Below are positions 1 through 64,000 of a DNA stretch of 64,000 bases, piece by piece. Location of the stretch: assembly GCF_017813395.1 (NCBI RefSeq), contig NZ_JAGIZB010000010.1, positions 62,001-126,000 of the forward strand, read 5' to 3'. Below the pieces are notes generated by a model. It was not told where the DNA came from. It did not search any database and worked only from the letters and a program-made list of their open reading frames with translations. The position numbers and the translations under genes were made by a program. This stretch comes from Pararoseomonas baculiformis (GTDB taxonomy: Bacteria; Pseudomonadota; Alphaproteobacteria; Acetobacterales; Acetobacteraceae). The number at the start of each line of letters is the position of its first letter. The first letter of the stretch is position 1.

Positions 1-126
1 GCAGTGGCGCTGGCCGATTTCGTGCTGCCGCGGCACTGGACACTGCAGCTGCTCTATTTTCTGGTCGCCGGGATGGCCTGGGTCTGGCCGATCAGCCGCC
101 TGATGTACTGGGCGGCGCGGAAATAG
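1..126 (+). CDS. DUF2842 family membrane protein, C-terminal part
   Basis: The reading frame is open from the first base and stops with TAG, giving the last 41 residues of a small membrane protein; the start lies outside the window. The visible part has one hydrophobic helix (LLYFLVAGMAWVWP) followed by a short basic tail ending in AARK. This matches the end of the DUF2842 family, alphaproteobacterial two-helix proteins of about 70 residues with no known function. The call rests on this short stretch, so another small membrane protein is possible. Confidence 0.55.
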   Translation, partial: AVALADFVLPRHWTLQLLYFLVAGMAWVWPISRLMYWAARK

Positions 127-151
127 GCTCGCGCCGCCCGGCCTTGCGGCT

Positions 152-913
152 TCAGAAGGTGCGGCTGAGATAGACCATGCCGCGGGCGTCGCAGATCTTC
201 TGCCCGGCGAAGCACTCGCGGCGGTTCAGATCCGTGTCGAAGTAGCCGGCGGTCAGGACGAAGTCCGAGAACTTGTAGGACAGCGTCACGTTCCAGTTCG
301 CGAAATCCGGCGAACCCCAGCGCGGGTTGTTCTGGATCCACTGGTAGCCGAACCGGCCGCCCAAGGTGAGATCATAGGGAAGCCCGATCTCGACGCCGCC
401 CTCGAGGTAGTAACCATTCCCGGTTTCAAGCTGGTAGTTCGGCGACCAGTTGAAGGCGCCGAGCACCTTCACCGGCACGGGAAGGGATGGGATCTCGTAG
501 GAGGCCTTCACCGCCAGTTCGTAGTACTGGAGGTCATAGAGGCCCGAGCCCTCGGGGTTGCGGTAGCCGGGATAGGTGTAGGCGATGCCGCCCAGGTCCA
601 GGCTGACCCCGCCCAGGGTGGTGCGCCAGCCGGCCAGCGCGTCGATCTCCTGCCGGGCATTGGTGCCGAGGAAGGTGACATTGGAGACGAAGGCGCCGAC
701 ATAGAATCCGGTGCTGTGCTGGATATCGACCGTTCCCTGTACCGCGCCCCGGTTCTGGGTCTGGCTGACGCCACGGAACAGGTAGTCCGATGAAATGGTG
801 GGCGTGATGCCGATGGTCAGGCCAGTCCCCTCAATCTCGAAGGCGCCCGCGGTGCCGCCCGCCAGAGACAGCCCCAGCGCGAATGTGGCCGCGGCGACGA
901 CATTGTTCTTCAT
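152..913 (-). CDS. TorF-type putative outer-membrane porin
   Basis: The protein has 253 residues. An N-terminal signal peptide (MKNNVVAAATFALGLSLAGG, cleavage after about residue 24 at AGA-FE) precedes a chain of alternating beta strands rich in Gly, Tyr and Trp that ends in an aromatic residue (SRTF), as expected for an outer-membrane barrel. The motif SSDYLFRGVSQTQNRGAVQG near residue 40 is the hallmark of the TIGR02001/TorF family of putative porins. ATG at 913 was chosen because it begins the signal peptide and has a purine-rich stretch upstream (GGGGGACC); longer versions add only Arg/Pro-rich sequence. It is a single gene facing away from the tRNA. Substrate unknown. Confidence 0.8.
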   Translation of the reverse strand: MKNNVVAAATFALGLSLAGGTAGAFEIEGTGLTIGITPTISSDYLFRGVSQTQNRGAVQGTVDIQHSTGFYVGAFVSNVTFLGTNARQEIDALAGWRTTLGGVSLDLGGIAYTYPGYRNPEGSGLYDLQYYELAVKASYEIPSLPVPVKVLGAFNWSPNYQLETGNGYYLEGGVEIGLPYDLTLGGRFGYQWIQNNPRWGSPDFANWNVTLSYKFSDFVLTAGYFDTDLNRRECFAGQKICDARGMVYLSRTF

Positions 914-1066
914 GGAATGGTCCCCCTCACGCGCTTGCGTGGCCAAACTCGCCAAGCGAGGCGCGTGCCAGCGCGGCGGGTTTGGCGGGCCCACCCGGCG
1001 GTGACGGCGGGGGATGTTGCCGATCCGCCACAATTCTCCGCCCCGGCTATAGGAGGGCGAAATAGA

Positions 1067-1099
1067 AAAGCCCCGCATGGCCGGGCCATGCGGGGCTTT
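1067..1099 (-). terminator. Hairpin terminator after tRNA-Pro
   Basis: A perfect 14-bp inverted repeat (arms 1067-1080 and 1086-1099, loop 1081-1085) lies 11 bases past the tRNA 3' end. On the minus strand it runs into TTTTCTATTT, so it should end tRNA transcription by the intrinsic route. Confidence 0.75.
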
Positions 1100-1110
1100 C
1101 CCTTCGTCGT

Positions 1111-1187
1111 TGGTCGGAGCGAGAGGATTCGAACCTCCGGCCCCTGCGTCCCGAACACAGTGCTCTACCAGGCTGAGCTACGCTCCG
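1111..1187 (-). tRNA. tRNA-Pro (CGG anticodon)
   Basis: Read on the minus strand this 77-base element folds as a full cloverleaf: acceptor CGGAGCG/CGCTCCG, D arm GCTC/GAGC, anticodon stem CTGTG/CGCAG with loop TTCGGGA (anticodon CGG, at 1151-1153), T arm with TTCGAAT, discriminator A and an encoded CCA end. It decodes CCG proline codons, which are very frequent in a genome this GC-rich. It stands alone between the porin and a cytochrome gene and is followed by a hairpin terminator. Confidence 0.97.
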
Positions 1188-1334
1188 TCAGACGACGTCG
1201 GGGTGCGGGCGTATAACGCCCTGCCGCGGGCACGGCAAGGGCACCGGGCACGGATAATCCCGATGCGGTAATTTCATCGCGCCGATCGCCGGGACATTCC
1301 ATACTTCGGGCGAAACCATCCCTGGAAAGGTCCC

Positions 1335-1769
1335 ATGGCACATCTGCTTCTTCCTGCCACGCTGCTGGCCTCCTTCGCGATCCTCGGCGCGGCCGTCGCG
1401 CAGCCCGATCCCGTCTCCACCCGCAAGGAGGGGCTGCGCAGGATGCAGACGAATCTCGAAGCGATCGGGGCCGTCGCCCAGGCCGGCGGCGACACGCGGG
1501 ATGCGGCGCCCCGCGCCGAGGAGATGGCGGCCTTCTTCCGCAATCTCCCCACGCTTTTCCCGCCGGGCTCCGACGGCGGCGGAACCCGCGCCTTGCCGAC
1601 CGTCTGGTCCGAGCGGGAGGGCTTCGAGCGTGCCGCGGCCAACGCGTCCACGGCGGCCGAGGCGCTGCGGGTCGCCGCCGCCAGCGGGGATGCGGCCGCG
1701 ACCACCGCCGCGGTTCGCGCCATGGGCGCCACCTGCGGCGCCTGCCACCGCAACTACCGGTCGCGCTGA
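1335..1769 (+). CDS. Cytochrome c' (class II c-type cytochrome)
   Basis: The protein has 144 residues. Residues 1-22 form a signal peptide (cleavage near VAQ), so it is exported and haem is attached in the periplasm. The single haem motif CGACH lies at residues 134-138, next to the C-terminus, as in four-helix-bundle cytochromes c'. The body is helical and Ala-rich. It converges on a cytochrome b561 gene that ends 27 bases away. In other proteobacteria cytochrome c' and b561 genes often neighbour each other and are thought to form an electron-transfer pair. Family role: electron carrier and NO binding; the exact partner here is inferred only. Confidence 0.85.
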   Translation: MAHLLLPATLLASFAILGAAVAQPDPVSTRKEGLRRMQTNLEAIGAVAQAGGDTRDAAPRAEEMAAFFRNLPTLFPPGSDGGGTRALPTVWSEREGFERAAANASTAAEALRVAAASGDAAATTAAVRAMGATCGACHRNYRSR

Positions 1770-1796
1770 GCCAAGCGTGGGGCCTGGTGGCGGTGA

Positions 1797-2468
1797 TCAG
1801 CCCTGGCGGGCGATCACCGTCACCACCCCAGCCGCCAGGGCAAGAAGCACAAGGGCCAGCCAGGGGCTGCCCATGCGCGGGGCCCGTGCCGCGAAGCCCG
1901 CCGGCAGCTTCTTGAAGCCGGTCACCATCGGGCGCACCAGGTCGTGCCGCTTGAGCACGGCATAGGCGAGGACGGCCAGCACATGCAGGCCGATCGCGAT
2001 CAGGACCAGGTCAAAGACCAGGAAGTGAAGGCTGCGCGCCGAATCCGCCAGGCCGGGAGAGACGCTGCGTGCCAGCGGTCCGCGCGCGAGGATGCCGTCA
2101 TCGGTGAACAGGCCCGAGACCGCCTGCGCCAGGATGAGGCCGAGCAGCACCAGTACCATCCAGCCGCCGGCCGCATTGTGTCCGATCTCGGTATCCGGCT
2201 CGCGCCGATGCAGATGCCGCAGATGCCGCAGCCCCTCCACCGGGGATCGCAGGAAGCGCGAGAAGCGCGCGGTGTCGGAGCCGAGGAAACCCCAGGCAAG
2301 GCGAAAGAGAAGCAGGGCGAGGATCACCTCCCCCGAAAGGATGTGCCAGTCCAGGCGGCCGGTTTCCGCGCTCCACCAGGAGAAGCCGATCAGGGCCACG
2401 AGACCCCAGTGGAACAGGCGGATCCAGCCATCCCAGACCTTCACGCGAATCCTGGCCTCGCCCGGCAT
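1797..2468 (-). CDS. Cytochrome b561 family (di-haem membrane cytochrome b)
   Basis: The protein has 223 residues. It opens with the family motif VKVWDGWIRLFHWGLVALI and has four long hydrophobic helices (about residues 15-35, 45-65, 100-120, 145-170) with His residues placed to bind haem (LFHW, DWHILSG, SLHFLVFD, GLHVLAVL), plus a fifth C-terminal helix. This is the PF01292-type cytochrome b that passes electrons between the quinone pool and periplasmic c-type cytochromes. ATG 2468 is preceded by GGGAGG at good spacing; upstream extensions are Arg-rich junk. The convergent cytochrome c' gene is the likely electron partner. Confidence 0.85.
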   Translation of the reverse strand: MPGEARIRVKVWDGWIRLFHWGLVALIGFSWWSAETGRLDWHILSGEVILALLLFRLAWGFLGSDTARFSRFLRSPVEGLRHLRHLHRREPDTEIGHNAAGGWMVLVLLGLILAQAVSGLFTDDGILARGPLARSVSPGLADSARSLHFLVFDLVLIAIGLHVLAVLAYAVLKRHDLVRPMVTGFKKLPAGFAARAPRMGSPWLALVLLALAAGVVTVIARQG

Positions 2469-2608
2469 CCCGACCTCCCTCGCTCCGCAGGCAGGATAGG
2501 AATGTTGCGCCGCACCCGCCCAGAGGCGATGCGCGCGGGCAGCAAAATATGCCACGGCACAGCAGCCGCCCTTGTGATTTGACAATGGAACGACGTAGTT
2601 ACGCAGGC

Positions 2609-3997
2609 ATGACAGACGCATCGCGGCTGCGAGTCGTCGGCGGCGCCGCGGTCCTGCTTGGTGTTGTCGGCGCCGCCGCCTTTTATGGAACCCGGGACCA
2701 GGTGTTGCTGCCCATGGCAGCCGCACCGTGGGTGCGGCCGGCCGAGGCGCCCCGCCAGGCACCGCCCCCCCATTCCGCCGCCACCGCCTCCGCCGGGGCT
2801 GACCAGACCGGCGCCCAGCCAAGGTCCCTGCCCACCGAACAGCCCGCCGGTTCCACCCGGCCCGCCGATGGCATGGCCAGCTCCGCTTCCCCGCCTGCCC
2901 AGGCCGAGCGCCGGCCCGCCCGCGCCGCGGAGCCGCCGCGCTTCGACGTGGTGCGGATGGGGGCGCGGGGGATGATGGTGGTGGCCGGCCGCGCCGCGCC
3001 GGGCGCCGAGGTCATCCTGTATGAGGGCGGGCGCGAGATCGGCCGGGCCCGTGCCGATGGGCGCGGGGAATGGGTGATCCTGCCCGCTGATCCCATCGGG
3101 GCGGGTGCCCGGGAACTGTCCCTGCGCGCCCGCTTGCCCGGGGGCGAGGAGATGGGCGGCCCCGATACCGTGCTGGTGGTCGGTCCCAGCACCGCCGATC
3201 CCCGGATGGCCCAGGCCACCGCGCGGCCGGAGGGCCAGGGACCCCGGCGCGAGGAGCCTGCCAAGCCCGCCGAGGCGGTGGCAGGAAACCAGCAGGCCCC
3301 TCGCCAGGGGGACCAGCCCAGTCCCGCCGCCACGCAGCGGGCCGGCATCCAGGCCGGAGCAGAGGAGCGGGGAGCCGCTACGCCGGCCCGGACGGAGCCT
3401 CGCCAGGAGGAGCCCGCCAGGACCGCGGAGGCCGCGCCGGCGGCCGAAACCCGGGCCGAGCAGCCCCTGGTCCTGCTTCTGCCGCCCACGGCTGAAGCCG
3501 CCCCGCGCAGCCTTTCCGCCCCCACCGGGGGTGCGGCCACCGCCCCGCTGGGTCTGGACATCGTGGATTACGACGACAGCAACACCATGCGCTTCGCCGG
3601 CACGGCCGCGCCGGGCGCGCGGCTTCGCCTCTATGCGGATGGCCGGCATCTCGGCGACACGGCCGCGGATGCGGCGGGCCGCTGGTCCCTGGCCCCGGCC
3701 GAGCCGCCCGCGGTGGGCCGCCATACCTTGCGGGTGGACCAGTTCGCGGCCGGGCAGGAGCAGGTGCAGGTCGCGAACCGGATCGAGGTGGCCTTCCAGC
3801 GCGAATCCCTGTCACCTGGCGCGCTGGGGGAGGGGCGGGTGGTGGTGCAGCCCGGCAACAATCTGTGGCGGATTGCGCGTGATGCCTATGGGCGCGGCAT
3901 CCGCTACACCGTGATCTACCGGGCGAACCAGGCCCAGATCCGGAACCCTTCCCGCATCTATCCGGGCCAGGTCTTCTCCGTTCCCTCCGTCCCCTGA
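2609..3997 (+). CDS. LysM-domain envelope protein with two Ig-like modules
   Basis: The protein has 462 residues from ATG 2609. A membrane segment (residues about 9-26, VVGGAAVLLGVVGAAAF) is followed by long Pro/Ala-rich linkers. Two related beta-sandwich modules (about 110-195 and 315-400) share the pattern G-x-AAPGA-x-V/L-x-LY-x-GR-x-G-x-A-x-ADA/GRGEW. A C-terminal LysM domain (about 412-462) has the typical VQPGNNLWRIARDAYG start and YPGQVFSVP end. LysM binds peptidoglycan, so the protein probably tethers to the cell wall from the inner membrane. Start is uncertain: an in-frame ATG at 2585 adds 8 residues but has no ribosome site. Confidence 0.8.
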   Translation: MTDASRLRVVGGAAVLLGVVGAAAFYGTRDQVLLPMAAAPWVRPAEAPRQAPPPHSAATASAGADQTGAQPRSLPTEQPAGSTRPADGMASSASPPAQAERRPARAAEPPRFDVVRMGARGMMVVAGRAAPGAEVILYEGGREIGRARADGRGEWVILPADPIGAGARELSLRARLPGGEEMGGPDTVLVVGPSTADPRMAQATARPEGQGPRREEPAKPAEAVAGNQQAPRQGDQPSPAATQRAGIQAGAEERGAATPARTEPRQEEPARTAEAAPAAETRAEQPLVLLLPPTAEAAPRSLSAPTGGAATAPLGLDIVDYDDSNTMRFAGTAAPGARLRLYADGRHLGDTAADAAGRWSLAPAEPPAVGRHTLRVDQFAAGQEQVQVANRIEVAFQRESLSPGALGEGRVVVQPGNNLWRIARDAYGRGIRYTVIYRANQAQIRNPSRIYPGQVFSVPSVP

Positions 3998-4066
3998 TCC
4001 AGTCCGAGGGTTGTCCGGGGGCGGGGGAGCAACCATAACCGGGCCTCCCCTCTTACCTGGATCGCC

Positions 4067-4768
4067 ATGTCCCTCGCGCACAGCATGCGCCTCGTCCTCG
4101 CGCCCCCGCACCCGGCCGGCAAGCCCTTCCTCATCGGCGGGGCGGCCGTGGCCGTCATCGGGGGCCTCGCTGTCGGAAGCTGGCTCTTCTGGCTGGGCGC
4201 GGCCTTCACCGGATTCTGCCTCTATTTCTTCCGTGACCCGGAGCGGGTGACGCCGGCCCGGCCCGGCCTCTTCGTTTCACCGGCGGACGGGCATGTCGTC
4301 TCCGTCGAGCCGGCCGTGCCGCCGGAGGATCTGGGCCTCGGCTCCGCGCCGCGCTGGCGCGTGGCCATCTTCCTCTCGGTGCTGGACGTGCATGTGAACC
4401 GCATGCCGATCGACGGCACGGTCACCCGCATCGCCTATCGCCACGGCGCCTTCCTCAACGCATCGCTGGACAAGGCGAGCGTGGACAATGAGCGCAACGC
4501 CCTGGCCATCCGCCTGGATGATGGCCGCGACATCGCGGTGATCCAGATCGCCGGCCTCATCGCGCGCCGCATCCTCTGCCATGTGCGCGAGGGCGACCGG
4601 GTGCGCGGGGGCGAGCGCTTCGGCATCATCCGCTTCGGCAGCCGCACCGACCTGTATCTGCCCGAGGGCGTGCGGCCGCTTGTCGAGGTCGGCCAGACCA
4701 TGATCGGTGGGGAGACGGTGATCGCCGATCTCTCCCTTCCCGCCGCCAGCCACAGCACCGGAGTTTAG
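4067..4768 (+). CDS. psd: Phosphatidylserine decarboxylase proenzyme (short form)
   Basis: The protein has 233 residues. It decarboxylates phosphatidylserine to phosphatidylethanolamine at the inner membrane. A hydrophobic N-terminal segment (about 20-55) precedes the catalytic domain with FFRDPER, SPADGHV and LDVHVNRMP motifs. The self-cleavage site is FGSRTD, with Gly191-Ser192 as the scissile bond; Ser192 becomes the pyruvoyl group. This is the short archaeal/alphaproteobacterial form lacking the LGST motif of the E. coli enzyme. The pssA gene starts 6 bases after its stop, so substrate-making and substrate-using enzymes are co-transcribed. Confidence 0.95.
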
Positions 4769-4774
4769 CAACTG

Positions 4775-5623
4775 ATGGGACAGGCGCCGCGCCGCTTCCG
4801 CTTCACCCCGCGGCGCCGCCCGCGGCTGCATGGCCTGTCCTTCAACCGGCTGTTGCCGAACCTGCTGACGATGATCGGCCTTTGCGCCGGCATGACCGCG
4901 ATCCGCTTCGCGATCGAGGATCGCTGGGAGCCGGCGGTGACCCTGATCGTCGTCGCGGCCTTCATCGACGGGCTGGACGGGCGGCTGGCCCGGCTTCTGC
5001 AGGCCACGTCGCGCTTCGGGGCGGAGTTCGACAGCCTGTCGGACTTCCTCTGCTTCGGCGTGGCGCCGGCCTTCATCCTCTATCTCTGGACGCTGCATGA
5101 CGCGCGAGGGCTGGGCTTCATCCCCTGCCTTCTCTTCGCCGCCTGCATGGCGCTGCGCCTTGCGCGCTTCAACGCCGCGATCGATGCGCCGCTGACGCCG
5201 GGCGGCGTGCCGCGTCCGGCCGGCTTCTTCACGGGCGTGCCCGCGCCGGCAGGGGCCGGCTTGGCCCTGTTCCCGATCTTCACGGCCCTCACCCTCGATG
5301 GCTGGGGCCTGCACGGCTTGGCCGGTGCCATGCGGCACCCAGTCTTCTCGGCCGTGCTGCTGGTGGGGATCGCGGCGCTGCTGGTGAGCACGCTGCCCAC
5401 CTGGTCGTTCAAGAAGGTGAAGATCCCGCGCGAAGCGGTGCTGCCGCTGATGCTGGGCGCCGCCGCCTATGCCGCGCTGCTCGTGGCGGAGCCCTGGGCC
5501 GCGCTGGCCGCCGCCGGGCTCCTCTATATGGGGATGATCCCGTTCTCCCTTCACTCCTACCGCCAGAAGCTGGCAGCGGCGCGGCTGGCGATGGACCCCG
5601 AGGAAAGCTCCGCGGCGACCTGA
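4775..5623 (+). CDS. pssA: CDP-diacylglycerol-serine O-phosphatidyltransferase
   Basis: The protein has 282 residues and makes phosphatidylserine from CDP-diacylglycerol and serine. The CDP-alcohol phosphotransferase signature DG-x2-AR-x8-G-x3-D-x3-D is intact (DGRLAR ... FGAEFDSLSD, around residues 68-92). The rest is mostly hydrophobic helices, consistent with an integral membrane enzyme. It follows psd by 6 bases, giving the two-step PE pathway in one operon. The N-terminus is basic (RRFRFTPRRRPR), as is common in this family. Confidence 0.95.
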   Translation: MGQAPRRFRFTPRRRPRLHGLSFNRLLPNLLTMIGLCAGMTAIRFAIEDRWEPAVTLIVVAAFIDGLDGRLARLLQATSRFGAEFDSLSDFLCFGVAPAFILYLWTLHDARGLGFIPCLLFAACMALRLARFNAAIDAPLTPGGVPRPAGFFTGVPAPAGAGLALFPIFTALTLDGWGLHGLAGAMRHPVFSAVLLVGIAALLVSTLPTWSFKKVKIPREAVLPLMLGAAAYAALLVAEPWAALAAAGLLYMGMIPFSLHSYRQKLAAARLAMDPEESSAAT

Positions 5624-5681
5624 AGGCCGCCGCCACCGAGGTCACCCGCCTCACATCCTCCTGCGCCATGAAGGAAGGCCT

Positions 5682-5719
5682 TTCAGCGACGGCGGCGCAG
5701 GATCGCCTCCGCCGCTGAA
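5682..5719. terminator. Imperfect hairpin between convergent genes
   Basis: Arms 5682-5688 (TTCAGCG) and 5713-5719 (CGCTGAA) close an imperfect GC-rich stem between pssA (+) and the CoA-transferase gene (-). It could end transcription from both sides. There is no strong T-run on either strand. Confidence 0.35.
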
Positions 5720-5766
5720 GGCGCCATTGCGGCTCCTGCCGCCTCGGTCCCGGGCCTGGCGCGGCC

Positions 5767-6987
5767 TCAGCCGCGCGGCTTCTCCACCAGGATGCCCTTC
5801 TCCTTCAGCCCTTCGATCTCCTCGGCGGAGTAGCCCGCCGCGGAGAGAACGGCCTCGCCATGCTCGTTGAAGCGGGGCGGCACGCTGCGCGCGCCACCAG
5901 GCGTGCGGGAGAGCTTGATGGGCGTGTTGAGGGCGCGGAACTCGCCGATCTCCGCCACCATGTTGCGCGCCTTGGTATGCGGCGCCGCCACGGCCTCGTC
6001 CACGAAGAGCACGGGGCCGGCGGGCAGGCCGGCCTTCAGCATCTTGTCGCAGAGGGCATGGCCGTCCTCGGTCCGCAGCCGTTCCTCCAGGATGGCGTTC
6101 AGCGCGTCGCGGTTCACCACGCGGTCGCCATTGGTGGCGAAGCGCGGGTCGTTCACGATCTCCTCCAGCCCGAGGAAGGCGCAGAACTTGCGCCAGGCCG
6201 GCTCATTGCCGCAGGCGACGAAGATCTCGCAGGTGGCGGTGGGGAACTTGGAATAGGGGCTGATATTCGGATGCGGGTTGCCGGTCGCCACCGGGCGCTT
6301 GCCGTTCAGGAAGTGGTTGGCGGCCTGGGGGTGCAGCAGCGCCATGCCGCAGTCATGCAGCGTCATGTCCACATACTGGCCACGGCCGGAGCGCTCCCGC
6401 TCCTGCAGCGCCATCAGGATGCCGATGGTGGAGTAGAGGCCGGTGGCGAGATCCACCACCGGGGTGCCCATGCGCAGCGGCCCGCTGCCCGGCTCGCCAT
6501 TGATGGACATCAGCCCGACCATCGCCTGCACGATGGCATCATAGCCCGGCAGCCCGCCCAGCGGCCCCTCGGCGCCGAAGCCGGAGACGCGGCAATGCAC
6601 CAGCCGGGGGAAGCGCTGGGAGAGGGTGTCGTAGCCGATCCCCCACTTCTCCATGCTGCCGGGCTTGTAGTTCTCGACCAGGACGTCGGCGCCCTCCAGC
6701 AGGCGCAGCAGCACGTCGCGCCCCTCCTGCTTGGAAAGGTCCAGGGCGATGCTCCGCTTGTTGCGGTTCACGCCGAGGAAGTAGCTGGCCGTGCCATCCA
6801 GGAAGGGCGGGCCCCAGGCGCGCACCTCGTCGCCCTGGGGCGGCTCGATCTTGATCACCTCCGCCCCGTGGTCGGACAGGATCATGGTGCAATAGGGGCC
6901 GCCCAGCACGCGGGTGAGGTCGATCACCCGGATGCCGGACAGGGCGCCGCCGGTCTTGGTTTCCGCCTGGGGGAGCGCGTCGGTCAT
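5767..6987 (-). CDS. CaiB/BaiF family CoA-transferase (class III)
   Basis: The protein has 406 residues. Class III CoA-transferases (formyl-CoA, carnitine, racemase-type) move CoA between carboxylic acids, using an Asp nucleophile. Family landmarks are all present: GIRVIDLTRVLGGPYCTMILSD at the N-terminus, VIKIEPPQGDEVR, a central VENYKPG, and the catalytic region GTPVVDLATGLYS with the conserved Asp. The C-terminal RTPG segment also fits. Substrate cannot be told from sequence. It lies 63 bases downstream of the two-subunit CoA-transferase genes on the same strand, so the three may serve the same acyl-CoA pathway. Confidence 0.9.
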   Translation of the reverse strand: MTDALPQAETKTGGALSGIRVIDLTRVLGGPYCTMILSDHGAEVIKIEPPQGDEVRAWGPPFLDGTASYFLGVNRNKRSIALDLSKQEGRDVLLRLLEGADVLVENYKPGSMEKWGIGYDTLSQRFPRLVHCRVSGFGAEGPLGGLPGYDAIVQAMVGLMSINGEPGSGPLRMGTPVVDLATGLYSTIGILMALQERERSGRGQYVDMTLHDCGMALLHPQAANHFLNGKRPVATGNPHPNISPYSKFPTATCEIFVACGNEPAWRKFCAFLGLEEIVNDPRFATNGDRVVNRDALNAILEERLRTEDGHALCDKMLKAGLPAGPVLFVDEAVAAPHTKARNMVAEIGEFRALNTPIKLSRTPGGARSVPPRFNEHGEAVLSAAGYSAEEIEGLKEKGILVEKPRG

Positions 6988-7050
6988 GGAACTTCCTCCG
7001 TCTCCCCCGTTCTGCCCCCATGCAGGGTTGGGCTCAAGCGGGTGCCGCGA

Positions 7051-7806
7051 TCAAGCCGCCGCGGCGCGCGCCCAGACCCGGGAGCAGAACTCCGGATAGG
7101 TCTCCAGCATCTCGTCGCAGACCGGCCCCCGCAGCAGGGACAACTCCTCCGGCGTCGGGTCCGGGGTAGTGGGCACCTCAACCGGGGCGTCGAAGTCGAA
7201 GCCGGTTTCGGCCCGGATGCTGTCCAGGCTCTCGCCGGGATGGGTGCTTTCCAGCGTGAACCGGGCCCGGCCCGGGTCGAAGCGGAAGACGCAGCGCCCC
7301 GTCACCAGCGCCTGGGCCGTCCCGCGCCGGAACACCTCGGGCGGCGAGACGCCGGGGGCGGAGACATGGTCCACGCGCGGCACCAGCACGCGGGGGGAAT
7401 GCTCCTCCCGGAAAAGGATCGTGCGCGGGGTCATGAAGTACATGAAGGCCGAGCCGAAGCTGCCGGGGAAGCGCACGCCCTGGCCGGGCCATTCCCCCGT
7501 GCCGATCAGGTTGATGTTCGCCTGCCCGTCGATCTGCCCGCCACCGAGGAAGAAAAGGTCGATCCGGCCCTGGCCCGTGAGGTCGAAGAGCTCGCGCGAA
7601 CCCTCGGTGAAGGGATTGCCGCTGCGCTTGTGCAGCAGCGAGAGCCGCACGGGATGGCCGAGCTTCGAGACCAGCCAGCAGGCCGCTGCCGGGATGGGCG
7701 AGGCCGCGCCCACGGCGATATGCCGCACGGGCGGGGCGGATGGATCGAGGATCAGCCGCGCGAGGACCGCCGCCAGCCGCTCCTCGGGCTGCACCACGGC
7801 GCTCAT
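7051..7806 (-). CDS. CoA-transferase subunit B (class I, glutaconate/IpdB-like)
   Basis: The protein has 251 residues. It aligns by eye with the beta subunit of class I CoA-transferases such as glutaconate CoA-transferase and the steroid-ring enzyme IpdB: HIAVGAASPIPAAACWL near the start, then FFLGGGQIDGQANINLIG, which is the family's GG-x-Q-x-D-x-x-G-N-x-N segment. I do not see a clear SENG/EXG catalytic-Glu motif, which would fit the hydrolase-like IpdAB branch better than a true transferase, but this needs an alignment. Its ATG overlaps the stop of subunit A by 4 bases (ATGA), indicating translational coupling. Confidence 0.8.
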   Translation of the reverse strand: MSAVVQPEERLAAVLARLILDPSAPPVRHIAVGAASPIPAAACWLVSKLGHPVRLSLLHKRSGNPFTEGSRELFDLTGQGRIDLFFLGGGQIDGQANINLIGTGEWPGQGVRFPGSFGSAFMYFMTPRTILFREEHSPRVLVPRVDHVSAPGVSPPEVFRRGTAQALVTGRCVFRFDPGRARFTLESTHPGESLDSIRAETGFDFDAPVEVPTTPDPTPEELSLLRGPVCDEMLETYPEFCSRVWARAAAA

Positions 7807-8630
7807 TCCGCGGCCACCCGGGCCGCGTGGCCGAAGACATGCTCATCCGCCCAGGCCCGGAAGCCTTCCTCCGTGCGGGCGGCGCGGGCATAGGCGGCGA
7901 CATAGCCGGCGTCGAAGCCATATTCGTCCAGCAGCGCCACGGGATGCGCACCGCGCTCCGCCACGGCGAAGGCCTCCACATAGGTGGCGGAGATGGCGCC
8001 GGGAGCCAGGCGCTCATCCTCCAGGAAATTGCCGGGTACCACCCGCTCCACCGTCACCAGCAGCTTGCGGGAGGCATGGGCGAGGGTGGCGCATTCGCGG
8101 CGGCGCCCCACCCAGACATTACCCTCGGAATCCGCCATCACCGCATGGATCGCCGCCACGTCCGGATGCAGGGCGGGCAGCACCAGGATCGGGTCCGGCC
8201 TGTCCGAGAGCGGGTTCTGCACCACGCGCCAGTCCGGGCGATGCGCCAGGATGTCGCTGCCGATCACGCCCCGCAGCGGCATGAAGGGCACGCCCTTCTC
8301 GGCGGCCTGCAACATGGTGTGGATGGCGGGGCAGGTGGCGTCGCGCAGGGTGATGGTCCCCGCCTTGACCGCCGCGGAGAAGCGGGGCGCGAAGCCGGCC
8401 TCGCCCAGGGAGACGGCGCTGGTCTGCACTTCCGCCACGCAACCCGCGCCGATCAGCAGGTCGGTCGCAAAGCCCGAGACGGGAACGCCGAGCAGCCGCA
8501 GCCCCCTTGCGCCCCGCCGGACCAGTGCCTTGGCGAGGGCGACCGAGGGAAGGGAATTATCCGGCGGCAGGGCCAGCATCGCACCGTCTGGTACGGCGGC
8601 CGCCAGGGCCTCCAGGCTCACTTGCGTCAT
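7803..8630 (-). CDS. CoA-transferase subunit A (class I, glutaconate/IpdA-like)
   Basis: The protein has 275 residues. It is the alpha-type subunit of a class I CoA-transferase: DGAMLALPPDN near the N-terminus, a Rossmann-like core, AEVQTSAVSLGEAGFAPRF, and the family's PDVAAIHAVMADSEGNVWV segment. ATG 8630 was chosen because the family N-terminus begins here. It overlaps subunit B by 4 bases and the two almost certainly form one complex. Divergent from the GNAT gene, with only 55 bases shared for both promoters. Confidence 0.8.
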   Translation of the reverse strand: MTQVSLEALAAAVPDGAMLALPPDNSLPSVALAKALVRRGARGLRLLGVPVSGFATDLLIGAGCVAEVQTSAVSLGEAGFAPRFSAAVKAGTITLRDATCPAIHTMLQAAEKGVPFMPLRGVIGSDILAHRPDWRVVQNPLSDRPDPILVLPALHPDVAAIHAVMADSEGNVWVGRRRECATLAHASRKLLVTVERVVPGNFLEDERLAPGAISATYVEAFAVAERGAHPVALLDEYGFDAGYVAAYARAARTEEGFRAWADEHVFGHAARVAAE

Positions 8631-8685
8631 TGCAGTTCCTCCGGGATGGAGGCTAGGCCGAGCCGGGCCGGAAGGGGAGGGGGCG

Positions 8686-9204
8686 ATGACCGCAACTGGA
8701 TGTGTTGCCCTGCGGGACTGGCGGGATGAGGACAGGGCCGCTTTCGCCGCGATGAACGCCGATCCGGCGGTGATGCGCCACTTCCCCGCCACCCTGTCCC
8801 GCGCGGAATCCGACGCCTTGATGGACCGGCTGCGGGCCCATGCGGCGGAACACGGCTTCACCTTCTGGGCCGTGGAGGTGGCGGGCGAACTGGCCGGGAT
8901 GTGCGGCCTCCTCAGGGTCGGCTTCGAGGCCAGCTTTACCCCGGCGGTGGAGATCGGCTGGCGCTTCCGCCCCGCCTTCCAGGGCCGAGGCCTCGCCACC
9001 GAGGCGGCCCGCCTCGCCCTGGCACGCGGCTTCGGCGAGCTGGGGCTGGACCGCATCGTCTCCTTCACCACCATGGAGAATGAGCGGTCCTGGCGCCTCA
9101 TGGAGCGGCTTGGGATGCGCCGCTCCAGCTTCTTCGACCATCCCCGCGTGCCGCCGGGCCACCGCCTCCGGCACCATGTCTGGTACGCGCTCGACCGCGG
9201 GTAG
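8686..9204 (+). CDS. GNAT family N-acetyltransferase (RimJ/RimL-like)
   Basis: The protein has 172 residues. It follows the Acetyltransf_3 pattern: LRDWRDEDRAAFAAMNADPAVMRHFPATL at the start, then the acetyl-CoA-binding motif A (RPAFQGRGLATEAARLAL, about residues 92-109) and the downstream FTTMENERSWRLMERLGM segment. Such enzymes acetylate N-termini or small amines; the target is unknown. ATG 8686 has a strong purine-rich ribosome site (GGAAGGGGAGGGGG). It converges on the chemoreceptor gene with 9 bases between stops. Confidence 0.85.
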   Translation: MTATGCVALRDWRDEDRAAFAAMNADPAVMRHFPATLSRAESDALMDRLRAHAAEHGFTFWAVEVAGELAGMCGLLRVGFEASFTPAVEIGWRFRPAFQGRGLATEAARLALARGFGELGLDRIVSFTTMENERSWRLMERLGMRRSSFFDHPRVPPGHRLRHHVWYALDRG

Positions 9205-9213
9205 AAGGCTGTC

Positions 9214-10692
9214 CTAGCGCACCAGCACCTGCGCCGCCTCCTTCGTCTTCGCCACGGCGCCCGAGGCCTGCTCCACCGCCATCGCGATCTGGCCGACGCT
9301 GGCCGAGACGGTGCGCACGGCGGCCGAGGCGCTGGCCATGCTGGCGGACATGCTCTGCGTGACCGCCGTCTGCTCCTCCACCGCCGCCGCGGTGACGGCG
9401 ACATGCTCGCGCACGGAATCCACCGCCTCCCGGATCGCAGAGAGCGAGCCGGCGACGGCGCCCGATGTCGCCTGGATGCCCTCGATCTCGCGGGCGATCT
9501 GCTCCGTGGCGGCGGCGGTCTGGCTGGCCAGGTTCTTCACCTCCGCCGCCACCACGGCGAAGCCCTTTCCGGCTTCCCCGGCGCGTGCCGCCTCGATCGT
9601 GGCGTTCAGCGCCAGCAGGTTCACCTGCCCCGCGATGTTCTGGATGAGGCTGACGACGCCGCTCATCGCCTGGGCGGCGGCCATCAGCTTCGCCGTGCTC
9701 TCCTCCCCCGCATTGGCCTGGCCCGAGGCATTCTCGGTCGCGACCCGGGATTCCGCCATGTTCCGTGCGATCTCCCCGATCGAAGATGCCAGCTCCTCCG
9801 CGCTCGCGGCCAGGGTCTGCACGCCGCTCGCCATGTCATCCGCCGCGCGGGTGGCCGAGGATGCCTCGGTGGTGGAGAGCGTCATTGCGCCTTCCACCTC
9901 CTGGAAGTTCACGTCGATCAACGCCTTCAGGTTCGCGAGGAGCCTCACCTCGGCCGTGACGTCGCTCGCGATCTTCACCACCTTCGAGACGTGCCCCTGC
10001 GGGTCCAGGAGCGGGCTGTAGGAGCCCTCGATCCAGACGGGGCTGCCATCCTTCGCCACGCGGCGGAACTGCGCGGCCTGGTGCTCGCCTGCCTTCAGCC
10101 CTTCCCAGAACTGCGCATATTCGGCGCTGCCGCGCATGCCGGGTTCGACGAAGATGCTGTGGTGCTGCCCACGCACTTCGTCGAGCGTGTAGCCCATGCT
10201 GTTCAGGAAGTTCTCGTTGGCATCCAGCACCACGCCCTCGGGCGTGAACTGCACCACGGCCTGGGAACGGCTGACGGCGGCCACCTGCGCCGCGTAATCG
10301 AGGTTGAGCAGCCGTTCCTTCGCATCCGCCCATTCCACGACGAAGCCGAGGCGGGTGGTGCCGCGCATGAGCGGGCAGACCCGCAGGTCGAAGCTGCGGC
10401 TGCCGACGCGGATGGTGGCCTCATGCGGCCGCGTGATGCGGGCGAGAAGCTGCCGTTGGTGGACGGGGTTCCGGTGGAACACATCGATGTTGCTGCCGAT
10501 CAGCCGGTCCGCGCTGAAGCGCGGCAGGTCCTGTTTCAGCTCCGGCTCCGCCTCCCGCATCAGCGCCATGACGGAAGGGTTCATGTAGATGATCGTCAGG
10601 TCGCTGTCGGCGATCATCACATTCGTCCGCAACGCATCCAGCGCCGCCACGCGAAGAGCGGTGGCGCTTTCGGCTCGGAAGCTGCCGAACAT
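9214..10692 (-). CDS. Soluble PAS-containing methyl-accepting chemotaxis protein
   Basis: The protein has 492 residues and no membrane segment, so it is a cytoplasmic chemoreceptor. Two PAS domains (about 15-120 and 140-255) precede the signalling domain; the second has the classic [25 protein letters not shown]. The hairpin tip of the MCP domain is intact: [20 protein letters not shown], followed by [20 protein letters not shown]. The N-terminal PAS ([17 protein letters not shown]) resembles sensors of redox or energy state. It should form trimers of dimers and feed CheA/CheW, none of which are in this window. Confidence 0.93.
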
Positions 10693-10765
10693 CTCGCGGG
10701 CTCCATCCTGGCTGTTCCCGCGCTCACGCTAGGCGGAGCCCCATGAAGGAAGGGTAAGCGCGGCT

Positions 10766-11986
10766 TCAGCCGAAGGGGCTGACATCCAGGGCGGCCAGGG
10801 CGGCCCAGGCATTCGCGGCCAGATGGCCTCGCGCCGGATAGAGGAAATCCGCCATGCCCGGCCGCAGCCCGGTGCCCAGCCCGGTGGTGAGCCAGGGAAT
10901 GCTTGCCGCCGCGATCCAGCCATCCGGGCGGCGGTGCCGGGCGATGGTGTTGGCGAAGCGCGCCGCCAGGGCACCGCGCCCCAACCGCCGCAGCAGCAAG
11001 GCCGCCTGCGCCGTGCCCTCCATCCAGATGCCGTCCCGGTCGTCGTTGAAATCGAGCCCCTGCATCTCAGCGGGAGGCGCGCCGGACGGGAGCCCGTGCC
11101 GTGACAGCACCCAGTCCAGCGCCCGCTCCAGCCCTTGGCCGGGCCAGGCCAGGGCCGGCCAGAGATTGGCGTCCAGTGCGCTGCCCCGGTTCACCGCGCC
11201 ATCCGGCGCCAGCCCCATGGCGAAGCGGCCCTCCGCCTCCATCCACATGGAGCGCACGAAGCCTGCCGCATGGGCTGCCGCGTCGCCGCGCCCCAGCCGC
11301 CCGAAGGCCACCGCCAGATCGAGGTTCTGCTCGGTGCTTACCCATGGAAGCGCATCGGGGGCGGGTTCATGGCCGATGGTGCCGCCCCGGAAGCCCCTGG
11401 GGCCGCGAAGCCTTTCCAGCCAATCCGCCGCCCGTCCGGCCGCGTGGCGGAAGGGCGGGTCCCCCAGCGCGGTCCAGAGCAGCATGGCGAAGGCGATGGG
11501 CCCGGCGGCGCTGCCGGCCTGGTAGCCATCCTCCAGCCACTGGCCGCGCGCCGCATCCCACCATCCCGGCGGGCGGATGCTGCGCGGCGCCTCGGCGAAG
11601 ACGCGCCCGGCGGGATAGGCGTTCCGCAGCCGCCCGTCCTGCCAATGGCGATCCTGCTCCTGGGCCAGACGCAGCGCCTCGGCGATCCGCAAGGCCAGGC
11701 CGCGCTCCCCACCCGCCAGCAGGGCCAGGCCGGCCAGGGCGTTGTCATAGGTGAAGGCAACTTCGGCATGGACCCGGTCGAAATCCTCCCGTCCTTCGGT
11801 GGTGAAGGATTTCAGCAGCGCCGGCCCGTCCGCCGCGGCGGCCGCGTGCCGGATGGGCGCCAGCGCATCCGCCGCCAGCCCGGCCCAGCCCGGTTCCGCA
11901 CCTGCCGGGCGGGCAAGGAGAAGCGGCACCGCCAGGGCTGCGCGGCGGGGAAGGGATCGGCGTTCGCTGGCGCTCATGCCCTGCAT
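10766..11986 (-). CDS. Exported six-hairpin (alpha/alpha-toroid) like protein, function unknown
   Basis: The protein has 406 residues. An Arg-rich N-terminus followed by a hydrophobic run ending PAGAEP looks like an export signal, possibly Tat type (RRAALAVPLLL). The rest is a repeating pattern of paired helices with aromatic and acidic residues between them (FTYDNALAGLALL, WLEDGYQAGSAAGPIAFAMLLWTAL, DANLWPALAW, GIWMEGTAQAALLLRRLG), as in six-hairpin glycosidase-like toroids. I do not recognise a specific glycosidase family and cannot place catalytic residues. ATG 11986 or 11977 are both possible starts; neither has a good ribosome site. No operon partner. Confidence 0.6.
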   Translation of the reverse strand: MQGMSASERRSLPRRAALAVPLLLARPAGAEPGWAGLAADALAPIRHAAAAADGPALLKSFTTEGREDFDRVHAEVAFTYDNALAGLALLAGGERGLALRIAEALRLAQEQDRHWQDGRLRNAYPAGRVFAEAPRSIRPPGWWDAARGQWLEDGYQAGSAAGPIAFAMLLWTALGDPPFRHAAGRAADWLERLRGPRGFRGGTIGHEPAPDALPWVSTEQNLDLAVAFGRLGRGDAAAHAAGFVRSMWMEAEGRFAMGLAPDGAVNRGSALDANLWPALAWPGQGLERALDWVLSRHGLPSGAPPAEMQGLDFNDDRDGIWMEGTAQAALLLRRLGRGALAARFANTIARHRRPDGWIAAASIPWLTTGLGTGLRPGMADFLYPARGHLAANAWAALAALDVSPFG

Positions 11987-12060
11987 CTAGCGCCGTGCCC
12001 CGCCAGGGCGAGAGAGCGGCCCTATGAAAAACCGGCAATCGGCGCGATATCCAAGGCGCA

Positions 12061-12576
12061 ATGCAGCAGGGGATCGCCGTGATGGAGCCGAGCCGCCAGG
12101 AGTTCCGCGATGCCATGGCGCGGCTCGGTGCTGCCGTCACGATCGTCACCACGGATGGCCCGGCCGGGCGCGTCGGGATCACTGCCAGCGCGGTCTGCAG
12201 CGTGACGGACTCGCCCCCCACGCTCCTGGTCTGCATGAACCGCAACAGCAGCCTGAACCCGGCGGTTCAGGCGAATGGCGTGCTCTGCGTCAATGTCCTG
12301 CCCGGGGATGCGCAGGAGCTCTCCAACCTATTCGCCGGCTTCACCGGGGCGGACCAGGTGGCCCGCTTCGCCTTCGGCAACTGGTCCAGCCTCGTCACCG
12401 GCGCCCCGGCGCTGGAGGAAGCGGTGGCCGCCATCGATTGCGGGGTCGAGGAGGTCGTGGAAAAGGGCACGCACAGCGTCGTCTTCGCCCAGGTGCGGGC
12501 GATCCGCCTCGGTGCCCAGAGGCCGGCGCTGATCTGGTTTTCTCGCAACTACCACCCTGTCGGCCTGCCGGGTTAG
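12061..12576 (+). CDS. Flavin reductase family protein (HpaC-like)
   Basis: The protein has 171 residues. It has the flavin-reductase-like split beta-barrel pattern: FRDAMARLGAAVTIVTTDGPAGRVGITASAVCSVTDSPP, then LLVCMNRNSSLNPAV and NVLPGDAQELSNLF. Family members use NAD(P)H to reduce FMN or FAD for a partner monooxygenase such as HpaB. No monooxygenase is adjacent, so the partner is unknown. In-frame ATG 12082 (seven codons downstream, behind CAGGGG) is an equally plausible start. Confidence 0.85.
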   Translation: MQQGIAVMEPSRQEFRDAMARLGAAVTIVTTDGPAGRVGITASAVCSVTDSPPTLLVCMNRNSSLNPAVQANGVLCVNVLPGDAQELSNLFAGFTGADQVARFAFGNWSSLVTGAPALEEAVAAIDCGVEEVVEKGTHSVVFAQVRAIRLGAQRPALIWFSRNYHPVGLPG

Positions 12577-12610
12577 GCGGGCGGCTTTTCGTGTTCTGAC
12601 AATGCGGTTC

Positions 12611-12847
12611 CCGGAGAGGGCTCTGCCCTCTCCGGACCTCACCCGCCAAGGGCCTGAGGCCCTTGGAACCCCATCTGGCTGCCGCGGATGCGATGCAAGC
12701 AGGGGTTTCTGAGCCCTTATCCTGCCCTTGCAGTCGCCTCCGGTCATCGACCGGAGGCGCACCGCCAGCCGAACCGCTCCAAACTGCCAAAAGAAGATGA
12801 TGGTGAGGGGTCCGGGGAGAGGAAGAATTCCTTCTTCCTCTCCCCGG
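12611..12847. repeat. Cluster of four perfect stem-loops (REP-like) in an intergenic region
   Basis: The 405-base stretch between the flavin reductase and the small ORF has no convincing larger gene. It holds four perfect inverted repeats: 12611-12621/12625-12635 (11 bp), 12646-12654/12658-12666 (9 bp), 12736-12745/12749-12758 (10 bp) and 12812-12827/12832-12847 (16 bp). The first two flank a CTC-ACC-CGC spacer, resembling GC-rich intergenic repeats that recur in Rhodospirillales genomes. Their roles could be transcription end, mRNA stability or a mobile REP-type repeat. Only one copy is seen in this window. Confidence 0.6.
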
Positions 12848-12900
12848 GACAGACCACCGCCAAAGGATGAGGGCGAAGGCGCGGAGGTCAGGAAACGCAG

Positions 12901-12930
12901 AAGGCCCCGGCGGTGTCCCGCCGGGGCCTT
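12901..12930 (-). terminator. Terminator of the liv operon
   Basis: A perfect 13-bp GC-rich stem (12901-12913 and 12918-12930, 4-base loop) ends in AAGGCC...GGCCTT. It lies downstream of the binding-protein gene and the small ORF on the minus strand, where it would end the transcript. Confidence 0.7.
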
Positions 12931-12981
12931 CCCATCGCGCGGCCGGTTCGCGGCCCGCGTCACCTGGTGACCCGTGCGGGT

Positions 12982-13041
12982 TCAGCCCTGCACGGTGATC
13001 CGAGTGGCGGCCACGAGGACCTGGTTGATGCGATGAGACAC
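12982..13041 (-). CDS. Candidate 19-codon small ORF with an extreme Shine-Dalgarno
   Basis: Behind the liv binding-protein gene the minus strand carries AAAGGAGGTGATCC, a ribosome site complementary to the last 14 bases of 16S rRNA, then GTG at 13041 and an open frame of 19 codons to a TGA at 12982. The peptide would read V/M-SHRINQVLVAATRITVQG: basic, with a small amphipathic middle. An in-frame ATG at 13059 would add six residues but sits on the ribosome site itself. The frame lies between the stop at 13101 and the terminator at 12901-12930, so it would be the last cistron of the operon. No function known to me. Confidence 0.45.
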   Translation of the reverse strand: MSHRINQVLVAATRITVQG

Positions 13042-13100
13042 CGGATCACCTCCTTTCATGTTGTTGACGTGAACGGAGATGGGAAAGCGTCTCCGCGTCT

Positions 13101-14225
13101 TCAAGACATCTCGGCGTAGCTGCCGTTCTTCCAGACATAGAAGACGTAGTCAGGCACGGTCACGTCGCCCTTGCGGTCGAAGCTGATCGGGCCGAGCACG
13201 GTCTGCCAGGGGCCGGAGGACTTCATCGTCTCGGCGACGCGGCGCGGATCCACCGAATTCGCCTTCTTCGCCGCCTCGGCCCAGATCTGGGTGGCGGCAT
13301 AGGTGTAGAGAACGAAGCCCTCGGGGTTCACGTTGCGGGCGCGGAAGCGCTCCACCACCTCGGCCGCGGTCGGGCGCTTGCGCGGGTCGGAGGAGAAGGT
13401 CATCAGCGTGCCTTCCCCGGCGGCGCCGCTGATCTGCCAGAACTCGTTCGTCATCAGCGCATCGCCGCCGATGAGCGTGACATTCATCCCCTGCTCCTTG
13501 GCCTGGCGAACGATCAGCCCGGCCTCGGTGTGGTAGCCGCCGACATAGATGACATCGATGTTGCCGGCCTTCAGGCGGGAAACGATGGCGTTGTAGTCAC
13601 GCTCCCCCGGGGTATAGGCGGCGTAGATCTCCTCGTTCAGCCCGGCCGCGTTCATCGCCTTCTTCGTCTCGTCCGCCAGACCCTTGCCATAGGCGGAGTT
13701 GTCGTGAAGCACGGCGACGCGCTTCCCCTTGTAGGTATCGGCAATGTACTTGCCGGCGATGGCGCCCTGCTGGTCGTCGCGCCCGCAGGTGCGGAAGGTG
13801 TTCCAGCCGCCCTGGTCGGTATAGGCGGGGTTGGTGGAGGCGGGGCTGATCTGCAGCACGCCTTCCTCCAGATAGACCTTGCTGGCGGGGATGGAGGAGC
13901 CGGAGCAGTAATGCCCGATCACCACCCGAACCTGCCGGCCCGAGAGCTGGTTGGCGACCGAGACGGCCTGGCGCGGGTCGCAGGCATCATCGCCCGTCTC
14001 CAGCACGATCTGCTGGCCGAGCACGCCGCCGGCGGCGTTGATGTCGGTCACGGCCTGGCTGGCGCCCTCGCGCATCTGGGCACCGAAGGTGGCGTTGGCG
14101 CCGGTGAGCGGCCCGGCCATGCCGATGCGGATCGGGCCGCGCGCCTGGGCGCGGGCGCCCCCGGCGGCAAGGATCGCGGGGCCCGCGATGGTGGCCCCCA
14201 GGAGAGTGCGACGCTGCATGGTCAT
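13101..14225 (-). CDS. Branched-chain amino-acid type ABC transporter substrate-binding protein
   Basis: The protein has 374 residues. An N-terminal signal (MQRRTLLGATIAGPAILAAGGARAQA, Tat-like RRTLLG) targets it to the periplasm. The mature part is a Peripla_BP_6/LivK-type fold: IRIGMAGPLTGANATFGAQMREGASQAVTDINAAGGVLG, then ISPASTNPAYTD and the hinge GDALMTNEFW. It delivers its ligand to the LivHMGF complex encoded upstream on the same strand. The ligand could be branched-chain amino acids, amides, urea or aromatic acids; sequence alone does not decide. The gene starts 60 bases after livF ends. Confidence 0.9.
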   Translation of the reverse strand: MTMQRRTLLGATIAGPAILAAGGARAQARGPIRIGMAGPLTGANATFGAQMREGASQAVTDINAAGGVLGQQIVLETGDDACDPRQAVSVANQLSGRQVRVVIGHYCSGSSIPASKVYLEEGVLQISPASTNPAYTDQGGWNTFRTCGRDDQQGAIAGKYIADTYKGKRVAVLHDNSAYGKGLADETKKAMNAAGLNEEIYAAYTPGERDYNAIVSRLKAGNIDVIYVGGYHTEAGLIVRQAKEQGMNVTLIGGDALMTNEFWQISGAAGEGTLMTFSSDPRKRPTAAEVVERFRARNVNPEGFVLYTYAATQIWAEAAKKANSVDPRRVAETMKSSGPWQTVLGPISFDRKGDVTVPDYVFYVWKNGSYAEMS

Positions 14226-14285
14226 CTTGGTGAAGCCTCCGTTGGAACGGTTGGATGAGAGCCTAGAACCGCGCTGCTCCAGGCT

Positions 14286-14999
14286 TCAATGGGTTCCGAG
14301 ATAGGCGTCCCGGATCTCCGGCCGGGCCAGCAGCTCCGCCCCCGTGCCCTGGAGCGTGGTGCGGCCGGTGACGAGGACATAGCCGCGATGGGCGAGGCGC
14401 AGCGCCTGGTTGGCGTTCTGCTCCACCAGCAGCACGGTCAGCCCCGTCTCGGCGTTCAGCGTGCGGATGGCGGAGAAGATCTGCCGCACCACGAGTGGCG
14501 CGAGGCCGAGCGAGGGTTCGTCCAGCAGCAGCAGCCGGGGGCGGGACATCAGGGCGCGGGCGATGGCGAGCATCTGCTGCTCCCCGCCCGAAAGCGTGCC
14601 GCCGCGCTGCGCCTCGCGTTCCTTGAGGCGCGGGAAGAGGGTGAAGGCCTGCTCCAGCCCCGGCGCGGGATCGACGCCGAAGGATTGCGCCCCCATCAGC
14701 AGGTTCTCGCGCACGGTCATGCGCGGAAAGATGCGGCGGCCTTCCGGTGACTGCGCGATGCCGGCACGCGCGATCTCGTGCATGGGCAGGCCCGTGATGT
14801 CCCGCCCCTCGAAGGTGATGCGTCCCTGGCGCGCGCGCGGGCTGCCGAAGATGGTCATCAGCAGGGTGGACTTTCCGGCGCCGTTCGCGCCGATCAGCGT
14901 CACGATCTCGCCCTGGTCCACATGGATGGAAACGCCCTTCAGCGCCTCCACCGCGCCATAGGCGGCGGTGACGCCCTCCATCCGCAGCATCGCGCTCAT
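14286..14999 (-). CDS. livF: ABC transporter ATPase, LivF type
   Basis: The protein has 237 residues. It has Walker A GANGAGKST (about residues 35-43), the signature LSGGEQQMLAIARAL, Walker B LLLLDEPSLGLAP and the switch His in LLVEQNANQAL. Short length and the VTAAYGAVEALKGVSIHVDQGEIVTLIG start mark it as LivF rather than LivG. It pairs with LivG to drive uptake of a branched-chain amino-acid-like ligand. Its ATG overlaps the livG stop by 4 bases. Confidence 0.93.
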   Translation of the reverse strand: MSAMLRMEGVTAAYGAVEALKGVSIHVDQGEIVTLIGANGAGKSTLLMTIFGSPRARQGRITFEGRDITGLPMHEIARAGIAQSPEGRRIFPRMTVRENLLMGAQSFGVDPAPGLEQAFTLFPRLKEREAQRGGTLSGGEQQMLAIARALMSRPRLLLLDEPSLGLAPLVVRQIFSAIRTLNAETGLTVLLVEQNANQALRLAHRGYVLVTGRTTLQGTGAELLARPEIRDAYLGTH

Positions 15000-15820
15000 G
15001 CCGCACCCTCCGCCGGGGCGGGGGCCTCGTCCTCGTCTCCCTCGCCGAGATAGGCGGCGATCACCTTTTCATCGGCGCGGATCTGGGCGGGGGTGCCGTC
15101 GGCGATCTTCTTGCCATGGTCCAGCACCACGATGTGGTCGGAAATTCGCATCACCACGCCCATGTCGTGCTCGATCAGCAGGATGGAGCAGCCGCGGCCG
15201 CGGATCAGGCGGATCAGCTCGGCCAGCTCCTCGGATTCGCGGGGGTTGAGGCCGGCTGCCGGCTCGTCCAGGCAGAGCAGGACGGGATCGGTGCACATGG
15301 CCCGCGCGATCTCCAGCCGCCGCTGCGCGCCATAGGGCAGGCTGCCGGCCGCGTCATCCGCGCGGTCCATCAGCCGTGTCGCCTCCAGCCAGTGCTTCGC
15401 GCGCTCCACCGCCTCGCGCTCGGCGGCGCGGTAGCGGCCCAGGCCGAGCACGGCGGCAATGCCGAAGCCGGTGGCCGCCTGCAGCCGGTTGTGCTGCGCG
15501 ACCAGCAGGTTCTCCAGCACCGTCATGCCGGGGAAGAGGCGGATGTTCTGGAAGGTGCGGGCCACGCCCGCCTGAGCGATCCGGTGGCCCGGCGTGTTGT
15601 GCAGCGCCCGCTGGCCGTCCCGGCCATTCAGCAGTATCTCGCCGGCGCTCGGCGTGTAGAAGCCGGTGATGAGGTTGAACACTGTGGTCTTGCCGGCGCC
15701 ATTGGGGCCGATCACCGCGGTGATGTCGCCCTGCGCGGCCTCGAAGGAAACCTGGTTCACGGCGGTCAGGCCGCCGAAGCGCATGACCAGCTCCCGCACC
15801 TGGAGGATGGGCGCGCTCAT
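14996..15820 (-). CDS. livG: ABC transporter ATPase, LivG type
   Basis: The protein has 274 residues. It has Walker A GPNGAGKTT (about residues 37-45), the LivG-specific QNIRLFPGMTVLENLLVAQH loop, signature LPYGAQRRLEIARAM, Walker B LLCLDEPAAGLNP and LLIEHDMGVVM. It ends in an acidic Ala/Pro tail. ATG 15820 starts the conserved region (LQVRELVMRFGGLTAVNQVSF) and overlaps the livM stop by 4 bases, so translation is coupled. Confidence 0.93.
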   Translation of the reverse strand: MSAPILQVRELVMRFGGLTAVNQVSFEAAQGDITAVIGPNGAGKTTVFNLITGFYTPSAGEILLNGRDGQRALHNTPGHRIAQAGVARTFQNIRLFPGMTVLENLLVAQHNRLQAATGFGIAAVLGLGRYRAAEREAVERAKHWLEATRLMDRADDAAGSLPYGAQRRLEIARAMCTDPVLLCLDEPAAGLNPRESEELAELIRLIRGRGCSILLIEHDMGVVMRISDHIVVLDHGKKIADGTPAQIRADEKVIAAYLGEGDEDEAPAPAEGAA

Positions 15821-17226
15821 CCGTGGCCTTCTCCCACCAGGTCGCCGGATATGGCCCTCCGCTTGCCCAGGGAGATCGAGGGCGTGCGGGTGGAGACGAG
15901 GCCGCGCGGCCGCCAGACCATGATCACCACCATGGCCCCGCCGAAGACGAGCATCCGCCATTCCTCAAGGTCGCGGAACGCCTCGAACCCGCCGATCATC
16001 ACCAGGGCGGCGAGCGCCACCCCGAGCTGGCTGCCGAGGCCCCCGAGCACGACGATGGCGAGGATGATGGCGCTCTCGATGAAGGTGAAGCTCTCCGGGC
16101 TGATGAAGGCCTGGCGCGTGGCGAAGAAGGCACCGGCGAAGCCGCCGAACATCGCGCCGATGGCGAAGGCCGTCAGCTTCGTGTTGGTGACGTTGATGCC
16201 CAGCGCGCGGCAGGCGATCTCATCCTCGCGCAGGGCCTCCCATGCGCGGCCGAGGGGCTGGCGGCGCAGCCGGATGGTCACCCAGTTCGTCAGCAGCGCC
16301 AGCACGAGGATGAGGTAGTAGAGGAACATCACCCGGTGCGTCGGGGATGGTTCCAGCCCGAAGAAATCCGCGAAGGAGCCGGGCCCGCCACCCGCGCTGA
16401 AGGTCAGCCCGAAGAAGGAGGGGCGGGGAATGCCGGAGATGCCGTTCGGCCCACCCGTTAGCGACACCCAGTTGATGAGGACGACGCGGATGATCTCGCC
16501 GAAGGCCAGGGTGACGATGGCGAGGTAGTCGCCGCGCAGCCGGAGCACGGGGAAGCCGAGGAGCACGCCCCAGAAGGCTGCCATGATCCCCGCCAGCGGC
16601 AGGCACACCCAGAAGGACCAGCCGAAGCTGGTGGAGAGCAGCGCGTAGGAATAGGCGCCAACCGCGTAGAAGGCGACATAGCCGAGGTCGAGGAGCCCGG
16701 CGAGGCCGACCACGATGTTCAGCCCCCATCCCAGCATCACATAGGTCAGCACCAGGATGCCGAGATCCAGCCCGTAGCGCGTGGTGCCGGGCAGGACGGG
16801 GAAGGCGATGGCGAAGAGCAGGAGGACCGGCGCCACCAGGGTGCCGATGCGGAGCAGGAGGGCCGTGCGCTGCGCCGTTTGCGGCTTGCGCTCCGGCCGG
16901 AAGCTCTCCCAGAGATTCAGCGCCAGCCGCCCGGCGAAGACGAGGGCGACCAGGATGGCCACGTCCGCCCAGCGCGTGCGGATGATCAGCCCACCGCCCA
17001 TGGGCCCGACATCCGTGCGCAGCCCCACCAGCGGCACGAAAAGCCCGAGCGCGACAAGGGCCGCGATCCCGGCATCCCGCATGGCATGGGAAAGGGGCGG
17101 GCGGGCCCGGGGCGGCGCCGCGCCGCGGGGAATGCCGGTCAGTTCCCCCGGATCGGGCACGCCGTCGTCATTGTGCGGGCGCCCGCCCTCATGCGGCGTG
17201 CCGAGCGGCGAGGCGGCGCCGCTCAT
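15817..17226 (-). CDS. livM: ABC transporter permease, LivM type
   Basis: The protein has 469 residues. About eight to ten membrane helices follow a 45-residue hydrophilic Pro/Gly-rich leader; the family core runs from GLDLGILVLTYVMLGWGLNI to the C-terminus, with the EAA-like loop GRAWEALREDEIACRALGIN that contacts the ATPases. It is longer than a typical LivM (about 300-430) because of the leader. It forms the membrane channel with LivH. Start overlaps the livH stop by 4 bases. Confidence 0.92.
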   Translation of the reverse strand: MSGAASPLGTPHEGGRPHNDDGVPDPGELTGIPRGAAPPRARPPLSHAMRDAGIAALVALGLFVPLVGLRTDVGPMGGGLIIRTRWADVAILVALVFAGRLALNLWESFRPERKPQTAQRTALLLRIGTLVAPVLLLFAIAFPVLPGTTRYGLDLGILVLTYVMLGWGLNIVVGLAGLLDLGYVAFYAVGAYSYALLSTSFGWSFWVCLPLAGIMAAFWGVLLGFPVLRLRGDYLAIVTLAFGEIIRVVLINWVSLTGGPNGISGIPRPSFFGLTFSAGGGPGSFADFFGLEPSPTHRVMFLYYLILVLALLTNWVTIRLRRQPLGRAWEALREDEIACRALGINVTNTKLTAFAIGAMFGGFAGAFFATRQAFISPESFTFIESAIILAIVVLGGLGSQLGVALAALVMIGGFEAFRDLEEWRMLVFGGAMVVIMVWRPRGLVSTRTPSISLGKRRAISGDLVGEGHG

Positions 17227-18137
17227 ACCTTCTCCACTTCCGCGCGGCCCAGCAGGCCGGTCGGCATGAAGACGAGGGTGATCGCCAGGATCGCGAAGGT
17301 CGCGACATCCTTGTACTGGACGGAAAAATAGGCGCTCCAGAAGGTCTCGATCAGCCCGATGAGCAGCCCGCCCAGCACCGCCCCGGGCAGGGAGCCGATG
17401 CCGCCCAGCACGGCGGCTGTGAAAGCCTTAACCCCGGCCAGGAAGCCGATATAGAAGTCGATCACCCCGTATCGCAGCAGGTACATGGTGCCGGCCACCG
17501 CGGCGAGCGACGCGCCGATGACGAAGGTGATGCTGATGGTGCGGTCCGTGTCGATGCCCAGTAGCCCCGCCATCTTCCGGTCCTGCTCGCAGGCGCGCAT
17601 GGCCCGCCCCAGCGATGTCCGCGTGACCAGCCAGGTGAACACGGCGAGGATGACGAGGGTCACGATCACGATCATGGCCTGCATGGTGGAGATCGAGACG
17701 GCGAAGCCATTCCCGTGCCAAAGCTCCACGCTGCCGGTGACGAGGGATTCGATCGGCTTCACCCGCGCGCCCTGGGCCACCTGAACATAGTTCTGCAGCA
17801 CGATGGACATGCCGATGGCGCTGATCAGCGGCGCCAGGCGGAAGGATCCGCGGAGCGGCCGGTAGGCCACCCGCTCCACCGACCAGCCATAGAGCGCCGT
17901 GACGGCCATGGAGACCAGGAGCACGAGGAGGATCGCGCCCGGCCCGGTTCCCCACCCCCCCATGGAGATCAGCACGAAGGAAATGAGGGAGATGAAGGCG
18001 CCGATCATGAAGATGTCGCCATGGGCGAAATTGATCATGCCGATGATCCCGTAGACCATCGTGTAGCCCACCGCGATCAATCCATAGATCATGCCCAGCG
18101 CGACGCCGTTGATGAGCTGCTGCAGGGCATAGGCCAA
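17223..18137 (-). CDS. livH: ABC transporter permease, LivH type
   Basis: The protein has 304 residues from a TTG start. It has the LivH pattern LQQLINGVALGMIYGLIAVGYTMVYGIIGMINFAHGDIFM and the EAA loop GRAMRACEQDRKMAGLLGID, with about eight membrane helices. I chose TTG 18137 because it directly begins the family N-terminus (AYALQQ) and is preceded by ACGGAG at 8 bases; the upstream ATG at 18221 would add an Arg/Pro-rich segment. First gene of the liv operon, so its promoter should lie in 18138-18246. Confidence 0.9.
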   Translation of the reverse strand: MAYALQQLINGVALGMIYGLIAVGYTMVYGIIGMINFAHGDIFMIGAFISLISFVLISMGGWGTGPGAILLVLLVSMAVTALYGWSVERVAYRPLRGSFRLAPLISAIGMSIVLQNYVQVAQGARVKPIESLVTGSVELWHGNGFAVSISTMQAMIVIVTLVILAVFTWLVTRTSLGRAMRACEQDRKMAGLLGIDTDRTISITFVIGASLAAVAGTMYLLRYGVIDFYIGFLAGVKAFTAAVLGGIGSLPGAVLGGLLIGLIETFWSAYFSVQYKDVATFAILAITLVFMPTGLLGRAEVEKV

Positions 18138-18246
18138 GCGCGGTCTCCGTCTTTTCCAGGAGCCGGGTTTTCCCGGCGGTGAAGCGTCCCGGCATGAAGC
18201 TAAGCCGGGCGCGCGCGCCAAGTAAACGGGCCGCGCGCCCTGCGCC

Positions 18247-18807
18247 TCAGCCCTTGAGGCGGCGGGACCAGTCCCGCAGGGCCACCAGCTGCTGGGCGAT
18301 GAAGCCCCGCGTCGCCTCGTCGGTCAGCCGGCCCTCGGAGTCCACCTTGGCGCCGGACTGGGCGATGAACACCTCCGGCTTGTTCAGCGGATGGGCGTTG
18401 AGGAAGACGCACATCTTCCGCAGGTCGTACTGGGCCCGCGCCGTGCCGAGCAGGCCCTGGCTGGCGCCCATGATGGCGATGGGCTTCTCGTTGAAGGGCT
18501 GCTCCGGCGGGCGGGAGGCCCAGTCGATCGCGTTCTTCAGCACGCCGGGGATGGAGTAGTTGTATTCCGGCGTGGCGATCAGCAGCGCGTCGGCTTCCCG
18601 CACCGCGTGGCGGAACGCCTCCACCGCGGCCGGATAGCCCTGCCCGGCGCGGAGATCATCGTCATAGGGCGGAATATCCCGCAGCCCCTCAAAGAGGGTG
18701 ACGACCACCCCCTCGGGCGCCAGCTCGGCCGCGGCGCGCAGGGCGGCCGTGTTGTGCGACCCGCGCCGGAGGCTGCCGGAAATGCCGAGGATCTTGAAAT
18801 CGCTCAT
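18247..18807 (-). CDS. NADPH-dependent FMN reductase family protein
   Basis: The protein has 186 residues with a flavodoxin-like fold. It has the nucleotide-binding start ILGISGSLRRGSHNTAAL, the flavin-binding ATPEYNYSIPGVLKNAIDW loop and PIAIMGASQGLLGTARAQYDLR, typical of chromate/azo/quinone reductases such as YieF/ChrR. It probably reduces quinones or FMN with NAD(P)H in the cytoplasm. The following gene on the same strand, maleylacetate reductase, starts nearer the middle of the cluster and the two are separated by 24 bases, so they may be co-transcribed. Confidence 0.9.
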   Translation of the reverse strand: MSDFKILGISGSLRRGSHNTAALRAAAELAPEGVVVTLFEGLRDIPPYDDDLRAGQGYPAAVEAFRHAVREADALLIATPEYNYSIPGVLKNAIDWASRPPEQPFNEKPIAIMGASQGLLGTARAQYDLRKMCVFLNAHPLNKPEVFIAQSGAKVDSEGRLTDEATRGFIAQQLVALRDWSRRLKG

Positions 18808-18831
18808 CGTGGATGATGTCTCCAGAAGGAA

Positions 18832-19902
18832 TCACGGCTTTTCCACCAGGGGCGGCTCCCCGGCCAGGGCGCGGGCGAGCAGGGCCGCCAACCCCGCCTC
18901 GGTCACGGGGCGCGGATTGGGATAGGGGCTGGCGGTGGCGAGGGACAGCGCGCGCGGCAGGTCCGCCTCACGCAGCCCCAGTTCCGCCAGGGAGCGCGCG
19001 GCCCCCAGCCGCCCCGCCAGCGCCCAGAGCCCGCCCGGCGCATCCTCCGCCCCCAGGGCGCGGGCGATGCGCGCCATGGCCTCCGGCGCGGCCGGGGCGT
19101 TGTAGGCGGCGGCATGGGGCAGGATCACCGCGTGGGTCTCGGCATGCGGCAGGTCGAAACCGCCCCCCAGCGCATGGCAGAGCTTGTGGTGCAGCCCCAT
19201 GGTCACCTGCCCCAGCACCGTGCCGCAGAGCCAGGCGCCATAGAGCGCCTCGGCCCGCGCCTCGGCGTCCCGGGGCTCCTCGCGGATCCGGGGCAGGGCG
19301 GCGGCCAGGGCGCGAACGCCTTCCTCCGCCATGATCGCGGTCACCGGCGTGCCGTCGGGGGCGTAGAGCACCTCCACCGCGTGGGCGATGGCGTTCAACC
19401 CGGAAACGGCGGCAATGCCCGGCGGCAGGTCCAGGGTCAGCGTGGGATCATAGAGCACCAGGGCCGGCAGCACGCGCGGGTCGCGCCCCGTGCTCTTCGC
19501 CCCGCCACGCGTCAGCCCCCACACGGCGGTGCATTCCGAGCCGGAATAGGTCGTGGGCACGGCCAGCGCGGGCAGGCTGCCGGACAGCGCGACCGCCTTG
19601 GCCAGCCCAATGGCGCTACCGCCGCCAACGGCCAGCACCGCGTCGGCGCCCAGGGCTGCGGCACGGACGGAAGCGGCCTCGGCAACCTCCACCGGCACAT
19701 GCATCCGCGCCTCCGCATGCAGCCCGGCCCCGCGCGCGCCGATGAGCGCGAGCACCCTCTCGCCCAGGGCCCGCTGGCCCGGGGTGGAGAGGACCAGCAC
19801 GCGCCGCAGCCCCATGGCGTCGAGTTCCGCCGGCAGCCGGCCGAGGCTTTCCGCCCCGAAGACCACGCGCTGCGGGAGCGGCGCATGGGTGAAGGCGCGC
19901 AT
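18832..19902 (-). CDS. Maleylacetate reductase (iron-containing alcohol dehydrogenase family)
   Basis: The protein has 356 residues. It converts maleylacetate to 3-oxoadipate with NAD(P)H, the last peripheral step in hydroxyquinol and chlorocatechol degradation. Seen motifs: NAD-binding AVGGGSAIGLAKA, PTTYSGSECTAVWGLT, and the MAR signature GLHHKLCHALGGGFDLPHAETHAVILPH, which distinguishes it from other Fe-ADHs. No intradiol dioxygenase is in the window, so the ring-cleavage partner is missing locally. The upstream SnoaL-like gene ends 5 bases before this ATG and is in the same operon. Confidence 0.88.
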   Translation of the reverse strand: MRAFTHAPLPQRVVFGAESLGRLPAELDAMGLRRVLVLSTPGQRALGERVLALIGARGAGLHAEARMHVPVEVAEAASVRAAALGADAVLAVGGGSAIGLAKAVALSGSLPALAVPTTYSGSECTAVWGLTRGGAKSTGRDPRVLPALVLYDPTLTLDLPPGIAAVSGLNAIAHAVEVLYAPDGTPVTAIMAEEGVRALAAALPRIREEPRDAEARAEALYGAWLCGTVLGQVTMGLHHKLCHALGGGFDLPHAETHAVILPHAAAYNAPAAPEAMARIARALGAEDAPGGLWALAGRLGAARSLAELGLREADLPRALSLATASPYPNPRPVTEAGLAALLARALAGEPPLVEKP

Positions 19903-19907
19903 GGCGG

Positions 19908-20519
19908 TCACTCCTCCCAGTCCAGTGCCTCTCCCCGAAGCCAGGCGGCGCCGGCCGCGTAGAGCGCCTGCACCTTCTCCCCTTTCAGCCCGGGCATGTC
20001 GGTCTTCACCTGGTAGCCGATGCCGGTTTGCAAATAGGCGAGATGCCGATAGCCCTCGGGGAAGCGCGAGAGCAGCGCGCCATCCAGCTCCAGCCGCGCG
20101 GCGGGATCCACCGGGTCCATCCGGTCCTTCTCGTAGATCGGCTGGCGCAGCACGATCTTCCAGCCATCCTCCCGCTCCTCGATGAAGTCGTAGAAGCGGC
20201 CTGTGCAGACCACATCCACCGGCACCCCATGCACGGGCGCGCGCTGGGAGATGGTCATCTTCGTCTGCGCGACCGCGCGGCGGCCCTGCATGTCCACGGC
20301 GCAGCCGCCGAGGAAATGCAGGATGGAAACGCCCCTGGCCCATCCCTCCTGGCTGGCGCGGATGAACTCGGCGGCCGGGGCCTGGCACCAGGTGGCCATC
20401 ATCCGCCCCTCTGGTGCCCAGACCGTGCGGAACCGCTCCCAGTCGCCCGCATCGCGCCAGACGGCCCAGTTCTGCACCAGCTCCATCACCTGCAGCCGGC
20501 GCAGCATCGCCTCGCTCAT
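19908..20519 (-). CDS. SnoaL-like / NTF2-fold protein
   Basis: The protein has 203 residues. The first 150 fit the SnoaL_4/NTF2-like cone-shaped barrel: VMELVQNWAVWRDAGDWERFRTVWAPEGRM, then FLGGCAVDMQGRRAVAQTKMTISQR and TGRFYDFIEEREDGWKIVLRQPIYEKDRM. Family members include dehydrases, isomerases and small subunits of ring-hydroxylating dioxygenases. It precedes maleylacetate reductase by 5 bases, which suggests a role in the same aromatic route, but the reaction is unknown. Confidence 0.75.
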   Translation of the reverse strand: MSEAMLRRLQVMELVQNWAVWRDAGDWERFRTVWAPEGRMMATWCQAPAAEFIRASQEGWARGVSILHFLGGCAVDMQGRRAVAQTKMTISQRAPVHGVPVDVVCTGRFYDFIEEREDGWKIVLRQPIYEKDRMDPVDPAARLELDGALLSRFPEGYRHLAYLQTGIGYQVKTDMPGLKGEKVQALYAAGAAWLRGEALDWEE

Positions 20520-20681
20520 CCCGTTTCCTCCGCCTCGTGCCCTTGTGGGCAGGATAGGCCTGTCCCGTCACGCTGGCGATATGAGCGGCTTGACGCGCGG
20601 GCCCTGCGCCGTCCCCAATCCACCGAGGCCGCCGCCGTGAACTCCGCCACAAGGAGGGGCAGGGGGCCAGGAGGATGGTCC

Positions 20682-21674
20682 ATGCCCCGTTCCATGCCCG
20701 TGGCGCGCCGCGCCGCGCTTGGCCTGCTCGCCCTTCCCGCGCTTCTCCCGGCGCGCGGGCTGGCCCAACCGCGCTGGCCGGACCGGCCGATCCGCTTCCT
20801 CCAGGGCTTCGGCGCGGGCGGCACGACGGATATCGTCGCGCGGCTGATCGCGCCGTCGCTGGCCGCACATCTCGGCCAGCCCGTGGTGATGGAGAACCGC
20901 CCCGGCGCCGGTGGCACCCTGGCCGCCGAAGGGCTGGCCCGCGCCAGGGATGGGCACACGATGATGCTCATCAACAACGGCTATGCGGTCTCCGCCGCCC
21001 TCTATCGCCGCCTTCCCTATGATCCGCTCGCGGATGTGGAGCCGGTGGCGATGGTGGCCTCCGTCGGCCTCGTGCTGCTCGCGGGCGGCGGGGCGGAGGC
21101 GCCGCGCGACATGGCGGAACTGGTTCGCCGCGCCAAGGCCTCCCCAGGCGCGCTGAACCTCGCCACGGTCGGCGTCGGCAGCACGCAGCATTTCGTGGCC
21201 GAGGCCATCCAGGCCGCCGCTGGCATCCGGCTGACCCATGTGCCCTATCGCGGCACGCCCGCCGCCCTGGTGGCGCTGCGCAATGGAGAGGTGGAACTGG
21301 TGGTGGAGCCCGCCTCCTCCGTGCTCGGCCAGATCCGGGGCGGGGAGGCAAGGCCGCTCGCCATCACATCGCGGGATCGCTCGCCGCTGCTGCCGGACGT
21401 GCCAACCGTCGCGGAGCTGCTCGGCGCGCCGGATTTCGACATCCAGACCTGGTACGCCATCGCCCTGCCGGCCGGTACGCCGCCCGATGTTGTGGCGCGC
21501 GTCACCGAAGCGGCGGAAAGAACGCTCGCCGATCCGGCCCTGCGCGCGCGGCTGGGCGAACTGGGCCTCGCGCCCCGGGCCACCATCCCGCCCGATGCGG
21601 TGAAGGCCGCGGTGCATGCGGAAATCACGCGCTGGGCCGGGGTGATCCAGCGCACTGGGATGGAGCGCCAATAG
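20682..21674 (+). CDS. Bug-family tripartite tricarboxylate transporter binding protein
   Basis: The protein has 330 residues. A signal peptide (ARRAALGLLALPALLPARGLAQ) is followed by the Bug/TctC fold: WPDRPIRFLQGFGAGGTTDIVARLIAP, then VVMENRPGAGGTLAAE, RLPYDPLADVEPVAMV and THVPYRGTPAALVALRNGEVELV. These periplasmic proteins bind carboxylates for TctAB permeases or for sensing. No TctA/TctB genes are present here, as is common for orphan Bug proteins. ATG 20682 has GGAGG seven bases upstream. Divergent from the SnoaL/maleylacetate reductase operon, so it may supply that pathway. Confidence 0.9.
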   Translation: MPRSMPVARRAALGLLALPALLPARGLAQPRWPDRPIRFLQGFGAGGTTDIVARLIAPSLAAHLGQPVVMENRPGAGGTLAAEGLARARDGHTMMLINNGYAVSAALYRRLPYDPLADVEPVAMVASVGLVLLAGGGAEAPRDMAELVRRAKASPGALNLATVGVGSTQHFVAEAIQAAAGIRLTHVPYRGTPAALVALRNGEVELVVEPASSVLGQIRGGEARPLAITSRDRSPLLPDVPTVAELLGAPDFDIQTWYAIALPAGTPPDVVARVTEAAERTLADPALRARLGELGLAPRATIPPDAVKAAVHAEITRWAGVIQRTGMERQ

Positions 21675-21771
21675 GCCCACCACGCGGAATGTCCGGGAAG
21701 GCTGCTCTTCGAACTAGGCGGCATTCAGAGGAAAATTTCGGAATCGATACATATCCGGGGTGCTGAAGCTC

Positions 21772-21786
21772 GGATACAAGGTATCC
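21772..21786. promoter_or_regulatory. GGATAC-N3-GTATCC inverted repeat, candidate operator
   Basis: A perfect 6-bp dyad with a 3-base spacer lies 54 bases upstream of the carbonic anhydrase start, in a locally AT-richer stretch. A related half site (TATCCGG) lies about 20 bases upstream. The layout fits a regulator site near the carbonic anhydrase promoter, but the regulator is unknown. Confidence 0.3.
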
Positions 21787-21839
21787 GCCTGGGCGCGGCA
21801 TCTCACCGGCCCCGCCGCGTCCTCCCTGGGAGTGCCCCC

Positions 21840-22595
21840 GTGCAAAACCGGCCCTGCCTCTGCTGCGGCGATGGAACCCATGCCGGCATCCTTCACGGAC
21901 GGCGTGGCCTCCTGGCGCGCGGAATAGCGGCCGGCCTTGTCGCCACGGGCCTGCCGCGGGCGCCAGCCCTGTCCGCGAGTGCCGTCGCGCATACGACGCT
22001 GACGCCCGACCAGGCCCTAGATCAGCTCAAGAAGGGCAATGACGATTACCAGCACGGAGCACCGTACAGCTTCGCCCACGACCGACCGCGCCGTGTCGAA
22101 CTGGCCCGCGGACAGGCGCCTTTCGCCGTGCTCGTCGGCTGTTCGGACAGCCGGGTTCCGCCGGAACTCCTCTTCGGCCGCGGACTTGGCGAGCTGTTCA
22201 TCGTGCGCAACGCGGGCAATACCGTGGACACCGCAGCGCTGGGCAGCATCGAATACGGCGTCGGGGTGCTCGGCTGCCCCTTGGTGGTTGTCCTCGGCCA
22301 TGAGGGCTGCGGGGCTGTCGCCGCGGCCCTGGAGATGGTGGAACGCAACGCCACATTCCCGGGCGTCATCGGCGAGATGGTCCAGCCGATCCTTCCCGCC
22401 GTGCTGTCGGCCCGGGGCGCGGACGGGAAGCTTTCGCTTGATGACGCGGTGATCGCCAATGCCAGGCGCGTCGCCATGCGCCTGAAGACCCAGAGCCCCG
22501 TCCTCCAGGCCGCGATCAGTCAGAAGAAGCTGAAAGTGGTTGCCGCACGATACGACCTGGATGATGGCGATGTCAGGTGGTTCGAGGACGCCTGA
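21840..22595 (+). CDS. Exported beta-class carbonic anhydrase
   Basis: The protein has 251 residues. It catalyses CO2 hydration. The zinc site is complete: Cys101 and Asp103-Arg105 in CSDSR, and His154 and Cys157 in HEGC. A Cys-rich start (PCLCCGDG) leads into RRGLLARGIAAGLVATGLPRAPALSASA, a likely export signal, possibly Tat type, so this is a periplasmic enzyme rather than the usual cytoplasmic one. GTG 21840 follows GGGAG at good spacing. It lies downstream of a Bug gene but a 165-base gap with its own dyad suggests a separate promoter. Confidence 0.9.
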   Translation: MQNRPCLCCGDGTHAGILHGRRGLLARGIAAGLVATGLPRAPALSASAVAHTTLTPDQALDQLKKGNDDYQHGAPYSFAHDRPRRVELARGQAPFAVLVGCSDSRVPPELLFGRGLGELFIVRNAGNTVDTAALGSIEYGVGVLGCPLVVVLGHEGCGAVAAALEMVERNATFPGVIGEMVQPILPAVLSARGADGKLSLDDAVIANARRVAMRLKTQSPVLQAAISQKKLKVVAARYDLDDGDVRWFEDA

Positions 22596-22704
22596 CCCGA
22601 GCGCCCCAGCAGGCCCGCCGCGCGCGCCACCCGGCCTGATGCTGCGAGCCAGCCGGGCTGGTCGGCATGCCCTGGACCCGCCATGGGGCTGCCGCAGCTT
22701 CAGA

Positions 22705-22732
22705 CGGGTGCCAAACCGCCCCGTGGCACCCG
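22705..22732. terminator. Hairpin in the gap between convergent genes
   Basis: The 222-base gap between the carbonic anhydrase (+) and the ModA-like gene (-) is rich in stem-loops. The clearest has 9-bp arms 22705-22713 and 22724-22732; a further GC-rich imperfect hairpin lies near 22779-22809. They could end both transcripts; no T-run is present. Confidence 0.35.
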
Positions 22733-22817
22733 CCCTGATATCCCGCCGGGGCTTCTGGCGGGGTCGTCCTGTAACGCCTGGGCGGGCGCCGGGTTCCCCG
22801 GTGCCGCCCTTCGCTGC

Positions 22818-23510
22818 TCAGGGCGGAAGGATCGGCTCCAGCCCCGCCGCCTCAAGCGTCGGGGCGGCGTCGCGGGAAGCCAGGAAGCGCAGCAGCCGCT
22901 CCGCCGCCACGGGCTGCGCGGCGCCCCGGAAGATCGCGGCGGAGAAGACGGCCACCACCTCCACCTCGGGCGGAAGCCGCCCGGCCACCTCGATCCCCGG
23001 CACGGCCAGCAGCTCGCTCACCTGCTGCACGGCGATCGCCACCTCGCCGCTCGCAGCCAGCTCGGCCGTGAAGCCGGCCTGGATGATCCTGGCCTTGGCG
23101 TTCACCTCCTCCGCGATGCCCAGGCGCTCGATCAACCCGGCGAAGGCGATGCCGCTTGCCCCCGTGCGGGAATAGGCGACGGAGGGCGCCGCCCGCAGCG
23201 TCTCGCGCAGCGCATCGAGTGAGCCGAGATCCGGATGCGGCGCCCCGGCCTTCACCGCGAAGCCGACATGGGAGCGGACGAGGTCCTTTCGGCTGGCGGG
23301 ATCCAGCACGCCATCGGCGCAGAGCTGCCCGATGCCGTCGGCGGTAAGGATGGCGAGATCCGCGCGCTCGCCGCCGCGGATGCGCTGCAGCAGGCCGACC
23401 GTCGGCAGGAAATCCGCCTCCACCGTCATGCCGGCAACGGCCTCCAGCCGCGCCGTCATGCCGCGCATGGCGCCGACCACCGCGAGGGTGGAAAGGATGC
23501 GGAGCGTCAT
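22818..23510 (-). CDS. ModA-like substrate-binding domain protein
   Basis: The protein has 230 residues. It resembles the molybdate-binding ModA fold (PF13531): MTLRILSTLAVVGAMRGMTARLEA, ADLAILTADGIGQLCADGVLD, then VAYSRTGASGIAFAGLIERLGI and a C-terminal LRFLASRDAAPTLEAAGLEPI. There is no signal peptide, which is odd for an ABC binding protein, so it may be a cytoplasmic ligand binder or its signal has been lost. ABC permease and ATPase genes are absent. It is the last gene of a catabolic operon and overlaps the dehydrogenase gene before it by 4 bases. Confidence 0.75.
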   Translation of the reverse strand: MTLRILSTLAVVGAMRGMTARLEAVAGMTVEADFLPTVGLLQRIRGGERADLAILTADGIGQLCADGVLDPASRKDLVRSHVGFAVKAGAPHPDLGSLDALRETLRAAPSVAYSRTGASGIAFAGLIERLGIAEEVNAKARIIQAGFTAELAASGEVAIAVQQVSELLAVPGIEVAGRLPPEVEVVAVFSAAIFRGAAQPVAAERLLRFLASRDAAPTLEAAGLEPILPP

Positions 23511-24409
23511 GCTTCCAGCCCTGAAAGCTCAGCAACCAGCGCGCCGAGCGAGGAGGAATCCAGCCCGCCGCGCCCGCTGTTCACCAAAGCCTCCATCATC
23601 TGCGCCACCATGGCGGTGGCGGGGGCGAAGACACCGTGGTCGCGCATGGCGGCCAGCGAAAGGCGCGTGTCCTTGCGCATCAGCTCCGCCCGGAAGCCGG
23701 GGGCGAAGGTTTTCTCGTTGATGCGCCTGGCGTGGTTCTCCAGCACGAAGGACTTCGCGGATCCGCCGAGCAGCGCCTGGCGCATCGCCGCCGGATCCAG
23801 CCCGGCCTTGCGGCCCAGGGCCAGCGCCTCGGACACCGCCTGCATGGTGGCGGCGACGAGAAGCTGGTTCGCGGACTTGCAGACCTGCCCCGCGCCGGGC
23901 GGGCCGAGATGGGTGAGGGTCTTGCCCACAGCCCCGAAAAAGGGCCGCGCGGCGTCGAAGGCCGCGGCATCGCCGCCGATCATACAGGTCAGCGTGCCCT
24001 CCTTCGCGCCGCCCGGCCCGCCGCTCACGGGGCTGTCCAGAAGATGGGCCCCGCGCTCCTCCAGCATCCGGCGCGCGAAGCCTGCGGCGGGGGCGGCGGC
24101 GATGGTGCTGAAATCGATGACGACGGTGCCGGGCGCCACGCCTTCGGCCACGCCATCCGGGCCGAAGAGCACGGCCTCCACATCCGGCGTGTCGGGCAGG
24201 CAGAGGCCGATGCAGGCGGCGCCGCGCGCAGCCTCGGCCGGCGTTCCGGCCCAGGACGCGCCATCCGCCTCCAGCGCCTCCGCCTTGCCCCGGCTGCGGT
24301 TGTGAACCGTGAGCTGGAACCCGGCCTTCAGGAGGTTGGCGGCCATCGAGGCCCCCATCACCCCGAGGCCCAGGAAGGCGACGCGCGCCGGTGGCGAAAT
24401 GGTCTGCAA
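23507..24409 (-). CDS. NAD(P)-dependent beta-hydroxyacid dehydrogenase (HIBADH family)
   Basis: The protein has 300 residues. The dinucleotide motif is GLGVMG in AFLGLGVMGASMAANLLKAGF, followed by the substrate motif DSPVSGGPGGAKEGTLTCMIGG and the catalytic-Lys segment GAGQVCKSANQLL. This is the 3-hydroxyisobutyrate / tartronate-semialdehyde / 2-hydroxy-3-oxopropionate reductase family. The only start consistent with the family N-terminus is TTG 24409, behind GAGGAG. It lies inside the five-gene operon 27195-22818. Confidence 0.88.
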   Translation of the reverse strand: MQTISPPARVAFLGLGVMGASMAANLLKAGFQLTVHNRSRGKAEALEADGASWAGTPAEAARGAACIGLCLPDTPDVEAVLFGPDGVAEGVAPGTVVIDFSTIAAAPAAGFARRMLEERGAHLLDSPVSGGPGGAKEGTLTCMIGGDAAAFDAARPFFGAVGKTLTHLGPPGAGQVCKSANQLLVAATMQAVSEALALGRKAGLDPAAMRQALLGGSAKSFVLENHARRINEKTFAPGFRAELMRKDTRLSLAAMRDHGVFAPATAMVAQMMEALVNSGRGGLDSSSLGALVAELSGLEA

Positions 24410-24414
24410 GGTGC

Positions 24415-25383
24415 TCAGCTCCTCTTCAGGGCAGCGCGGATCTGGTCGAGCAGCGTGTCCATGGCGCGCTGGAAGGTCGGGCCATCCGCATAGCCATCGG
24501 CCTCGCCCACGCGCTCCATGAACCGCGCCCAGGTCGGGGTCTGCATGCCCTGGCGGAAGCGGTCATGCAGGTAGGTCACCATCTCGTCCGTCATGCCGGC
24601 AGGGCCGACCCAGCCCTTCATGTTGTCCGCCACGATGTCGTAGCCGAGTTCGCGAAGCGTGGGCACGTCCTTGTAGGCGGGCGCCCGCTGCTCGGAGGCG
24701 ATGGCCAGCGCCTTCAGCGCGCCGGAGTTCACCTGGTCGCCCAGCTCGTCCGTGGCGTTCACGTTCAGCTGCGTCTGCCCGGCCAGCAGCGCCTGCAGGG
24801 CGGGGCCGCCGCCGGTATAGGGCACGTGCAGCAGCTCCACATTCGCCGCCCGCTCCAGCAGGATGAAGATCGAATGCGAGAGCGATCCGACGCCCGCCGA
24901 TCCATGCGCGATGCTGCCCGGATCCGCCTTCGCCGCCGCGATGGCCGCGGCCAGGTTGGCATAGCGCGGCTGGTCCCCGCCCTTGCAGGACAGGATATGG
25001 CCGTTCCGCGTCAGCCGGATCACCGCACGGAAGGATGTCTTGGGATCGTAGGGCACCTCACGGTGCGCGGGGATCGAGGTGCTCTCGCTGCCGCCATGGA
25101 TCACCAGCGTGTGGCCATCGGGGGCCGCCCGCGCCACCTGCTCGGCCGCCAGCGCACCGCCCGCGCCGGGGCGGTTCACCACCACCATCGGCACGGGCAC
25201 CAGCGGCGCGCAGGCCTCGGCGATGGTGCGGGCGATGATGTCGCTTCCGCCGCCTGGCGCGAAGCCGACGATGAGCTGGATCGGCCGCGTGGGCTGCCAG
25301 CGGCCGATCTGCTGCGCATAGGCCGGCGCGGCCAGCGCCGCGCCCGTGGCGCCGAGCATGGCCCGGCGGGTGATCCTCATCAT
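24415..25383 (-). CDS. Bug-family tripartite tricarboxylate transporter binding protein
   Basis: The protein has 322 residues. A Tat-like signal (RITRRAMLGATGAALAAPAYAQQ) precedes the Bug fold: RPIQLIVGFAPGGGSDIIARTIAE, VVVNRPGAGGALAAEQVARAAPDGHTL, VPYTGGGPALQALLAGQTQLN. It probably captures the carboxylic acid metabolised by the dehydrogenases and aldolase encoded around it. No TctAB partner is near. ATG ATG at 25383/25380 are both possible starts. Confidence 0.9.
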   Translation of the reverse strand: MMRITRRAMLGATGAALAAPAYAQQIGRWQPTRPIQLIVGFAPGGGSDIIARTIAEACAPLVPVPMVVVNRPGAGGALAAEQVARAAPDGHTLVIHGGSESTSIPAHREVPYDPKTSFRAVIRLTRNGHILSCKGGDQPRYANLAAAIAAAKADPGSIAHGSAGVGSLSHSIFILLERAANVELLHVPYTGGGPALQALLAGQTQLNVNATDELGDQVNSGALKALAIASEQRAPAYKDVPTLRELGYDIVADNMKGWVGPAGMTDEMVTYLHDRFRQGMQTPTWARFMERVGEADGYADGPTFQRAMDTLLDQIRAALKRS

Positions 25384-25429
25384 TCCTGTCGCTCCCTGTT
25401 CATTGTTCTTCGGCGGGGCGCCGGCATCC

Positions 25430-26521
25430 TCAGTCGTCGCTGAGTTCGTACCGGGCACCCGAGCGCGCGCAGATCTCGCGCAGATGCTTCTCCAGCGCGG
25501 GCGGCACGGGAATGCCCCCGGCCAGGCGCCGCTCGCGCTCCTCCGCCTCCGGGTCGCCCGCGACCTTCACGGGCTTCGCGGGATCGGCGGGCGGCGTGGC
25601 GTGCAGCACGTCGATCATGGCGTCCAGGTCCTCCTCGAACCCGCCTTCCGGGCGGAAGGCGCGCGGATCGATCGCCATGAAGAAATGCCCGACATCATCC
25701 GGATCGCCGGGCTTCCGCTGCGGATTGCGGATGGGGCCGAAGGCGGCGCCGGTCAGCGTGGAGGAGAGGATCTGCACCATCGCGCCCAGGCCATAGCCCT
25801 TGTGCCCGCCGGTCACCTCCGCGCCGCCCAGTGGCGTCACGCCGCCGCCGGGTTCCTTGAAGATCACCTCCATCGCGCGGGCGGAATCCGTGATGGGCCG
25901 CCCGGCCTCGTCCACCACCCATCCTTCCGGGATCGGCTTCCCGTTCAGGTCGTAAACCTTCACCTTGTTCGCCGCGACCGTGGTGGAGGAGATGTCCAGC
26001 ACGAAGGGCCGGTTCCGCAGCGCCGGCGCCGCGAAGGCGATGGGATTGGCGCCCAGCAGTGGCAGCGTGCCGCGGGTCGGCACCATCAGCACGGTGCGGG
26101 CCGATGAGGTGATGAAGCCGATCACCCCTTCACCCGTCGCGATGCGCGCGTAATGCCCGGCCGCGCCGAAATGGTGCGAGTTCCGCACGCCCACCGCGCC
26201 GATTCCCGCCGCCTTCGCCTTCCGCACCGCCAGGCGCATCGCGAAATCCGCGTTGGGATGGCCGAGATTGGCGCCACCATCCACCAGCGCGGTGGCGGCG
26301 GAATCCAGCACCACCTTCGGCCGCGCCGAAAGATCGAGCTGCCCGTTGTTCCGGAAGGTCTCGTACATCATCAGCATCGACAGCCCGTGGCTGTCGATGC
26401 CCATCAGGTCCGTCTCCACCATCGCCTCGGCGGTGGTGGCGGCCAGGTCCTCCGCCATGCCCCAGGCATGGAGCACGTTGAGGATCTGGAGCCGGACGCG
26501 CTCCGCCGGAACCAGCCTCAT
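25430..26521 (-). CDS. Ldh family oxidoreductase (malate/L-lactate dehydrogenase type)
   Basis: The protein has 363 residues. It belongs to the LDH2/MDH2 (type II malate/lactate dehydrogenase) family, which uses NAD(P) and a non-Rossmann fold: DLMGIDSHGLSMLMMYE, VGVRNSHHFGAAGHYARIA with the catalytic-type His pair, PTRGTLPLLGANPIAFAAP, and GGHKGYGLGAMVQILSSTLTGAAFG. Relatives oxidise malate, sulfolactate, ureidoglycolate or 2,3-diketogulonate. The overlapping RraA-family aldolase gene suggests the oxo-acid product is then cleaved. Substrate unknown. Confidence 0.9.
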   Translation of the reverse strand: MRLVPAERVRLQILNVLHAWGMAEDLAATTAEAMVETDLMGIDSHGLSMLMMYETFRNNGQLDLSARPKVVLDSAATALVDGGANLGHPNADFAMRLAVRKAKAAGIGAVGVRNSHHFGAAGHYARIATGEGVIGFITSSARTVLMVPTRGTLPLLGANPIAFAAPALRNRPFVLDISSTTVAANKVKVYDLNGKPIPEGWVVDEAGRPITDSARAMEVIFKEPGGGVTPLGGAEVTGGHKGYGLGAMVQILSSTLTGAAFGPIRNPQRKPGDPDDVGHFFMAIDPRAFRPEGGFEEDLDAMIDVLHATPPADPAKPVKVAGDPEAEERERRLAGGIPVPPALEKHLREICARSGARYELSDD

Positions 26522-27195
26522 CGCGTGACGGCGACGCCCTTGGCGGAGAGCGTCTCCTCCACCCAGCCGCGCGCCCAGCCGCCGCCATGGATCGCCGCCG
26601 TGGTTTCCGCCTCCTTCGCCGCGTGCTTCTCGGCGGCCGCGATCACCTCCGCGGCCTCGGCGCGCGGGATCACCACGATGCCGTCCTCATCGGCCGCGAT
26701 CAGGTCGCCCGGCATCACCACCTGCCCGCCGCAGGCGACGGGGTAGCCGATCTCGCCCGGGCCGTCCTTGTAGGGGCCGGAGGGATTCGCGCCGCGCGCC
26801 CAGACGCCGATATCCATCTTGCGGAGCCCCTCGATATCGCGCACCGCGCCATCGAGCACCAGCGCGCCCACGCCGCGCTTCTCGGCGTGGCCGATCATCA
26901 GGTCGCCGGAGAGGGCGATGTTCAGGTCGCCGCCACCATCGCAGACAATCACCTCGCCGGGCCGCGCAAGGTCGATCGCCCGGTGCAGGAACAGGTTGTC
27001 GCCGGGGCGCGCCTTCACCGTGAGCGCCGGGCCGACGAAGGTCCTGCGCCCGCCATAGGCGAAGAAGCCGCCACGCATTGACTGCAGCCGGTTCATCACA
27101 TCGCCGATATTCGCGACGGGCAGCTTCGCCGCGCGGGCGATGAGGGAGGAATCGGGCTCGGGCCGCGTCTCGACGATGCGAAGGCCAACACTCAT
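26518..27195 (-). CDS. RraA family aldolase/decarboxylase (HMG aldolase-like)
   Basis: The protein has 225 residues. It has the class II 4-hydroxy-4-methyl-2-oxoglutarate aldolase/oxaloacetate decarboxylase pattern: LPVANIGDVMNRLQSMRGG, GPALTVKARPGDNLFLHRAIDLARPGEVIVCDGGGDLNIALSGDLM, and the metal/active-site stretch GALVLDGAVRDIEGLRKMDIGVWARG. Such enzymes split or decarboxylate oxo-acids with Mg2+. First gene of the five-gene operon; it overlaps the Ldh gene by 4 bases (ATGA). ATG 27195 has AGGAGAG upstream. Confidence 0.88.
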   Translation of the reverse strand: MSVGLRIVETRPEPDSSLIARAAKLPVANIGDVMNRLQSMRGGFFAYGGRRTFVGPALTVKARPGDNLFLHRAIDLARPGEVIVCDGGGDLNIALSGDLMIGHAEKRGVGALVLDGAVRDIEGLRKMDIGVWARGANPSGPYKDGPGEIGYPVACGGQVVMPGDLIAADEDGIVVIPRAEAAEVIAAAEKHAAKEAETTAAIHGGGWARGWVEETLSAKGVAVTR

Positions 27196-27416
27196 GCGGA
27201 ACTCTCTCCTGGCGACACGCCACGGCGGGCGGGATGAAGGCCGGGGAGGACATCGGGCACGGCACGCCGCGCGACTTGTCGGTCCCCTCCACGCCGTCTT
27301 TGCGGCATGGGGGAGGATCGTCATGTTCGGGCGGGATTGGCAAGCGGGTGGCAGGAGGGCCCGGGGGATTTCATCCACCGGGCCGTCCATGGATTCCCGG
27401 CCAAGCCGGAGCCGGG

Positions 27417-27441
27417 GGCCGGGGTGGCCGCCACCCCGGCC
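27417..27441 (-). terminator. Hairpin after the copper operon
   Basis: A perfect 11-bp stem (27417-27427 and 27431-27441, loop of 3) lies 6 bases past the YcnI stop on the minus strand. No T-run follows, so it may work as a stability element or a Rho-independent end of the weak kind. The rest of the 252-base gap up to the RraA start shows no gene. Confidence 0.45.
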
Positions 27442-27447
27442 GCGGCA

Positions 27448-27984
27448 TCATCGCTTCGGCACTACCCGCAGCAAGGGCACCGGATAGGCCACCCGCTCGC
27501 CGGGATTGGCGGCGCGCTCGACCCAGCGTGCCACCTTGCCGCCTTCGCATTCCTGCACCACGGGGAAGGCGAGCACGCCGCCAGCCTCCGCCGGGGTGCG
27601 GACCAGCAGGACGAATTCGTCGAAGAAGGCGTCGTCCAGCCGGCCGCCGGTCCAGGCGATCTCGCCAGGTGAAGCTGCGGCGTGATGGCCGCCATGATGG
27701 GCAGCGTGCCCGGCATGGGAACCGTGCCCGGCCCTTTCCTCTGCCCCTCCGGCCGAGACCGTCCACCCCGGGTGCGGCATGGGGCGGGCGCCCTGCAACT
27801 CGGGCGGCACGGTGATGCGGAGGGCGGTGGTCGCGGCGCCGCCGCACCCATGGCCGACGCGGATGGCGAGCCGCACATAGCTCCCGGCTGGCGCCTCGGC
27901 CTGATCCAGCACCACATGGGCGGCGGCCGGGGCCGCGAGGCCCGCGGCCAGCGCAAGCGCGGCCGTGATGGAACGCAGTGTCAT
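27448..27984 (-). CDS. YcnI family copper-binding protein (DUF1775)
   Basis: The protein has 178 residues. A signal peptide ends at AAPAAA so the mature protein begins with His (HVVLDQAEAPAGSYVRL), the residue that with a nearby Glu and Trp forms the copper site in YcnI. A His-rich insert (GHGSHAGHAAHHGGHH, about residues 86-101) sits in the middle of the domain and adds metal capacity. The C-terminal half has GRLDDAFFDEFVLLVRTP. It should act in the periplasm with the PCuAC chaperone encoded 16 bases upstream. Confidence 0.88.
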   Translation of the reverse strand: MTLRSITAALALAAGLAAPAAAHVVLDQAEAPAGSYVRLAIRVGHGCGGAATTALRITVPPELQGARPMPHPGWTVSAGGAEERAGHGSHAGHAAHHGGHHAAASPGEIAWTGGRLDDAFFDEFVLLVRTPAEAGGVLAFPVVQECEGGKVARWVERAANPGERVAYPVPLLRVVPKR

Positions 27985-28000
27985 CGTCTCGCTCCCGCGC

Positions 28001-28474
28001 TCAGTGGTGATGATGGCCGGCGGGACCGGAAGCGCCCGCGGCCTGCACGGCGACCTGCACCGTCACGGAACCCGCTCGTTCGAAGGCGAGGGTAAGGGGC
28101 AGGGTGGTCCCGGGGCGCAGCGCCTGGGAAAGGCCCAGCAGCATCACATGCAGCCCGCCGGGCTGCAGGGTGACGCTTCCTTCCCCCGGCACCTCCAGCG
28201 CCTGGACGGGGCGCATGCGGGAGATGTCACCCTCCCGCACGGTTTCGTGGATCTCCACCGCGCGGGCCAGCGGCGTGGAGGCGGAGAGGAGGCGATCCGG
28301 CTGGCTGCCGGCATTCCGGATGGTGAGAAAGGCGCCACCCGTGCCGCCCTGCAGGGCCGCGCGGGCCCAGGGCTGCTCGACGGTAATGCCGGCCGGCTGC
28401 GCGGCGGCGGCCTGGACGAAGGAAAGGGCGCCCAGCGCGGCAAGCCCGGCCATGGTGCGACGAGAAATGGTCAT
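28001..28474 (-). CDS. Periplasmic copper chaperone PCu(A)C
   Basis: The protein has 157 residues. A signal peptide (MTISRRTMAGLAALGALSFVQ...) is followed by a single DUF461 domain. The copper motif H-x10-M-x21-H-x-M is exact: His76, Met87, His109 and Met111. A C-terminal GHHHH tail adds further ligands. PCuAC proteins hand Cu(I) to the CuA site of cytochrome c oxidase. It lies between the DUF2946 gene and ycnI on one strand, a common copper-handling arrangement. Confidence 0.93.
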   Translation of the reverse strand: MTISRRTMAGLAALGALSFVQAAAAQPAGITVEQPWARAALQGGTGGAFLTIRNAGSQPDRLLSASTPLARAVEIHETVREGDISRMRPVQALEVPGEGSVTLQPGGLHVMLLGLSQALRPGTTLPLTLAFERAGSVTVQVAVQAAGASGPAGHHHH

Positions 28475-28536
28475 GATCTGATCCTCGGTGATCCCTGGGG
28501 CGCGCTGCGGCGCCCCGATGCGATGCGGCGTGCGGA

Positions 28537-28905
28537 TCAGAGGATGGGCGGCGCGCGGGGAAGCTGCGGCGGCGCGCGCGGCGGAAGCGGTGGAAGGCCT
28601 GGCCGGTCCGGAGCGGCCGCCAGGACGACGTAGCCGACAGGACGCGGCGGGGCGCAGGATACCGGTGGCGGCGCGGCGGCAGGGGCGAGGCAGAGGGTGC
28701 AGCAATCCTGCGCGGCATCCCGCTGGATCGGCTGGCCTTCCTCATCCACCAGCAGGCTACGCGCGCCGTGGGGGCTGCACAGCTCCAACAGCATGGCCCC
28801 GCCCAGCCGCTCCAGCGCCCGCGCATGCGGCACGGTGGCCGCGCCCCATTGGAGCAGCAGCAGGAGCGGGAGAAGGCGCGCGAGGCCGGGCCGGAGGCGG
28901 CGCAT
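28537..28905 (-). CDS. DUF2946 family protein, small exported Cys protein
   Basis: The protein has 122 residues. A hydrophobic N-terminal helix (LARLLPLLLLLQWGAATVPHA) works as a signal or anchor, then come an isolated Cys (LELCSPHGA), the CCTLC motif and a Pro-rich tail (PPLPPRAPPQLPRAPP). This fits DUF2946, found next to copper and TonB genes. It heads the operon with PCuAC and YcnI. A GTG at 28939-28941 would give a longer form; ATG 28905 begins the conserved signal segment. Confidence 0.7.
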   Translation of the reverse strand: MRRLRPGLARLLPLLLLLQWGAATVPHARALERLGGAMLLELCSPHGARSLLVDEEGQPIQRDAAQDCCTLCLAPAAAPPPVSCAPPRPVGYVVLAAAPDRPGLPPLPPRAPPQLPRAPPIL

Positions 28906-28948
28906 GGCCAAGGCTCTAGCCCGGCCGCCGCCCGAAGTCACCGGAAGA

Positions 28949-30214
28949 TCATTCCACCCATTCGCCGCGGCGCATCAGCGGCGTGCGATTGCCCTCCATG
29001 TCCAGCCCGTCCACCTCCACCTCGGGCGAGCCGATCATCCAGTCCACATGGATGAGGCTGCGATTGGCGCCGCGCTTCACCAGCTCCTCCTCGGAGAAGG
29101 TGTCCACGAAGCACTTCGAATAAGCTTGGCCGAGGGCAATGTGGCTGGCCGCGTTCTCGTCGAAGAGCGTGTTGAGGAACAGGATCCCGCTCTGCGCGAT
29201 GGGGTTGGAATTGGGCACCAGCGCCACCTCGCCGAGTTGGCGCGCACCGGCATCGGTGGAGATCATCTTCTCCAGCACCTCCTGCCCGCGCGTGGCATGG
29301 GCCTCCACGATGGCGCCCGCCTCGAAGCGCACACGGATTCCGTCGATCAGCGTGCCCTGGTGGGAAAGCGGCTTGGTGGCCGCCACGACGCCCTCCGTCA
29401 TCGCCCGATGGGGGGTGGTGAACACCTCCTCGGTCGGGATGTTCGGGTTGCCATAGATGCCGTTCTTGGCCTTGCTGGCGCCGCCCATCCAGGCATGGCC
29501 ATCCGCCAGCCCCACAATCAGGTCCGTGCCCGGCCCGCGGAAATGCAGGGAGCGGAAGCGCTGCTCGTTCAGCCGGTCCTGCCGCGCCTTCAGCTTCGCG
29601 TTATGCTCGGCCCAGGCGGCGATCGGATCGGCCTCGTTCACCCGTGTGGTCGCGTAGATCGCGTCCCACAGCTTGCGCACCGCCTCCTCCGCCGTTTCGC
29701 CGGGGAAGACGGCGCTGGCCCAGGCCGGATGCGCGAAGGGCACGAGGGTCCAGTTGATGTGGCTGTCCACGATCAGGTCCAGCGCCGGGCGATAGGCCAG
29801 GCTCTGCGCCCGGTTGGCGCGCGCCACCTTCGCCGGATCCTGCCCCGAGAGCAGGGAGGGATCCGCGCCCACGATGGCCAGCCGCGCCGCGTTGTTGCGA
29901 TAGGCGGCCGCCATGCCCTCGAAGAGCCAGCCGGGCGCGGCATCGAAGCTCTCGTCCCGCGCATGCTGGTAGCGCAGCAGGGCGGATTGCTCGTCGGAGA
30001 GGATGGTGGTCACCAGGTCGGCGCCGGCCTTGTAGGCGTGCTCGGTGATGCGGCGGGCCAGGGGCAGCGCCTCGACGGGCGCCGTCATCACCAGCTCCTG
30101 CCCCGGAACAAGCCCAAGCCCGACCTTCACGGCCAGCTCCGCCAGCTTGTCCAGGCGGGCATCGTCGGACCCGGCGAGAACAGGCAGCGTGGCGGGGGAA
30201 GGGGCGAGATCCAT
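28949..30214 (-). CDS. Aminopeptidase, M29 family (AmpS/AmpT type)
   Basis: The protein has 421 residues, the usual length. M29 enzymes are cytoplasmic two-metal aminopeptidases with broad specificity. Seen: LDKLAELAVKVGLGLVPGQELVMTAPVEALPLAR, NIPTEEVFTTPHR (metal-ligand Glu region), GQEVLEKMISTDAGARQLGEVALVP, and the C-terminal SLIHVDWMIGSPEVEVDG carrying the conserved His-x-Asp. ATG 30214 has GAGGAG upstream. Single gene ending 44 bases before DUF2946. Confidence 0.92.
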   Translation of the reverse strand: MDLAPSPATLPVLAGSDDARLDKLAELAVKVGLGLVPGQELVMTAPVEALPLARRITEHAYKAGADLVTTILSDEQSALLRYQHARDESFDAAPGWLFEGMAAAYRNNAARLAIVGADPSLLSGQDPAKVARANRAQSLAYRPALDLIVDSHINWTLVPFAHPAWASAVFPGETAEEAVRKLWDAIYATTRVNEADPIAAWAEHNAKLKARQDRLNEQRFRSLHFRGPGTDLIVGLADGHAWMGGASKAKNGIYGNPNIPTEEVFTTPHRAMTEGVVAATKPLSHQGTLIDGIRVRFEAGAIVEAHATRGQEVLEKMISTDAGARQLGEVALVPNSNPIAQSGILFLNTLFDENAASHIALGQAYSKCFVDTFSEEELVKRGANRSLIHVDWMIGSPEVEVDGLDMEGNRTPLMRRGEWVE

Positions 30215-30398
30215 GGCGAAGTCTCCTCGGTCCCCGCCAAGATCGAAGCAGCGGGGGGCAGAGACAAGGGGGCACAGCGACGGCCGCGGGAAGGCCTGCC
30301 GCCCCGGTTCCGGCATGGTTTCTTTGACTTCCGCTCCGGCCCGGTCGCAGGCTCATCCTGCCGGGCACGGCCGGCAGGAACAGACAGGGAGGAGCGCC

Positions 30399-31028
30399 AT
30401 GTATCTGACCCTGAGGCGCTTTGCCGGGGGTGGTGCAAGGGCCACTGACATCGCCCGCAGTGCCAGGGAGGGATTGGTTCCCATCCTGAAGCGGGCGCCG
30501 GGATTCAGGGGCTACTGCGCTTTCGCCAGTGAGGACGGCGATGCGGTCGCCGTCTCGCTCTTCGAGAATGAACAGCAGGCGGGCAGGGCCGGCGAACTGG
30601 CCCTTTCCTGGGTTAGGTCCGACATGCGCGACCTTCTGCCCGATCCCCCGGAAACATTCCTCGGGCCGATCGCCATCCAGGCGGGCATGGACGGGACGGA
30701 AGGGGGGCAAGGCATCCCCTCCGGCCCGCTCTACGTGCTGATCCGCAAGTTCGAGAACATGGGTGAACCCGACAAGGCTGAGCAGTTCACGCGGGAGATC
30801 TCGGTTCCAGCGGTCCGTGGTTCACAGGGGTTCCGCGGCTTCTATGCCGCCTGGGGCGATCCCGGCCGGACACGAGCCGCCGTCGTGACCCTCTTCGATA
30901 GCCGGGAGAATGCGGATCGCTCGAACCAGCGTGTTCTCCAGCTGATCCGGGAGAAGGGGGAAAGCTTCGTTCCCCAGCCAAGCCGCGTGGTGGCGGGACG
31001 GGCGCTTGTGGTCGAGCCCGGGGCCTGA
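30399..31028 (+). CDS. Duplicated ABM-like (dimeric alpha/beta barrel) protein
   Basis: The protein has 209 residues made of two tandem modules of about 95 residues. Both have a beta-strand start (YLTLRRFAG; YVLIRKFEN), a PxxxRxxGFRGYxA core (RAPGFRGYCAFAS; GSQGFRGFYAAWG) and a SLFE/TLFDSRENADR strand-helix. This is the ferredoxin-like barrel of antibiotic-biosynthesis-monooxygenase (ABM) proteins, fused into a pseudo-dimer. No catalytic function can be assigned. It has a strong ribosome site (AGGGAGGAGC). Monocistronic. Confidence 0.7.
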   Translation: MYLTLRRFAGGGARATDIARSAREGLVPILKRAPGFRGYCAFASEDGDAVAVSLFENEQQAGRAGELALSWVRSDMRDLLPDPPETFLGPIAIQAGMDGTEGGQGIPSGPLYVLIRKFENMGEPDKAEQFTREISVPAVRGSQGFRGFYAAWGDPGRTRAAVVTLFDSRENADRSNQRVLQLIREKGESFVPQPSRVVAGRALVVEPGA

Positions 31029-31128
31029 GATCCGTTACCGGGTGCCCTTAGCGACGCCGACCGCTTCGGGCACCCTCCCGGCAGGAATGATGAACACGCC
31101 CCTGCCGGCATGGAGATTGCGCGACCCC

Positions 31129-31160
31129 GGGGCGGGAGCCGCGATCGCGGCTCCCGCCCC
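31129..31160. terminator. 32-base perfect palindrome between convergent genes
   Basis: A perfect palindrome (16 + 16 bases, centre GCGATCGC) sits between the ABM-like gene and the peptide-binding protein gene. It can form a very stable stem on either strand and would serve both convergent transcripts. No T-run on either side. Confidence 0.5.
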
Positions 31161-31193
31161 CTGCCGATGGAACAAGGGCTCCTCAACCAGGCC

Positions 31194-32783
31194 CTATGAC
31201 CGCTTCACGTTCAGCGGCAGCATCATCCCCCGCCGCTCCAGCGTCATGCCACGGCGATGGGCGCAATCGACGAAATACTGGCCCAGGGGCCAGTAGGGCA
31301 CGTCCTGGAAGAACTGCGCCTGGATGGCGCGGCCGACGCGCTTCTGGGCCTCCACGTCCGGCGCTTCCAGCCACTCGTCGCGCAGGGCTTCCAGGCGCGG
31401 GCTGCTGGGCCAGCCGAACCAGGCATCCTGCCCATTCGCGCGCAGCAGGGGATGGCCGCCCGGGTTGGAAAGATCGTCCCCGCCGAAGAGCACCACCACC
31501 GCATTCCAGCCGCCCTGGGCGGGCGGTGCCTTGTTGGCGCGGCGCTGGAGGAGCGTGCCCCAGTCCGAGACCGCGTCTTCCACCTCGAAGCCGATCTTCC
31601 GCAGCATGTCGATGCCGACGAGAGTCAGCGCGTTGTTGGTGGCCTGGTCGGCGGGATCGAGCATCACGACCCTGGAGCCCGCCTTGCCCGTGGCGGCCAG
31701 GGCAGCGCGCGCCGCCGCCATGTCGCGGGGCGAGGTCAGCACCGAGAGCCCCTCCTCCGAGGCCAGGGCGGTGCCGGGCGGGAAGGGGCCCACGCCGTCG
31801 CGCCAGAGCGAGCGGTCATTCCCCATGATGGCCTGCATGTAGTCGGACTGAACCAGGGCGGGCCACACGGCGCGGCGCACGGCGGGGTCGTCGAAAGGCG
31901 GGTGCAGGTGGTTCGGGCGCAGCATCACCACCGTGCCGCTCGTCTCCACGCGGTCGATCGCCACGTCGCGCCGCCGGGCGAGGATGGGGCGGAGGTCGTT
32001 GTGCATCCGCTCCCAGATATCCACCTCGCCGGACTGCAGCGCGGCGCCGGCGGTGCTGGGATCGGCGATCACCATCCAGACCATCCGCTCGAAATGCGCG
32101 AGCTTCGGCCCGGCCGTCACCCCCGGGGTGCCGACAGGCGTGGGCACGTAGCGGTCGTATTTCCGGTACACCACCTGCGAGCCGGAGCGGCGCTCCTCCG
32201 CCACGAAGCGATAGGGGCCGGAACCGACGATTTCCGTCAGCTGCGCCGTGGCCGGCTGGCTGGCGAAGCGCTCCGGCATGACGAAGCAGGGATAGGAAGA
32301 AGCCTTGCCCAGCGCGTCCAGCATCACGCCGAAGGGGCGCTTCAGCCGGATCTCGAAGCGCCGGTCGTCCAGCGCGCGGATCCCGTCCATCCGCGCCGCC
32401 AGGGTCTGCCCGTGCGTGTCCCGCGTCATCCAGCGGCGGATGGAGGCCACGGCATCGGCGGCGCGGATCTTCTCGCCATCGTGGAAGGTGGGGCCGTCCC
32501 GCAGGGTGAAGGTCCAGCGCCGCCCATCATCCTCCACCACATGCCCTTCGGCCAGCTGGGGCTGCGGGCGGTAATCCGCATCCAGCCCGTAGAGCGTGTC
32601 CCAGCACATGTGGCCGTGGTTGCGCACGGCATAGGAGGTGGTGGAGAGCGGGTCGATCTGCGTCACATCCGCCTGCGGGATGAAGCGCAGCGTATGCGCG
32701 GCATCGCCCTGCGCGATGGCGGGCGCGGCGCGGGCGAGGCCTGCGGCGGCGGCGGTGCCCAGCAGGGCGCGGCGTGTCGTCAT
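31194..32783 (-). CDS. ABC transporter substrate-binding protein, peptide/opine family 5
   Basis: The protein has 529 residues. A Tat-like signal (TTRRALLGTAAAAGLARAAPAIAQG) leads to the SBP_bac_5 fold: LRFIPQADVTQIDPLSTTSYAVRNHGHMCWDTLYGLD, then the family signature WTFTLRDGPTFHDGEKIRAADAVASIRRW and GSGPYRFVAEE. It binds di- or oligopeptides or similar compounds in the periplasm. Permease and ATPase genes are not adjacent, so it is an orphan in this window. Confidence 0.92.
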   Translation of the reverse strand: MTTRRALLGTAAAAGLARAAPAIAQGDAAHTLRFIPQADVTQIDPLSTTSYAVRNHGHMCWDTLYGLDADYRPQPQLAEGHVVEDDGRRWTFTLRDGPTFHDGEKIRAADAVASIRRWMTRDTHGQTLAARMDGIRALDDRRFEIRLKRPFGVMLDALGKASSYPCFVMPERFASQPATAQLTEIVGSGPYRFVAEERRSGSQVVYRKYDRYVPTPVGTPGVTAGPKLAHFERMVWMVIADPSTAGAALQSGEVDIWERMHNDLRPILARRRDVAIDRVETSGTVVMLRPNHLHPPFDDPAVRRAVWPALVQSDYMQAIMGNDRSLWRDGVGPFPPGTALASEEGLSVLTSPRDMAAARAALAATGKAGSRVVMLDPADQATNNALTLVGIDMLRKIGFEVEDAVSDWGTLLQRRANKAPPAQGGWNAVVVLFGGDDLSNPGGHPLLRANGQDAWFGWPSSPRLEALRDEWLEAPDVEAQKRVGRAIQAQFFQDVPYWPLGQYFVDCAHRRGMTLERRGMMLPLNVKRS

Positions 32784-32865
32784 GGATCATCCCCTCGGCG
32801 GCGGAACCGAATGCCAGGGGCCTCGCGCCGCCCTGTCAAGGCAAGGCGGCGCGAGGGCGGCGGGA

Positions 32866-33291
32866 TCAGGACTCGAGCGTTGCGTCCAGCGTGATTTCGG
32901 CGCGCAGCACCTTGGAAACCGGGCAGCCCGTCTTCGCCTGCCCGGCCAGCTCCTGGAAGCGCGCGTCATCCACGCCCGGCACCTTCGCCCGCAGGGTCAG
33001 GTGGATCCTGGTGATCTCGAATCCCTCGCCCACCTTGTCGAGCGTCACATCGGCCTTGGTCTCCATCCGCTCGGCCGTCAGCCCGGCGCGCCCCAGCACG
33101 CCGGAAAGCGCCATGGTGAAGCAGCCGGCATGGGCGGCGCCGATCAGCTCCTCGGGATTGGTGCCCTTCACCCCCTCGAAGCGCATGGCGAAGCCGTAGG
33201 GATGGGCATTCATCGCCCCGCTTTCGGTGGAGATGGTGCCGCGCCCATCCTTGATGCCGCCTTCCCAGGTGGCCGAACCATGCTTCTTCAT
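32866..33291 (-). CDS. OsmC family peroxiredoxin
   Basis: The protein has 141 residues. The thiol peroxidase Cys pair is present: Cys57 (AAHAGCFTMALS) and Cys123 (KTGCPVSKVL). The LIGAAHAGC and KVPGVDDARFQELAGQAK segments match OsmC, which removes organic hydroperoxides in the cytoplasm. It faces away from the neighbouring GNAT gene, with a 106-base shared upstream region. Confidence 0.92.
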   Translation of the reverse strand: MKKHGSATWEGGIKDGRGTISTESGAMNAHPYGFAMRFEGVKGTNPEELIGAAHAGCFTMALSGVLGRAGLTAERMETKADVTLDKVGEGFEITRIHLTLRAKVPGVDDARFQELAGQAKTGCPVSKVLRAEITLDATLES

Positions 33292-33397
33292 CGCGTTCTC
33301 CTCTTGGCGGCGAGCCGGTCGCCCGCCCCATATTGATGGGCGCGCTGCCCGCTTCCGCCAACGCGGCAGCCCGGCGCGCGATGCCGGAAGGAGCGGA

Positions 33398-33853
33398 ATG
33401 GCAGCGGGAACCCGATACGGCGTCGATATCCGCGCGGCGCTGCCCGCCGATTCGGCGGATCTGGCCGCCCTGCTCGGCGGCACGCCTCGCCAGATGGCGC
33501 AGCGCCTGGAGGCCATGCCGCGCGAGGCCGGGGCCGTCCTCGTCGCCACGGGCTGGAACGGCGCCGCGATCGGCGTGATCGCCCTGAACTGGCACCACAC
33601 GCTCGCCGCCGACCGCCCCTTGGCACGAATCAGCGCCCTGGCCGTGGCGCAGGAGGAGCGGCGCAACGGCATCGGCCGTCTGCTTATCAAGGCGGGTGCC
33701 CAGGCCGCGCGGGTGGCGGGGTGCGACCTGCTGGAAGCCGCGGCGCCCGGCGAGGGGGAGGCGGCCGGGGCCTTCCTCCAGGCCCTGGGATTCGCCCCGG
33801 CCGGGCAGAACCTCGCCCGGCCGCTCCGGAAGCGTGCCCAGGAAATGCCCTGA
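33398..33853 (+). CDS. GNAT family N-acetyltransferase
   Basis: The protein has 151 residues. The acetyl-CoA motif is ISALAVAQEERRNGIGRLLIKAG (Q/R-x-x-G-x-G/A, about residues 77-99), and the N-terminal part is DIRAALPADSADLAALL. Target unknown. ATG 33398 has GGAAGGAG upstream, and the preceding in-frame sequence is anti-sense to OsmC. Divergent from OsmC. Confidence 0.82.
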   Translation: MAAGTRYGVDIRAALPADSADLAALLGGTPRQMAQRLEAMPREAGAVLVATGWNGAAIGVIALNWHHTLAADRPLARISALAVAQEERRNGIGRLLIKAGAQAARVAGCDLLEAAAPGEGEAAGAFLQALGFAPAGQNLARPLRKRAQEMP

Positions 33854-33916
33854 TTCCCGAGCGCATCGCATCTGCCGGCCAGGCGTTCATGGTGGCGAAA
33901 CAGCGGGAGAACTCTG

Positions 33917-34564
33917 ATGCGATCCGCCCTCCTGCCAGCCACCGCCCTTCTGCTCGGCCTGGCTGGCCCCGCCCTGGCCGCGCCCGGCTTCGCGACCGGC
34001 AATGTGAACCTGCGCGCCGGGCCCGGCACGAACTACCCGCAGGTCACCGTGGTGCCCGCCGGCGCCCAGGTGGAGATCTTCGGCTGCCTGCAGGGCTACA
34101 GCTGGTGCGATGTCGGCTTCGGCCATATCCGGGGCTGGGTCTCCTCGAACTTCCTGCAATACCTCTATGAGGAGCGGCGCGTGCCGCTGCCGCAATATGC
34201 GCCCCAGGCCGGCGTGCCGGTGGTGACCTTCCAGTTCGGCAATTACTGGCGGGACCATTACCGCGGCCGGTCCTGGTATGCGGAGCGGGACCGCTGGGGC
34301 GGGCCACCCCCGCCCCGCGCCGCCTTCCGCGATCCGCCGCCCCCGGCCTGGCGCGATGGCCCGCCTGGGCGAGGACCGGAATGGCGGGATGGCCGCGCGG
34401 ACCGCCGCGCCGAGTGGCGTGACGAAAGGCGCGAGCGCCGGGAGGAATGGCGGCAGGAGCGGCGCGAACGCCGGGACGACTGGCGTGACCGCCGGGAGGA
34501 CTGGCGCGATGGCCGGGGCGGGCCGGACGACCGGGGCCCGCCGGGGCGTGGCCGGCGGGACTAA
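33917..34564 (+). CDS. Exported SH3-domain protein with Arg/Asp/Trp-rich tail
   Basis: The protein has 215 residues. A signal peptide ends at LAAPG, then one bacterial SH3 domain (about residues 25-90): ATGNVNLRAGPGTNYPQVTVVPAGAQVEIFGCLQGYSWCDVGF...GWVSSNFL. The last 85 residues are low complexity: Pro-rich, then many copies of a charged W-R-D/E-R motif (EWRDERRERREEW, DWRDRRED). SH3b domains bind peptidoglycan peptides, so the tail may extend through the wall. Similar RDWR tails occur in other Acetobacteraceae SH3 proteins. Followed by a terminator at 34631-34654. Confidence 0.85.
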   Translation: MRSALLPATALLLGLAGPALAAPGFATGNVNLRAGPGTNYPQVTVVPAGAQVEIFGCLQGYSWCDVGFGHIRGWVSSNFLQYLYEERRVPLPQYAPQAGVPVVTFQFGNYWRDHYRGRSWYAERDRWGGPPPPRAAFRDPPPPAWRDGPPGRGPEWRDGRADRRAEWRDERRERREEWRQERRERRDDWRDRREDWRDGRGGPDDRGPPGRGRRD

Positions 34565-34630
34565 ACGGCCGAAGGCGAGACGCGGCGTCTCATGTCAACC
34601 CAGATGCTCAATGGCAAAGCAGGAGTGGTT

Positions 34631-34654
34631 GCACCTAGCTGATTAGGTGCTTTT
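34631..34654 (+). terminator. Terminator of the SH3 gene
   Basis: Seven-bp arms GCACCTA (34631-34637) and TAGGTGC (34644-34650) with a 6-base loop are followed by TTTT on the plus strand, 66 bases after the SH3 stop. The stem overlaps the stop codon of the convergent gene (34643-34645). Confidence 0.6.
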
Positions 34655-35872
34655 GCCTGTTTCTACCTGTGGCGGCGCCTCCGATTCGGCGCGAGTTACG
34701 ATTAGGGGATTGATTCTGGGAATGAACCCGCGTGCATACCATCGTTCGAAAGCCAGTTCATGATAAAGTGGAGGAACAACATACCGGTCATAGATGTGTC
34801 GGAAATCGGCCCCTTCAAACAGGTCAAAACCGAAGGCGCGGCACGGAGCCTTCAGTATTACACCAAAGAGGACCTGAGCAAAGAGGCCACTCGTCATTAA
34901 CGGATAACATACATCCTTCATAATTCCAAGGATGTTTGAAGGAAGTTCATGTACGCGTTCAATATCTGTGCCAAGCGTAGACGAGGTCTCCGGCGGTAAC
35001 TTTCCCATATAAATACATTGTAGATGAGGAGCGTTTTGCAGCTGTGTTTTTAGCCACGCCGAACCGCCCTCCTTCGAGATTTGACGGCCACTGAAAACGA
35101 CGATGTCGGTTCGATCTCCGGTATGTTCCTTCATTCGTTGCAAGTTAGGGAAATTCAATCGGATCACTACGTCGTGCTTGTCTATGGCGTCTCCTGCTTT
35201 GAATTCTTTCAGCGAGGGGCCGCTTCCAACAATCGCTACGGCATTCGCTTTGAGTGTATGAGATGTAAGGTTAAGGAATGCCCGATTCCTCCGCGCTTCA
35301 CTTTCGTTCTGGAAGCTTGTTTCTGATTTGAAAGAGATGAGCGCCAGGAGCACCGACCGATTCAACGCCTCATTAAAGCGGGCTAAGAACGGAGAAGGAT
35401 CAAAGGTGTGGTCGTTTTCGTGGCGTCTGGCGGCAAGTTGGGCGCACAAACTAAGTCGCTGGAGCACGCTAAGGTGACAGCTATCAGTCTCCGGGTCGCC
35501 ATCCATGATTTGCTTTCTAAATGGCTCTGGGTGCGATAAAATGCAACGAATCAGCGTGCATAGATCCCCGCCTCTAGCTTTGGAGGTGCTTGTTGCGTGG
35601 AGATCTCGGAAGTGTCGCTCAGCTCTTGTTATTTCGCCCAGTCGCATAAGATGATGTGCCAGTAGATGATGTGCAGTTCGGCCTGCAGATCCACTGACGA
35701 TCAAGTTTTCAATCGCTTCAACAGTTTTCTCTGGACAGCGCTTTAACAGGATCTCTATCGTTCTTCGCAATCCCACTCCAGCATGATCTGGGTGATCCTT
35801 TTCCATCATGGCACATAACTCCGCCTCCGTAAATGCATCATTGGAGCGGTCTGGCTGTAGGGCGGTCTGCAT
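34643..35872 (-). CDS. Putative sialyltransferase-like glycosyltransferase (GT29 type)
   Basis: The protein has 409 residues. An N-terminal helical region (1-200, repeat-like) precedes a region matching GT29. Motif L-like at about 211-245: VAIVGSGPSLKEF, then AIDKHDVVIRLNFP and GDRTDIVVF. Motif S-like at about 323-350: YPLMTSGLFAQVLFG ... AFGFD. A His-x4-Glu (H371, E376 in YHELAFE) equals the very-short motif. In this family the donor is CMP-sialic acid, acting on glycans; donor and acceptor here are not known. Base composition is far lower in GC than all neighbours and codons are AT-rich, indicating recent transfer. GTG 35875 is an alternative start. GT42 is the other candidate family. Confidence 0.6.
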   Translation of the reverse strand: MQTALQPDRSNDAFTEAELCAMMEKDHPDHAGVGLRRTIEILLKRCPEKTVEAIENLIVSGSAGRTAHHLLAHHLMRLGEITRAERHFRDLHATSTSKARGGDLCTLIRCILSHPEPFRKQIMDGDPETDSCHLSVLQRLSLCAQLAARRHENDHTFDPSPFLARFNEALNRSVLLALISFKSETSFQNESEARRNRAFLNLTSHTLKANAVAIVGSGPSLKEFKAGDAIDKHDVVIRLNFPNLQRMKEHTGDRTDIVVFSGRQISKEGGSAWLKTQLQNAPHLQCIYMGKLPPETSSTLGTDIERVHELPSNILGIMKDVCYPLMTSGLFAQVLFGVILKAPCRAFGFDLFEGADFRHIYDRYVVPPLYHELAFERWYARGFIPRINPLIVTRAESEAPPQVETGKST

Positions 35873-35875
35873 CAC

Positions 35876-36041
35876 GATTCTACCTTATCGTTTTAATCTC
35901 GGGAGAGTTTTTATTACATTTTTGTTTTCGTTAAACCCCCACTGAAAAAATCATTATCTCCAAAACTGATGGCTTTGCACGTTGTCTGGCCGAGAAATGG
36001 TTGGCATACTGCTTTGCTTCCGTTCTCTCTGATGGTAAGCC
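35876..36041 (-). other. AT-rich leader between LysE and GT29 genes
   Basis: A 166-base AT-rich stretch with runs such as TTTTTATTACATTTTTG. It holds no gene that I can see. It probably carries the promoter of the GT29-like gene, but no clean -35/-10 pair at correct spacing is visible. Confidence 0.4.
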
Positions 36042-36614
36042 TCAACGGAAAAGGGGACCAATCACAGCGGTCAATGCGAAAGCGCCTATGATCGTGGCGC
36101 CGATGCGGGGCACCCATCCAGCGCGGGCGACAGTGCTCGCCACGCTTCCCAGAAGTGCGCCAAGGGCGATCCAGCTAATAGCTACGCACGTCAGAAGCAG
36201 AAGAAATCCGAGGAGGAAAGGCCACCAGGGAGGGGCGCCAAACGGAATCACTCCAAGGGCAAGCACCAAGGATTTGGGGTTCAGCAGGGTGGTAATGAAG
36301 ACTTGGCGTGCCGTGACCGGTGCTGCGGCATCTATGGCGCCGTTCCGCCACAACATTGCGGCCAGCCAGATTAGATAAAGGCCCACAGTCACTCTCAGCC
36401 CGATTAGGACCGTCGGGGCCGAGGCGATCACTGGTCCAATCACCAAGCCAATCACGAGAATTGAGATGAGGTATCCCGCGGCCTCTGCCGGGACCAACGG
36501 GGCAGCCCTTCGGAACCCCATAGCTCCGCCCGCCGTGGCCAGCAGCGTGTTGGTCGGGCCTGGCGTGCCCAGGATCAGCAGCACCGTCAGGGTGAAGAGG
36601 ACGGGGTCCTGCAT
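36042..36614 (-). CDS. LysE/RhtB family exporter
   Basis: The protein has 190 residues with about five membrane helices. The start FTLTVLLILGTPGPTNTLLATAGGAMGFRRA carries the family TPGP motif, and NPKSLVLALGVIPF is the mid-protein marker. LysE-type proteins export amino acids or amino-acid derivatives. Composition is moderately lower in GC than the genome, so it may belong to the transferred segment. It lies upstream of the GT29-like gene on the same strand but a 169-base gap makes co-transcription uncertain. Confidence 0.85.
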   Translation of the reverse strand: MQDPVLFTLTVLLILGTPGPTNTLLATAGGAMGFRRAAPLVPAEAAGYLISILVIGLVIGPVIASAPTVLIGLRVTVGLYLIWLAAMLWRNGAIDAAAPVTARQVFITTLLNPKSLVLALGVIPFGAPPWWPFLLGFLLLLTCVAISWIALGALLGSVASTVARAGWVPRIGATIIGAFALTAVIGPLFR

Positions 36615-36760
36615 GGCCGTTCCGAAAGACGATGGAGAGCCGGGCACAGCTCCCCTGGAGTGCGACCCAGCCGGCCAGCTTCTAGCGCCGGCAGGGGGCA
36701 GGCGCCAAGCAGCGGGCCCGGCGCCTTTTCCGGGCCGCACCCCATCCCCATGTCTTCGTC

Positions 36761-37126
36761 GTGTCCCGCCGCCACGAAAGGCGCGCCGCGCGAAGCGGGC
36801 GCGCCCTGTCCCCGTCGCCTGCCGAAGATGCGCCTTGCCCGCTCTGCCTCCGCCCGATCCCGCCGGGCGCGAGGGCCAGCCGCCATCACCTCCTGCCCAG
36901 GCTGAAGGGGGGCACGCACCGGGGCACGGTGCGCCTGCACCATATCTGTCACCAGGCCATCCATGCCCGCTTCACCGAGGCGGAACTGGCCCGGCACCTG
37001 ACCGAACCCGAGGCGCTGCGGGCCGAGCCCCGCCTGGCCGGCTTCCTGGCCTGGGTCGCCGGCAAGCCGCCGGACTTCCACGCCCCCACCCGCATATCGC
37101 GGGACCGCACGCCGAAATGGCGCTGA
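36761..37126 (+). CDS. HNH-type nuclease domain protein
   Basis: The protein has 121 residues. A zinc-knuckle-like CPLC pair is followed by the HNH core: SRHHLLPRLKGG, then VRLHHICHQAIHARFTEAELAR. This resembles stand-alone HNH proteins of alphaproteobacteria of unknown role, not the homing nucleases of mobile introns; no intron is nearby. The start is GTG 36761, which is the only in-frame start before CPLC without a ribosome site. Its stop is 96 bases before ettA. Confidence 0.75.
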   Translation: MSRRHERRAARSGRALSPSPAEDAPCPLCLRPIPPGARASRHHLLPRLKGGTHRGTVRLHHICHQAIHARFTEAELARHLTEPEALRAEPRLAGFLAWVAGKPPDFHAPTRISRDRTPKWR

Positions 37127-37222
37127 CCGCGCCACCGGCCCCTGATTTCAACCCTTGCCTTGGCGTGATGGGGTGCCGCCGCTAGAACGCGGCGCTGCAG
37201 CACGCCTCCCGGAGCCCGCACC

Positions 37223-38902
37223 ATGGCCGCCTACCAGTACATCTACGTCATGAAGGACCTGACCAAGTCCTATCCGGGCGGTCGCGAGGTCTTCAAAGGC
37301 ATCACCCTCTCCTTCCTGCCCACGGCCAAGATCGGCGTGCTCGGCCCCAACGGCGCCGGCAAGTCCACGCTGATGCGGATCATGGCCGGGCAGGACAAGG
37401 AGTTCGGCGGCGAGGCCTGGGCGGCCGAGGGCGTGCGCGTGGGCTATCTCTCCCAGGAACCGCATCTCGATCCCACCAAGACCGTCGGCGAGAATGTCCG
37501 CGACGCCTTCGGCACGCTGACGGCCGATCTCGAGCGCTTCAACGAGATCAGCATGAAGTTCGCCGAGGAGATGTCCGAGGACGAGATGAACACCCTGCTG
37601 GCCGAGCAGGCCGAGCTGCAGGAGCGCATCGACGCCGCCAATGGCTGGGAACTGGACCGCACGGTGGACATCGCCCTCGATGCCCTGCGCTGCCCGCCCG
37701 CGGAGAGCGCCGTGACCCATCTCTCCGGCGGTGAGCGCCGCCGCGTGGCGCTGTGCAAGCTGCTTCTTGAGAAGCCCGAGCTGCTGCTGCTGGACGAGCC
37801 GACCAACCACCTGGACGCTGAGAGCGTCTCCTGGCTGGAGAAGACGCTGCGCGAGTACCAGGGCGCCGTGCTGATCGTCACCCATGACCGCTACTTCCTG
37901 GACAACGTGACGAACTGGATCCTTGAGGTCGATCGCGGCCGGGGCATCCCGTATGAGGGCAACTACTCCTCCTACCTCGCCGCCAAGCGCAAGCGCCTGC
38001 AGCAGGAGGAGAAGGAGGAGAGCAGCCGCCAGCGCCAGCTGGCCGAGGAGCAGGAATGGATCGGGCGCAGCCCGGCCGCGCGCCAGTCCAAGAGCAAGGC
38101 GCGCATCCAGGCCTATGAGGAGCTGCTGCAGAAGAGCCTCGACAAGGCGCCGGACCCCACCGAGATCCAGATCCCGCCCGCGCCGCGCCTGGGCAACATC
38201 GTCATCACCGCCGAGAACATCCGCAAGGCCTTCGGCAACCGCCTGCTGATCGACGACCTGTCCTTCAAGCTGCCGCCCGGCGGCATCGTCGGCGTCATCG
38301 GCCCGAACGGCGCGGGCAAGACCACGCTGTTCAAGATGATCACGGGCCGCGACAAGCCCGATTCCGGCACCATGATCATCGGCGACAGCGTCCAGCTCGG
38401 CTATGTCGACCAGAGCCGCGACACGCTGGACGACAAGAACACCGTCTGGAAGGAGATCTCCGACGGGCAGGAGCTGATCACCATGGGCAAGCGCCAGGTG
38501 CCCAGCCGTGCCTATTGCGCCGCCTTCAACTTCAAGGGCGGCGACCAGCAGAAGCCGGTCGGCGTCCTCTCGGGCGGTGAGCGCAACCGCGTGCACCTCG
38601 CGAAGATGCTGAAGAACCCGCACAACGTGCTGCTGCTGGACGAGCCGACCAACGACCTGGACGTGGATACGCTCCGTGCCCTGGAAGAGGCGCTGCAGGA
38701 TTTCGCGGGCTGCGCGGTGATCATCTCGCATGACCGCTGGTTCCTGGACCGCCTGGCGACCCACATCCTCGCCTTCGAGGGCGACAGCCATGTCGAGTGG
38801 TTCGAGGGCAACTACCAGGCCTATGAGGCCGACAAGCGACGCCGCATGGGCGCGGCGGCGGACCAGCCGCACCGGATCAAGTACCGCCCCCTCACCAGGT
38901 AG
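37223..38902 (+). CDS. ettA: Energy-dependent translational throttle protein EttA (ABC-F)
   Basis: The protein has 559 residues, the EttA length. Two ABC domains in one chain, no membrane segments. Walker A GPNGAGKS at residues 41-48 and GPNGAGKT in the second half; signature LSGGERRRVALCKLL and LSGGERNRVHLAKML; Walker B LLLDEPTNHLDAESVSWL and LLLDEPTNDLDVDTLRAL. The linker between domains (about 245-320) holds the P-site tRNA interaction motif region. EttA binds the ribosomal E site and gates the first peptide bond according to ATP/ADP. Confidence 0.95.
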   Translation: MAAYQYIYVMKDLTKSYPGGREVFKGITLSFLPTAKIGVLGPNGAGKSTLMRIMAGQDKEFGGEAWAAEGVRVGYLSQEPHLDPTKTVGENVRDAFGTLTADLERFNEISMKFAEEMSEDEMNTLLAEQAELQERIDAANGWELDRTVDIALDALRCPPAESAVTHLSGGERRRVALCKLLLEKPELLLLDEPTNHLDAESVSWLEKTLREYQGAVLIVTHDRYFLDNVTNWILEVDRGRGIPYEGNYSSYLAAKRKRLQQEEKEESSRQRQLAEEQEWIGRSPAARQSKSKARIQAYEELLQKSLDKAPDPTEIQIPPAPRLGNIVITAENIRKAFGNRLLIDDLSFKLPPGGIVGVIGPNGAGKTTLFKMITGRDKPDSGTMIIGDSVQLGYVDQSRDTLDDKNTVWKEISDGQELITMGKRQVPSRAYCAAFNFKGGDQQKPVGVLSGGERNRVHLAKMLKNPHNVLLLDEPTNDLDVDTLRALEEALQDFAGCAVIISHDRWFLDRLATHILAFEGDSHVEWFEGNYQAYEADKRRRMGAAADQPHRIKYRPLTR

Positions 38903-38909
38903 GGCGGGC

Positions 38910-39437
38910 ATGCAACCGGCGCTTCGCCTGGCCCGGTCCCGCGTCGTGAGGACGGCGCGGCTGACCCTGCTGCCGGTCGGGAAGGAGAACCTTCCCGACC
39001 TCATCCGCCTGAAGGGCGATCCCGAGGCCTTCGGCCTGATGCTCCATGGCGTCCGCACGCCCGAGCGGACGCAGGAGGAGCTGGAGGACGACATCGATTT
39101 CTGGGAGGTGCGGGGCTACGGCACCTGGGCCGTGCACCGCACGGAGGATGGCGAGTTCCTCGGCATCACCGGGTTGATGGAGCGGCCGGATGGCCGCGGC
39201 GTCGCCCTTCGCTACGCCCTCTGGCCGCATTGCCGCGGCCAGGGCTTCGCGCGGGAGGCGGCGAAGGCCGCGCTGGATTTCGGCCATGCCGCCGGTCTCC
39301 GCCGCATCATCGCGGTGGCGCGGGCGACCAACACCTCCTCCCGCGCGGTGATGGAGGATATCGGCATGGAACCGGCGGGCGAGTTCACCAATGCCGGCCA
39401 TCGCATGCTGGTCTTCGAGAGCCGGCGGGCGGCCTGA
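38910..39437 (+). CDS. GNAT family N-acetyltransferase (RimJ/RimL-like)
   Basis: The protein has 175 residues. Start RTARLTLLPVGKENLPDLIRLKGDPEAFGLMLHG is typical of Acetyltransf_3. The acetyl-CoA site is ALRYALWPHCRGQGFAREAAKAALDFGH with a Gln/Arg-Gly-x-Gly. The later ATNTSSRAVMEDIGM is also a family mark. It starts 7 bases after ettA, so the two are likely co-transcribed, perhaps linking acetylation of a translation factor or an N-terminus with EttA. Confidence 0.85.
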   Translation: MQPALRLARSRVVRTARLTLLPVGKENLPDLIRLKGDPEAFGLMLHGVRTPERTQEELEDDIDFWEVRGYGTWAVHRTEDGEFLGITGLMERPDGRGVALRYALWPHCRGQGFAREAAKAALDFGHAAGLRRIIAVARATNTSSRAVMEDIGMEPAGEFTNAGHRMLVFESRRAA

Positions 39438-39541
39438 ATCCAGGCCGGCAGCGCCCGCGTCCCGGCGGGGAGGGATCCGCCGGCGTTGCCGTGCCGGGCC
39501 CGCTACCGCATCCTGCCCGTCCTTGCCGCAGGACAGCTGAG

Positions 39542-40720
39542 ATGCCCCCACTCGACGCCCTCGAAGCCCTCCGCCCGGAGATGCAGGCCTGGCGGCGCGA
39601 CTTCCACGCGCATCCGGAAACCGGTTTCCAGGAGGTCCGCACCTCCGGCATCGTGGCTGAGAAGCTGGAATCCTGGGGCATCGAGGTGCATCGGGGCCTC
39701 GGCCAGACCGGGGTCGTCGGCGTGCTGCGGGGCAAGCGGCCGGGCAACCGCAGCATCGGCCTGCGCGCCGACATGGACGCGCTGCCCATGCCCGAGCTGA
39801 ACGACTTCGCCCATCGCAGCACCAATCCTGGCGCCATGCATGCCTGCGGCCATGATGGGCATACGGCCATGCTGCTGGGCGCCGCGAAGCACCTTGCCAC
39901 CACGCGGGACTTCCCGGGCACGGTCCACTTCATCTTCCAGCCCGCCGAGGAAGGGCTGACCGGTGCGCTGGAAATGGTGAAGGACGGGCTCTTCACCCGC
40001 TTCCTCTGCGATGCCGTTTATGGGCTGCACAATCATCCCAGCATGCCGCTGGGCACCATCGCCATCCGCCCGGGCACCGTTCTCGCCGCGGTGGATTACT
40101 TCTCCATCCGCCTGCATGGCAGGAGCAGCCATGGCGCGGAGCCGCATAACGGGCTGGATCCGCTGCCCTGCGCCGTGCAGATCTACAACGCGCTGCAGAC
40201 CCTCGTGAGCCGCCGCACCAGCCCACATGACACGGCCGTGCTCAGCATCGGCCAGTTCCATGCGGGCACCTCGGACATCGTGATCCCGGAGACGGTGGAG
40301 CTTCGCGGCACCATCCGCACCCTGCTGCCGGAGACGCATGACCGGCTCCACGGCCTGTTCCGCCAGGTGGTGGAGAACACCGCCGCCGCCCATGGGCTGC
40401 GGCTGGAACTGGATCTGAACTATTCCTACCCGCCCACCATCAACACCCCGGCCCAGGCAGCCCTGGCCGCCGAGGCGGCGGCGGATGTGGTGGGCGCCGA
40501 CGGCATCAAGGCGGACCTGCCCTCGCTCACGGCGGGAGAGGACTTCGCCTATATGCTGCGGGAGACGAGTGGCGCCTTCCTGCTGCTCGGCCAGGCCGGC
40601 GAGTCCGAGACCAGCCGCACGCCCGTCCATAACGGGCGATACGACTTCAACGACGATCTTCTGCCGATCGGGGCCAGCTGCCTCGTCCGGCTGGTGGAGC
40701 GGGAGCTGGCGGGAGGCTAG
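39542..40720 (+). CDS. M20 family amidohydrolase (aminoacylase/hippurate hydrolase-like)
   Basis: The protein has 392 residues, with the metal sites of the M20D family: RRDFHAHPETGFQE near the start, GLRADMDALPMPE, CGHDGHTAMLLGAA, FQPAEEGLTGALEM, and SSHGAEPHNGLDPLPCA. They hydrolyse N-acyl amino acids or related amides using metal ions in the cytoplasm. Which amide is used cannot be told. It is a separate transcription unit after a 104-base gap. Confidence 0.92.
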   Translation: MPPLDALEALRPEMQAWRRDFHAHPETGFQEVRTSGIVAEKLESWGIEVHRGLGQTGVVGVLRGKRPGNRSIGLRADMDALPMPELNDFAHRSTNPGAMHACGHDGHTAMLLGAAKHLATTRDFPGTVHFIFQPAEEGLTGALEMVKDGLFTRFLCDAVYGLHNHPSMPLGTIAIRPGTVLAAVDYFSIRLHGRSSHGAEPHNGLDPLPCAVQIYNALQTLVSRRTSPHDTAVLSIGQFHAGTSDIVIPETVELRGTIRTLLPETHDRLHGLFRQVVENTAAAHGLRLELDLNYSYPPTINTPAQAALAAEAAADVVGADGIKADLPSLTAGEDFAYMLRETSGAFLLLGQAGESETSRTPVHNGRYDFNDDLLPIGASCLVRLVERELAGG

Positions 40721-40742
40721 CCGCTCCGGGGGGAGGGAGGGG

Positions 40743-41387
40743 CTAGCGCCCCTCGCGCGCCGCCAGCTGCGCCACCTGATTGCGCATCGCGTCCAGCAGG
40801 GCGGAGACGCGGCCGCCATTGCGGCTGATCACCGCCGAGTACTCGCTGCGCGTGGTCAGGCGCAGCGAGGTTCCCTCGGCGATCACATCCACCACGCGCG
40901 GCTGGCCGCCCACCTCGCCCACGCGCCAGTCCAGCGTGAAGGGCGCGCTGTTCGGGCGCTCGACGATGGTGTTCACCAGCGTGTCGTCCTCGGTGCGCTG
41001 CTGGGTGCGGCCGAGGGAGAAGCGGATGCCCTGGTACTCGCCGAACCGGGCGGACAGGTTGCGGATCAGCGTCTCCTCGAAGAGCCGCATATATTGCTGC
41101 TGCTCCTCCGGCGTCGCCTGGCGCCAGTAGCGGCCGAGGATGAAGCGGCCCACGCCCTCCACGTCCACGGCGCGCCGCAGGATCGCCGCCACCTGCTCGC
41201 GGCGCTGGGCTGCGGGGGCGCGCCCGTTGATGGCGGCCACCAGCTCCTGCCCCGTGGCCTGGATGAAGGCGGCGGCGCGGTTGGCATCCACGGCCTGGGC
41301 CCTGGCCGGCAGGGCACCCACGGCCCCGAGGGAGGCAAGGCCCAGGGAAGCGAGCAGGGGGCGACGGGCGATCAGCGTCTCGGGCAT
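40743..41387 (-). CDS. mlaC: MlaC-like phospholipid-binding transport protein
   Basis: The protein has 214 residues. A Tat-like signal (LIARRPLLASLGLASLGAVGALPARAQA) is followed by the MlaC/Ttg2D core: AAAFIQATGQELVAAINGRAP, LRRAVDVEGVGRFILGRYWRQATPEEQQQYMRLFEETLIRNLSARFGEYQG, and DWRVGEVGGQPRVVDVIAEGTSLRLTTRSEYSAVI. It ferries phospholipids across the periplasm between MlaA and MlaFEDB. The mlaA gene lies upstream on the same strand, but mlaFED are not in the window. Confidence 0.9.
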   Translation of the reverse strand: MPETLIARRPLLASLGLASLGAVGALPARAQAVDANRAAAFIQATGQELVAAINGRAPAAQRREQVAAILRRAVDVEGVGRFILGRYWRQATPEEQQQYMRLFEETLIRNLSARFGEYQGIRFSLGRTQQRTEDDTLVNTIVERPNSAPFTLDWRVGEVGGQPRVVDVIAEGTSLRLTTRSEYSAVISRNGGRVSALLDAMRNQVAQLAAREGR

Positions 41388-41552
41388 CGGGTCAGGCGTC
41401 TCGTTCTGTCATTGCGGCGCTTCGGGGCGGCCTTGGCCGCCGCGCCCGCGTTGCAGTTGGTGCGTCGGTTCCGCCGGCTCAACGCATCGCGTGCGGATAT
41501 GTTCCGCGCCGGACGATTCCGTTACCCGGGCGGGCAGGCCGCCCTTTCTGCC

Positions 41553-42380
41553 TCAGGGCTGCTGCGGCGCGGGACCGGTGCTGCCCAGCCCGGAGCCAAG
41601 GCCCTGCGGCGCCGCCGGCACGGCGCCCGGCGTGTTCGCGATCTCCCGCGCGCGTTGCTGGCGATAGGCGCTCCGCAGCGTCGCATAGGGGTCGAGGCTG
41701 GTCCGCTGCACGTCGTCCAGGGTGTCGAGCAGGGATTCGCGCGTGCTGACCACGGTCGTGCCGGCACGGATGTAGCTCAGCGTATCCGCCAGGTCCCGGT
41801 TCCCGTAGGTCAGCCAGGTGAAAGGATCGGCCGCGATGCCGGCGGCGAAGCCCAGCAGGTCGCGCGGGTTGCTCGGGCCCAGGATCGGGATGAAGAGGTA
41901 GGGGCCTTCCTCCACCCCCGCAACGGCGAAGGTCTGGCCGAAATCCTCGGTATGCGGCGGCAGGCCGAACTCCGAGGCCACGTCGAAGATGCCGCCGACG
42001 CCCAGGGTGGTGTTCAGCAGGAAGCGGCCCAGCGTGGTGCCGAAGCGCTGCGTTTCGCCCTGCAGCGCGTCGTTCAGCGCGATCACGGGGCTGCGCAGGT
42101 TGCTCAGCACATTGGAGACGCCGGTGCGGACGGGCTGCGGCAGCACCTCCCGGTAGACCACGGCCACGGGGCGCAGCACCACCGTGTCGATCGCCTGGTG
42201 CACGTCGTACATCGCGCGGTTCCAGGGCTCGATCGGGTCGTTGGTCGCCCGGAACTCCTCGATCGCCTCGGGGTCGTCAGCCGGCGGGCGGGTGGCGCAG
42301 CCCGAAAGGGCACCGCCGAGCAGCCCGAATGCCAGGGTGGCGGCGAGGAGGCGGGGCAGGGGGAAGCGGAAATGGCGCAT
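41553..42380 (-). CDS. mlaA: MlaA (VacJ) family outer-membrane lipoprotein
   Basis: The protein has 275 residues. The signal ends in lipobox LSGC (Cys27), so it is lipid-anchored. Family markers: FRATNDPIEPWNRAMYDVHQAIDTVVLRPVAVVYREVLPQPVRTGVSNVLSNLRSPV, and GVGGIFDVASEFGLPPHTEDFGQTFAVAGVEEGPYLFIPILGPSNPRDLLG. It removes phospholipids from the outer leaflet and passes them to MlaC, encoded 165 bases downstream. The tail is Gln/Pro rich. Confidence 0.93.
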   Translation of the reverse strand: MRHFRFPLPRLLAATLAFGLLGGALSGCATRPPADDPEAIEEFRATNDPIEPWNRAMYDVHQAIDTVVLRPVAVVYREVLPQPVRTGVSNVLSNLRSPVIALNDALQGETQRFGTTLGRFLLNTTLGVGGIFDVASEFGLPPHTEDFGQTFAVAGVEEGPYLFIPILGPSNPRDLLGFAAGIAADPFTWLTYGNRDLADTLSYIRAGTTVVSTRESLLDTLDDVQRTSLDPYATLRSAYRQQRAREIANTPGAVPAAPQGLGSGLGSTGPAPQQP

Positions 42381-42550
42381 GGGTTCGGCGATCCTGATCC
42401 TGCCGCTGTTAGCACCCGCGGCGGCAAACGGGAAATCCGGGCGCGCGCCGGGGTCGCCCGGGTGGTGGATGCTCTCGTGATCCTGATCCGCCGGCCGAAA
42501 CGGGGCGCCCGGCGCGACTTCACCATTTCGGCTTCCGCGCGGGATGCTCT

Positions 42551-43531
42551 ATGAACCGCACCATGAACGAGATGTCGCCTCCCGCCCAGTCTCCGAAGGC
42601 CAACCAGTCTCCGAAGGCCAAGACGCTCCAGAGCTGGCTGACCGGTCCCCGCGTGGGCGCGCTGCCCTCGCTCACGGCCATGCCGGCGCCGCTGCTCTCC
42701 TTCGAATTCTTCCCGCCCCGCACCGAGGCCCTGGAAGCGCAGCTCTGGTCCTGCGTGAAGCGGCTGGAGCCGCTGCGGCCGCGCTTCGTCTCGGTCACCT
42801 ATGGCGCCGGGGGCACCACCCAGGCCCGCACCCATGCCACGGTCACCCGCATCCTGCGGGAAACCTCCCTGACCCCCGCCGCCCACCTGACCTGCGTGGG
42901 CGCGACCCGGGACGAGGTGGACGAGGTGGCCCGGGGCTACTGGGAAGCGGGCGTGCGCCACATCGTCGCCCTGCGTGGCGACCCGCCTGCCGGCCAGGCC
43001 GGTTATGAGCCGCATCCGGGCGGCTACGCCTATGCCGCCGACCTCGTGGCCGGGCTGAAGCGGATCGGCGATTTCGAGATCTCGGTGGCCGCCTATCCGG
43101 AGGTGCACCCGACCGCCACCTCCCCCGATGACGACCTCGACAACCTCAAGCGCAAGATCGACGCGGGCGCGACCCGGGCCATCACCCAGTACTTCTTCGA
43201 TGCCCCGACCTTCCTCCGCTTCATCGACCGTGCCCATGCCGCGGGTATCACCGTGCCGATCGTGCCGGGCATCCTGCCCGTGACGAATTTCGGCCAGGTG
43301 GCCAAGTTCTCCGCCATGTGCGGCGCCAAGGTGCCGGACTGGATGGCCCGCCTGTTCGATGGGCTGGAGGAGGATGCGGAAACCCGTCGCATGGTGGCGG
43401 CCGTGGTGGCCGCCGAGCAGGTGCGGCTGCTCCAGGCCAATGGCGTGGACGAGTTCCACTTCTACACGCTGAACCGCCCGGACCTGACCTACGCCATCGC
43501 CCATATCCTGGGCGCCCGCCCGCAGGGCTGA
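42551..43531 (+). CDS. metF: Methylenetetrahydrofolate reductase
   Basis: The protein has 326 residues. It reduces 5,10-methylene-THF to 5-methyl-THF with NADH/FAD for methionine synthesis. Motifs: SFEFFPPRTEALEAQLW, VSVTYGAGGTTQART, HLTCVGATRDEV, ALRGDPPAGQAGYEPHPGGYAYAADLV, and AAYPEVHPTA. The first 40 residues are an extra leader with a duplicated SPKAN/SPKAK unit coded by a 16-base direct repeat at 42590-42621. Start region has no strong ribosome site, and an ATG at 42572 is possible. No SAM-type riboswitch is recognisable upstream. It ends 12 bases from the convergent DUF2239 gene. Confidence 0.93.
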   Translation: MNRTMNEMSPPAQSPKANQSPKAKTLQSWLTGPRVGALPSLTAMPAPLLSFEFFPPRTEALEAQLWSCVKRLEPLRPRFVSVTYGAGGTTQARTHATVTRILRETSLTPAAHLTCVGATRDEVDEVARGYWEAGVRHIVALRGDPPAGQAGYEPHPGGYAYAADLVAGLKRIGDFEISVAAYPEVHPTATSPDDDLDNLKRKIDAGATRAITQYFFDAPTFLRFIDRAHAAGITVPIVPGILPVTNFGQVAKFSAMCGAKVPDWMARLFDGLEEDAETRRMVAAVVAAEQVRLLQANGVDEFHFYTLNRPDLTYAIAHILGARPQG

Positions 43532-43543
43532 ATCCCGGCGGGG

Positions 43544-44107
43544 TCAGGCGGCTTCGGCCCCCCCGGCAAGGCCGGGGGCGGCGAGGCGCCTCGCATGGTC
43601 CCGCAGATCAGCGGGCCAGCCCTCGGTCAGGGCCCGGAAACGCGCCGCATCCCCGGCGTAAAGGGCGCGCGAGGCTTCCTCATAGCCCGGCGCATCGCCG
43701 GCGATGGCGGCCATGAACCGGTCGGCCGCCTCCCGCGCCAGGCGCGCGGCCTCCGCGCCGGCATTCCCGCGCATCGCCGCCTCCACCAGCTTGCGCAGCG
43801 CCACCGAGGCGCCGCCGGGCTGTGCCGCCAGCCATTCCCAGTGGCGCGGCAGCAGCGTGACCTCCCGCGCGACCACGCCCAGCCTCGGCCGCCCGGGCCC
43901 GCGCGGCGGCGCGAGCCGCGCCAGAACCTCCGGGTCGGTGCCGCGCAGGTCGAAATCCACCTGCTGGCCCGTCCTGTCGTCGAAGACCAGCACCGGCCCG
44001 GCCTCCCCGGGGCGGGCGCGGATGGCCATGGCAACCTCTGCCGGCGTGCCGGAGGCTAGAAGGCGGTGGCCGTCAAAGGCGGTAACGCGCTGGACCGCGG
44101 TGTCCAT
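43544..44107 (-). CDS. DUF2239 family protein
   Basis: The protein has 187 residues and matches the conserved family: VTAFDGHRLLASGTPAEVAMAIR, VLVFDDRTGQQVDFDLRGTDPEVLARL, GRPRLGVVAREVTLLPRHWEWLAAQPGGASVALRKLVEAA, then helical segments. No signal peptide. The family is widespread in proteobacteria with no known function. The GRPRLGVV-x-REVTLLPRHW core recalls a nucleic-acid-linked or regulatory fold but this is only an impression. Upstream on the same strand lies a BASS-type transporter (100-base gap). Confidence 0.8.
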   Translation of the reverse strand: MDTAVQRVTAFDGHRLLASGTPAEVAMAIRARPGEAGPVLVFDDRTGQQVDFDLRGTDPEVLARLAPPRGPGRPRLGVVAREVTLLPRHWEWLAAQPGGASVALRKLVEAAMRGNAGAEAARLAREAADRFMAAIAGDAPGYEEASRALYAGDAARFRALTEGWPADLRDHARRLAAPGLAGGAEAA

Positions 44108-44206
44108 GGCAGGAGTCCTCGAATCCCGGCCTATTTATGCCCGGGTAGTTTCCGGGCAAGATGGGGAGGCGCTGCCGGCAGGACGGGCCCGGCGCGCCGC
44201 GCTCCC

Positions 44207-45142
44207 TCAGTCCTGGACGCGCATGCGGCGATAGATCGGCCGCAGCAGGAACGGGCTCAGGAAGAGCGGGAACTGGCAGAGCGCAAAAAAGAGCAGGATC
44301 CGCGGATCGGTCGTGGCCGGCAGCACCGCGAAATACAGGGCCATGTTCCGGTTGCCCGAGAGCAGCCCCGCCGAGAGGGCCAGGCGGCGCCCCGCGGGCA
44401 GGAAGGCCGCGGCCGTCGCCGCGTTCAGCGCGAAGGAGCCGCCGAAGGCCAGGGCGATGCCGCCCAGCACGAAGCCCGGCGCCGCCATCAGCCGCGCCAG
44501 CACGCCATCCATGATCCCGAAGCCGTAGAGCACCACCAGCAGCACCACCGTGCCGTCCACCGCGCGCCCCCAGCGCTCCAGCACCTCCCGCGCGACCAAG
44601 CGGCGGATCAGCAGCGAAAGAACCAGCGGCAGCCCCACCACCAGCACCAGCCGCCCCATCAGCGCGGGCATGGAGATGGACAGGTCGATCCCCAGCAGCC
44701 CGAGAGCGAGGGGAGGGGCGGTAAAGGGCACGAGCAGGGTGGAGAGCACCGCGACGACGAGTGAGACTTCCCCATCCAGCCCCACAAGCCGGGCGAAGGC
44801 GGGGGAGGAGGTGGCGGCGCAGCCCGTGGCCATGATCACCAGCGCGGCGCCCAGGGGCCCGTCCAGCCCCGTGGCCCAGGCCACGGCGAAGGCCAGCACC
44901 GGGCAGGCCAGGAGCAGCCAGGCCAGCAGCGCCGCGACCAGGACGGGGCGCCGCAGATAGGCCAGCACCTGCGCCGGATCCACCCGCAGCAGCACCAGGG
45001 TCATCAGCCCCGCCACCACGGGGGTGACCACGTCGCGCAGCGCTGCGGCGACCGGGGGGGTCAGCAATCCCGCGAAAATCCCCACTGCCAGCAGCGCGCC
45101 GCCATGCCGGGCGGACCATTCGAGGGCAAGGCGAAGGGACAA
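44207..45142 (-). CDS. Bile acid:sodium symporter (BASS) family membrane protein
   Basis: The protein has 311 residues and about nine to ten hydrophobic helices with short loops. Markers: GLMTLVLLRVDPAQVLAYLRRP, VIMATGCAATSSPAFARLVGLDGEVSLVV and GLLSGNRNMALYFAVLP, which match BASS/arsenical-type secondary carriers. Substrate unknown; members carry organic anions coupled to Na+. The start is TTG 45142, preceded by GGGAGC, because no ATG lies at the family N-terminus. It is divergent from uvrD with a 53-base gap. Confidence 0.8.
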   Translation of the reverse strand: MSLRLALEWSARHGGALLAVGIFAGLLTPPVAAALRDVVTPVVAGLMTLVLLRVDPAQVLAYLRRPVLVAALLAWLLLACPVLAFAVAWATGLDGPLGAALVIMATGCAATSSPAFARLVGLDGEVSLVVAVLSTLLVPFTAPPLALGLLGIDLSISMPALMGRLVLVVGLPLVLSLLIRRLVAREVLERWGRAVDGTVVLLVVLYGFGIMDGVLARLMAAPGFVLGGIALAFGGSFALNAATAAAFLPAGRRLALSAGLLSGNRNMALYFAVLPATTDPRILLFFALCQFPLFLSPFLLRPIYRRMRVQD

Positions 45143-45195
45143 GGGCGCTCCCGAATGCTTGGCGCGGGTTCGCGTCCCGTTCTATAGCCGCCCCC

Positions 45196-47433
45196 GTGTT
45201 CCCACCAGCCCAGCCCCCCGCCCCATTCCCCGATTCCGGGACCGACTACCTCGCCAAGCTCAATCCGGAGCAGCGCGAGGCCGTGGAGACGGTGGACGGG
45301 CCGCTGCTCGTCCTCGCCGGCGCGGGCACGGGCAAGACACGGGTTCTGACCACCCGCTTCGCCCATATCCTCATGACGCGCCGGGCCTTCCCCAACCAGG
45401 TGCTGGCCGTCACCTTCACCAACAAGGCGGCGAAGGAGATGCGCGAGCGAGTCTCCGCCATCCTCGGCCGTCCCGCGGAGGGGCTCTGGCTCGGTACCTT
45501 CCATGCCCTCTGCGCGCGGATGCTGCGGCGGCACGCCGAATATGTCGGGCTGACCAGCTCCTTCACCATCCTCGACACCGACGACCAGATGCGCCTGCTC
45601 AAGCAGGTGATGGATGCCGCCGTGGTGGACATCAAGCGCTGGCCCGCCCAGGGCATGATGGCGGTGATCCAGCGCTGGAAGGACCGTGGCCTGACGCCGG
45701 CCCGCGTCTCGCCCGCCGAGGACAGCGACTATGCCAACAACAAGGCCCGCTCCATCTACGAGGCCTACCAGTCGCGCCTGAAGGCCCTGAACGCCGCCGA
45801 TTTCGGCGACCTGATGCTGCACATGACGGAGATCCTGCGCACCCAGCCAGACGTGCTGGCCCAGTATCACCGCGCCTTCCGCTACATCCTGGTGGACGAG
45901 TACCAGGACACGAACACCGTGCAGTATCTGTGGCTGCGCCTGCTGGCCCAGGGCCACCACAACATCTGCTGCGTGGGCGACGACGACCAGTCCATCTATT
46001 CCTGGCGCGGCGCGGAGGTGGAGAACATCCTGCGCTTCGAGAAGGACTTCCCCGGCGCCAGGATCGTGCGCCTGGAGTCCAACTACCGCTCCACCCGCCC
46101 CATCCTCGCCGCCGCCTCGCACCTCATTGCAAAGAACGAAGGCCGCCTGGGCAAGACGCTGCGCGCCGGGCGCAACGACGCCGATGGCGAGAAGGTCCGC
46201 GTGGTTTCCCTGTGGGACTCCGAGGAGGAGGCCCGCATGGTCGGCGAGCGGATCGAACAGGCACAGCGCAAGGGCGTGCCGCTGGGCCAGGCCGCCATCC
46301 TCGTCCGCGCCGGCTTCCAGACGCGCTCCTTCGAGGAGCGGCTGATTACTCTGGGTATCCCCTACCGCGTGGTGGGCGGGCAGAAGTTCTATGAGCGCGC
46401 GGAGATTCGCGACGCCATGGCCTATATGCGCGTGCTGCACCAGCCAAGCGACGACCTGGCCTTCGAGCGGATCGTGAACACGCCGAAGCGCGGCATCGGC
46501 GATGGCGCCCTGCAGCAGATGCATGTGGGGGCGCGGGAACAGGGCATCCCGCTCGCCATCGCCGCCGAGCGCCTGGCCCGCACCGAGGTGATGCGCGCCA
46601 AGCCCCGCGCCGCCATGCGGGAATTGTTCGACGGCTTCTCCCGCTGGCGCGCGCTGATGCAGCGCGAGGGCCATGTGGTGGCCGTGGCCACCATGCTCGA
46701 TGAATCCGGCTACACGGAGATGTGGAAGCAGGACAAATCCGCGGAAGCCCCGGGGCGGCTGGAGAACCTGAAGGAGCTGGTCCGCGCGATCGGTGAGTTC
46801 GCGACGCTGGAAGGCTTCCTCGAACACGTCGCCCTCGTCATGGAGAATGACGAGAATGCCGAGGGCGAGCGCGTCTCGCTGATGACGCTGCACGCCGCCA
46901 AGGGGCTGGAATTCGACCTCGTCTTCCTGCCGGGCTGGGAGGAGGGGCTTTTCCCCCACCAGCGCGCGCTGGACGAGGGCGGGACCAAGTCTCTGGAGGA
47001 GGAGCGGCGCCTCGCCTATGTCGGCATCACCCGCGCGCGGAAGATGGCGGTGATCAGCCATGCGGCGAACCGCCGCGTCTATGGCAACTGGTCAGCCGCC
47101 ATTCCCTCCCGCTTCCTGGACGAGCTGCCTCCTGGCGAGATCGAGCGCGAGGGCAGTGGCGCCGCCCAGCGCGGCCGCATGGTGAACGCGCCCACCGTCT
47201 TCTCCGGCCAGTTCCCGCTTTCCTCCCAGCGCCCGGCGCGGGTGATCGAGGCCGGTGCCTGGGAGGTGAAGGAACGCCCGGCACGCGCCGATGCCATGCG
47301 CGTGGGACAGCGGGTCTTCCACCAGAAATTCGGCTATGGGCGCGTCACGGCGGTGGAGGATGACCGCCTCGAAGTCGATTTCGAGAAGGCGGGCCAGAAG
47401 CGCGTCCTCGACCGTTTCGTGGAGAAGGCCTGA
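45196..47433 (+). CDS. uvrD: UvrD/PcrA superfamily 1 DNA helicase
   Basis: The protein has 745 residues. It unwinds DNA 3' to 5' in repair and replication restart. Walker A AGAGTGKT at residues 41-48; motif Ia AVTFTNKAAKEMRER; motif II LVDEYQDTN; motif III DDDQSIYSWRGAEVENIL; motif IV LESNYRSTRPIL; motif V LMTLHAAKGLEFDLVFLPG; motif VI EEERRLAYVGITRARK. A C-terminal Tudor-like segment (VFHQKFGYGRVTAVEDDRLEVDF) fits PcrA/UvrD. Start is GTG 45196. Its stop TGA overlaps an ATG (TGATG) and couples to the mini-cistrons before prmA. Confidence 0.95.
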   Translation: MFPPAQPPAPFPDSGTDYLAKLNPEQREAVETVDGPLLVLAGAGTGKTRVLTTRFAHILMTRRAFPNQVLAVTFTNKAAKEMRERVSAILGRPAEGLWLGTFHALCARMLRRHAEYVGLTSSFTILDTDDQMRLLKQVMDAAVVDIKRWPAQGMMAVIQRWKDRGLTPARVSPAEDSDYANNKARSIYEAYQSRLKALNAADFGDLMLHMTEILRTQPDVLAQYHRAFRYILVDEYQDTNTVQYLWLRLLAQGHHNICCVGDDDQSIYSWRGAEVENILRFEKDFPGARIVRLESNYRSTRPILAAASHLIAKNEGRLGKTLRAGRNDADGEKVRVVSLWDSEEEARMVGERIEQAQRKGVPLGQAAILVRAGFQTRSFEERLITLGIPYRVVGGQKFYERAEIRDAMAYMRVLHQPSDDLAFERIVNTPKRGIGDGALQQMHVGAREQGIPLAIAAERLARTEVMRAKPRAAMRELFDGFSRWRALMQREGHVVAVATMLDESGYTEMWKQDKSAEAPGRLENLKELVRAIGEFATLEGFLEHVALVMENDENAEGERVSLMTLHAAKGLEFDLVFLPGWEEGLFPHQRALDEGGTKSLEEERRLAYVGITRARKMAVISHAANRRVYGNWSAAIPSRFLDELPPGEIEREGSGAAQRGRMVNAPTVFSGQFPLSSQRPARVIEAGAWEVKERPARADAMRVGQRVFHQKFGYGRVTAVEDDRLEVDFEKAGQKRVLDRFVEKA

Positions 47434-47482
47434 TGTCGATCCCTGAGGAGCGCGCGTGATGTCGGTTGTTGAGGAGCGCGCG
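47431..47482 (+). repeat. Two tandem 26-base units forming coupled mini-cistrons
   Basis: Units 47431-47456 and 47457-47482 are near-identical (TGATGTCG, a 5-base variable part, GAGGAGCGCGCG), and the next unit begins again at 47483 with prmA itself. Each unit carries stop-start overlap TGATG and a Shine-Dalgarno GAGGAG. They code for two 8-residue peptides, MSIPEERA (47433-47459) and MSVVEERA (47459-47485), before the real gene. The likely origin is duplication of the prmA initiation region. Confidence 0.75.
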
Positions 47483-47484
47483 TG

Positions 47485-48408
47485 ATGTCGCGACGCCACG
47501 CGCAGAATCTGGAAACCGTCTGGCTGGACTCCCTGCCCGAAGAAGCGGTGCCGGCCGTGGAGGCCGCGCTGCAGCGCGTCTGCCGCAGCGTCGCCCTTTT
47601 CCTCGATGAGCCGACGGATACCTGGCGCGTGGAAGGCGTGCGCGAGGAAGGGGCGAAGGAGGATGACCTCACCGCCGCCCTGGCCCTGGCCTCGCTGATG
47701 ACGGGGCTGGACCTGCAGCCCCAGCGCCAGCCGGTAGAATCGGAGGGCTGGTTGGCCCGCACGGCCCAGGCCTTCCCGGAGCAGGAGATCGGCGGCCGCG
47801 TGCTGATCCGCCCCACCCATCTGCCGGATCGCCGCGTGCATGGCCGCACCGTGCTGAAGCTGGATGCGGGGCTGGCCTTCGGATCGGGCGAGCACGCCTC
47901 CACCCGCGGCTGCCTCATCGCCTTCGAAGGCGTTTCCCGCCGCATGCGCCCGCTGCCGAAGGACCAGCTGCGGTTGCTGGATCTCGGCGCCGGCTCGGGC
48001 ATCCTGGCCATGGCGGCGGCCAAGGCGCTGCATCGCCGGGTGCTGGCGACGGATATCGAACCCTGGTCGGTGCGCGTGGCCGAGCAGAATGCGGCGATGA
48101 ACGGGCTCAAGCCCCTGCTGCGCGCCGTGCTGGCCGATGGATGGAAGGCCCCCGTCGTGGCCCGCGGCAGCTACGACTTGGTCTTCGCCAATATTCTTGC
48201 GCGCCCGCTCTGCGCCATGGCGCAGGATCTCGCGCGGCACCTGCGGCCGGGCGGGACCGCTATCCTGGCCGGGCTTCTGGGCACCCAGGCCAACATGGTG
48301 ATGGCCGCGCATCGCCGCGGCGGGCTGCGGCTGGAACGGCGGCTGAATTTCGGCCCCTGGACCACGCTGGTCCTGCGCAAGCCGGGCAAGGCCCCTTCCG
48401 CGGCCTGA
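47485..48408 (+). CDS. prmA: Ribosomal protein L11 methyltransferase
   Basis: The protein has 307 residues. It methylates L11 with SAM. N-terminal substrate-binding domain with YMxxTWRVEG-like stretch (FLDEPTDTWRVEGVREEG), then the catalytic domain: VLKLDAGLAFGSGEHASTRGCL, SAM motif LLDLGAGSGILAMAAAKALH, and the FANILARPL signature equal to NILAxPL of PrmA. Start is ATG 47485, with GTG 47482 also possible. It is translationally coupled through two mini-cistrons to uvrD. Confidence 0.95.
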   Translation: MSRRHAQNLETVWLDSLPEEAVPAVEAALQRVCRSVALFLDEPTDTWRVEGVREEGAKEDDLTAALALASLMTGLDLQPQRQPVESEGWLARTAQAFPEQEIGGRVLIRPTHLPDRRVHGRTVLKLDAGLAFGSGEHASTRGCLIAFEGVSRRMRPLPKDQLRLLDLGAGSGILAMAAAKALHRRVLATDIEPWSVRVAEQNAAMNGLKPLLRAVLADGWKAPVVARGSYDLVFANILARPLCAMAQDLARHLRPGGTAILAGLLGTQANMVMAAHRRGGLRLERRLNFGPWTTLVLRKPGKAPSAA

Positions 48409-48421
48409 GGCCGGGAAGCGC

Positions 48422-48445
48422 GGCCGGGCGGCGAACCGCCCGGCC
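48422..48445. terminator. Hairpin between convergent prmA and PRC-barrel gene
   Basis: A perfect 10-bp stem (48422-48431, 48436-48445; loop CGAA) between the two stops, followed by TTCTGG on the plus strand. Serves one or both transcripts. Confidence 0.6.
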
Positions 48446-48462
48446 TTCTGGATCCCGCCGGA

Positions 48463-49278
48463 TCAGCCAGCGCGCTGCTTTTCGAAAACGGGCAGGCGCT
48501 CCAGCTCCTCGCGGGTCATGTTGAGCTGCGCGCGGCCATCGGCACTGTTCGTCATGCCGATGCGGTCGATCGGGATAATGGCCCGGCGCTCACCGAGGCC
48601 GAGGAAGCCGCCCCACTCGACCACCGCGCCGCGGACGCGCCAGTTGCGGTCGAGCACGAGGTCCTCGACATGCCCGGCATCCTTGCCATTGGCGCCGACG
48701 AGGTTCTTGTCGAGCAGCCGCGTCGCGTAGCGCGGATCCGCGACCGGCGCGGCATCGAAGCGCAGGATGGCCACGTGCAGCTGATCGGCCGCCTGCTGGG
48801 CCTGCTGCTGGCTCGCCTGGTTCGCCTCGCGCGCATGCAGGGCGGCCTGGGCCTCACCGGCGCGTTGCTGCGCCTCGCGATACACATCGGTCCGGCGCAG
48901 GCCGACAGGCAGCTGCATCATGGCTTCCTGGGCGCCCATCAGGGCCTCGCGGGCCTGCTCCATGGCCTCGTTCCGGCGCTCGCCGGCTGGCTGCTGCGCC
49001 ATGGCCTGGATGGACTCCCGCAGGCGCTGAGCCGCAAGGCGCAGCTCCGCCATCGCATGCGTGTCGCCCTCCTGCACGATCGACGCATTGGCCGGACCCC
49101 GGCCGGGGCTCGCGTCCTGGGACCGCGCCTGTGCCGCAGTGCCAGCCTGGCCTTGCCCTGCCTGGTTCTGGATAGCCTGATTCTGGGTGGCCGGGTTCTG
49201 TGTCGTCTGGGCGTCCGCGAATTGCGGGCCGAGCAGGACGGCCGTGGCGAACACGGTGCTGGACAGCAGGTTTTTCAT
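48463..49278 (-). CDS. Exported PRC-barrel domain protein
   Basis: The protein has 271 residues. A signal peptide (MKNLLSSTVFATAVLLGPQFADAQ) precedes a Gln/Ala/Asn repeat (QNPATQNQAIQNQAGQGQAG), a helical coiled-coil-like region (AQRLRESIQAMAQQPAGERRNEAMEQAREALMGAQEAMM) and a C-terminal PRC barrel (YATRLLDKNLVGANGKDAGHVEDLVLDRNWRVRGAVVEWGGFLGLGERRAIIPIDRI, about 202-258). Similar exported PRC proteins are common in Acetobacteraceae and linked to stress; function unknown. Confidence 0.85.
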   Translation of the reverse strand: MKNLLSSTVFATAVLLGPQFADAQTTQNPATQNQAIQNQAGQGQAGTAAQARSQDASPGRGPANASIVQEGDTHAMAELRLAAQRLRESIQAMAQQPAGERRNEAMEQAREALMGAQEAMMQLPVGLRRTDVYREAQQRAGEAQAALHAREANQASQQQAQQAADQLHVAILRFDAAPVADPRYATRLLDKNLVGANGKDAGHVEDLVLDRNWRVRGAVVEWGGFLGLGERRAIIPIDRIGMTNSADGRAQLNMTREELERLPVFEKQRAG

Positions 49279-49549
49279 GGTGGCGCTCCTTTCAACAACG
49301 ATGGCGGCAGGTGCGGAACCGCCGTCGCAGGAGAGCGCCTCACCATCGCCGATGGTTGTGCAAAGAAGGCATAAAAAAGGCGGAACTGCCCCATTCGGCC
49401 ATAATTGCCCGGCAATCGCGCGGGGGGCGGGGCTCGAAACAGCACCGGCCCGCGGCGGCGCCCCAAGGGGGAGGAGCGCTTCGCGGGCCGGGCATCGGGA
49501 TGGCGGCAGGGGGGAGCCCGCCATCCCGGTAACAATATGGAAGGCGCCG

Positions 49550-49912
49550 TCAGGCGGCGGCGCGCTTCCGGAAGGGATCATTCGCGGCGGCGGGCACCGG
49601 TGTCGTGGCGGCACGCGGGGCGGAGGACTCGCGGCGCTCGATGCCACCCTGCAGCACGAAGGGAATATCCCCACGGGTCAGGCCGATATCGGCCAGCTCA
49701 CGGTCGGTGAGGGCCGTCAGCTCGGCCTCGGCGCGGCGGCGCTGGATCCAGGCGGCGAAGCCGGACACCAGGCGCTGCAGGCCGGAGGTGATCACGGCAT
49801 TGCGGGCCTCGTTCGCCTGCCGCAGAACCTCGATCTGGCTCATCGGCTGGGCATTGGCGGGGAAGGGCATCATCGGCGCGGGGTGCTGCACCTGGGAGAT
49901 GCGGGGGTTCAT
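49550..49912 (-). CDS. DUF1127 domain protein
   Basis: The protein has 120 residues. The C-terminal half holds the family pattern GFAAWIQRRRAEAELTALTDRELADIGLTRGDIPFVLQGG (about residues 51-92). DUF1127 proteins are small, basic and often stress-linked; some bind RNA and influence phosphate and metabolism sRNAs in alphaproteobacteria. The first 45 residues are Pro/Met-rich and not conserved, which lengthens the protein beyond the usual 45-70 residues. Monocistronic, divergent from aminopeptidase P. Confidence 0.85.
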   Translation of the reverse strand: MNPRISQVQHPAPMMPFPANAQPMSQIEVLRQANEARNAVITSGLQRLVSGFAAWIQRRRAEAELTALTDRELADIGLTRGDIPFVLQGGIERRESSAPRAATTPVPAAANDPFRKRAAA

Positions 49913-50075
49913 TGGTCTCTGTCCGTCTGTGGCCATCCTGTCGCGCGGGGATCCATATCCTCGCTGCCCGGATGCCTTCGGTGAGAGGTATATGCGCCTC
50001 TGATGCCGGCGGATGTCGCGTTGTTCATGTGGCTGAGCCATGCGCGGAGCGCATGGAAATCTGGGGAAACATGTC

Positions 50076-51863
50076 GTGGTTAACCATCTCGTGACAAATC
50101 CGCCGCAAAATCGCCTCTTATCCCTCCGTTCGGAGCTGGCGCGGCTGGGGGTGGACGGCTTCATCGTCCCGCGCGGGGATGAGTATCTCGGGGAATATGT
50201 TCCCCCTTCCGGCGAGCGCCTCGCCTGGCTCACCGGCTTCACCGGCTCCGCCGGCCTCGCCATCGTCCTGGCCGACCGCGCGGCGGTCTTCACCGATGGC
50301 CGCTACGTCACGCAGCTCGCGCAGCAGGCGGATCCGGCGCTCTGGGAACACTGCCACATCACCGAGCAGCCGCCGGCGGCCTGGCTGAAGGAACATGCCG
50401 CCGGCCGCCGCATCGGCTACGATCCCTGGCTGCATCCCCAGGCCGCGCTGGCCCGGCTCGCCGCCTCCGGCGTGACCCTCGTCCCGCTCGCCTCCAACCC
50501 GATCGACGCGGTCTGGGCGGACCGCCCCGGCGCGCCCGCCGCCGCCGCCGAGCCCTGGCCCGAGGAACTGGCCGGCCGCTCCGCCGCGGAGAAGCGGGAG
50601 GCCATCGCCAAGGACCTGCGGGACGCCGGGGAGGATGCGGTGGTCCTGGCCGATGCCCATTCCGTCGCCTGGCTGCTGAACATGCGCGGTGGGGATCTGG
50701 GGCATACGCCGATCGCCCTCGCTTTCGCGCTGCTGCGGAACGATGCCTCCACCACCGTCTTCATGGACCCCGCGAAGGCCGGCCCCGCGCTGCGGGAGGC
50801 GCTGGGCAATGCCGTTTCCATCGAGCCGCGCGCCGCGCTTCCCGCCGCCCTGGCCGCGCTGCGCGGGCGCAAGGTGCGTGTCGATCCCGAGCTGACGCCC
50901 GCCTGGTTCGCCACCACGCTGCAGGAGGCCGGGGCGGAGGTGTCGAAGGGCACCGACCCCGTCCGCATGCCCCGCGCCTGCAAGACCGGGGCGGAGCAGG
51001 ATGGCGCCCGCGCCGCGCATCGCCGCGATGCCCGGGCCATGATCCGCTTCCTGCACTGGTTCGCGGTGGAGGCGCCGAAGGGCGGGCTCACCGAGTTGGC
51101 CGTGGGCGAGCGGCTGCTCGCCTTCCGCCAGGCCGAGGACCGCTTCCGGGCGGAATCCTTCCCCGCCATCACCGGCGCCGGGGAGCATGGCGCCATCATC
51201 CATTACCGTGCCACCGAGGCAACTGACCGGGCGGTGAGGCCGGACGAGTCCTTCCTGATCGACAGCGGCGCCCAGTACCTGGACGGCACCACCGACATCA
51301 CCCGCACCCTGTGGACAGGCCCTGGCATGCCGCCCGCCGAGCTGCGCACGCGCTACACCCTCGTGCTGCGCGGGATGGTCGCGCTCGCCACCACGCGCTT
51401 CCCGGAAGGCGTCGCGGGGCCGCATCTCGACGCCATCGCCCGCCGCCCGCTCTGGGAGGCGGGGCTGGACTACGACCATGGCACCGGCCATGGCATTGGC
51501 GCCTTCCTGTCGGTGCATGAGGGGCCCGCGGCCTTCTCGCGGAACGCCGCGAACATCCCGCTGCAGGAGGGGATGATCCTCTCGGACGAACCCGGCTTCT
51601 ACCTGCCCGGCGCCTATGGGATCCGGATCGAGAACCTGCTCCTCGTCCGCCCCGATCCGCGGGTGCCCGGGCCGAAGCGCTGGCTGGGCTTCGAGACCCT
51701 CACCCTCGTTCCCTTCGAGCGGGCGCTGATCGACACGGCCGCGCTCACCCCGGCGGAGCATGGCTGGATCGATGCCTACCACGCCCGCATCCTCGCCGAG
51801 ATCGGGCCGGGTCTAGACGGTGCAGCGGCGGACTGGCTGCGCGCGGCCTGCGCGCCGCTCTGA
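50076..51863 (+). CDS. Aminopeptidase P (M24B, Xaa-Pro aminopeptidase)
   Basis: The protein has 595 residues, the long alphaproteobacterial form with three domains: two creatinase-like N-terminal domains (VDGFIVPRGDEYLGEYVPPSGERLAWLTGFTGSAG) and the catalytic pita-bread domain. Metal ligands lie in ESFPAITGAGEHGAIIHY, SFLIDSGAQYLDGTTDITRT (Asp pair), HGTGHGIGAFLSVHEGP (His) and SDEPGFYLPGAYGIRIENL (Glu pair). It removes an N-terminal residue before proline. The start is uncertain: GTG 50076 follows GGGGAA; GTG 50091 is the nearest to the family N-terminus, and ATG 50040 is a third option. Confidence 0.9.
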   Translation: MVNHLVTNPPQNRLLSLRSELARLGVDGFIVPRGDEYLGEYVPPSGERLAWLTGFTGSAGLAIVLADRAAVFTDGRYVTQLAQQADPALWEHCHITEQPPAAWLKEHAAGRRIGYDPWLHPQAALARLAASGVTLVPLASNPIDAVWADRPGAPAAAAEPWPEELAGRSAAEKREAIAKDLRDAGEDAVVLADAHSVAWLLNMRGGDLGHTPIALAFALLRNDASTTVFMDPAKAGPALREALGNAVSIEPRAALPAALAALRGRKVRVDPELTPAWFATTLQEAGAEVSKGTDPVRMPRACKTGAEQDGARAAHRRDARAMIRFLHWFAVEAPKGGLTELAVGERLLAFRQAEDRFRAESFPAITGAGEHGAIIHYRATEATDRAVRPDESFLIDSGAQYLDGTTDITRTLWTGPGMPPAELRTRYTLVLRGMVALATTRFPEGVAGPHLDAIARRPLWEAGLDYDHGTGHGIGAFLSVHEGPAAFSRNAANIPLQEGMILSDEPGFYLPGAYGIRIENLLLVRPDPRVPGPKRWLGFETLTLVPFERALIDTAALTPAEHGWIDAYHARILAEIGPGLDGAAADWLRAACAPL

Positions 51864-51905
51864 GGTCCGTCCGGCGCCCTCTCCCGGCCCGGCCCCGCCG
51901 GATCG

Positions 51906-52541
51906 TCAGCCCCGACTGATGATCAGGCGTGCCCCAAGGCCGATGAAGATCGCCCCCGCCACACCGTTCAGCCATTGCGCCGCCCGGCCGGAGCGCGCCA
52001 TCAGCCCCGCCGCCCTCGCAGCCCCGGCGATGATGGCGGCGAAGATCGGCACGGAGACCAGCGGCAGCACGGGGCCGAGGAGCAGCATCTGCAGCCATTC
52101 CGGTGCCCGCTCCGGGCTGGTGGAGACGAATTGGGGCAGGAAGGCCAGGAAGAAGAGGGCCACCTTCGGATTGGTCAGGTTCGTCAGGGCGCCCTGCAGC
52201 ATGACGCGGCGCACCGGCACGCGCGACGGGGCGCCCAGGGCACCGCCCGCCCAGGCCGCGCGCAAGGACAGGATACCGAGCCAGAGGAGATAGGCGCCAC
52301 CCGCCAGGCGCAGCGCCGCGAACAGGGCGGGCTCGGCCGCCAGCAGGGCGGCGACGCCCAGCGCGGCCATCAGGATGTGCACCGCCGCCCCACAATAGAT
52401 TCCCAAGGCCGCCGCCCAGCCGCGCCGCGCGCCGCCGGCCAGGGTCTGGCCCAGCACGAACATCATGTCCGGCCCGGGCGCCAGCGCCACCACGATGCTG
52501 GCCAGGATGCAGGCAAGGAGAAGGGCGGGGTCGATCGGCAT
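51906..52541 (-). CDS. LysE/RhtB family amino-acid exporter
   Basis: The protein has 211 residues, six helices. Start: LLLACILASIVVALAPGPDMMFVLGQTLAGGARRGWAAALGIYCGAAVHIL, with the APGPD motif; middle: GALTNLTNPKVALFFLAFLPQFV, the classic NPKxxLFF site. Exports amino acids such as threonine, homoserine or leucine; substrate not predictable. It is normal in base composition, unlike the LysE gene at 36.0-36.6 kb. Single gene. Confidence 0.92.
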   Translation of the reverse strand: MPIDPALLLACILASIVVALAPGPDMMFVLGQTLAGGARRGWAAALGIYCGAAVHILMAALGVAALLAAEPALFAALRLAGGAYLLWLGILSLRAAWAGGALGAPSRVPVRRVMLQGALTNLTNPKVALFFLAFLPQFVSTSPERAPEWLQMLLLGPVLPLVSVPIFAAIIAGAARAAGLMARSGRAAQWLNGVAGAIFIGLGARLIISRG

Positions 52542-52687
52542 GGCCGCAGTCTCCCCATGGCTGCCGCGGGCGTCGAACGCCTTTTCCTGATCGCCTCCAT
52601 CAGCACCGCTGATGCCCGCGGGGCGTGCCACCGCGCCACGCGCGATGAGAGTTGCGCGGCACCGGCACAAGCGCGAGAAGCGGGCCG

Positions 52688-53620
52688 ATGGAAGCACAGG
52701 CCGAACCGGGTGACATGCTGCCGCGCACGGACATGCTGCCGCGCGGCTATGCGGCCGGCGCCGCGCTGCCCTGGTGGGCGAAGATCGGCGGCAAGCTCGC
52801 CATCGCCGCGCTTCGCCTGCCGCATGGGCTTCTGCGCCGCGCCGGGCTGATCCGGCACAGCTTCGTCGCGGATACCGAGGCGCGGCTCCTGGGGGAGCCG
52901 ATGGCCCATGTGGCCCGCTTCGTCGCGCGCCATGGCCGCCCGCCGCGCGGCGTGCTGGAACTCGGGCCGGGGCGCATGGTCACCCGCGCCGCCGCCTATG
53001 CGGCGCTGGGATGCGGCCCCGTCACCTTCGTGGATGTGGAGGATGACGCGCCGCGCGAGGTGGAAGCCTATGCCCGTGTCGCCGATCTCGCCCGCGCTGC
53101 CGGGCTGCCCGCTCCGGCCCTGGGGGGCGCCGCCGATCGCGAAGCCGCCCTGGCCGCCTGCGATGCGCGGCTGCTCATCGGCGGGGCCGATGCCTTCGCC
53201 CGCATCCCCGACGCATCGGTGGAACTGGTCCTCTCCGATGTCGCGCTGGAGCATGTTCGCCGGGATGCCCTGCCGGGGCTGCTCGCCGAGCTGCGCCGGA
53301 TCTCCGCCCCCGCCGCGCTGGGCATCCACGCCGTGGACTTCCACGACCATGTCGGCGGCGCGCTCAACACCCTCCGCTTCCCGCCCTCCTTCTGGGAAGG
53401 CGGGCTGGTCGCGCGCAGCGGGCTCTACGTGAACCGGCTGGGCCTGTCGCAACTCCGCGCGGCCTTCGCGGCGGCGGGCTTCACGACGCGTGTCACGGAG
53501 ATCCGCCGCTGGCCCGAGCCCCCCGCCGGGGCCGGGCATGCCCATCCCGCACTGCGCCGCCCGGGGGAGGACGATCTGGTGGCCTTCGCCCGGATTGAGG
53601 CGGAACCGGCGCCCCGCTGA
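52688..53620 (+). CDS. Class I SAM-dependent methyltransferase
   Basis: The protein has 310 residues. SAM motif I VLELGPGRMVTRAAAYAALG and motif II VTFVDVEDDAP, then DASVELVLSDVALEHVRRDALPGLLAELRRISAP, which is the typical post-I region. Two copies of D-MLPR near the N-terminus come from a short duplicated sequence (DMLPRTDMLPR). A TTG at 52652 gives a longer form; ATG 52688 has GAGAAG upstream and is preferred. No pathway partner; substrate unknown. Confidence 0.82.
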   Translation: MEAQAEPGDMLPRTDMLPRGYAAGAALPWWAKIGGKLAIAALRLPHGLLRRAGLIRHSFVADTEARLLGEPMAHVARFVARHGRPPRGVLELGPGRMVTRAAAYAALGCGPVTFVDVEDDAPREVEAYARVADLARAAGLPAPALGGAADREAALAACDARLLIGGADAFARIPDASVELVLSDVALEHVRRDALPGLLAELRRISAPAALGIHAVDFHDHVGGALNTLRFPPSFWEGGLVARSGLYVNRLGLSQLRAAFAAAGFTTRVTEIRRWPEPPAGAGHAHPALRRPGEDDLVAFARIEAEPAPR

Positions 53621-53637
53621 GGGCGGCGCGGCTTCGC

Positions 53638-55851
<2,214 letters not shown>

Positions 55852-55859
55852 TCACCCGC

Positions 55860-56573
55860 ATGACGCCCGAGGAATGGATCCGCCCCGCCGGCCTGGAGGC
55901 CGCCCGCGCCGCCCAGCGCGAGATCGCCGCCCGCGCCGAGGTCCAGGACCGCCTGCCGCCCGCGCCGGCCCTGGTGGCCGGGGTGGATTGCGCCGGTGCC
56001 GCGCGGGGCGGGCCGGACCGGGTCCGGGCCATGGCCGTGCTGCTGGGCATCGCGGCCCCGTCCCAGCCCCGGGCGACGAGCCTGGCCGAGGGCGTTCCCC
56101 GCTTCCCCTACATCCCCGGCTTTCTCGGATTCCGGGAGATCCCCTTCGTGCTGGAGGCCGTGGCGAAGCTGCCGGAACGCCCGGAGCTGATCCTGGTGGA
56201 TGGGCATGGCACCAGCCATCCGCGCGGCTGCGGGATCGCCACCCATCTGGGCGTGGTGCTGGACCTGCCGACGGTGGGCGTCGCCAAGTCGATCCTGGTC
56301 GGGAGGGTGGCGGGCGAGCTGGGCATGGAGGCGGGCAGCACCGCCCCGCTGGTCTGGAAGGGCCGCCGCATCGGCACGGCGCTGCGCAGCAGGCGCGGCG
56401 TGCAGCCCCTGTTTATCTCCACCGGCCACCGCGTCTCGCTGGAGACGGCGGTGGCGCGGGTCACGGAATGGCTGGCCGGCTACCGCCTGCCCGAACCCAC
56501 CCGCCTTGCCGACAAGCTGGCCGGGCAGGCCCGGAGAGCCATCGAGCGGCAGGCGAGCCTGCTGCCCGAATAG
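55860..56573 (+). CDS. nfi: Endonuclease V (deoxyinosine repair)
   Basis: The protein has 237 residues. It nicks DNA 3' to deoxyinosine. Metal-binding acidic residues fit the family: Asp43 (AGVDCAGA), Glu93 (GFREIP) and Asp114 (VDGHGTSHPRGCGIATHLG). The wedge region RFPYIPGFLGFRE is intact, as is the C-terminal GHRVSLETA. It is a plus-strand gene inside a minus-strand gene block, divergent from ligA (59-base gap). Confidence 0.93.
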   Translation: MTPEEWIRPAGLEAARAAQREIAARAEVQDRLPPAPALVAGVDCAGAARGGPDRVRAMAVLLGIAAPSQPRATSLAEGVPRFPYIPGFLGFREIPFVLEAVAKLPERPELILVDGHGTSHPRGCGIATHLGVVLDLPTVGVAKSILVGRVAGELGMEAGSTAPLVWKGRRIGTALRSRRGVQPLFISTGHRVSLETAVARVTEWLAGYRLPEPTRLADKLAGQARRAIERQASLLPE

Positions 56574-56616
56574 GCGGCCGCCCCAGGGCTGGCGGGCCCG
56601 ATGGCGGCCTGCATGA

Positions 56617-57426
56617 TCAGCCCGGGCCGGCGATCTGCTTCTGCCCCTGCCCCTGCCCCTGCCCGCGCCGCAGCGCGGCCAGCCGGTCGGACAGGTTGGC
56701 CGGCGCCGCGCCCTTGCCCGAGGCGGCGGCCAGGGCGGCCGCGATGTTCGGGTCCTCCTTCTCCGGCTGGGTCGGGGTCAGGAGCTTCGCCTTGGCATTA
56801 GCGGCCTCCGCCTGGGCCAGGTCGCGCGCGGCGGCATCCTGCATGGCCTTCAGCGCCACGCTCAGCCCGCTGGTCGCGCCGGAAAGCCCGGCCGCCTGCC
56901 GCGCCGCCTCGGCCCGCCGCTCCGCCGCGTCGCGCTGGGCATCGGCGCGGGTCATGTCCCGCTGCGCCCGCGTCAGCTCGGCGCGCGCGGAGCGCAGCTT
57001 CTGGCCGGCCTGGTCATAGGTCTGCTGCAGGGTCTGCATGAACTCATGCGCGTCCGCCGCGTCCTGCTTCTCCCGCTCGATCTCGGGGGCCATCTCCTCC
57101 AACATGCCCAGCAGCGTGGTGAGGGAGCGTTCCAGCTCCGCCTTCCTCGCCGGGTCCGCCTCGGCCTCCAGGCGCGCGTTCAGCTGCTCGGCGGCCGCCA
57201 TGCGCTGGGTGGAGAGGGCCTGGATGGCATCGGCCTCCTTCCTCTCCTTCTCATAGGCCTGGCGCGCCTCGGCCACCTGCAGGCCCAGCTGGTCCAGATG
57301 CTGCTCCATCGTGCGCAGCTCGGCCTCCGTGGCCGATTTCGGGTCCCAGCGAACGATCGCCTCGACCGCGTTGTTCACGGCCTGGTCGGTCTTCACGCCA
57401 ACGAGGTTCCGGATGAATGCGAGCAT
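56617..57426 (-). CDS. PspA/IM30 family protein (YjfJ-like)
   Basis: The protein has 269 residues, almost wholly helical coiled-coil. N-terminus FIRNLVGVKTDQAVNNAVEAIVRWDPKSATEAELRTMEQHLDQLGLQVAEARQAYEKERKEADAIQAL; a Gly/Ala/Pro-rich region with Gln/Gly repeats at the end (QGQGQGQKQIAGPG). PspA-family proteins coat and repair stressed membranes. Together with the neighbouring DUF350 and DUF2491 genes this resembles E. coli yjfJ-yjfL-yjfK. Last gene of the trio. Confidence 0.85.
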   Translation of the reverse strand: MLAFIRNLVGVKTDQAVNNAVEAIVRWDPKSATEAELRTMEQHLDQLGLQVAEARQAYEKERKEADAIQALSTQRMAAAEQLNARLEAEADPARKAELERSLTTLLGMLEEMAPEIEREKQDAADAHEFMQTLQQTYDQAGQKLRSARAELTRAQRDMTRADAQRDAAERRAEAARQAAGLSGATSGLSVALKAMQDAAARDLAQAEAANAKAKLLTPTQPEKEDPNIAAALAAASGKGAAPANLSDRLAALRRGQGQGQGQKQIAGPG

Positions 57427-57488
57427 CGTCTTCTCCGTGTGATGAAGGGGCTGGGCGATAGAATGGCCGGGTGAGGGCGGGCCGGCCG

Positions 57489-57902
57489 TCAGCCGGCCAT
57501 CGCGCCGGCATTGAGAAGGGCGACGGCGAGCTGCAGCCCGACCAGCGCGCAGGCCGCGGCCACGTTGCCTTCCTCGATCATGTGCCGCAGGCCGCGCAGC
57601 AGGGCCGAGGCAAGAAAGAAGGCCAGGAGCTGCACGACCAGCGCGACAAGGCCCCAGATCAGGATGTCGAGCGTCACGAGGCTGGTGGCCAGCGTCGCCG
57701 CCAGCGGCATGGCGAGGGCAACCAGCGTTCCGCCCAGCACGAGGCCTGCCGCGACATTGCCCTCCCGGATCAGCCGCACCTCGTGGAAGGGTGTGATCGC
57801 CATGTAGATCGCGATCCCCAGGCCCAGCAGGGCGAGGGTGATCGCGAATTGCAGGACCAGCACTGGCAGGCCGGCCCGCAAGGTTTCCAGGATGACGTCC
57901 AT
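57489..57902 (-). CDS. DUF350 membrane protein (YjfL-like)
   Basis: The protein has 137 residues, four helices, with the family pattern LRAGLPVLVLQFAITLALLGLGIAIYMAITPFHEVRLIREGNVAAGLVLGGTLVALAMPLAATL and a repeated half (MIEEGNVAAACALVGLQLAVALLNAGAM). Each half has an EGN-x-AA helix pair, so it is an internal duplication. Function unknown; in E. coli yjfL is found with yjfJ (PspA-like) and yjfK. It lies between the DUF2491 and PspA genes on one strand. Confidence 0.88.
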   Translation of the reverse strand: MDVILETLRAGLPVLVLQFAITLALLGLGIAIYMAITPFHEVRLIREGNVAAGLVLGGTLVALAMPLAATLATSLVTLDILIWGLVALVVQLLAFFLASALLRGLRHMIEEGNVAAACALVGLQLAVALLNAGAMAG

Positions 57903-57937
57903 GGCGGCGGTTCGCGCTCCGATCGGCTGTCAGGGCT

Positions 57938-59566
57938 TCAGGTGGGGGAGAGGGAAGCGGGGTTCACGTCCAGCCCGGCGCGGACCTCCACCCAGGCCTG
58001 GGTGCCGTCCTCCACCGCCGAGACGAGGATGTATTCGGTCTGTGGCGCCGGGGCGGCGGCACCGGTCGAGGCGCCATAGAGCATGGCCTGGCTGCGGACG
58101 ATGCGGCGGCCCTGCGGGGTTTCCACCTCCTCCTCCAGTAGGCGCGGCGGCACGCGGGATGAGCCGGGCGCCCAGACCCGGCCATAGAGCTTGCCGTCCC
58201 TGGTCTGGAACTCGGGCCAGCCGATCATGCCCTCGGCCGGGTCAAGCCAGGCACCCCATTCGCCCTCGTCGGCCGGGGCGATCTCGTCCAGCAGGCTGAA
58301 ATACCGGCACTCAGAGGCCTCGCCCTGCGCGTCCAGGTGCAGCTGCAGCATGGCGCCGCCCTCCGGCAGGTAGAGGCGCAGCATGGAGCCGGGCCCTCCG
58401 CCGCCGATCCGCCCGATCGCCGTCACGCTCACCCGCCCCCCCGCGCCGGGCGGAGCCGTGACATGGGTGGAACCGGCGGCGAGCAGGAAGGGCGTGGGGT
58501 CGATGGTCAGCGTGGTGCCCAGCCGGAAGCGGGACGGGGCATAGCCCTCCCCGGACATCTTGTGGCGCAGCATCCCGCCCGCGCTGCGCAGCGTGTCGCC
58601 CGTTGTCATGCCCGTGCCTCCCGTTCCCGCCCGGTTCCTGGCCCGCCGCAGGGCCAGGAAGGCCGCGACGCCGCCCCCGACCAGCAGCAGCCCGCCCATG
58701 GAGCCGAGCAGGCCGCCCGATTCACCATCCTGGTCCGCGGTGCTGGGCGTGCGGCGATCCTCGGGCGGCGGCGCCTCCCGGCCCGTCGCCACCTCGGGAG
58801 GGATGCCGGGCGGAAGGTAGTTCGGGTCCCGCGGCTGGCCCTCGCTCCCGGCGAGGCGGCGGTCCAGCTCGTCCAGCTGGCGGCGAATCTCCGCATCGCC
58901 CTGGGCGCGCTGCTCCGCCTCCTGCCGCCAGGATCGGTAGCCCGGGTCATCCTGGTGGTTGCGGAAGAAATCCGCATGGCCCGGGCGGGAGAGGTTGGAG
59001 AACAGGAACCAGAGGAAGGCCGCGTCCCAGATCCCGAAGGAGCGCGGCCCGGAAAGGACGCTGCCCGGCACGGACCAGCCGCGATCCCGGTACCAGCCCC
59101 CGGATGAGGGGCCGGACCAGCCCCCGCCCGACCAGCCGCCGCCCGACGGGGTGCGGCTGCGGGGCGCGGGGAAGGAGAAGCCGCCGCCCGAAGGGGCCGG
59201 CGCGGGCTGGGCGCGGCGCTGGGCGGCCGCCTCGGCCTCCCGCATCCGGCGCAGCGCGTCGCCGGCCTGGCTGCGCCCGTAATCCCGGTCCGCCGCCGAA
59301 CCGCCGGTGGAAGGAATGGAGAAACCGCCCCCCGAACTGCGCGGCCGGGCATAGCCGCCGGAGGAGGGGGCGCGGGAATAGCCGCCACCGCTGAAGGAAG
59401 GGGTGCGGCCGCCGCTGCTGGGGCGGGAATAGCCGCCGCTGGAGCGGGCCCGCGGGCGCGCCTCCGCCTCCGCGCTGACCAGCGCCAGGCCGGGCAGGAC
59501 CAGGGTGGGCGTGACCGGCACGGCCAGGAGAAGCAGGGCCAGCAGGCGGGTTGAGGGTCCTCGCAT
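57938..59566 (-). CDS. DUF2491 protein with signal peptide and Ser/Gly-rich domain (YjfK-like)
   Basis: The protein has 542 residues, about 2.5 times the E. coli YjfK length. Signal peptide 1-35; Ser/Gly/Arg repeats with the unit SSGGYSRP/ SGGGFSxP (41-160); a helical section (about 200-240); a membrane helix 286-306 (LLGSMGGLLLVGGGVAAFLAL); and a C-terminal DUF2491 domain about 335-540 (RFRLGTTLTIDPTPFLLAAGSTH, YFSLLDEIAPADEGEWGAWLDP). So DUF2491 would face the cytoplasm where PspA acts, with the repeats in the periplasm. ATG 59566 chosen for its signal peptide. First gene of the trio. Confidence 0.85.
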   Translation of the reverse strand: MRGPSTRLLALLLLAVPVTPTLVLPGLALVSAEAEARPRARSSGGYSRPSSGGRTPSFSGGGYSRAPSSGGYARPRSSGGGFSIPSTGGSAADRDYGRSQAGDALRRMREAEAAAQRRAQPAPAPSGGGFSFPAPRSRTPSGGGWSGGGWSGPSSGGWYRDRGWSVPGSVLSGPRSFGIWDAAFLWFLFSNLSRPGHADFFRNHQDDPGYRSWRQEAEQRAQGDAEIRRQLDELDRRLAGSEGQPRDPNYLPPGIPPEVATGREAPPPEDRRTPSTADQDGESGGLLGSMGGLLLVGGGVAAFLALRRARNRAGTGGTGMTTGDTLRSAGGMLRHKMSGEGYAPSRFRLGTTLTIDPTPFLLAAGSTHVTAPPGAGGRVSVTAIGRIGGGGPGSMLRLYLPEGGAMLQLHLDAQGEASECRYFSLLDEIAPADEGEWGAWLDPAEGMIGWPEFQTRDGKLYGRVWAPGSSRVPPRLLEEEVETPQGRRIVRSQAMLYGASTGAAAPAPQTEYILVSAVEDGTQAWVEVRAGLDVNPASLSPT

Positions 59567-59669
59567 AGCCTCCCGGTCCAACCATCCTCGCCCGCGGCGC
59601 CAGAGCACGATCATAAGGCGCGGGGCTAACGCCGCCAGGGCGGAAAGGTGCCGCGCACAGGGGCGTGTT

Positions 59670-61349
59670 TCAGGCCGCGCCCGCCAGCAGCTCGTCCGCC
59701 GCGGCGCGCGCCGCCTCGGTCACGCGCTCGCCGGCCAGCATGCGCGCGATCTCCTCCCGCCGGGCTGCCGGTTCCAGCGGCGTCACCCGCGTCTCGGCGC
59801 GGTCGCCGCGGATTCCCTTGGCCACCTGGAAATGGCGGCTGCCGCGCGCGGCCACCTGGGGCGAATGGGTCACGACCAGTACCTGCAGCCGCTCCGCCAC
59901 CCGGGCCAGCCTTTCGCCCACGGCCGCTGCCGTGGCGCCGCCGATGCCGCTATCCACCTCGTCAAAGACCAGGGTGGGCACGGGCGAGCCGCGTGCCAGC
60001 ACCACCTTCAGCGCCAGCATCAGGCGGGAAAGCTCACCGCCCGAGGCGATCTTGGCCAGCTGCCCCGGCTTCTGGCCGGGATTGGTGGTGACGAGGAAGG
60101 TCACCCGGTCCCGCCCATCCGGGCCCCAGGCATTCTCCTCGCGCGGCGCGATCTCGATATGCAGCCGCGCCCGCTCCAGCTTCAGCGGCGCCAGCTCCCG
60201 CGCCACCGCCTTTTCCAGCTTCTCCGCATGGTCGCGCCGCGCGGCGGTCAGCGCATCGGCGGCGGCGACATAGGCGGCGCGGGCCTCTCGCGCGGCGGCG
60301 TCCAGCGCGGCCACGCGGCCCGTGCCGGCATCCAGATTGGCCAGCCGCTCCTTCAGCCCGGACAGGGTGCCGGGCAGGTCCACCACGGCCACCGCGTATT
60401 TCCGCGCGGCGGCACGCAGGGCGAAAAGGCGCTCCTCCACATGCTCCAGCCGGCGCGGGTCGGGCTGGGCGTCGCTCGCCAGCCGCTCCAGCACGTTCTC
60501 GGCCTCGGCCAGGGCATCCTGCGCCGCGGCCAGGGCGGTGAGGGCGGCGGTCACCTCCTCGGATGGCGGGGTGAGGCGTTCCAGCGCGCGCGCCGCATTG
60601 CGCAGCCCCGCCGCGGGCGCCCCGCCGCCGCGCCGATCGCGCGGCTGCAGCTCCGAGAGGGCGGAGGCGATGGCCTCGGCCCGCTTCTCACTGCCTTGCA
60701 GCCCCTGCCGCTCGGCCGCCAGCTGGTCCTCTTCGCCCTCGACCGGGGCGAGGTCGGAAAGCTCCTGCACGGCGTGGCGCAGCCATTCCTCATCCCGCTG
60801 GGCGGCGGCGATGGCTTCCTGCGCCTCGCGCAGCGCCTTCTCTGCCCCGCGCCAGGCGCGATAGGCCTCGGCCACGGCATTGCGCCGGGAATCCAGCCCG
60901 CCAAACGCGTCCAGCAGCCCGGCATGGGTGGCCGGATCGGCCAGGCCGACCTGGTCATGCTGCCCCTGCACCTCGACCAGCAGGGCACCGAGGCGGCGCA
61001 ACAGCGCCACGCCCACAGGCTCGTCATTCACGAAGGCGCGGGAGCGGCCATCGGCGGTGACGATGCGGCGGACCACGATCTGGTCCTCGTTCTCGATGCC
61101 CTGCTCCGTGAGCAGGGCGTGGGCGGGATGGCTTGCCGGCGGATTGAACACCGCCACCACCCCGGCCTGGGACTGGCCGGCGCGCACCATGCCCGCTTCG
61201 GCCCGCTGGCCGAGAGCCAAGCCGAGGCTGTCCAGCAGGATCGACTTGCCGGCGCCGGTTTCACCGGTCAGCACCGAGAGGCCCGGCCCGAAATGCAGGT
61301 CCAGGCGCTCGATCAGCACCACGTCGCGGATGGAAAGGGAGGCGAGCAC
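59670..61349 (-). CDS. recN: DNA repair protein RecN
   Basis: The protein has 559 residues, an SMC-like ATPase for double-strand-break repair. Walker A GETGAGKS at residues 29-36; Q-loop EVQGQHDQVGLADPATHAGLLDAFGG; coiled-coil middle; signature SGGELSRLMLALKVVLA; Walker B TLVFDEVDSGIGG; VVTHSPQVAARGSRHF. Start is GTG 61349, with AAGGA upstream. It follows bamD by 14 bases. Confidence 0.96.
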   Translation of the reverse strand: MLASLSIRDVVLIERLDLHFGPGLSVLTGETGAGKSILLDSLGLALGQRAEAGMVRAGQSQAGVVAVFNPPASHPAHALLTEQGIENEDQIVVRRIVTADGRSRAFVNDEPVGVALLRRLGALLVEVQGQHDQVGLADPATHAGLLDAFGGLDSRRNAVAEAYRAWRGAEKALREAQEAIAAAQRDEEWLRHAVQELSDLAPVEGEEDQLAAERQGLQGSEKRAEAIASALSELQPRDRRGGGAPAAGLRNAARALERLTPPSEEVTAALTALAAAQDALAEAENVLERLASDAQPDPRRLEHVEERLFALRAAARKYAVAVVDLPGTLSGLKERLANLDAGTGRVAALDAAAREARAAYVAAADALTAARRDHAEKLEKAVARELAPLKLERARLHIEIAPREENAWGPDGRDRVTFLVTTNPGQKPGQLAKIASGGELSRLMLALKVVLARGSPVPTLVFDEVDSGIGGATAAAVGERLARVAERLQVLVVTHSPQVAARGSRHFQVAKGIRGDRAETRVTPLEPAARREEIARMLAGERVTEAARAAADELLAGAA

Positions 61350-61363
61350 GCCCGTCCTTCAGA

Positions 61364-62215
61364 TCAGAAAATGGTGTCCACGGCCCGTTGGAGCAGGCCT
61401 GGGCGGCCGATGCTCTCAGCCCGGGGGGCTCCCTCGACCAGCAGGGCGTAGCTGTCCTGGTACCAGGGGTTGCCGGGATAGTTATGGCCGAGCACGGAGG
61501 CGGTCTTGCGCGCCTCCTCGGTCAGGCCCAGGGCGAGATAGATCTCGGTCAGCCGGTGCAGCGCCTCGGGCGTGTGGTTGGTGGTCTGGTAGCTTTCCAC
61601 CACCCGGCGGAAGCGGCCGATGGCGGCGGAGTAGAGCTTCCGGTTCTGGTAGAAGCGGCCGATATTCATTTCCTTGCCGGCCAGGTGGTCCCGGGCAAGG
61701 TCGATCTTCAGCCGGGCGTCACGGGCGTAGGAGGAGTTGGGGAAGCGGTTCACCACCTCCTGCAGGGCCGCCATCGCGGTCTCGGTGCCCTGCTGGTCGC
61801 GCTCGGCATCCGCGATCTGCTCATAGTAGCATAGGGCGCGGAGGTAATAGGCATAGGCGATGTCGCGATGGGCCGGGTGCAGCTGGATGAAGCGCTCCAG
61901 CTGGCCCAGCGCCTCGGTGTAGCGGTTGCGCGAATACTCGGCATAGCCGCTCATCAGCCGGGCATTGGTGGCCCAGGTGGAATAGGGATGGTCGCGCTCC
62001 ACCGCGTCGAACATCTCGATCGCCTGGGCATAGCGCTCGGCCCGCAGGGCCTCCAGCCCGGCGGCATAGACCGCCTCGGGTTCCATATCGGCATAGCTTG
62101 CGCCGCGCGGGCGCAGGCGGTCCGAATCTCCATCCCAGAAATTCAGGCTGCCGCATCCGCCCAGGGCGAGGGGGGCGAGGAGGAAGGGCAGGATCGCGAG
62201 GCGACGGGTCATCAT
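61364..62215 (-). CDS. bamD: Outer membrane assembly lipoprotein BamD
   Basis: The protein has 283 residues. Lipobox LGGC at 18-21 (Cys21) sends it to the outer membrane. Five TPR-like repeats: YAAGLEALRAERYAQAIEMFDAVERDHPYSTWATNA, EALGQLERFIQLHPAHRDIAYAYYLRAL, GTETAMAALQEVVNRFPNSSYARDARLKIDLARDHLAGKEMNIGRFYQNRKLYSAAIGRFRRVVE. It works with BamA to insert beta barrels. Lies between lpxC and recN; all read on the minus strand. Confidence 0.96.
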   Translation of the reverse strand: MMTRRLAILPFLLAPLALGGCGSLNFWDGDSDRLRPRGASYADMEPEAVYAAGLEALRAERYAQAIEMFDAVERDHPYSTWATNARLMSGYAEYSRNRYTEALGQLERFIQLHPAHRDIAYAYYLRALCYYEQIADAERDQQGTETAMAALQEVVNRFPNSSYARDARLKIDLARDHLAGKEMNIGRFYQNRKLYSAAIGRFRRVVESYQTTNHTPEALHRLTEIYLALGLTEEARKTASVLGHNYPGNPWYQDSYALLVEGAPRAESIGRPGLLQRAVDTIF

Positions 62216-62369
62216 GGCGGCGGCTCTATAGCATGCGACCCCGGCGATGGGACATAGAGGGCCGCGACATGGCGGGCAGGGTGGGGGTTACCCTTTCCTC
62301 ATGCGATACGCCGGACCGGACCGGCCTCGGGGCAGGGCCGGTTCCAGGCCGGGCCGATGGGCGCCGGGA

Positions 62370-63320
62370 TCAGGCCGGGGCGGCCGCCATGGGCAGGCGG
62401 AGCGTGGCGCCGGAGAGCTCCGGCTCGGCCGCGCCCTCCACCCAGCGCCAGGCGCGCGGGTCGGCAAGAAGGGCGCGCAGCAGGCGGTTGTTCAGCGCAT
62501 GGCCGGAGCGGTGGCCGCGGAACTTCGCCCGCAGGGAGGCGCCGGCCAGGGCCAGGTCGCCCACCGCGTCCAGCAGCTTGTGGCGCACGAACTCATCCGC
62601 ATGCCGCAGCCCGCCCGGGTTCACCACCAGCGGCCCGTCCACCACCACCGCATTGGCGAGCGAGCCGCCGCGGGCCAGGCCCACGGCGCGGAGCCGCGCG
62701 ATGTCCTCGGCCATGGTGAAGGTCCGGGCATCGGCCAGGATGCTGCGGAACCCATCCTCGGTGATCCGCATGGAGAGGGACTGCTGCCCGATGGCGGTGG
62801 CGCCGAAATCGATGCTCAGCTCCGCCTCGAAGCCCACGCCCACGGCGGGGGAGAGCTCGGCCCAGGCCGCGTCGGGGCCCTCGCCCTCTGTCACGCGGAC
62901 CGTGCGCAGCACCTCGATGGCGCGGGCCGGCTCGGCCAGCTCCACCACGCCCGCGCAGTCGATCAGGAACACGAAGGGGGCGGCGGACCCATCCAGGATG
63001 GGGATTTCCGGCCCGTCCACCTCGACCAGCGCGTCAGTGATGCCGAGCCCGGCAAGGGCCGCCATCACATGCTCGATCGTGCCGATCCGCTCCACGCCCT
63101 CGCCGATGGCGGTGCAGAGGCGGGTATCGGTGACCTGGTCATGCCGGGCGGGGATGTCGATGCCGAGATCGGTGCGGCGGAACACGATGCCATGCCCAGC
63201 CTCGGCCGGCCGGAGGGTCAGGGTGGCACGGGCCCCCGAGTGAAGGCCGACGCCGACGCAGCCGATCGCGGACCGGAGGGTCCGTGCGCGTGCCGTGCCG
63301 ATCGGGAAGAAGCCGTCCAT
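62370..63320 (-). CDS. lpxC: UDP-3-O-acyl-N-acetylglucosamine deacetylase
   Basis: The protein has 316 residues. It commits UDP-acyl-GlcNAc to lipid A. Zn ligands His84 (TIEH), His247 and Asp251 (RHKLLDAVGD) and catalytic Glu83 and His274 (HRSGH) are present at the same spacing as E. coli H79/H238/D242/H265. N-terminus RARTLRSAIGCVGVGLHSGARATLTLRPAEAG is typical. It lies between ftsZ and bamD with a 245-base gap on the ftsZ side, which holds its promoter and the ftsZ terminator. Confidence 0.97.
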   Translation of the reverse strand: MDGFFPIGTARARTLRSAIGCVGVGLHSGARATLTLRPAEAGHGIVFRRTDLGIDIPARHDQVTDTRLCTAIGEGVERIGTIEHVMAALAGLGITDALVEVDGPEIPILDGSAAPFVFLIDCAGVVELAEPARAIEVLRTVRVTEGEGPDAAWAELSPAVGVGFEAELSIDFGATAIGQQSLSMRITEDGFRSILADARTFTMAEDIARLRAVGLARGGSLANAVVVDGPLVVNPGGLRHADEFVRHKLLDAVGDLALAGASLRAKFRGHRSGHALNNRLLRALLADPRAWRWVEGAAEPELSGATLRLPMAAAPA

Positions 63321-63491
63321 CGGGAACCTCGGGAAAAGCGGGCTTTGCAACCGGGCCGAAGCCCGATCCTCGCCGGTGTCAACGCCCCGGCGCGCTGCAA
63401 CGTCGCACCGCAGCACAATGGTTTCCAGTCAAGCGTTGTTTCTCCGTATTACGGCGTAAGTGCTTGAAAGAATGGCCCTTCTAAAAGCCAA

Positions 63492-63523
63492 AAGGGCCCC
63501 GCCGAAATCTCGGCGGGGCCCTT
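63492..63523 (-). terminator. Terminator of ftsZ
   Basis: A perfect 13-bp GC-rich stem (63492-63504, 63511-63523) lies 43 bases past the ftsZ stop. On the minus strand it runs into TTTTGGCTTTT. Confidence 0.8.
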
Positions 63524-63565
63524 CCGGGATCATGCCGCCCCTGGCCGGGGCGGCGCAGCCTGGGC

Positions 63566-64000
63566 TCAGTTGCCCTGGCGGCGAAGGAAGGTCGGGATGT
63601 CCAGCCCCATCCCATCCTCCTGCGGCTGCTGCACGCGGGGTGCCGGGGCAGGGGCATGGGCCTGCGCCTGCTGCGGCCCTTCGGCACCGTCGGGCAGGGT
63701 GCGGCGCATGCCGCCAATGCCCGTGGCCCGGCGGAAGATGCCGCCCAGGCCGCCCGTGGGGGCCGGGGACTGCGGGGCCGGAGCCACGCGCGGCGCCGGG
63801 GCGGCGTGCAGCGGGGGCGCGGCAACCGGGGCGGCAGCCGGCAGCTCAGCCTGGGGCTCCGCCGTGTTGCGGGTGTCGATCATCGCCTCGCGGCGCATGC
63901 CCATGGGCAGGCGCGGGCCGGCATTCGGGCCCGGGGCGGGCACCGAGGCAGCCGGGGCCATCGGCGCCGGGCGCGGGGCGCCCACCACCGGAGCCGGACG
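63566..64000 (-). CDS. ftsZ: Cell division protein FtsZ, C-terminal part
   Basis: The frame runs off the window end and gives the last 144 residues. It is the Pro/Ala-rich intrinsically disordered linker (many APxP repeats) followed by the conserved C-terminal tail DIPTFLRRQ, which binds FtsA and other partners in alphaproteobacteria. The GTPase domain lies outside. The linker is long (more than 130 residues), like other Acetobacteraceae FtsZ. Confidence 0.93.
   Translation of the reverse strand, partial: RPAPVVGAPRPAPMAPAASVPAPGPNAGPRLPMGMRREAMIDTRNTAEPQAELPAAAPVAAPPLHAAPAPRVAPAPQSPAPTGGLGGIFRRATGIGGMRRTLPDGAEGPQQAQAHAPAPAPRVQQPQEDGMGLDIPTFLRRQGN

Follow-up and report, generated by a model that had tools for sequence, protein, structure and literature searches.

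The gene and its insertion site

The window analysed here is a 64,000-nucleotide stretch of Pararoseomonas baculiformis DNA, on the minus strand of which positions 34643-35872 encode a GT29-family glycosyltransferase of 409 aa (P0001). The open reading frame, at the coordinates given in the sequence-only reading, is intact, with 409 codons and a stop; it starts at an ATG at 35872 (a GTG at 35875 is an alternative start) with a Shine-Dalgarno-like AAGG 7-10 nt upstream. A sequence scan for a transmembrane segment gave no signal. To the left lies a gene for a bacterial SH3-domain protein (33917-34564, plus strand; PF08239) and to the right a gene for a LysE-type translocator (36042-36635, minus strand), assigned by synteny and by a weak PF01810 match (2e-5) that falls just below the cut-off. 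Both are conserved neighbours, the wider surroundings are of a housekeeping kind, and no glycan genes lie alongside. The earlier observation that the window holds no gene for CMP-sialate synthesis holds up: no donor genes adjoin P0001, and the cytidylyltransferases of the genome are on other contigs.

The gene stands apart from its surroundings in composition, with a GC content of 47-51% (about 49%) against 70% in the genome and a GC3 of 0.50 against 0.86-0.94 in most neighbours. The flanks are syntenic in seven congeneric genomes, where the gap between the SH3 and LysE genes is empty; the SH3 gene adjoins the LysE gene in six of them, and in one a GNAT gene replaces it. P0001 is without a match in any congener, and the only one with any GT29 (G014) carries a distant protein that sits elsewhere in the tree. 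Given this foreign GC and GC3 and the empty site in all seven congeners, the gene is a recent, horizontally acquired single-gene insertion, the sole occupant of a low-GC segment whose outer bounds are 34565-36041. A search around the insert for mobile-element ends or target duplications returned just short two-copy repeats of chance quality, and no close match to P0001 was found in plasmids, phages or viral contigs. Mobile surface-glycan genes usually lie in low-GC DNA; the GT29 genes of two other loci (L103 and L107) are likewise intact in such DNA.

Membership in family GT29

A search of P0001 against Pfam-A returned PF00777 (GT29) at E 7e-11 and 42.5 bits, above the curated threshold of 23, and no other family up to E 10, GT42 included. 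The match spans residues 208-269 alone, which is the region of sialylmotif L, and as a single phmmer query P0001 found no significant match among the GT29 chains of the PDB (best E 0.017). Because this single-protein match to the solved structures was weak, relatives were gathered from whole genomes, from phage and viral contigs and from one scan of 85,000 species, and a family profile was used instead. The resulting domain alignment has 26 members, P0001 and 25 bacterial and phage relatives, all 26 of which match PF00777, and it carries the homology of P0001 beyond the Pfam span, through motifs S and VS. Searched against the PDB, the profile matched eight distinct sequences, all of them vertebrate GT29 sialyltransferases (E 1.3e-24, for ST3Gal1, to 1e-18). 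These matches are mostly whole-domain, including S and VS, and the printed alignments cover L, S, III and VS.

The L-like motif, the S-like motif and the H371/E376 pair claimed at first sight are all found at those residues. Sialylmotif L (residues 211-257; 35102-35242, minus strand) runs from VAIVGSGPSLKEFKAGDAIDKHDVVIRLN to GDRTDI and comprises VAIVGSGPSLKEF from residue 212, IDKHDVVIRLN at 230-240 and GDRTD at 252-256. Within it G216, G227, I230, R238, N240 and G252 are invariant in the 26-member alignment, and D231 is nearly invariant in alignments. Sialylmotif S (residues 323-352; 34817-34906, minus strand), YPLMTSGLFAQVLFGVILKAPCRAFGFDLF, contains YPLMTSGLFAQVLFG at 323-337 and, with its YPLMTSGLF...AFGFDLF, aligns with the PSTG...YGFDFF of bacterial GT29, with G329 and F349 invariant. 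The stretch FRHIY (residues 357-361; 34790-34804, minus strand) aligns with the HYY/HYF of relatives and ST3Gal1 and resembles the H-Y-Y of motif III; its column is not invariant and it is the weakest of the four motifs. Sialylmotif VS (residues 370-377; 34742-34765, minus strand) contains H371 and E376, both invariant, and in the family profile its HxxxxE aligns with VHDGDFE of ST3Gal1; by alignment H371 falls in the column of the catalytic histidine. Motif L of P0001 has no cysteine, and the vertebrate-type disulphide between L and S is therefore missing; this disulphide is not family-wide, since bacterial GT29 lack it (PMC5811610). P0001 is thus a member of CAZy family GT29, the placement first proposed for it and now backed by sequence, profile and predicted fold, and "sialyltransferase", as a name for its activity, is unproven.

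Predicted fold and the N-terminal region

An AlphaFold2 model of the whole protein is of moderate quality (pLDDT 68) and has GT29 structures as its top matches; the glycosyltransferase domain modelled alone reaches pLDDT 77 and pTM 0.78. The top matches of the domain model are GT29 chains, at Z 13.5-15.7 and with an rmsd of 2.8-3.5 across 178-198 residues; the model matches all four solved GT29 subfamilies and is predicted to adopt the GT-A variant 2 fold. The overlay on both families thus places it closest to GT29, ahead of the GT42 enzymes CstI and CstII (Z about 10-12). An archaeal HPPK scores 10.7, a Maf glycosyltransferase matches weakly at 8.8, and the remaining Rossmann-like folds stay below 8.

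Residues 1-200 (35273-35872, minus strand) form a helical region, predicted to be TPR-like at about residues 28-100 (AlphaFold2 model m37c7c446bbe5, pLDDT mostly 45-80). Its matches to TPR structures, those of OGT and MamA among them, are weak at Z 7-8, a level common among helical repeats. No Pfam TPR family is reached in P0001, in agreement with the original remark that this region has no recognised domain, and in L107 the TPR match is sub-threshold. The model thus hints faintly at a TPR, and we claim no known TPR family for it. The region is conserved in the nearest relative, and many bacterial GT29 have long helical N-termini; L033 and L041 are short GT29s that have none.

Distribution and relatives

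PF00777 is carried by 13 of 395 genomes in the order, 2 of 385 in the class and 7 of 398 in the phylum. The scan of 85,000 species added 22 GT29 loci, with titles that include Lachnospiraceae, Spirochaetes, Elusimicrobia, Verrucomicrobia, Lentisphaeria, Gastranaerophilales, Helicobacter and several Alphaproteobacteria, and the genome and contig searches together place the family in several bacterial phyla and in phages. The sequence-only reading's description of GT29 as mainly eukaryotic is hence only partly right: besides these occurrences, bacterial GT29, mostly alphaproteobacterial and represented by 23 bacterial sequences, were described in 2018 and proposed as the source of all eukaryotic sialyltransferases (PMC5811610). 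The presence of the family in bacteria is accordingly not new. New here are the insertion at an empty site, the absence of NeuB and the clade in which cytidylyltransferases are fused to GT29.

The nearest relative of P0001 is L110 (genome G1108), with 34% identity over residues 26-387 (E 1e-46). In a tree of 39 domains the two group together (support 97/90) within a clade of nine proteins, all from the source organism's own bacterial family (support 99/98). In a first tree, built without same-family members, P0001 formed a long branch of its own close to phage sequences; the tree with those members places it in their clade, and the proposed phage proximity was dropped. Elsewhere in the collection, near-identical GT29 genes occur in MAGs labelled Erysipelotrichaceae and Helicobacter (L050 and L051), reflecting either contamination of one MAG or a very recent transfer.

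Cytidylyltransferase fusions and GT29 gene neighbourhoods

Three members of the P0001 clade are natural fusions. In L108 (8986-10863, minus strand) and L099 (8900-10711, plus strand) a single open reading frame encodes an N-terminal NeuA-like cytidylyltransferase (PF02348) and a C-terminal GT29 domain (PF00777); L098 (7899-9728, plus strand) has the same arrangement with a degenerate cytidylyltransferase signature. In L100 (G989) the same cytidylyltransferase has a gene of its own, immediately upstream of GT29. That gene (4805-5550, minus strand) contains an in-frame TAG (YGA*IPG), from either pseudogenization or a sequencing error. The fused cytidylyltransferases are nearer to NeuA/PseF than to KdsB. 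P0001 has no such domain, having lost it or never possessed it. We found no description of natural cytidylyltransferase-GT29 fusions in the open-access literature, which was the scope of our search.

NeuB and/or NeuA also adjoin GT29 in Lachnospiraceae (L030), in Lentisphaeria (L042), in L106 (G932) and in phages (L004, L025, L027), and in L031 and L048 GT29 lies beside a cytidylyltransferase only; these NeuB/NeuA neighbourhoods tie the family to CMP-ulosonates. Several loci have features of their own. In the 484 kb jumbo phage LR756508.1 (L004, 2962-4528) a 210-residue GT29 gene is followed directly by a NeuB-family synthase, with two GDP-mannose-type sugar epimerase/dehydratase genes, judged by eye, nearby. 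On a viral contig (L025, 2309-6594) NeuB, NeuA and GT29 lie together in one row of genes and may form a phage cassette for nonulosonates. Other viral contigs encode GT8-GT29 fusion proteins, confirmed by Pfam in L026 (5344-6561) and recognised by eye in L028 (5341-6513) and L029 (5269-6516); the protein of L028 also occurs, unchanged, in an Elusimicrobia MAG (L036) and so probably comes from a prophage. A polysaccharide pyruvyl transferase (PF04230) is adjacent or close to GT29 at three loci (L035, 6582-7643; L038, 6669-7739; L101, 6599-7624) and is fused to it in L039 (6592-7449).

Possible donors in the source genome

The suggestion of a glycan carrying a nonulosonic acid whose donor is encoded elsewhere in the genome found no support in that form. 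In the 99.94% complete source genome (G000) no NeuB-family synthase was matched by a search that was positive in 9 of 14 control genomes, and the genome therefore has no nonulosonate synthesis by any known route, including that of CMP-Neu5Ac, the donor for sialyltransferase activity. Counting GT29 carriers alone, NeuB is absent in 13 of 20 near-complete proteobacterial genomes, among them two (G1016 and G989) of the three with a NeuA-like domain joined to GT29 or next to it, and it is absent in 10 of 22 other GT29-bearing genomes, many of which are MAGs.

The genome has two CMP-sugar enzymes, both on other contigs: KdsB, which synthesises CMP-Kdo, and a single orphan PseF-like cytidylyltransferase (L012/L017), which scores 54 bits against a PseF/NeuA equivalog cut-off of 206. 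The latter forms a trio with an HMGL-type aldolase and a HAD phosphatase (L017, 9385-12447, minus strand; G000:C44) that looks like a route to an uncharacterised CMP-ulosonate. As a donor locus specific to GT29 the trio was rejected, being conserved in five congeners (G004, G005, G006, G012 and G014), most of which have no GT29; it is still a possible donor source for P0001.

Comparison with characterised systems

P0001 has in common with the vertebrate enzymes (ST3Gal1, 2WNB; ST6GalNAc2, 6APJ; ST8SiaIII, 5BO9; ST6Gal1, 4JS1) the predicted GT-A variant fold, motifs L, S and VS, the putative catalytic histidine and, in part, motif III (PMC10225777). It differs from them in having neither a transmembrane anchor nor the motif L cysteine, in its identity of about 16-18%, in its extra 200-residue helical N-terminus and in residing in a cell without sialate synthesis. 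Its closest published counterparts are proteobacterial GT29 proteins from the same class of bacteria, described as keeping the sialylmotifs and lacking the disulphide cysteines; the part of that survey of 23 bacterial sequences available to us makes no mention of NeuA fusions, unlike what is seen in the P0001 clade (PMC5811610).

Three further systems are instructive. The plant GT29 RCKT1/MGP2 also functions in an organism without sialic acid and is a proposed CMP-Kdo transferase of RG-II (PMC11288761); unlike P0001, however, it is a Golgi enzyme with a pectin acceptor, and its donor role was proposed without in vitro activity (PMC11288761). FlmG of Caulobacter is, as P0001 would be, a cytosolic alphaproteobacterial transferase with a helical-repeat N-terminus before the glycosyltransferase domain, whereas that domain is GT-B and uses CMP-pseudaminate from a PseI (NeuB-type) pathway (PMC7591256). 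The GT42 enzymes CstII and CstI of Campylobacter have a related fold and use CMP-Neu5Ac, but their fold score is lower and they give no sequence match.

The likely activity of P0001 and its alternatives

We consider P0001 most likely, at a probability of roughly 0.7, to be a cytosolic, inverting GT29 transferase of a CMP-ulosonate, the donor probably being CMP-Kdo or the product of the resident trio. By analogy with its family, the enzyme would be a metal-independent GT-A variant in which motifs L and S bind a CMP-activated 3-deoxy-2-ulosonic acid and H371 of motif VS acts as the catalytic base, passing the acid sugar to an acceptor. The acceptor would be LPS, capsule or a protein glycan on the cytosolic side, and might be selected by the TPR-like N-terminus. 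Since NeuB is missing, we infer that the donor is not self-made Neu5Ac, legionaminate or pseudaminate, and what P0001 transfers, in a cell with no known sialic acid synthesis, is probably a related acid sugar, Kdo for example. The two donors are about equally likely. The presence of KdsB and the plant precedent (PMC11288761) support CMP-Kdo, and the NeuA/PseF-like nature of the clade's fused cytidylyltransferases argues against it; the trio for its part is spread across congeners independently of GT29. As the gene stands alone in housekeeping surroundings, no partner is proven.

The same fusions, together with the NeuB and NeuA found at GT29 loci elsewhere, lend something to the idea that P0001 is after all a true sialic, legionaminic or pseudaminic acid transferase, supplied not by internal synthesis but by a scavenged or external sugar that the PseF-like cytidylyltransferase activates. 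That enzyme, at 54 of the 206 bits needed, misses the PseF/NeuA cut-off and is clustered with an aldolase and a HAD phosphatase in an arrangement kept by congeners without GT29, and we regard this reading as unlikely. As a protein O-glycosyltransferase, P0001 might instead add an acid sugar in the cytosol to a flagellin or adhesin bound by the TPR-like N-terminus, as in FlmG (PMC7591256), a reading that overlaps with the preferred one. The modelled helices, with OGT and MamA TPRs among their matches, the long N-termini of many bacterial GT29 and the Maf neighbour all point that way; against it stand the weak TPR signal, with Z scores that helical repeats commonly reach and no Pfam match in P0001, the existence of short GT29s without an N-terminus, and a GT29 rather than a GT-B domain. 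The architecture of FlmG is accordingly not that of P0001, and we give the proposal a minor share of the probability.

It is also conceivable, if rather improbable, that the captured gene is decaying or substrate-less, non-functional in this host though the family is functional. Its foreign GC and GC3, its arrival as a single gene, its long end branch and the lack of NeuB and of adjoining glycan genes would suit such a fate, and a recently arrived gene of foreign composition may be poorly used. Yet all 409 codons are open, every catalytic motif is intact, and L103 and L107 carry intact GT29 genes in similarly low-GC DNA, the usual setting of mobile surface-glycan genes. A GT42 (CstII-like) or other Rossmann family misread as GT29, finally, is scarcely credible: the fold is common to both families, but GT29 leads by 3-4 Z units and by sequence, the Pfam list holds PF00777 only, and the profile search returned GT29 chains only. 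Membership in GT42 was rejected on these grounds.

Implications for the GT29 family

Returning to the preferred reading of P0001 as a CMP-ulosonate transferase, we tentatively extend it, with less than even confidence, to a bacterial GT29 branch that transfers a NeuB-independent acid sugar, which would be Kdo or else a new ulosonic acid assembled by an aldolase, a HAD phosphatase and a cytidylyltransferase; its relatives would activate and transfer the sugar in one polypeptide, and a single-gene mobile version would recently have been inserted here. We found no report in the open-access literature of the activity of any bacterial GT29. The P0001 clade offers soluble proteins of small size, and because some of them are natural fusions with a CMP-sugar synthetase, the donor can be tested in one construct. 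Should that donor not be sialic acid, the ancestor of GT29 may have transferred Kdo or another ulosonate, a possibility suggested by RCKT1, with sialylation taken up by the family only later.
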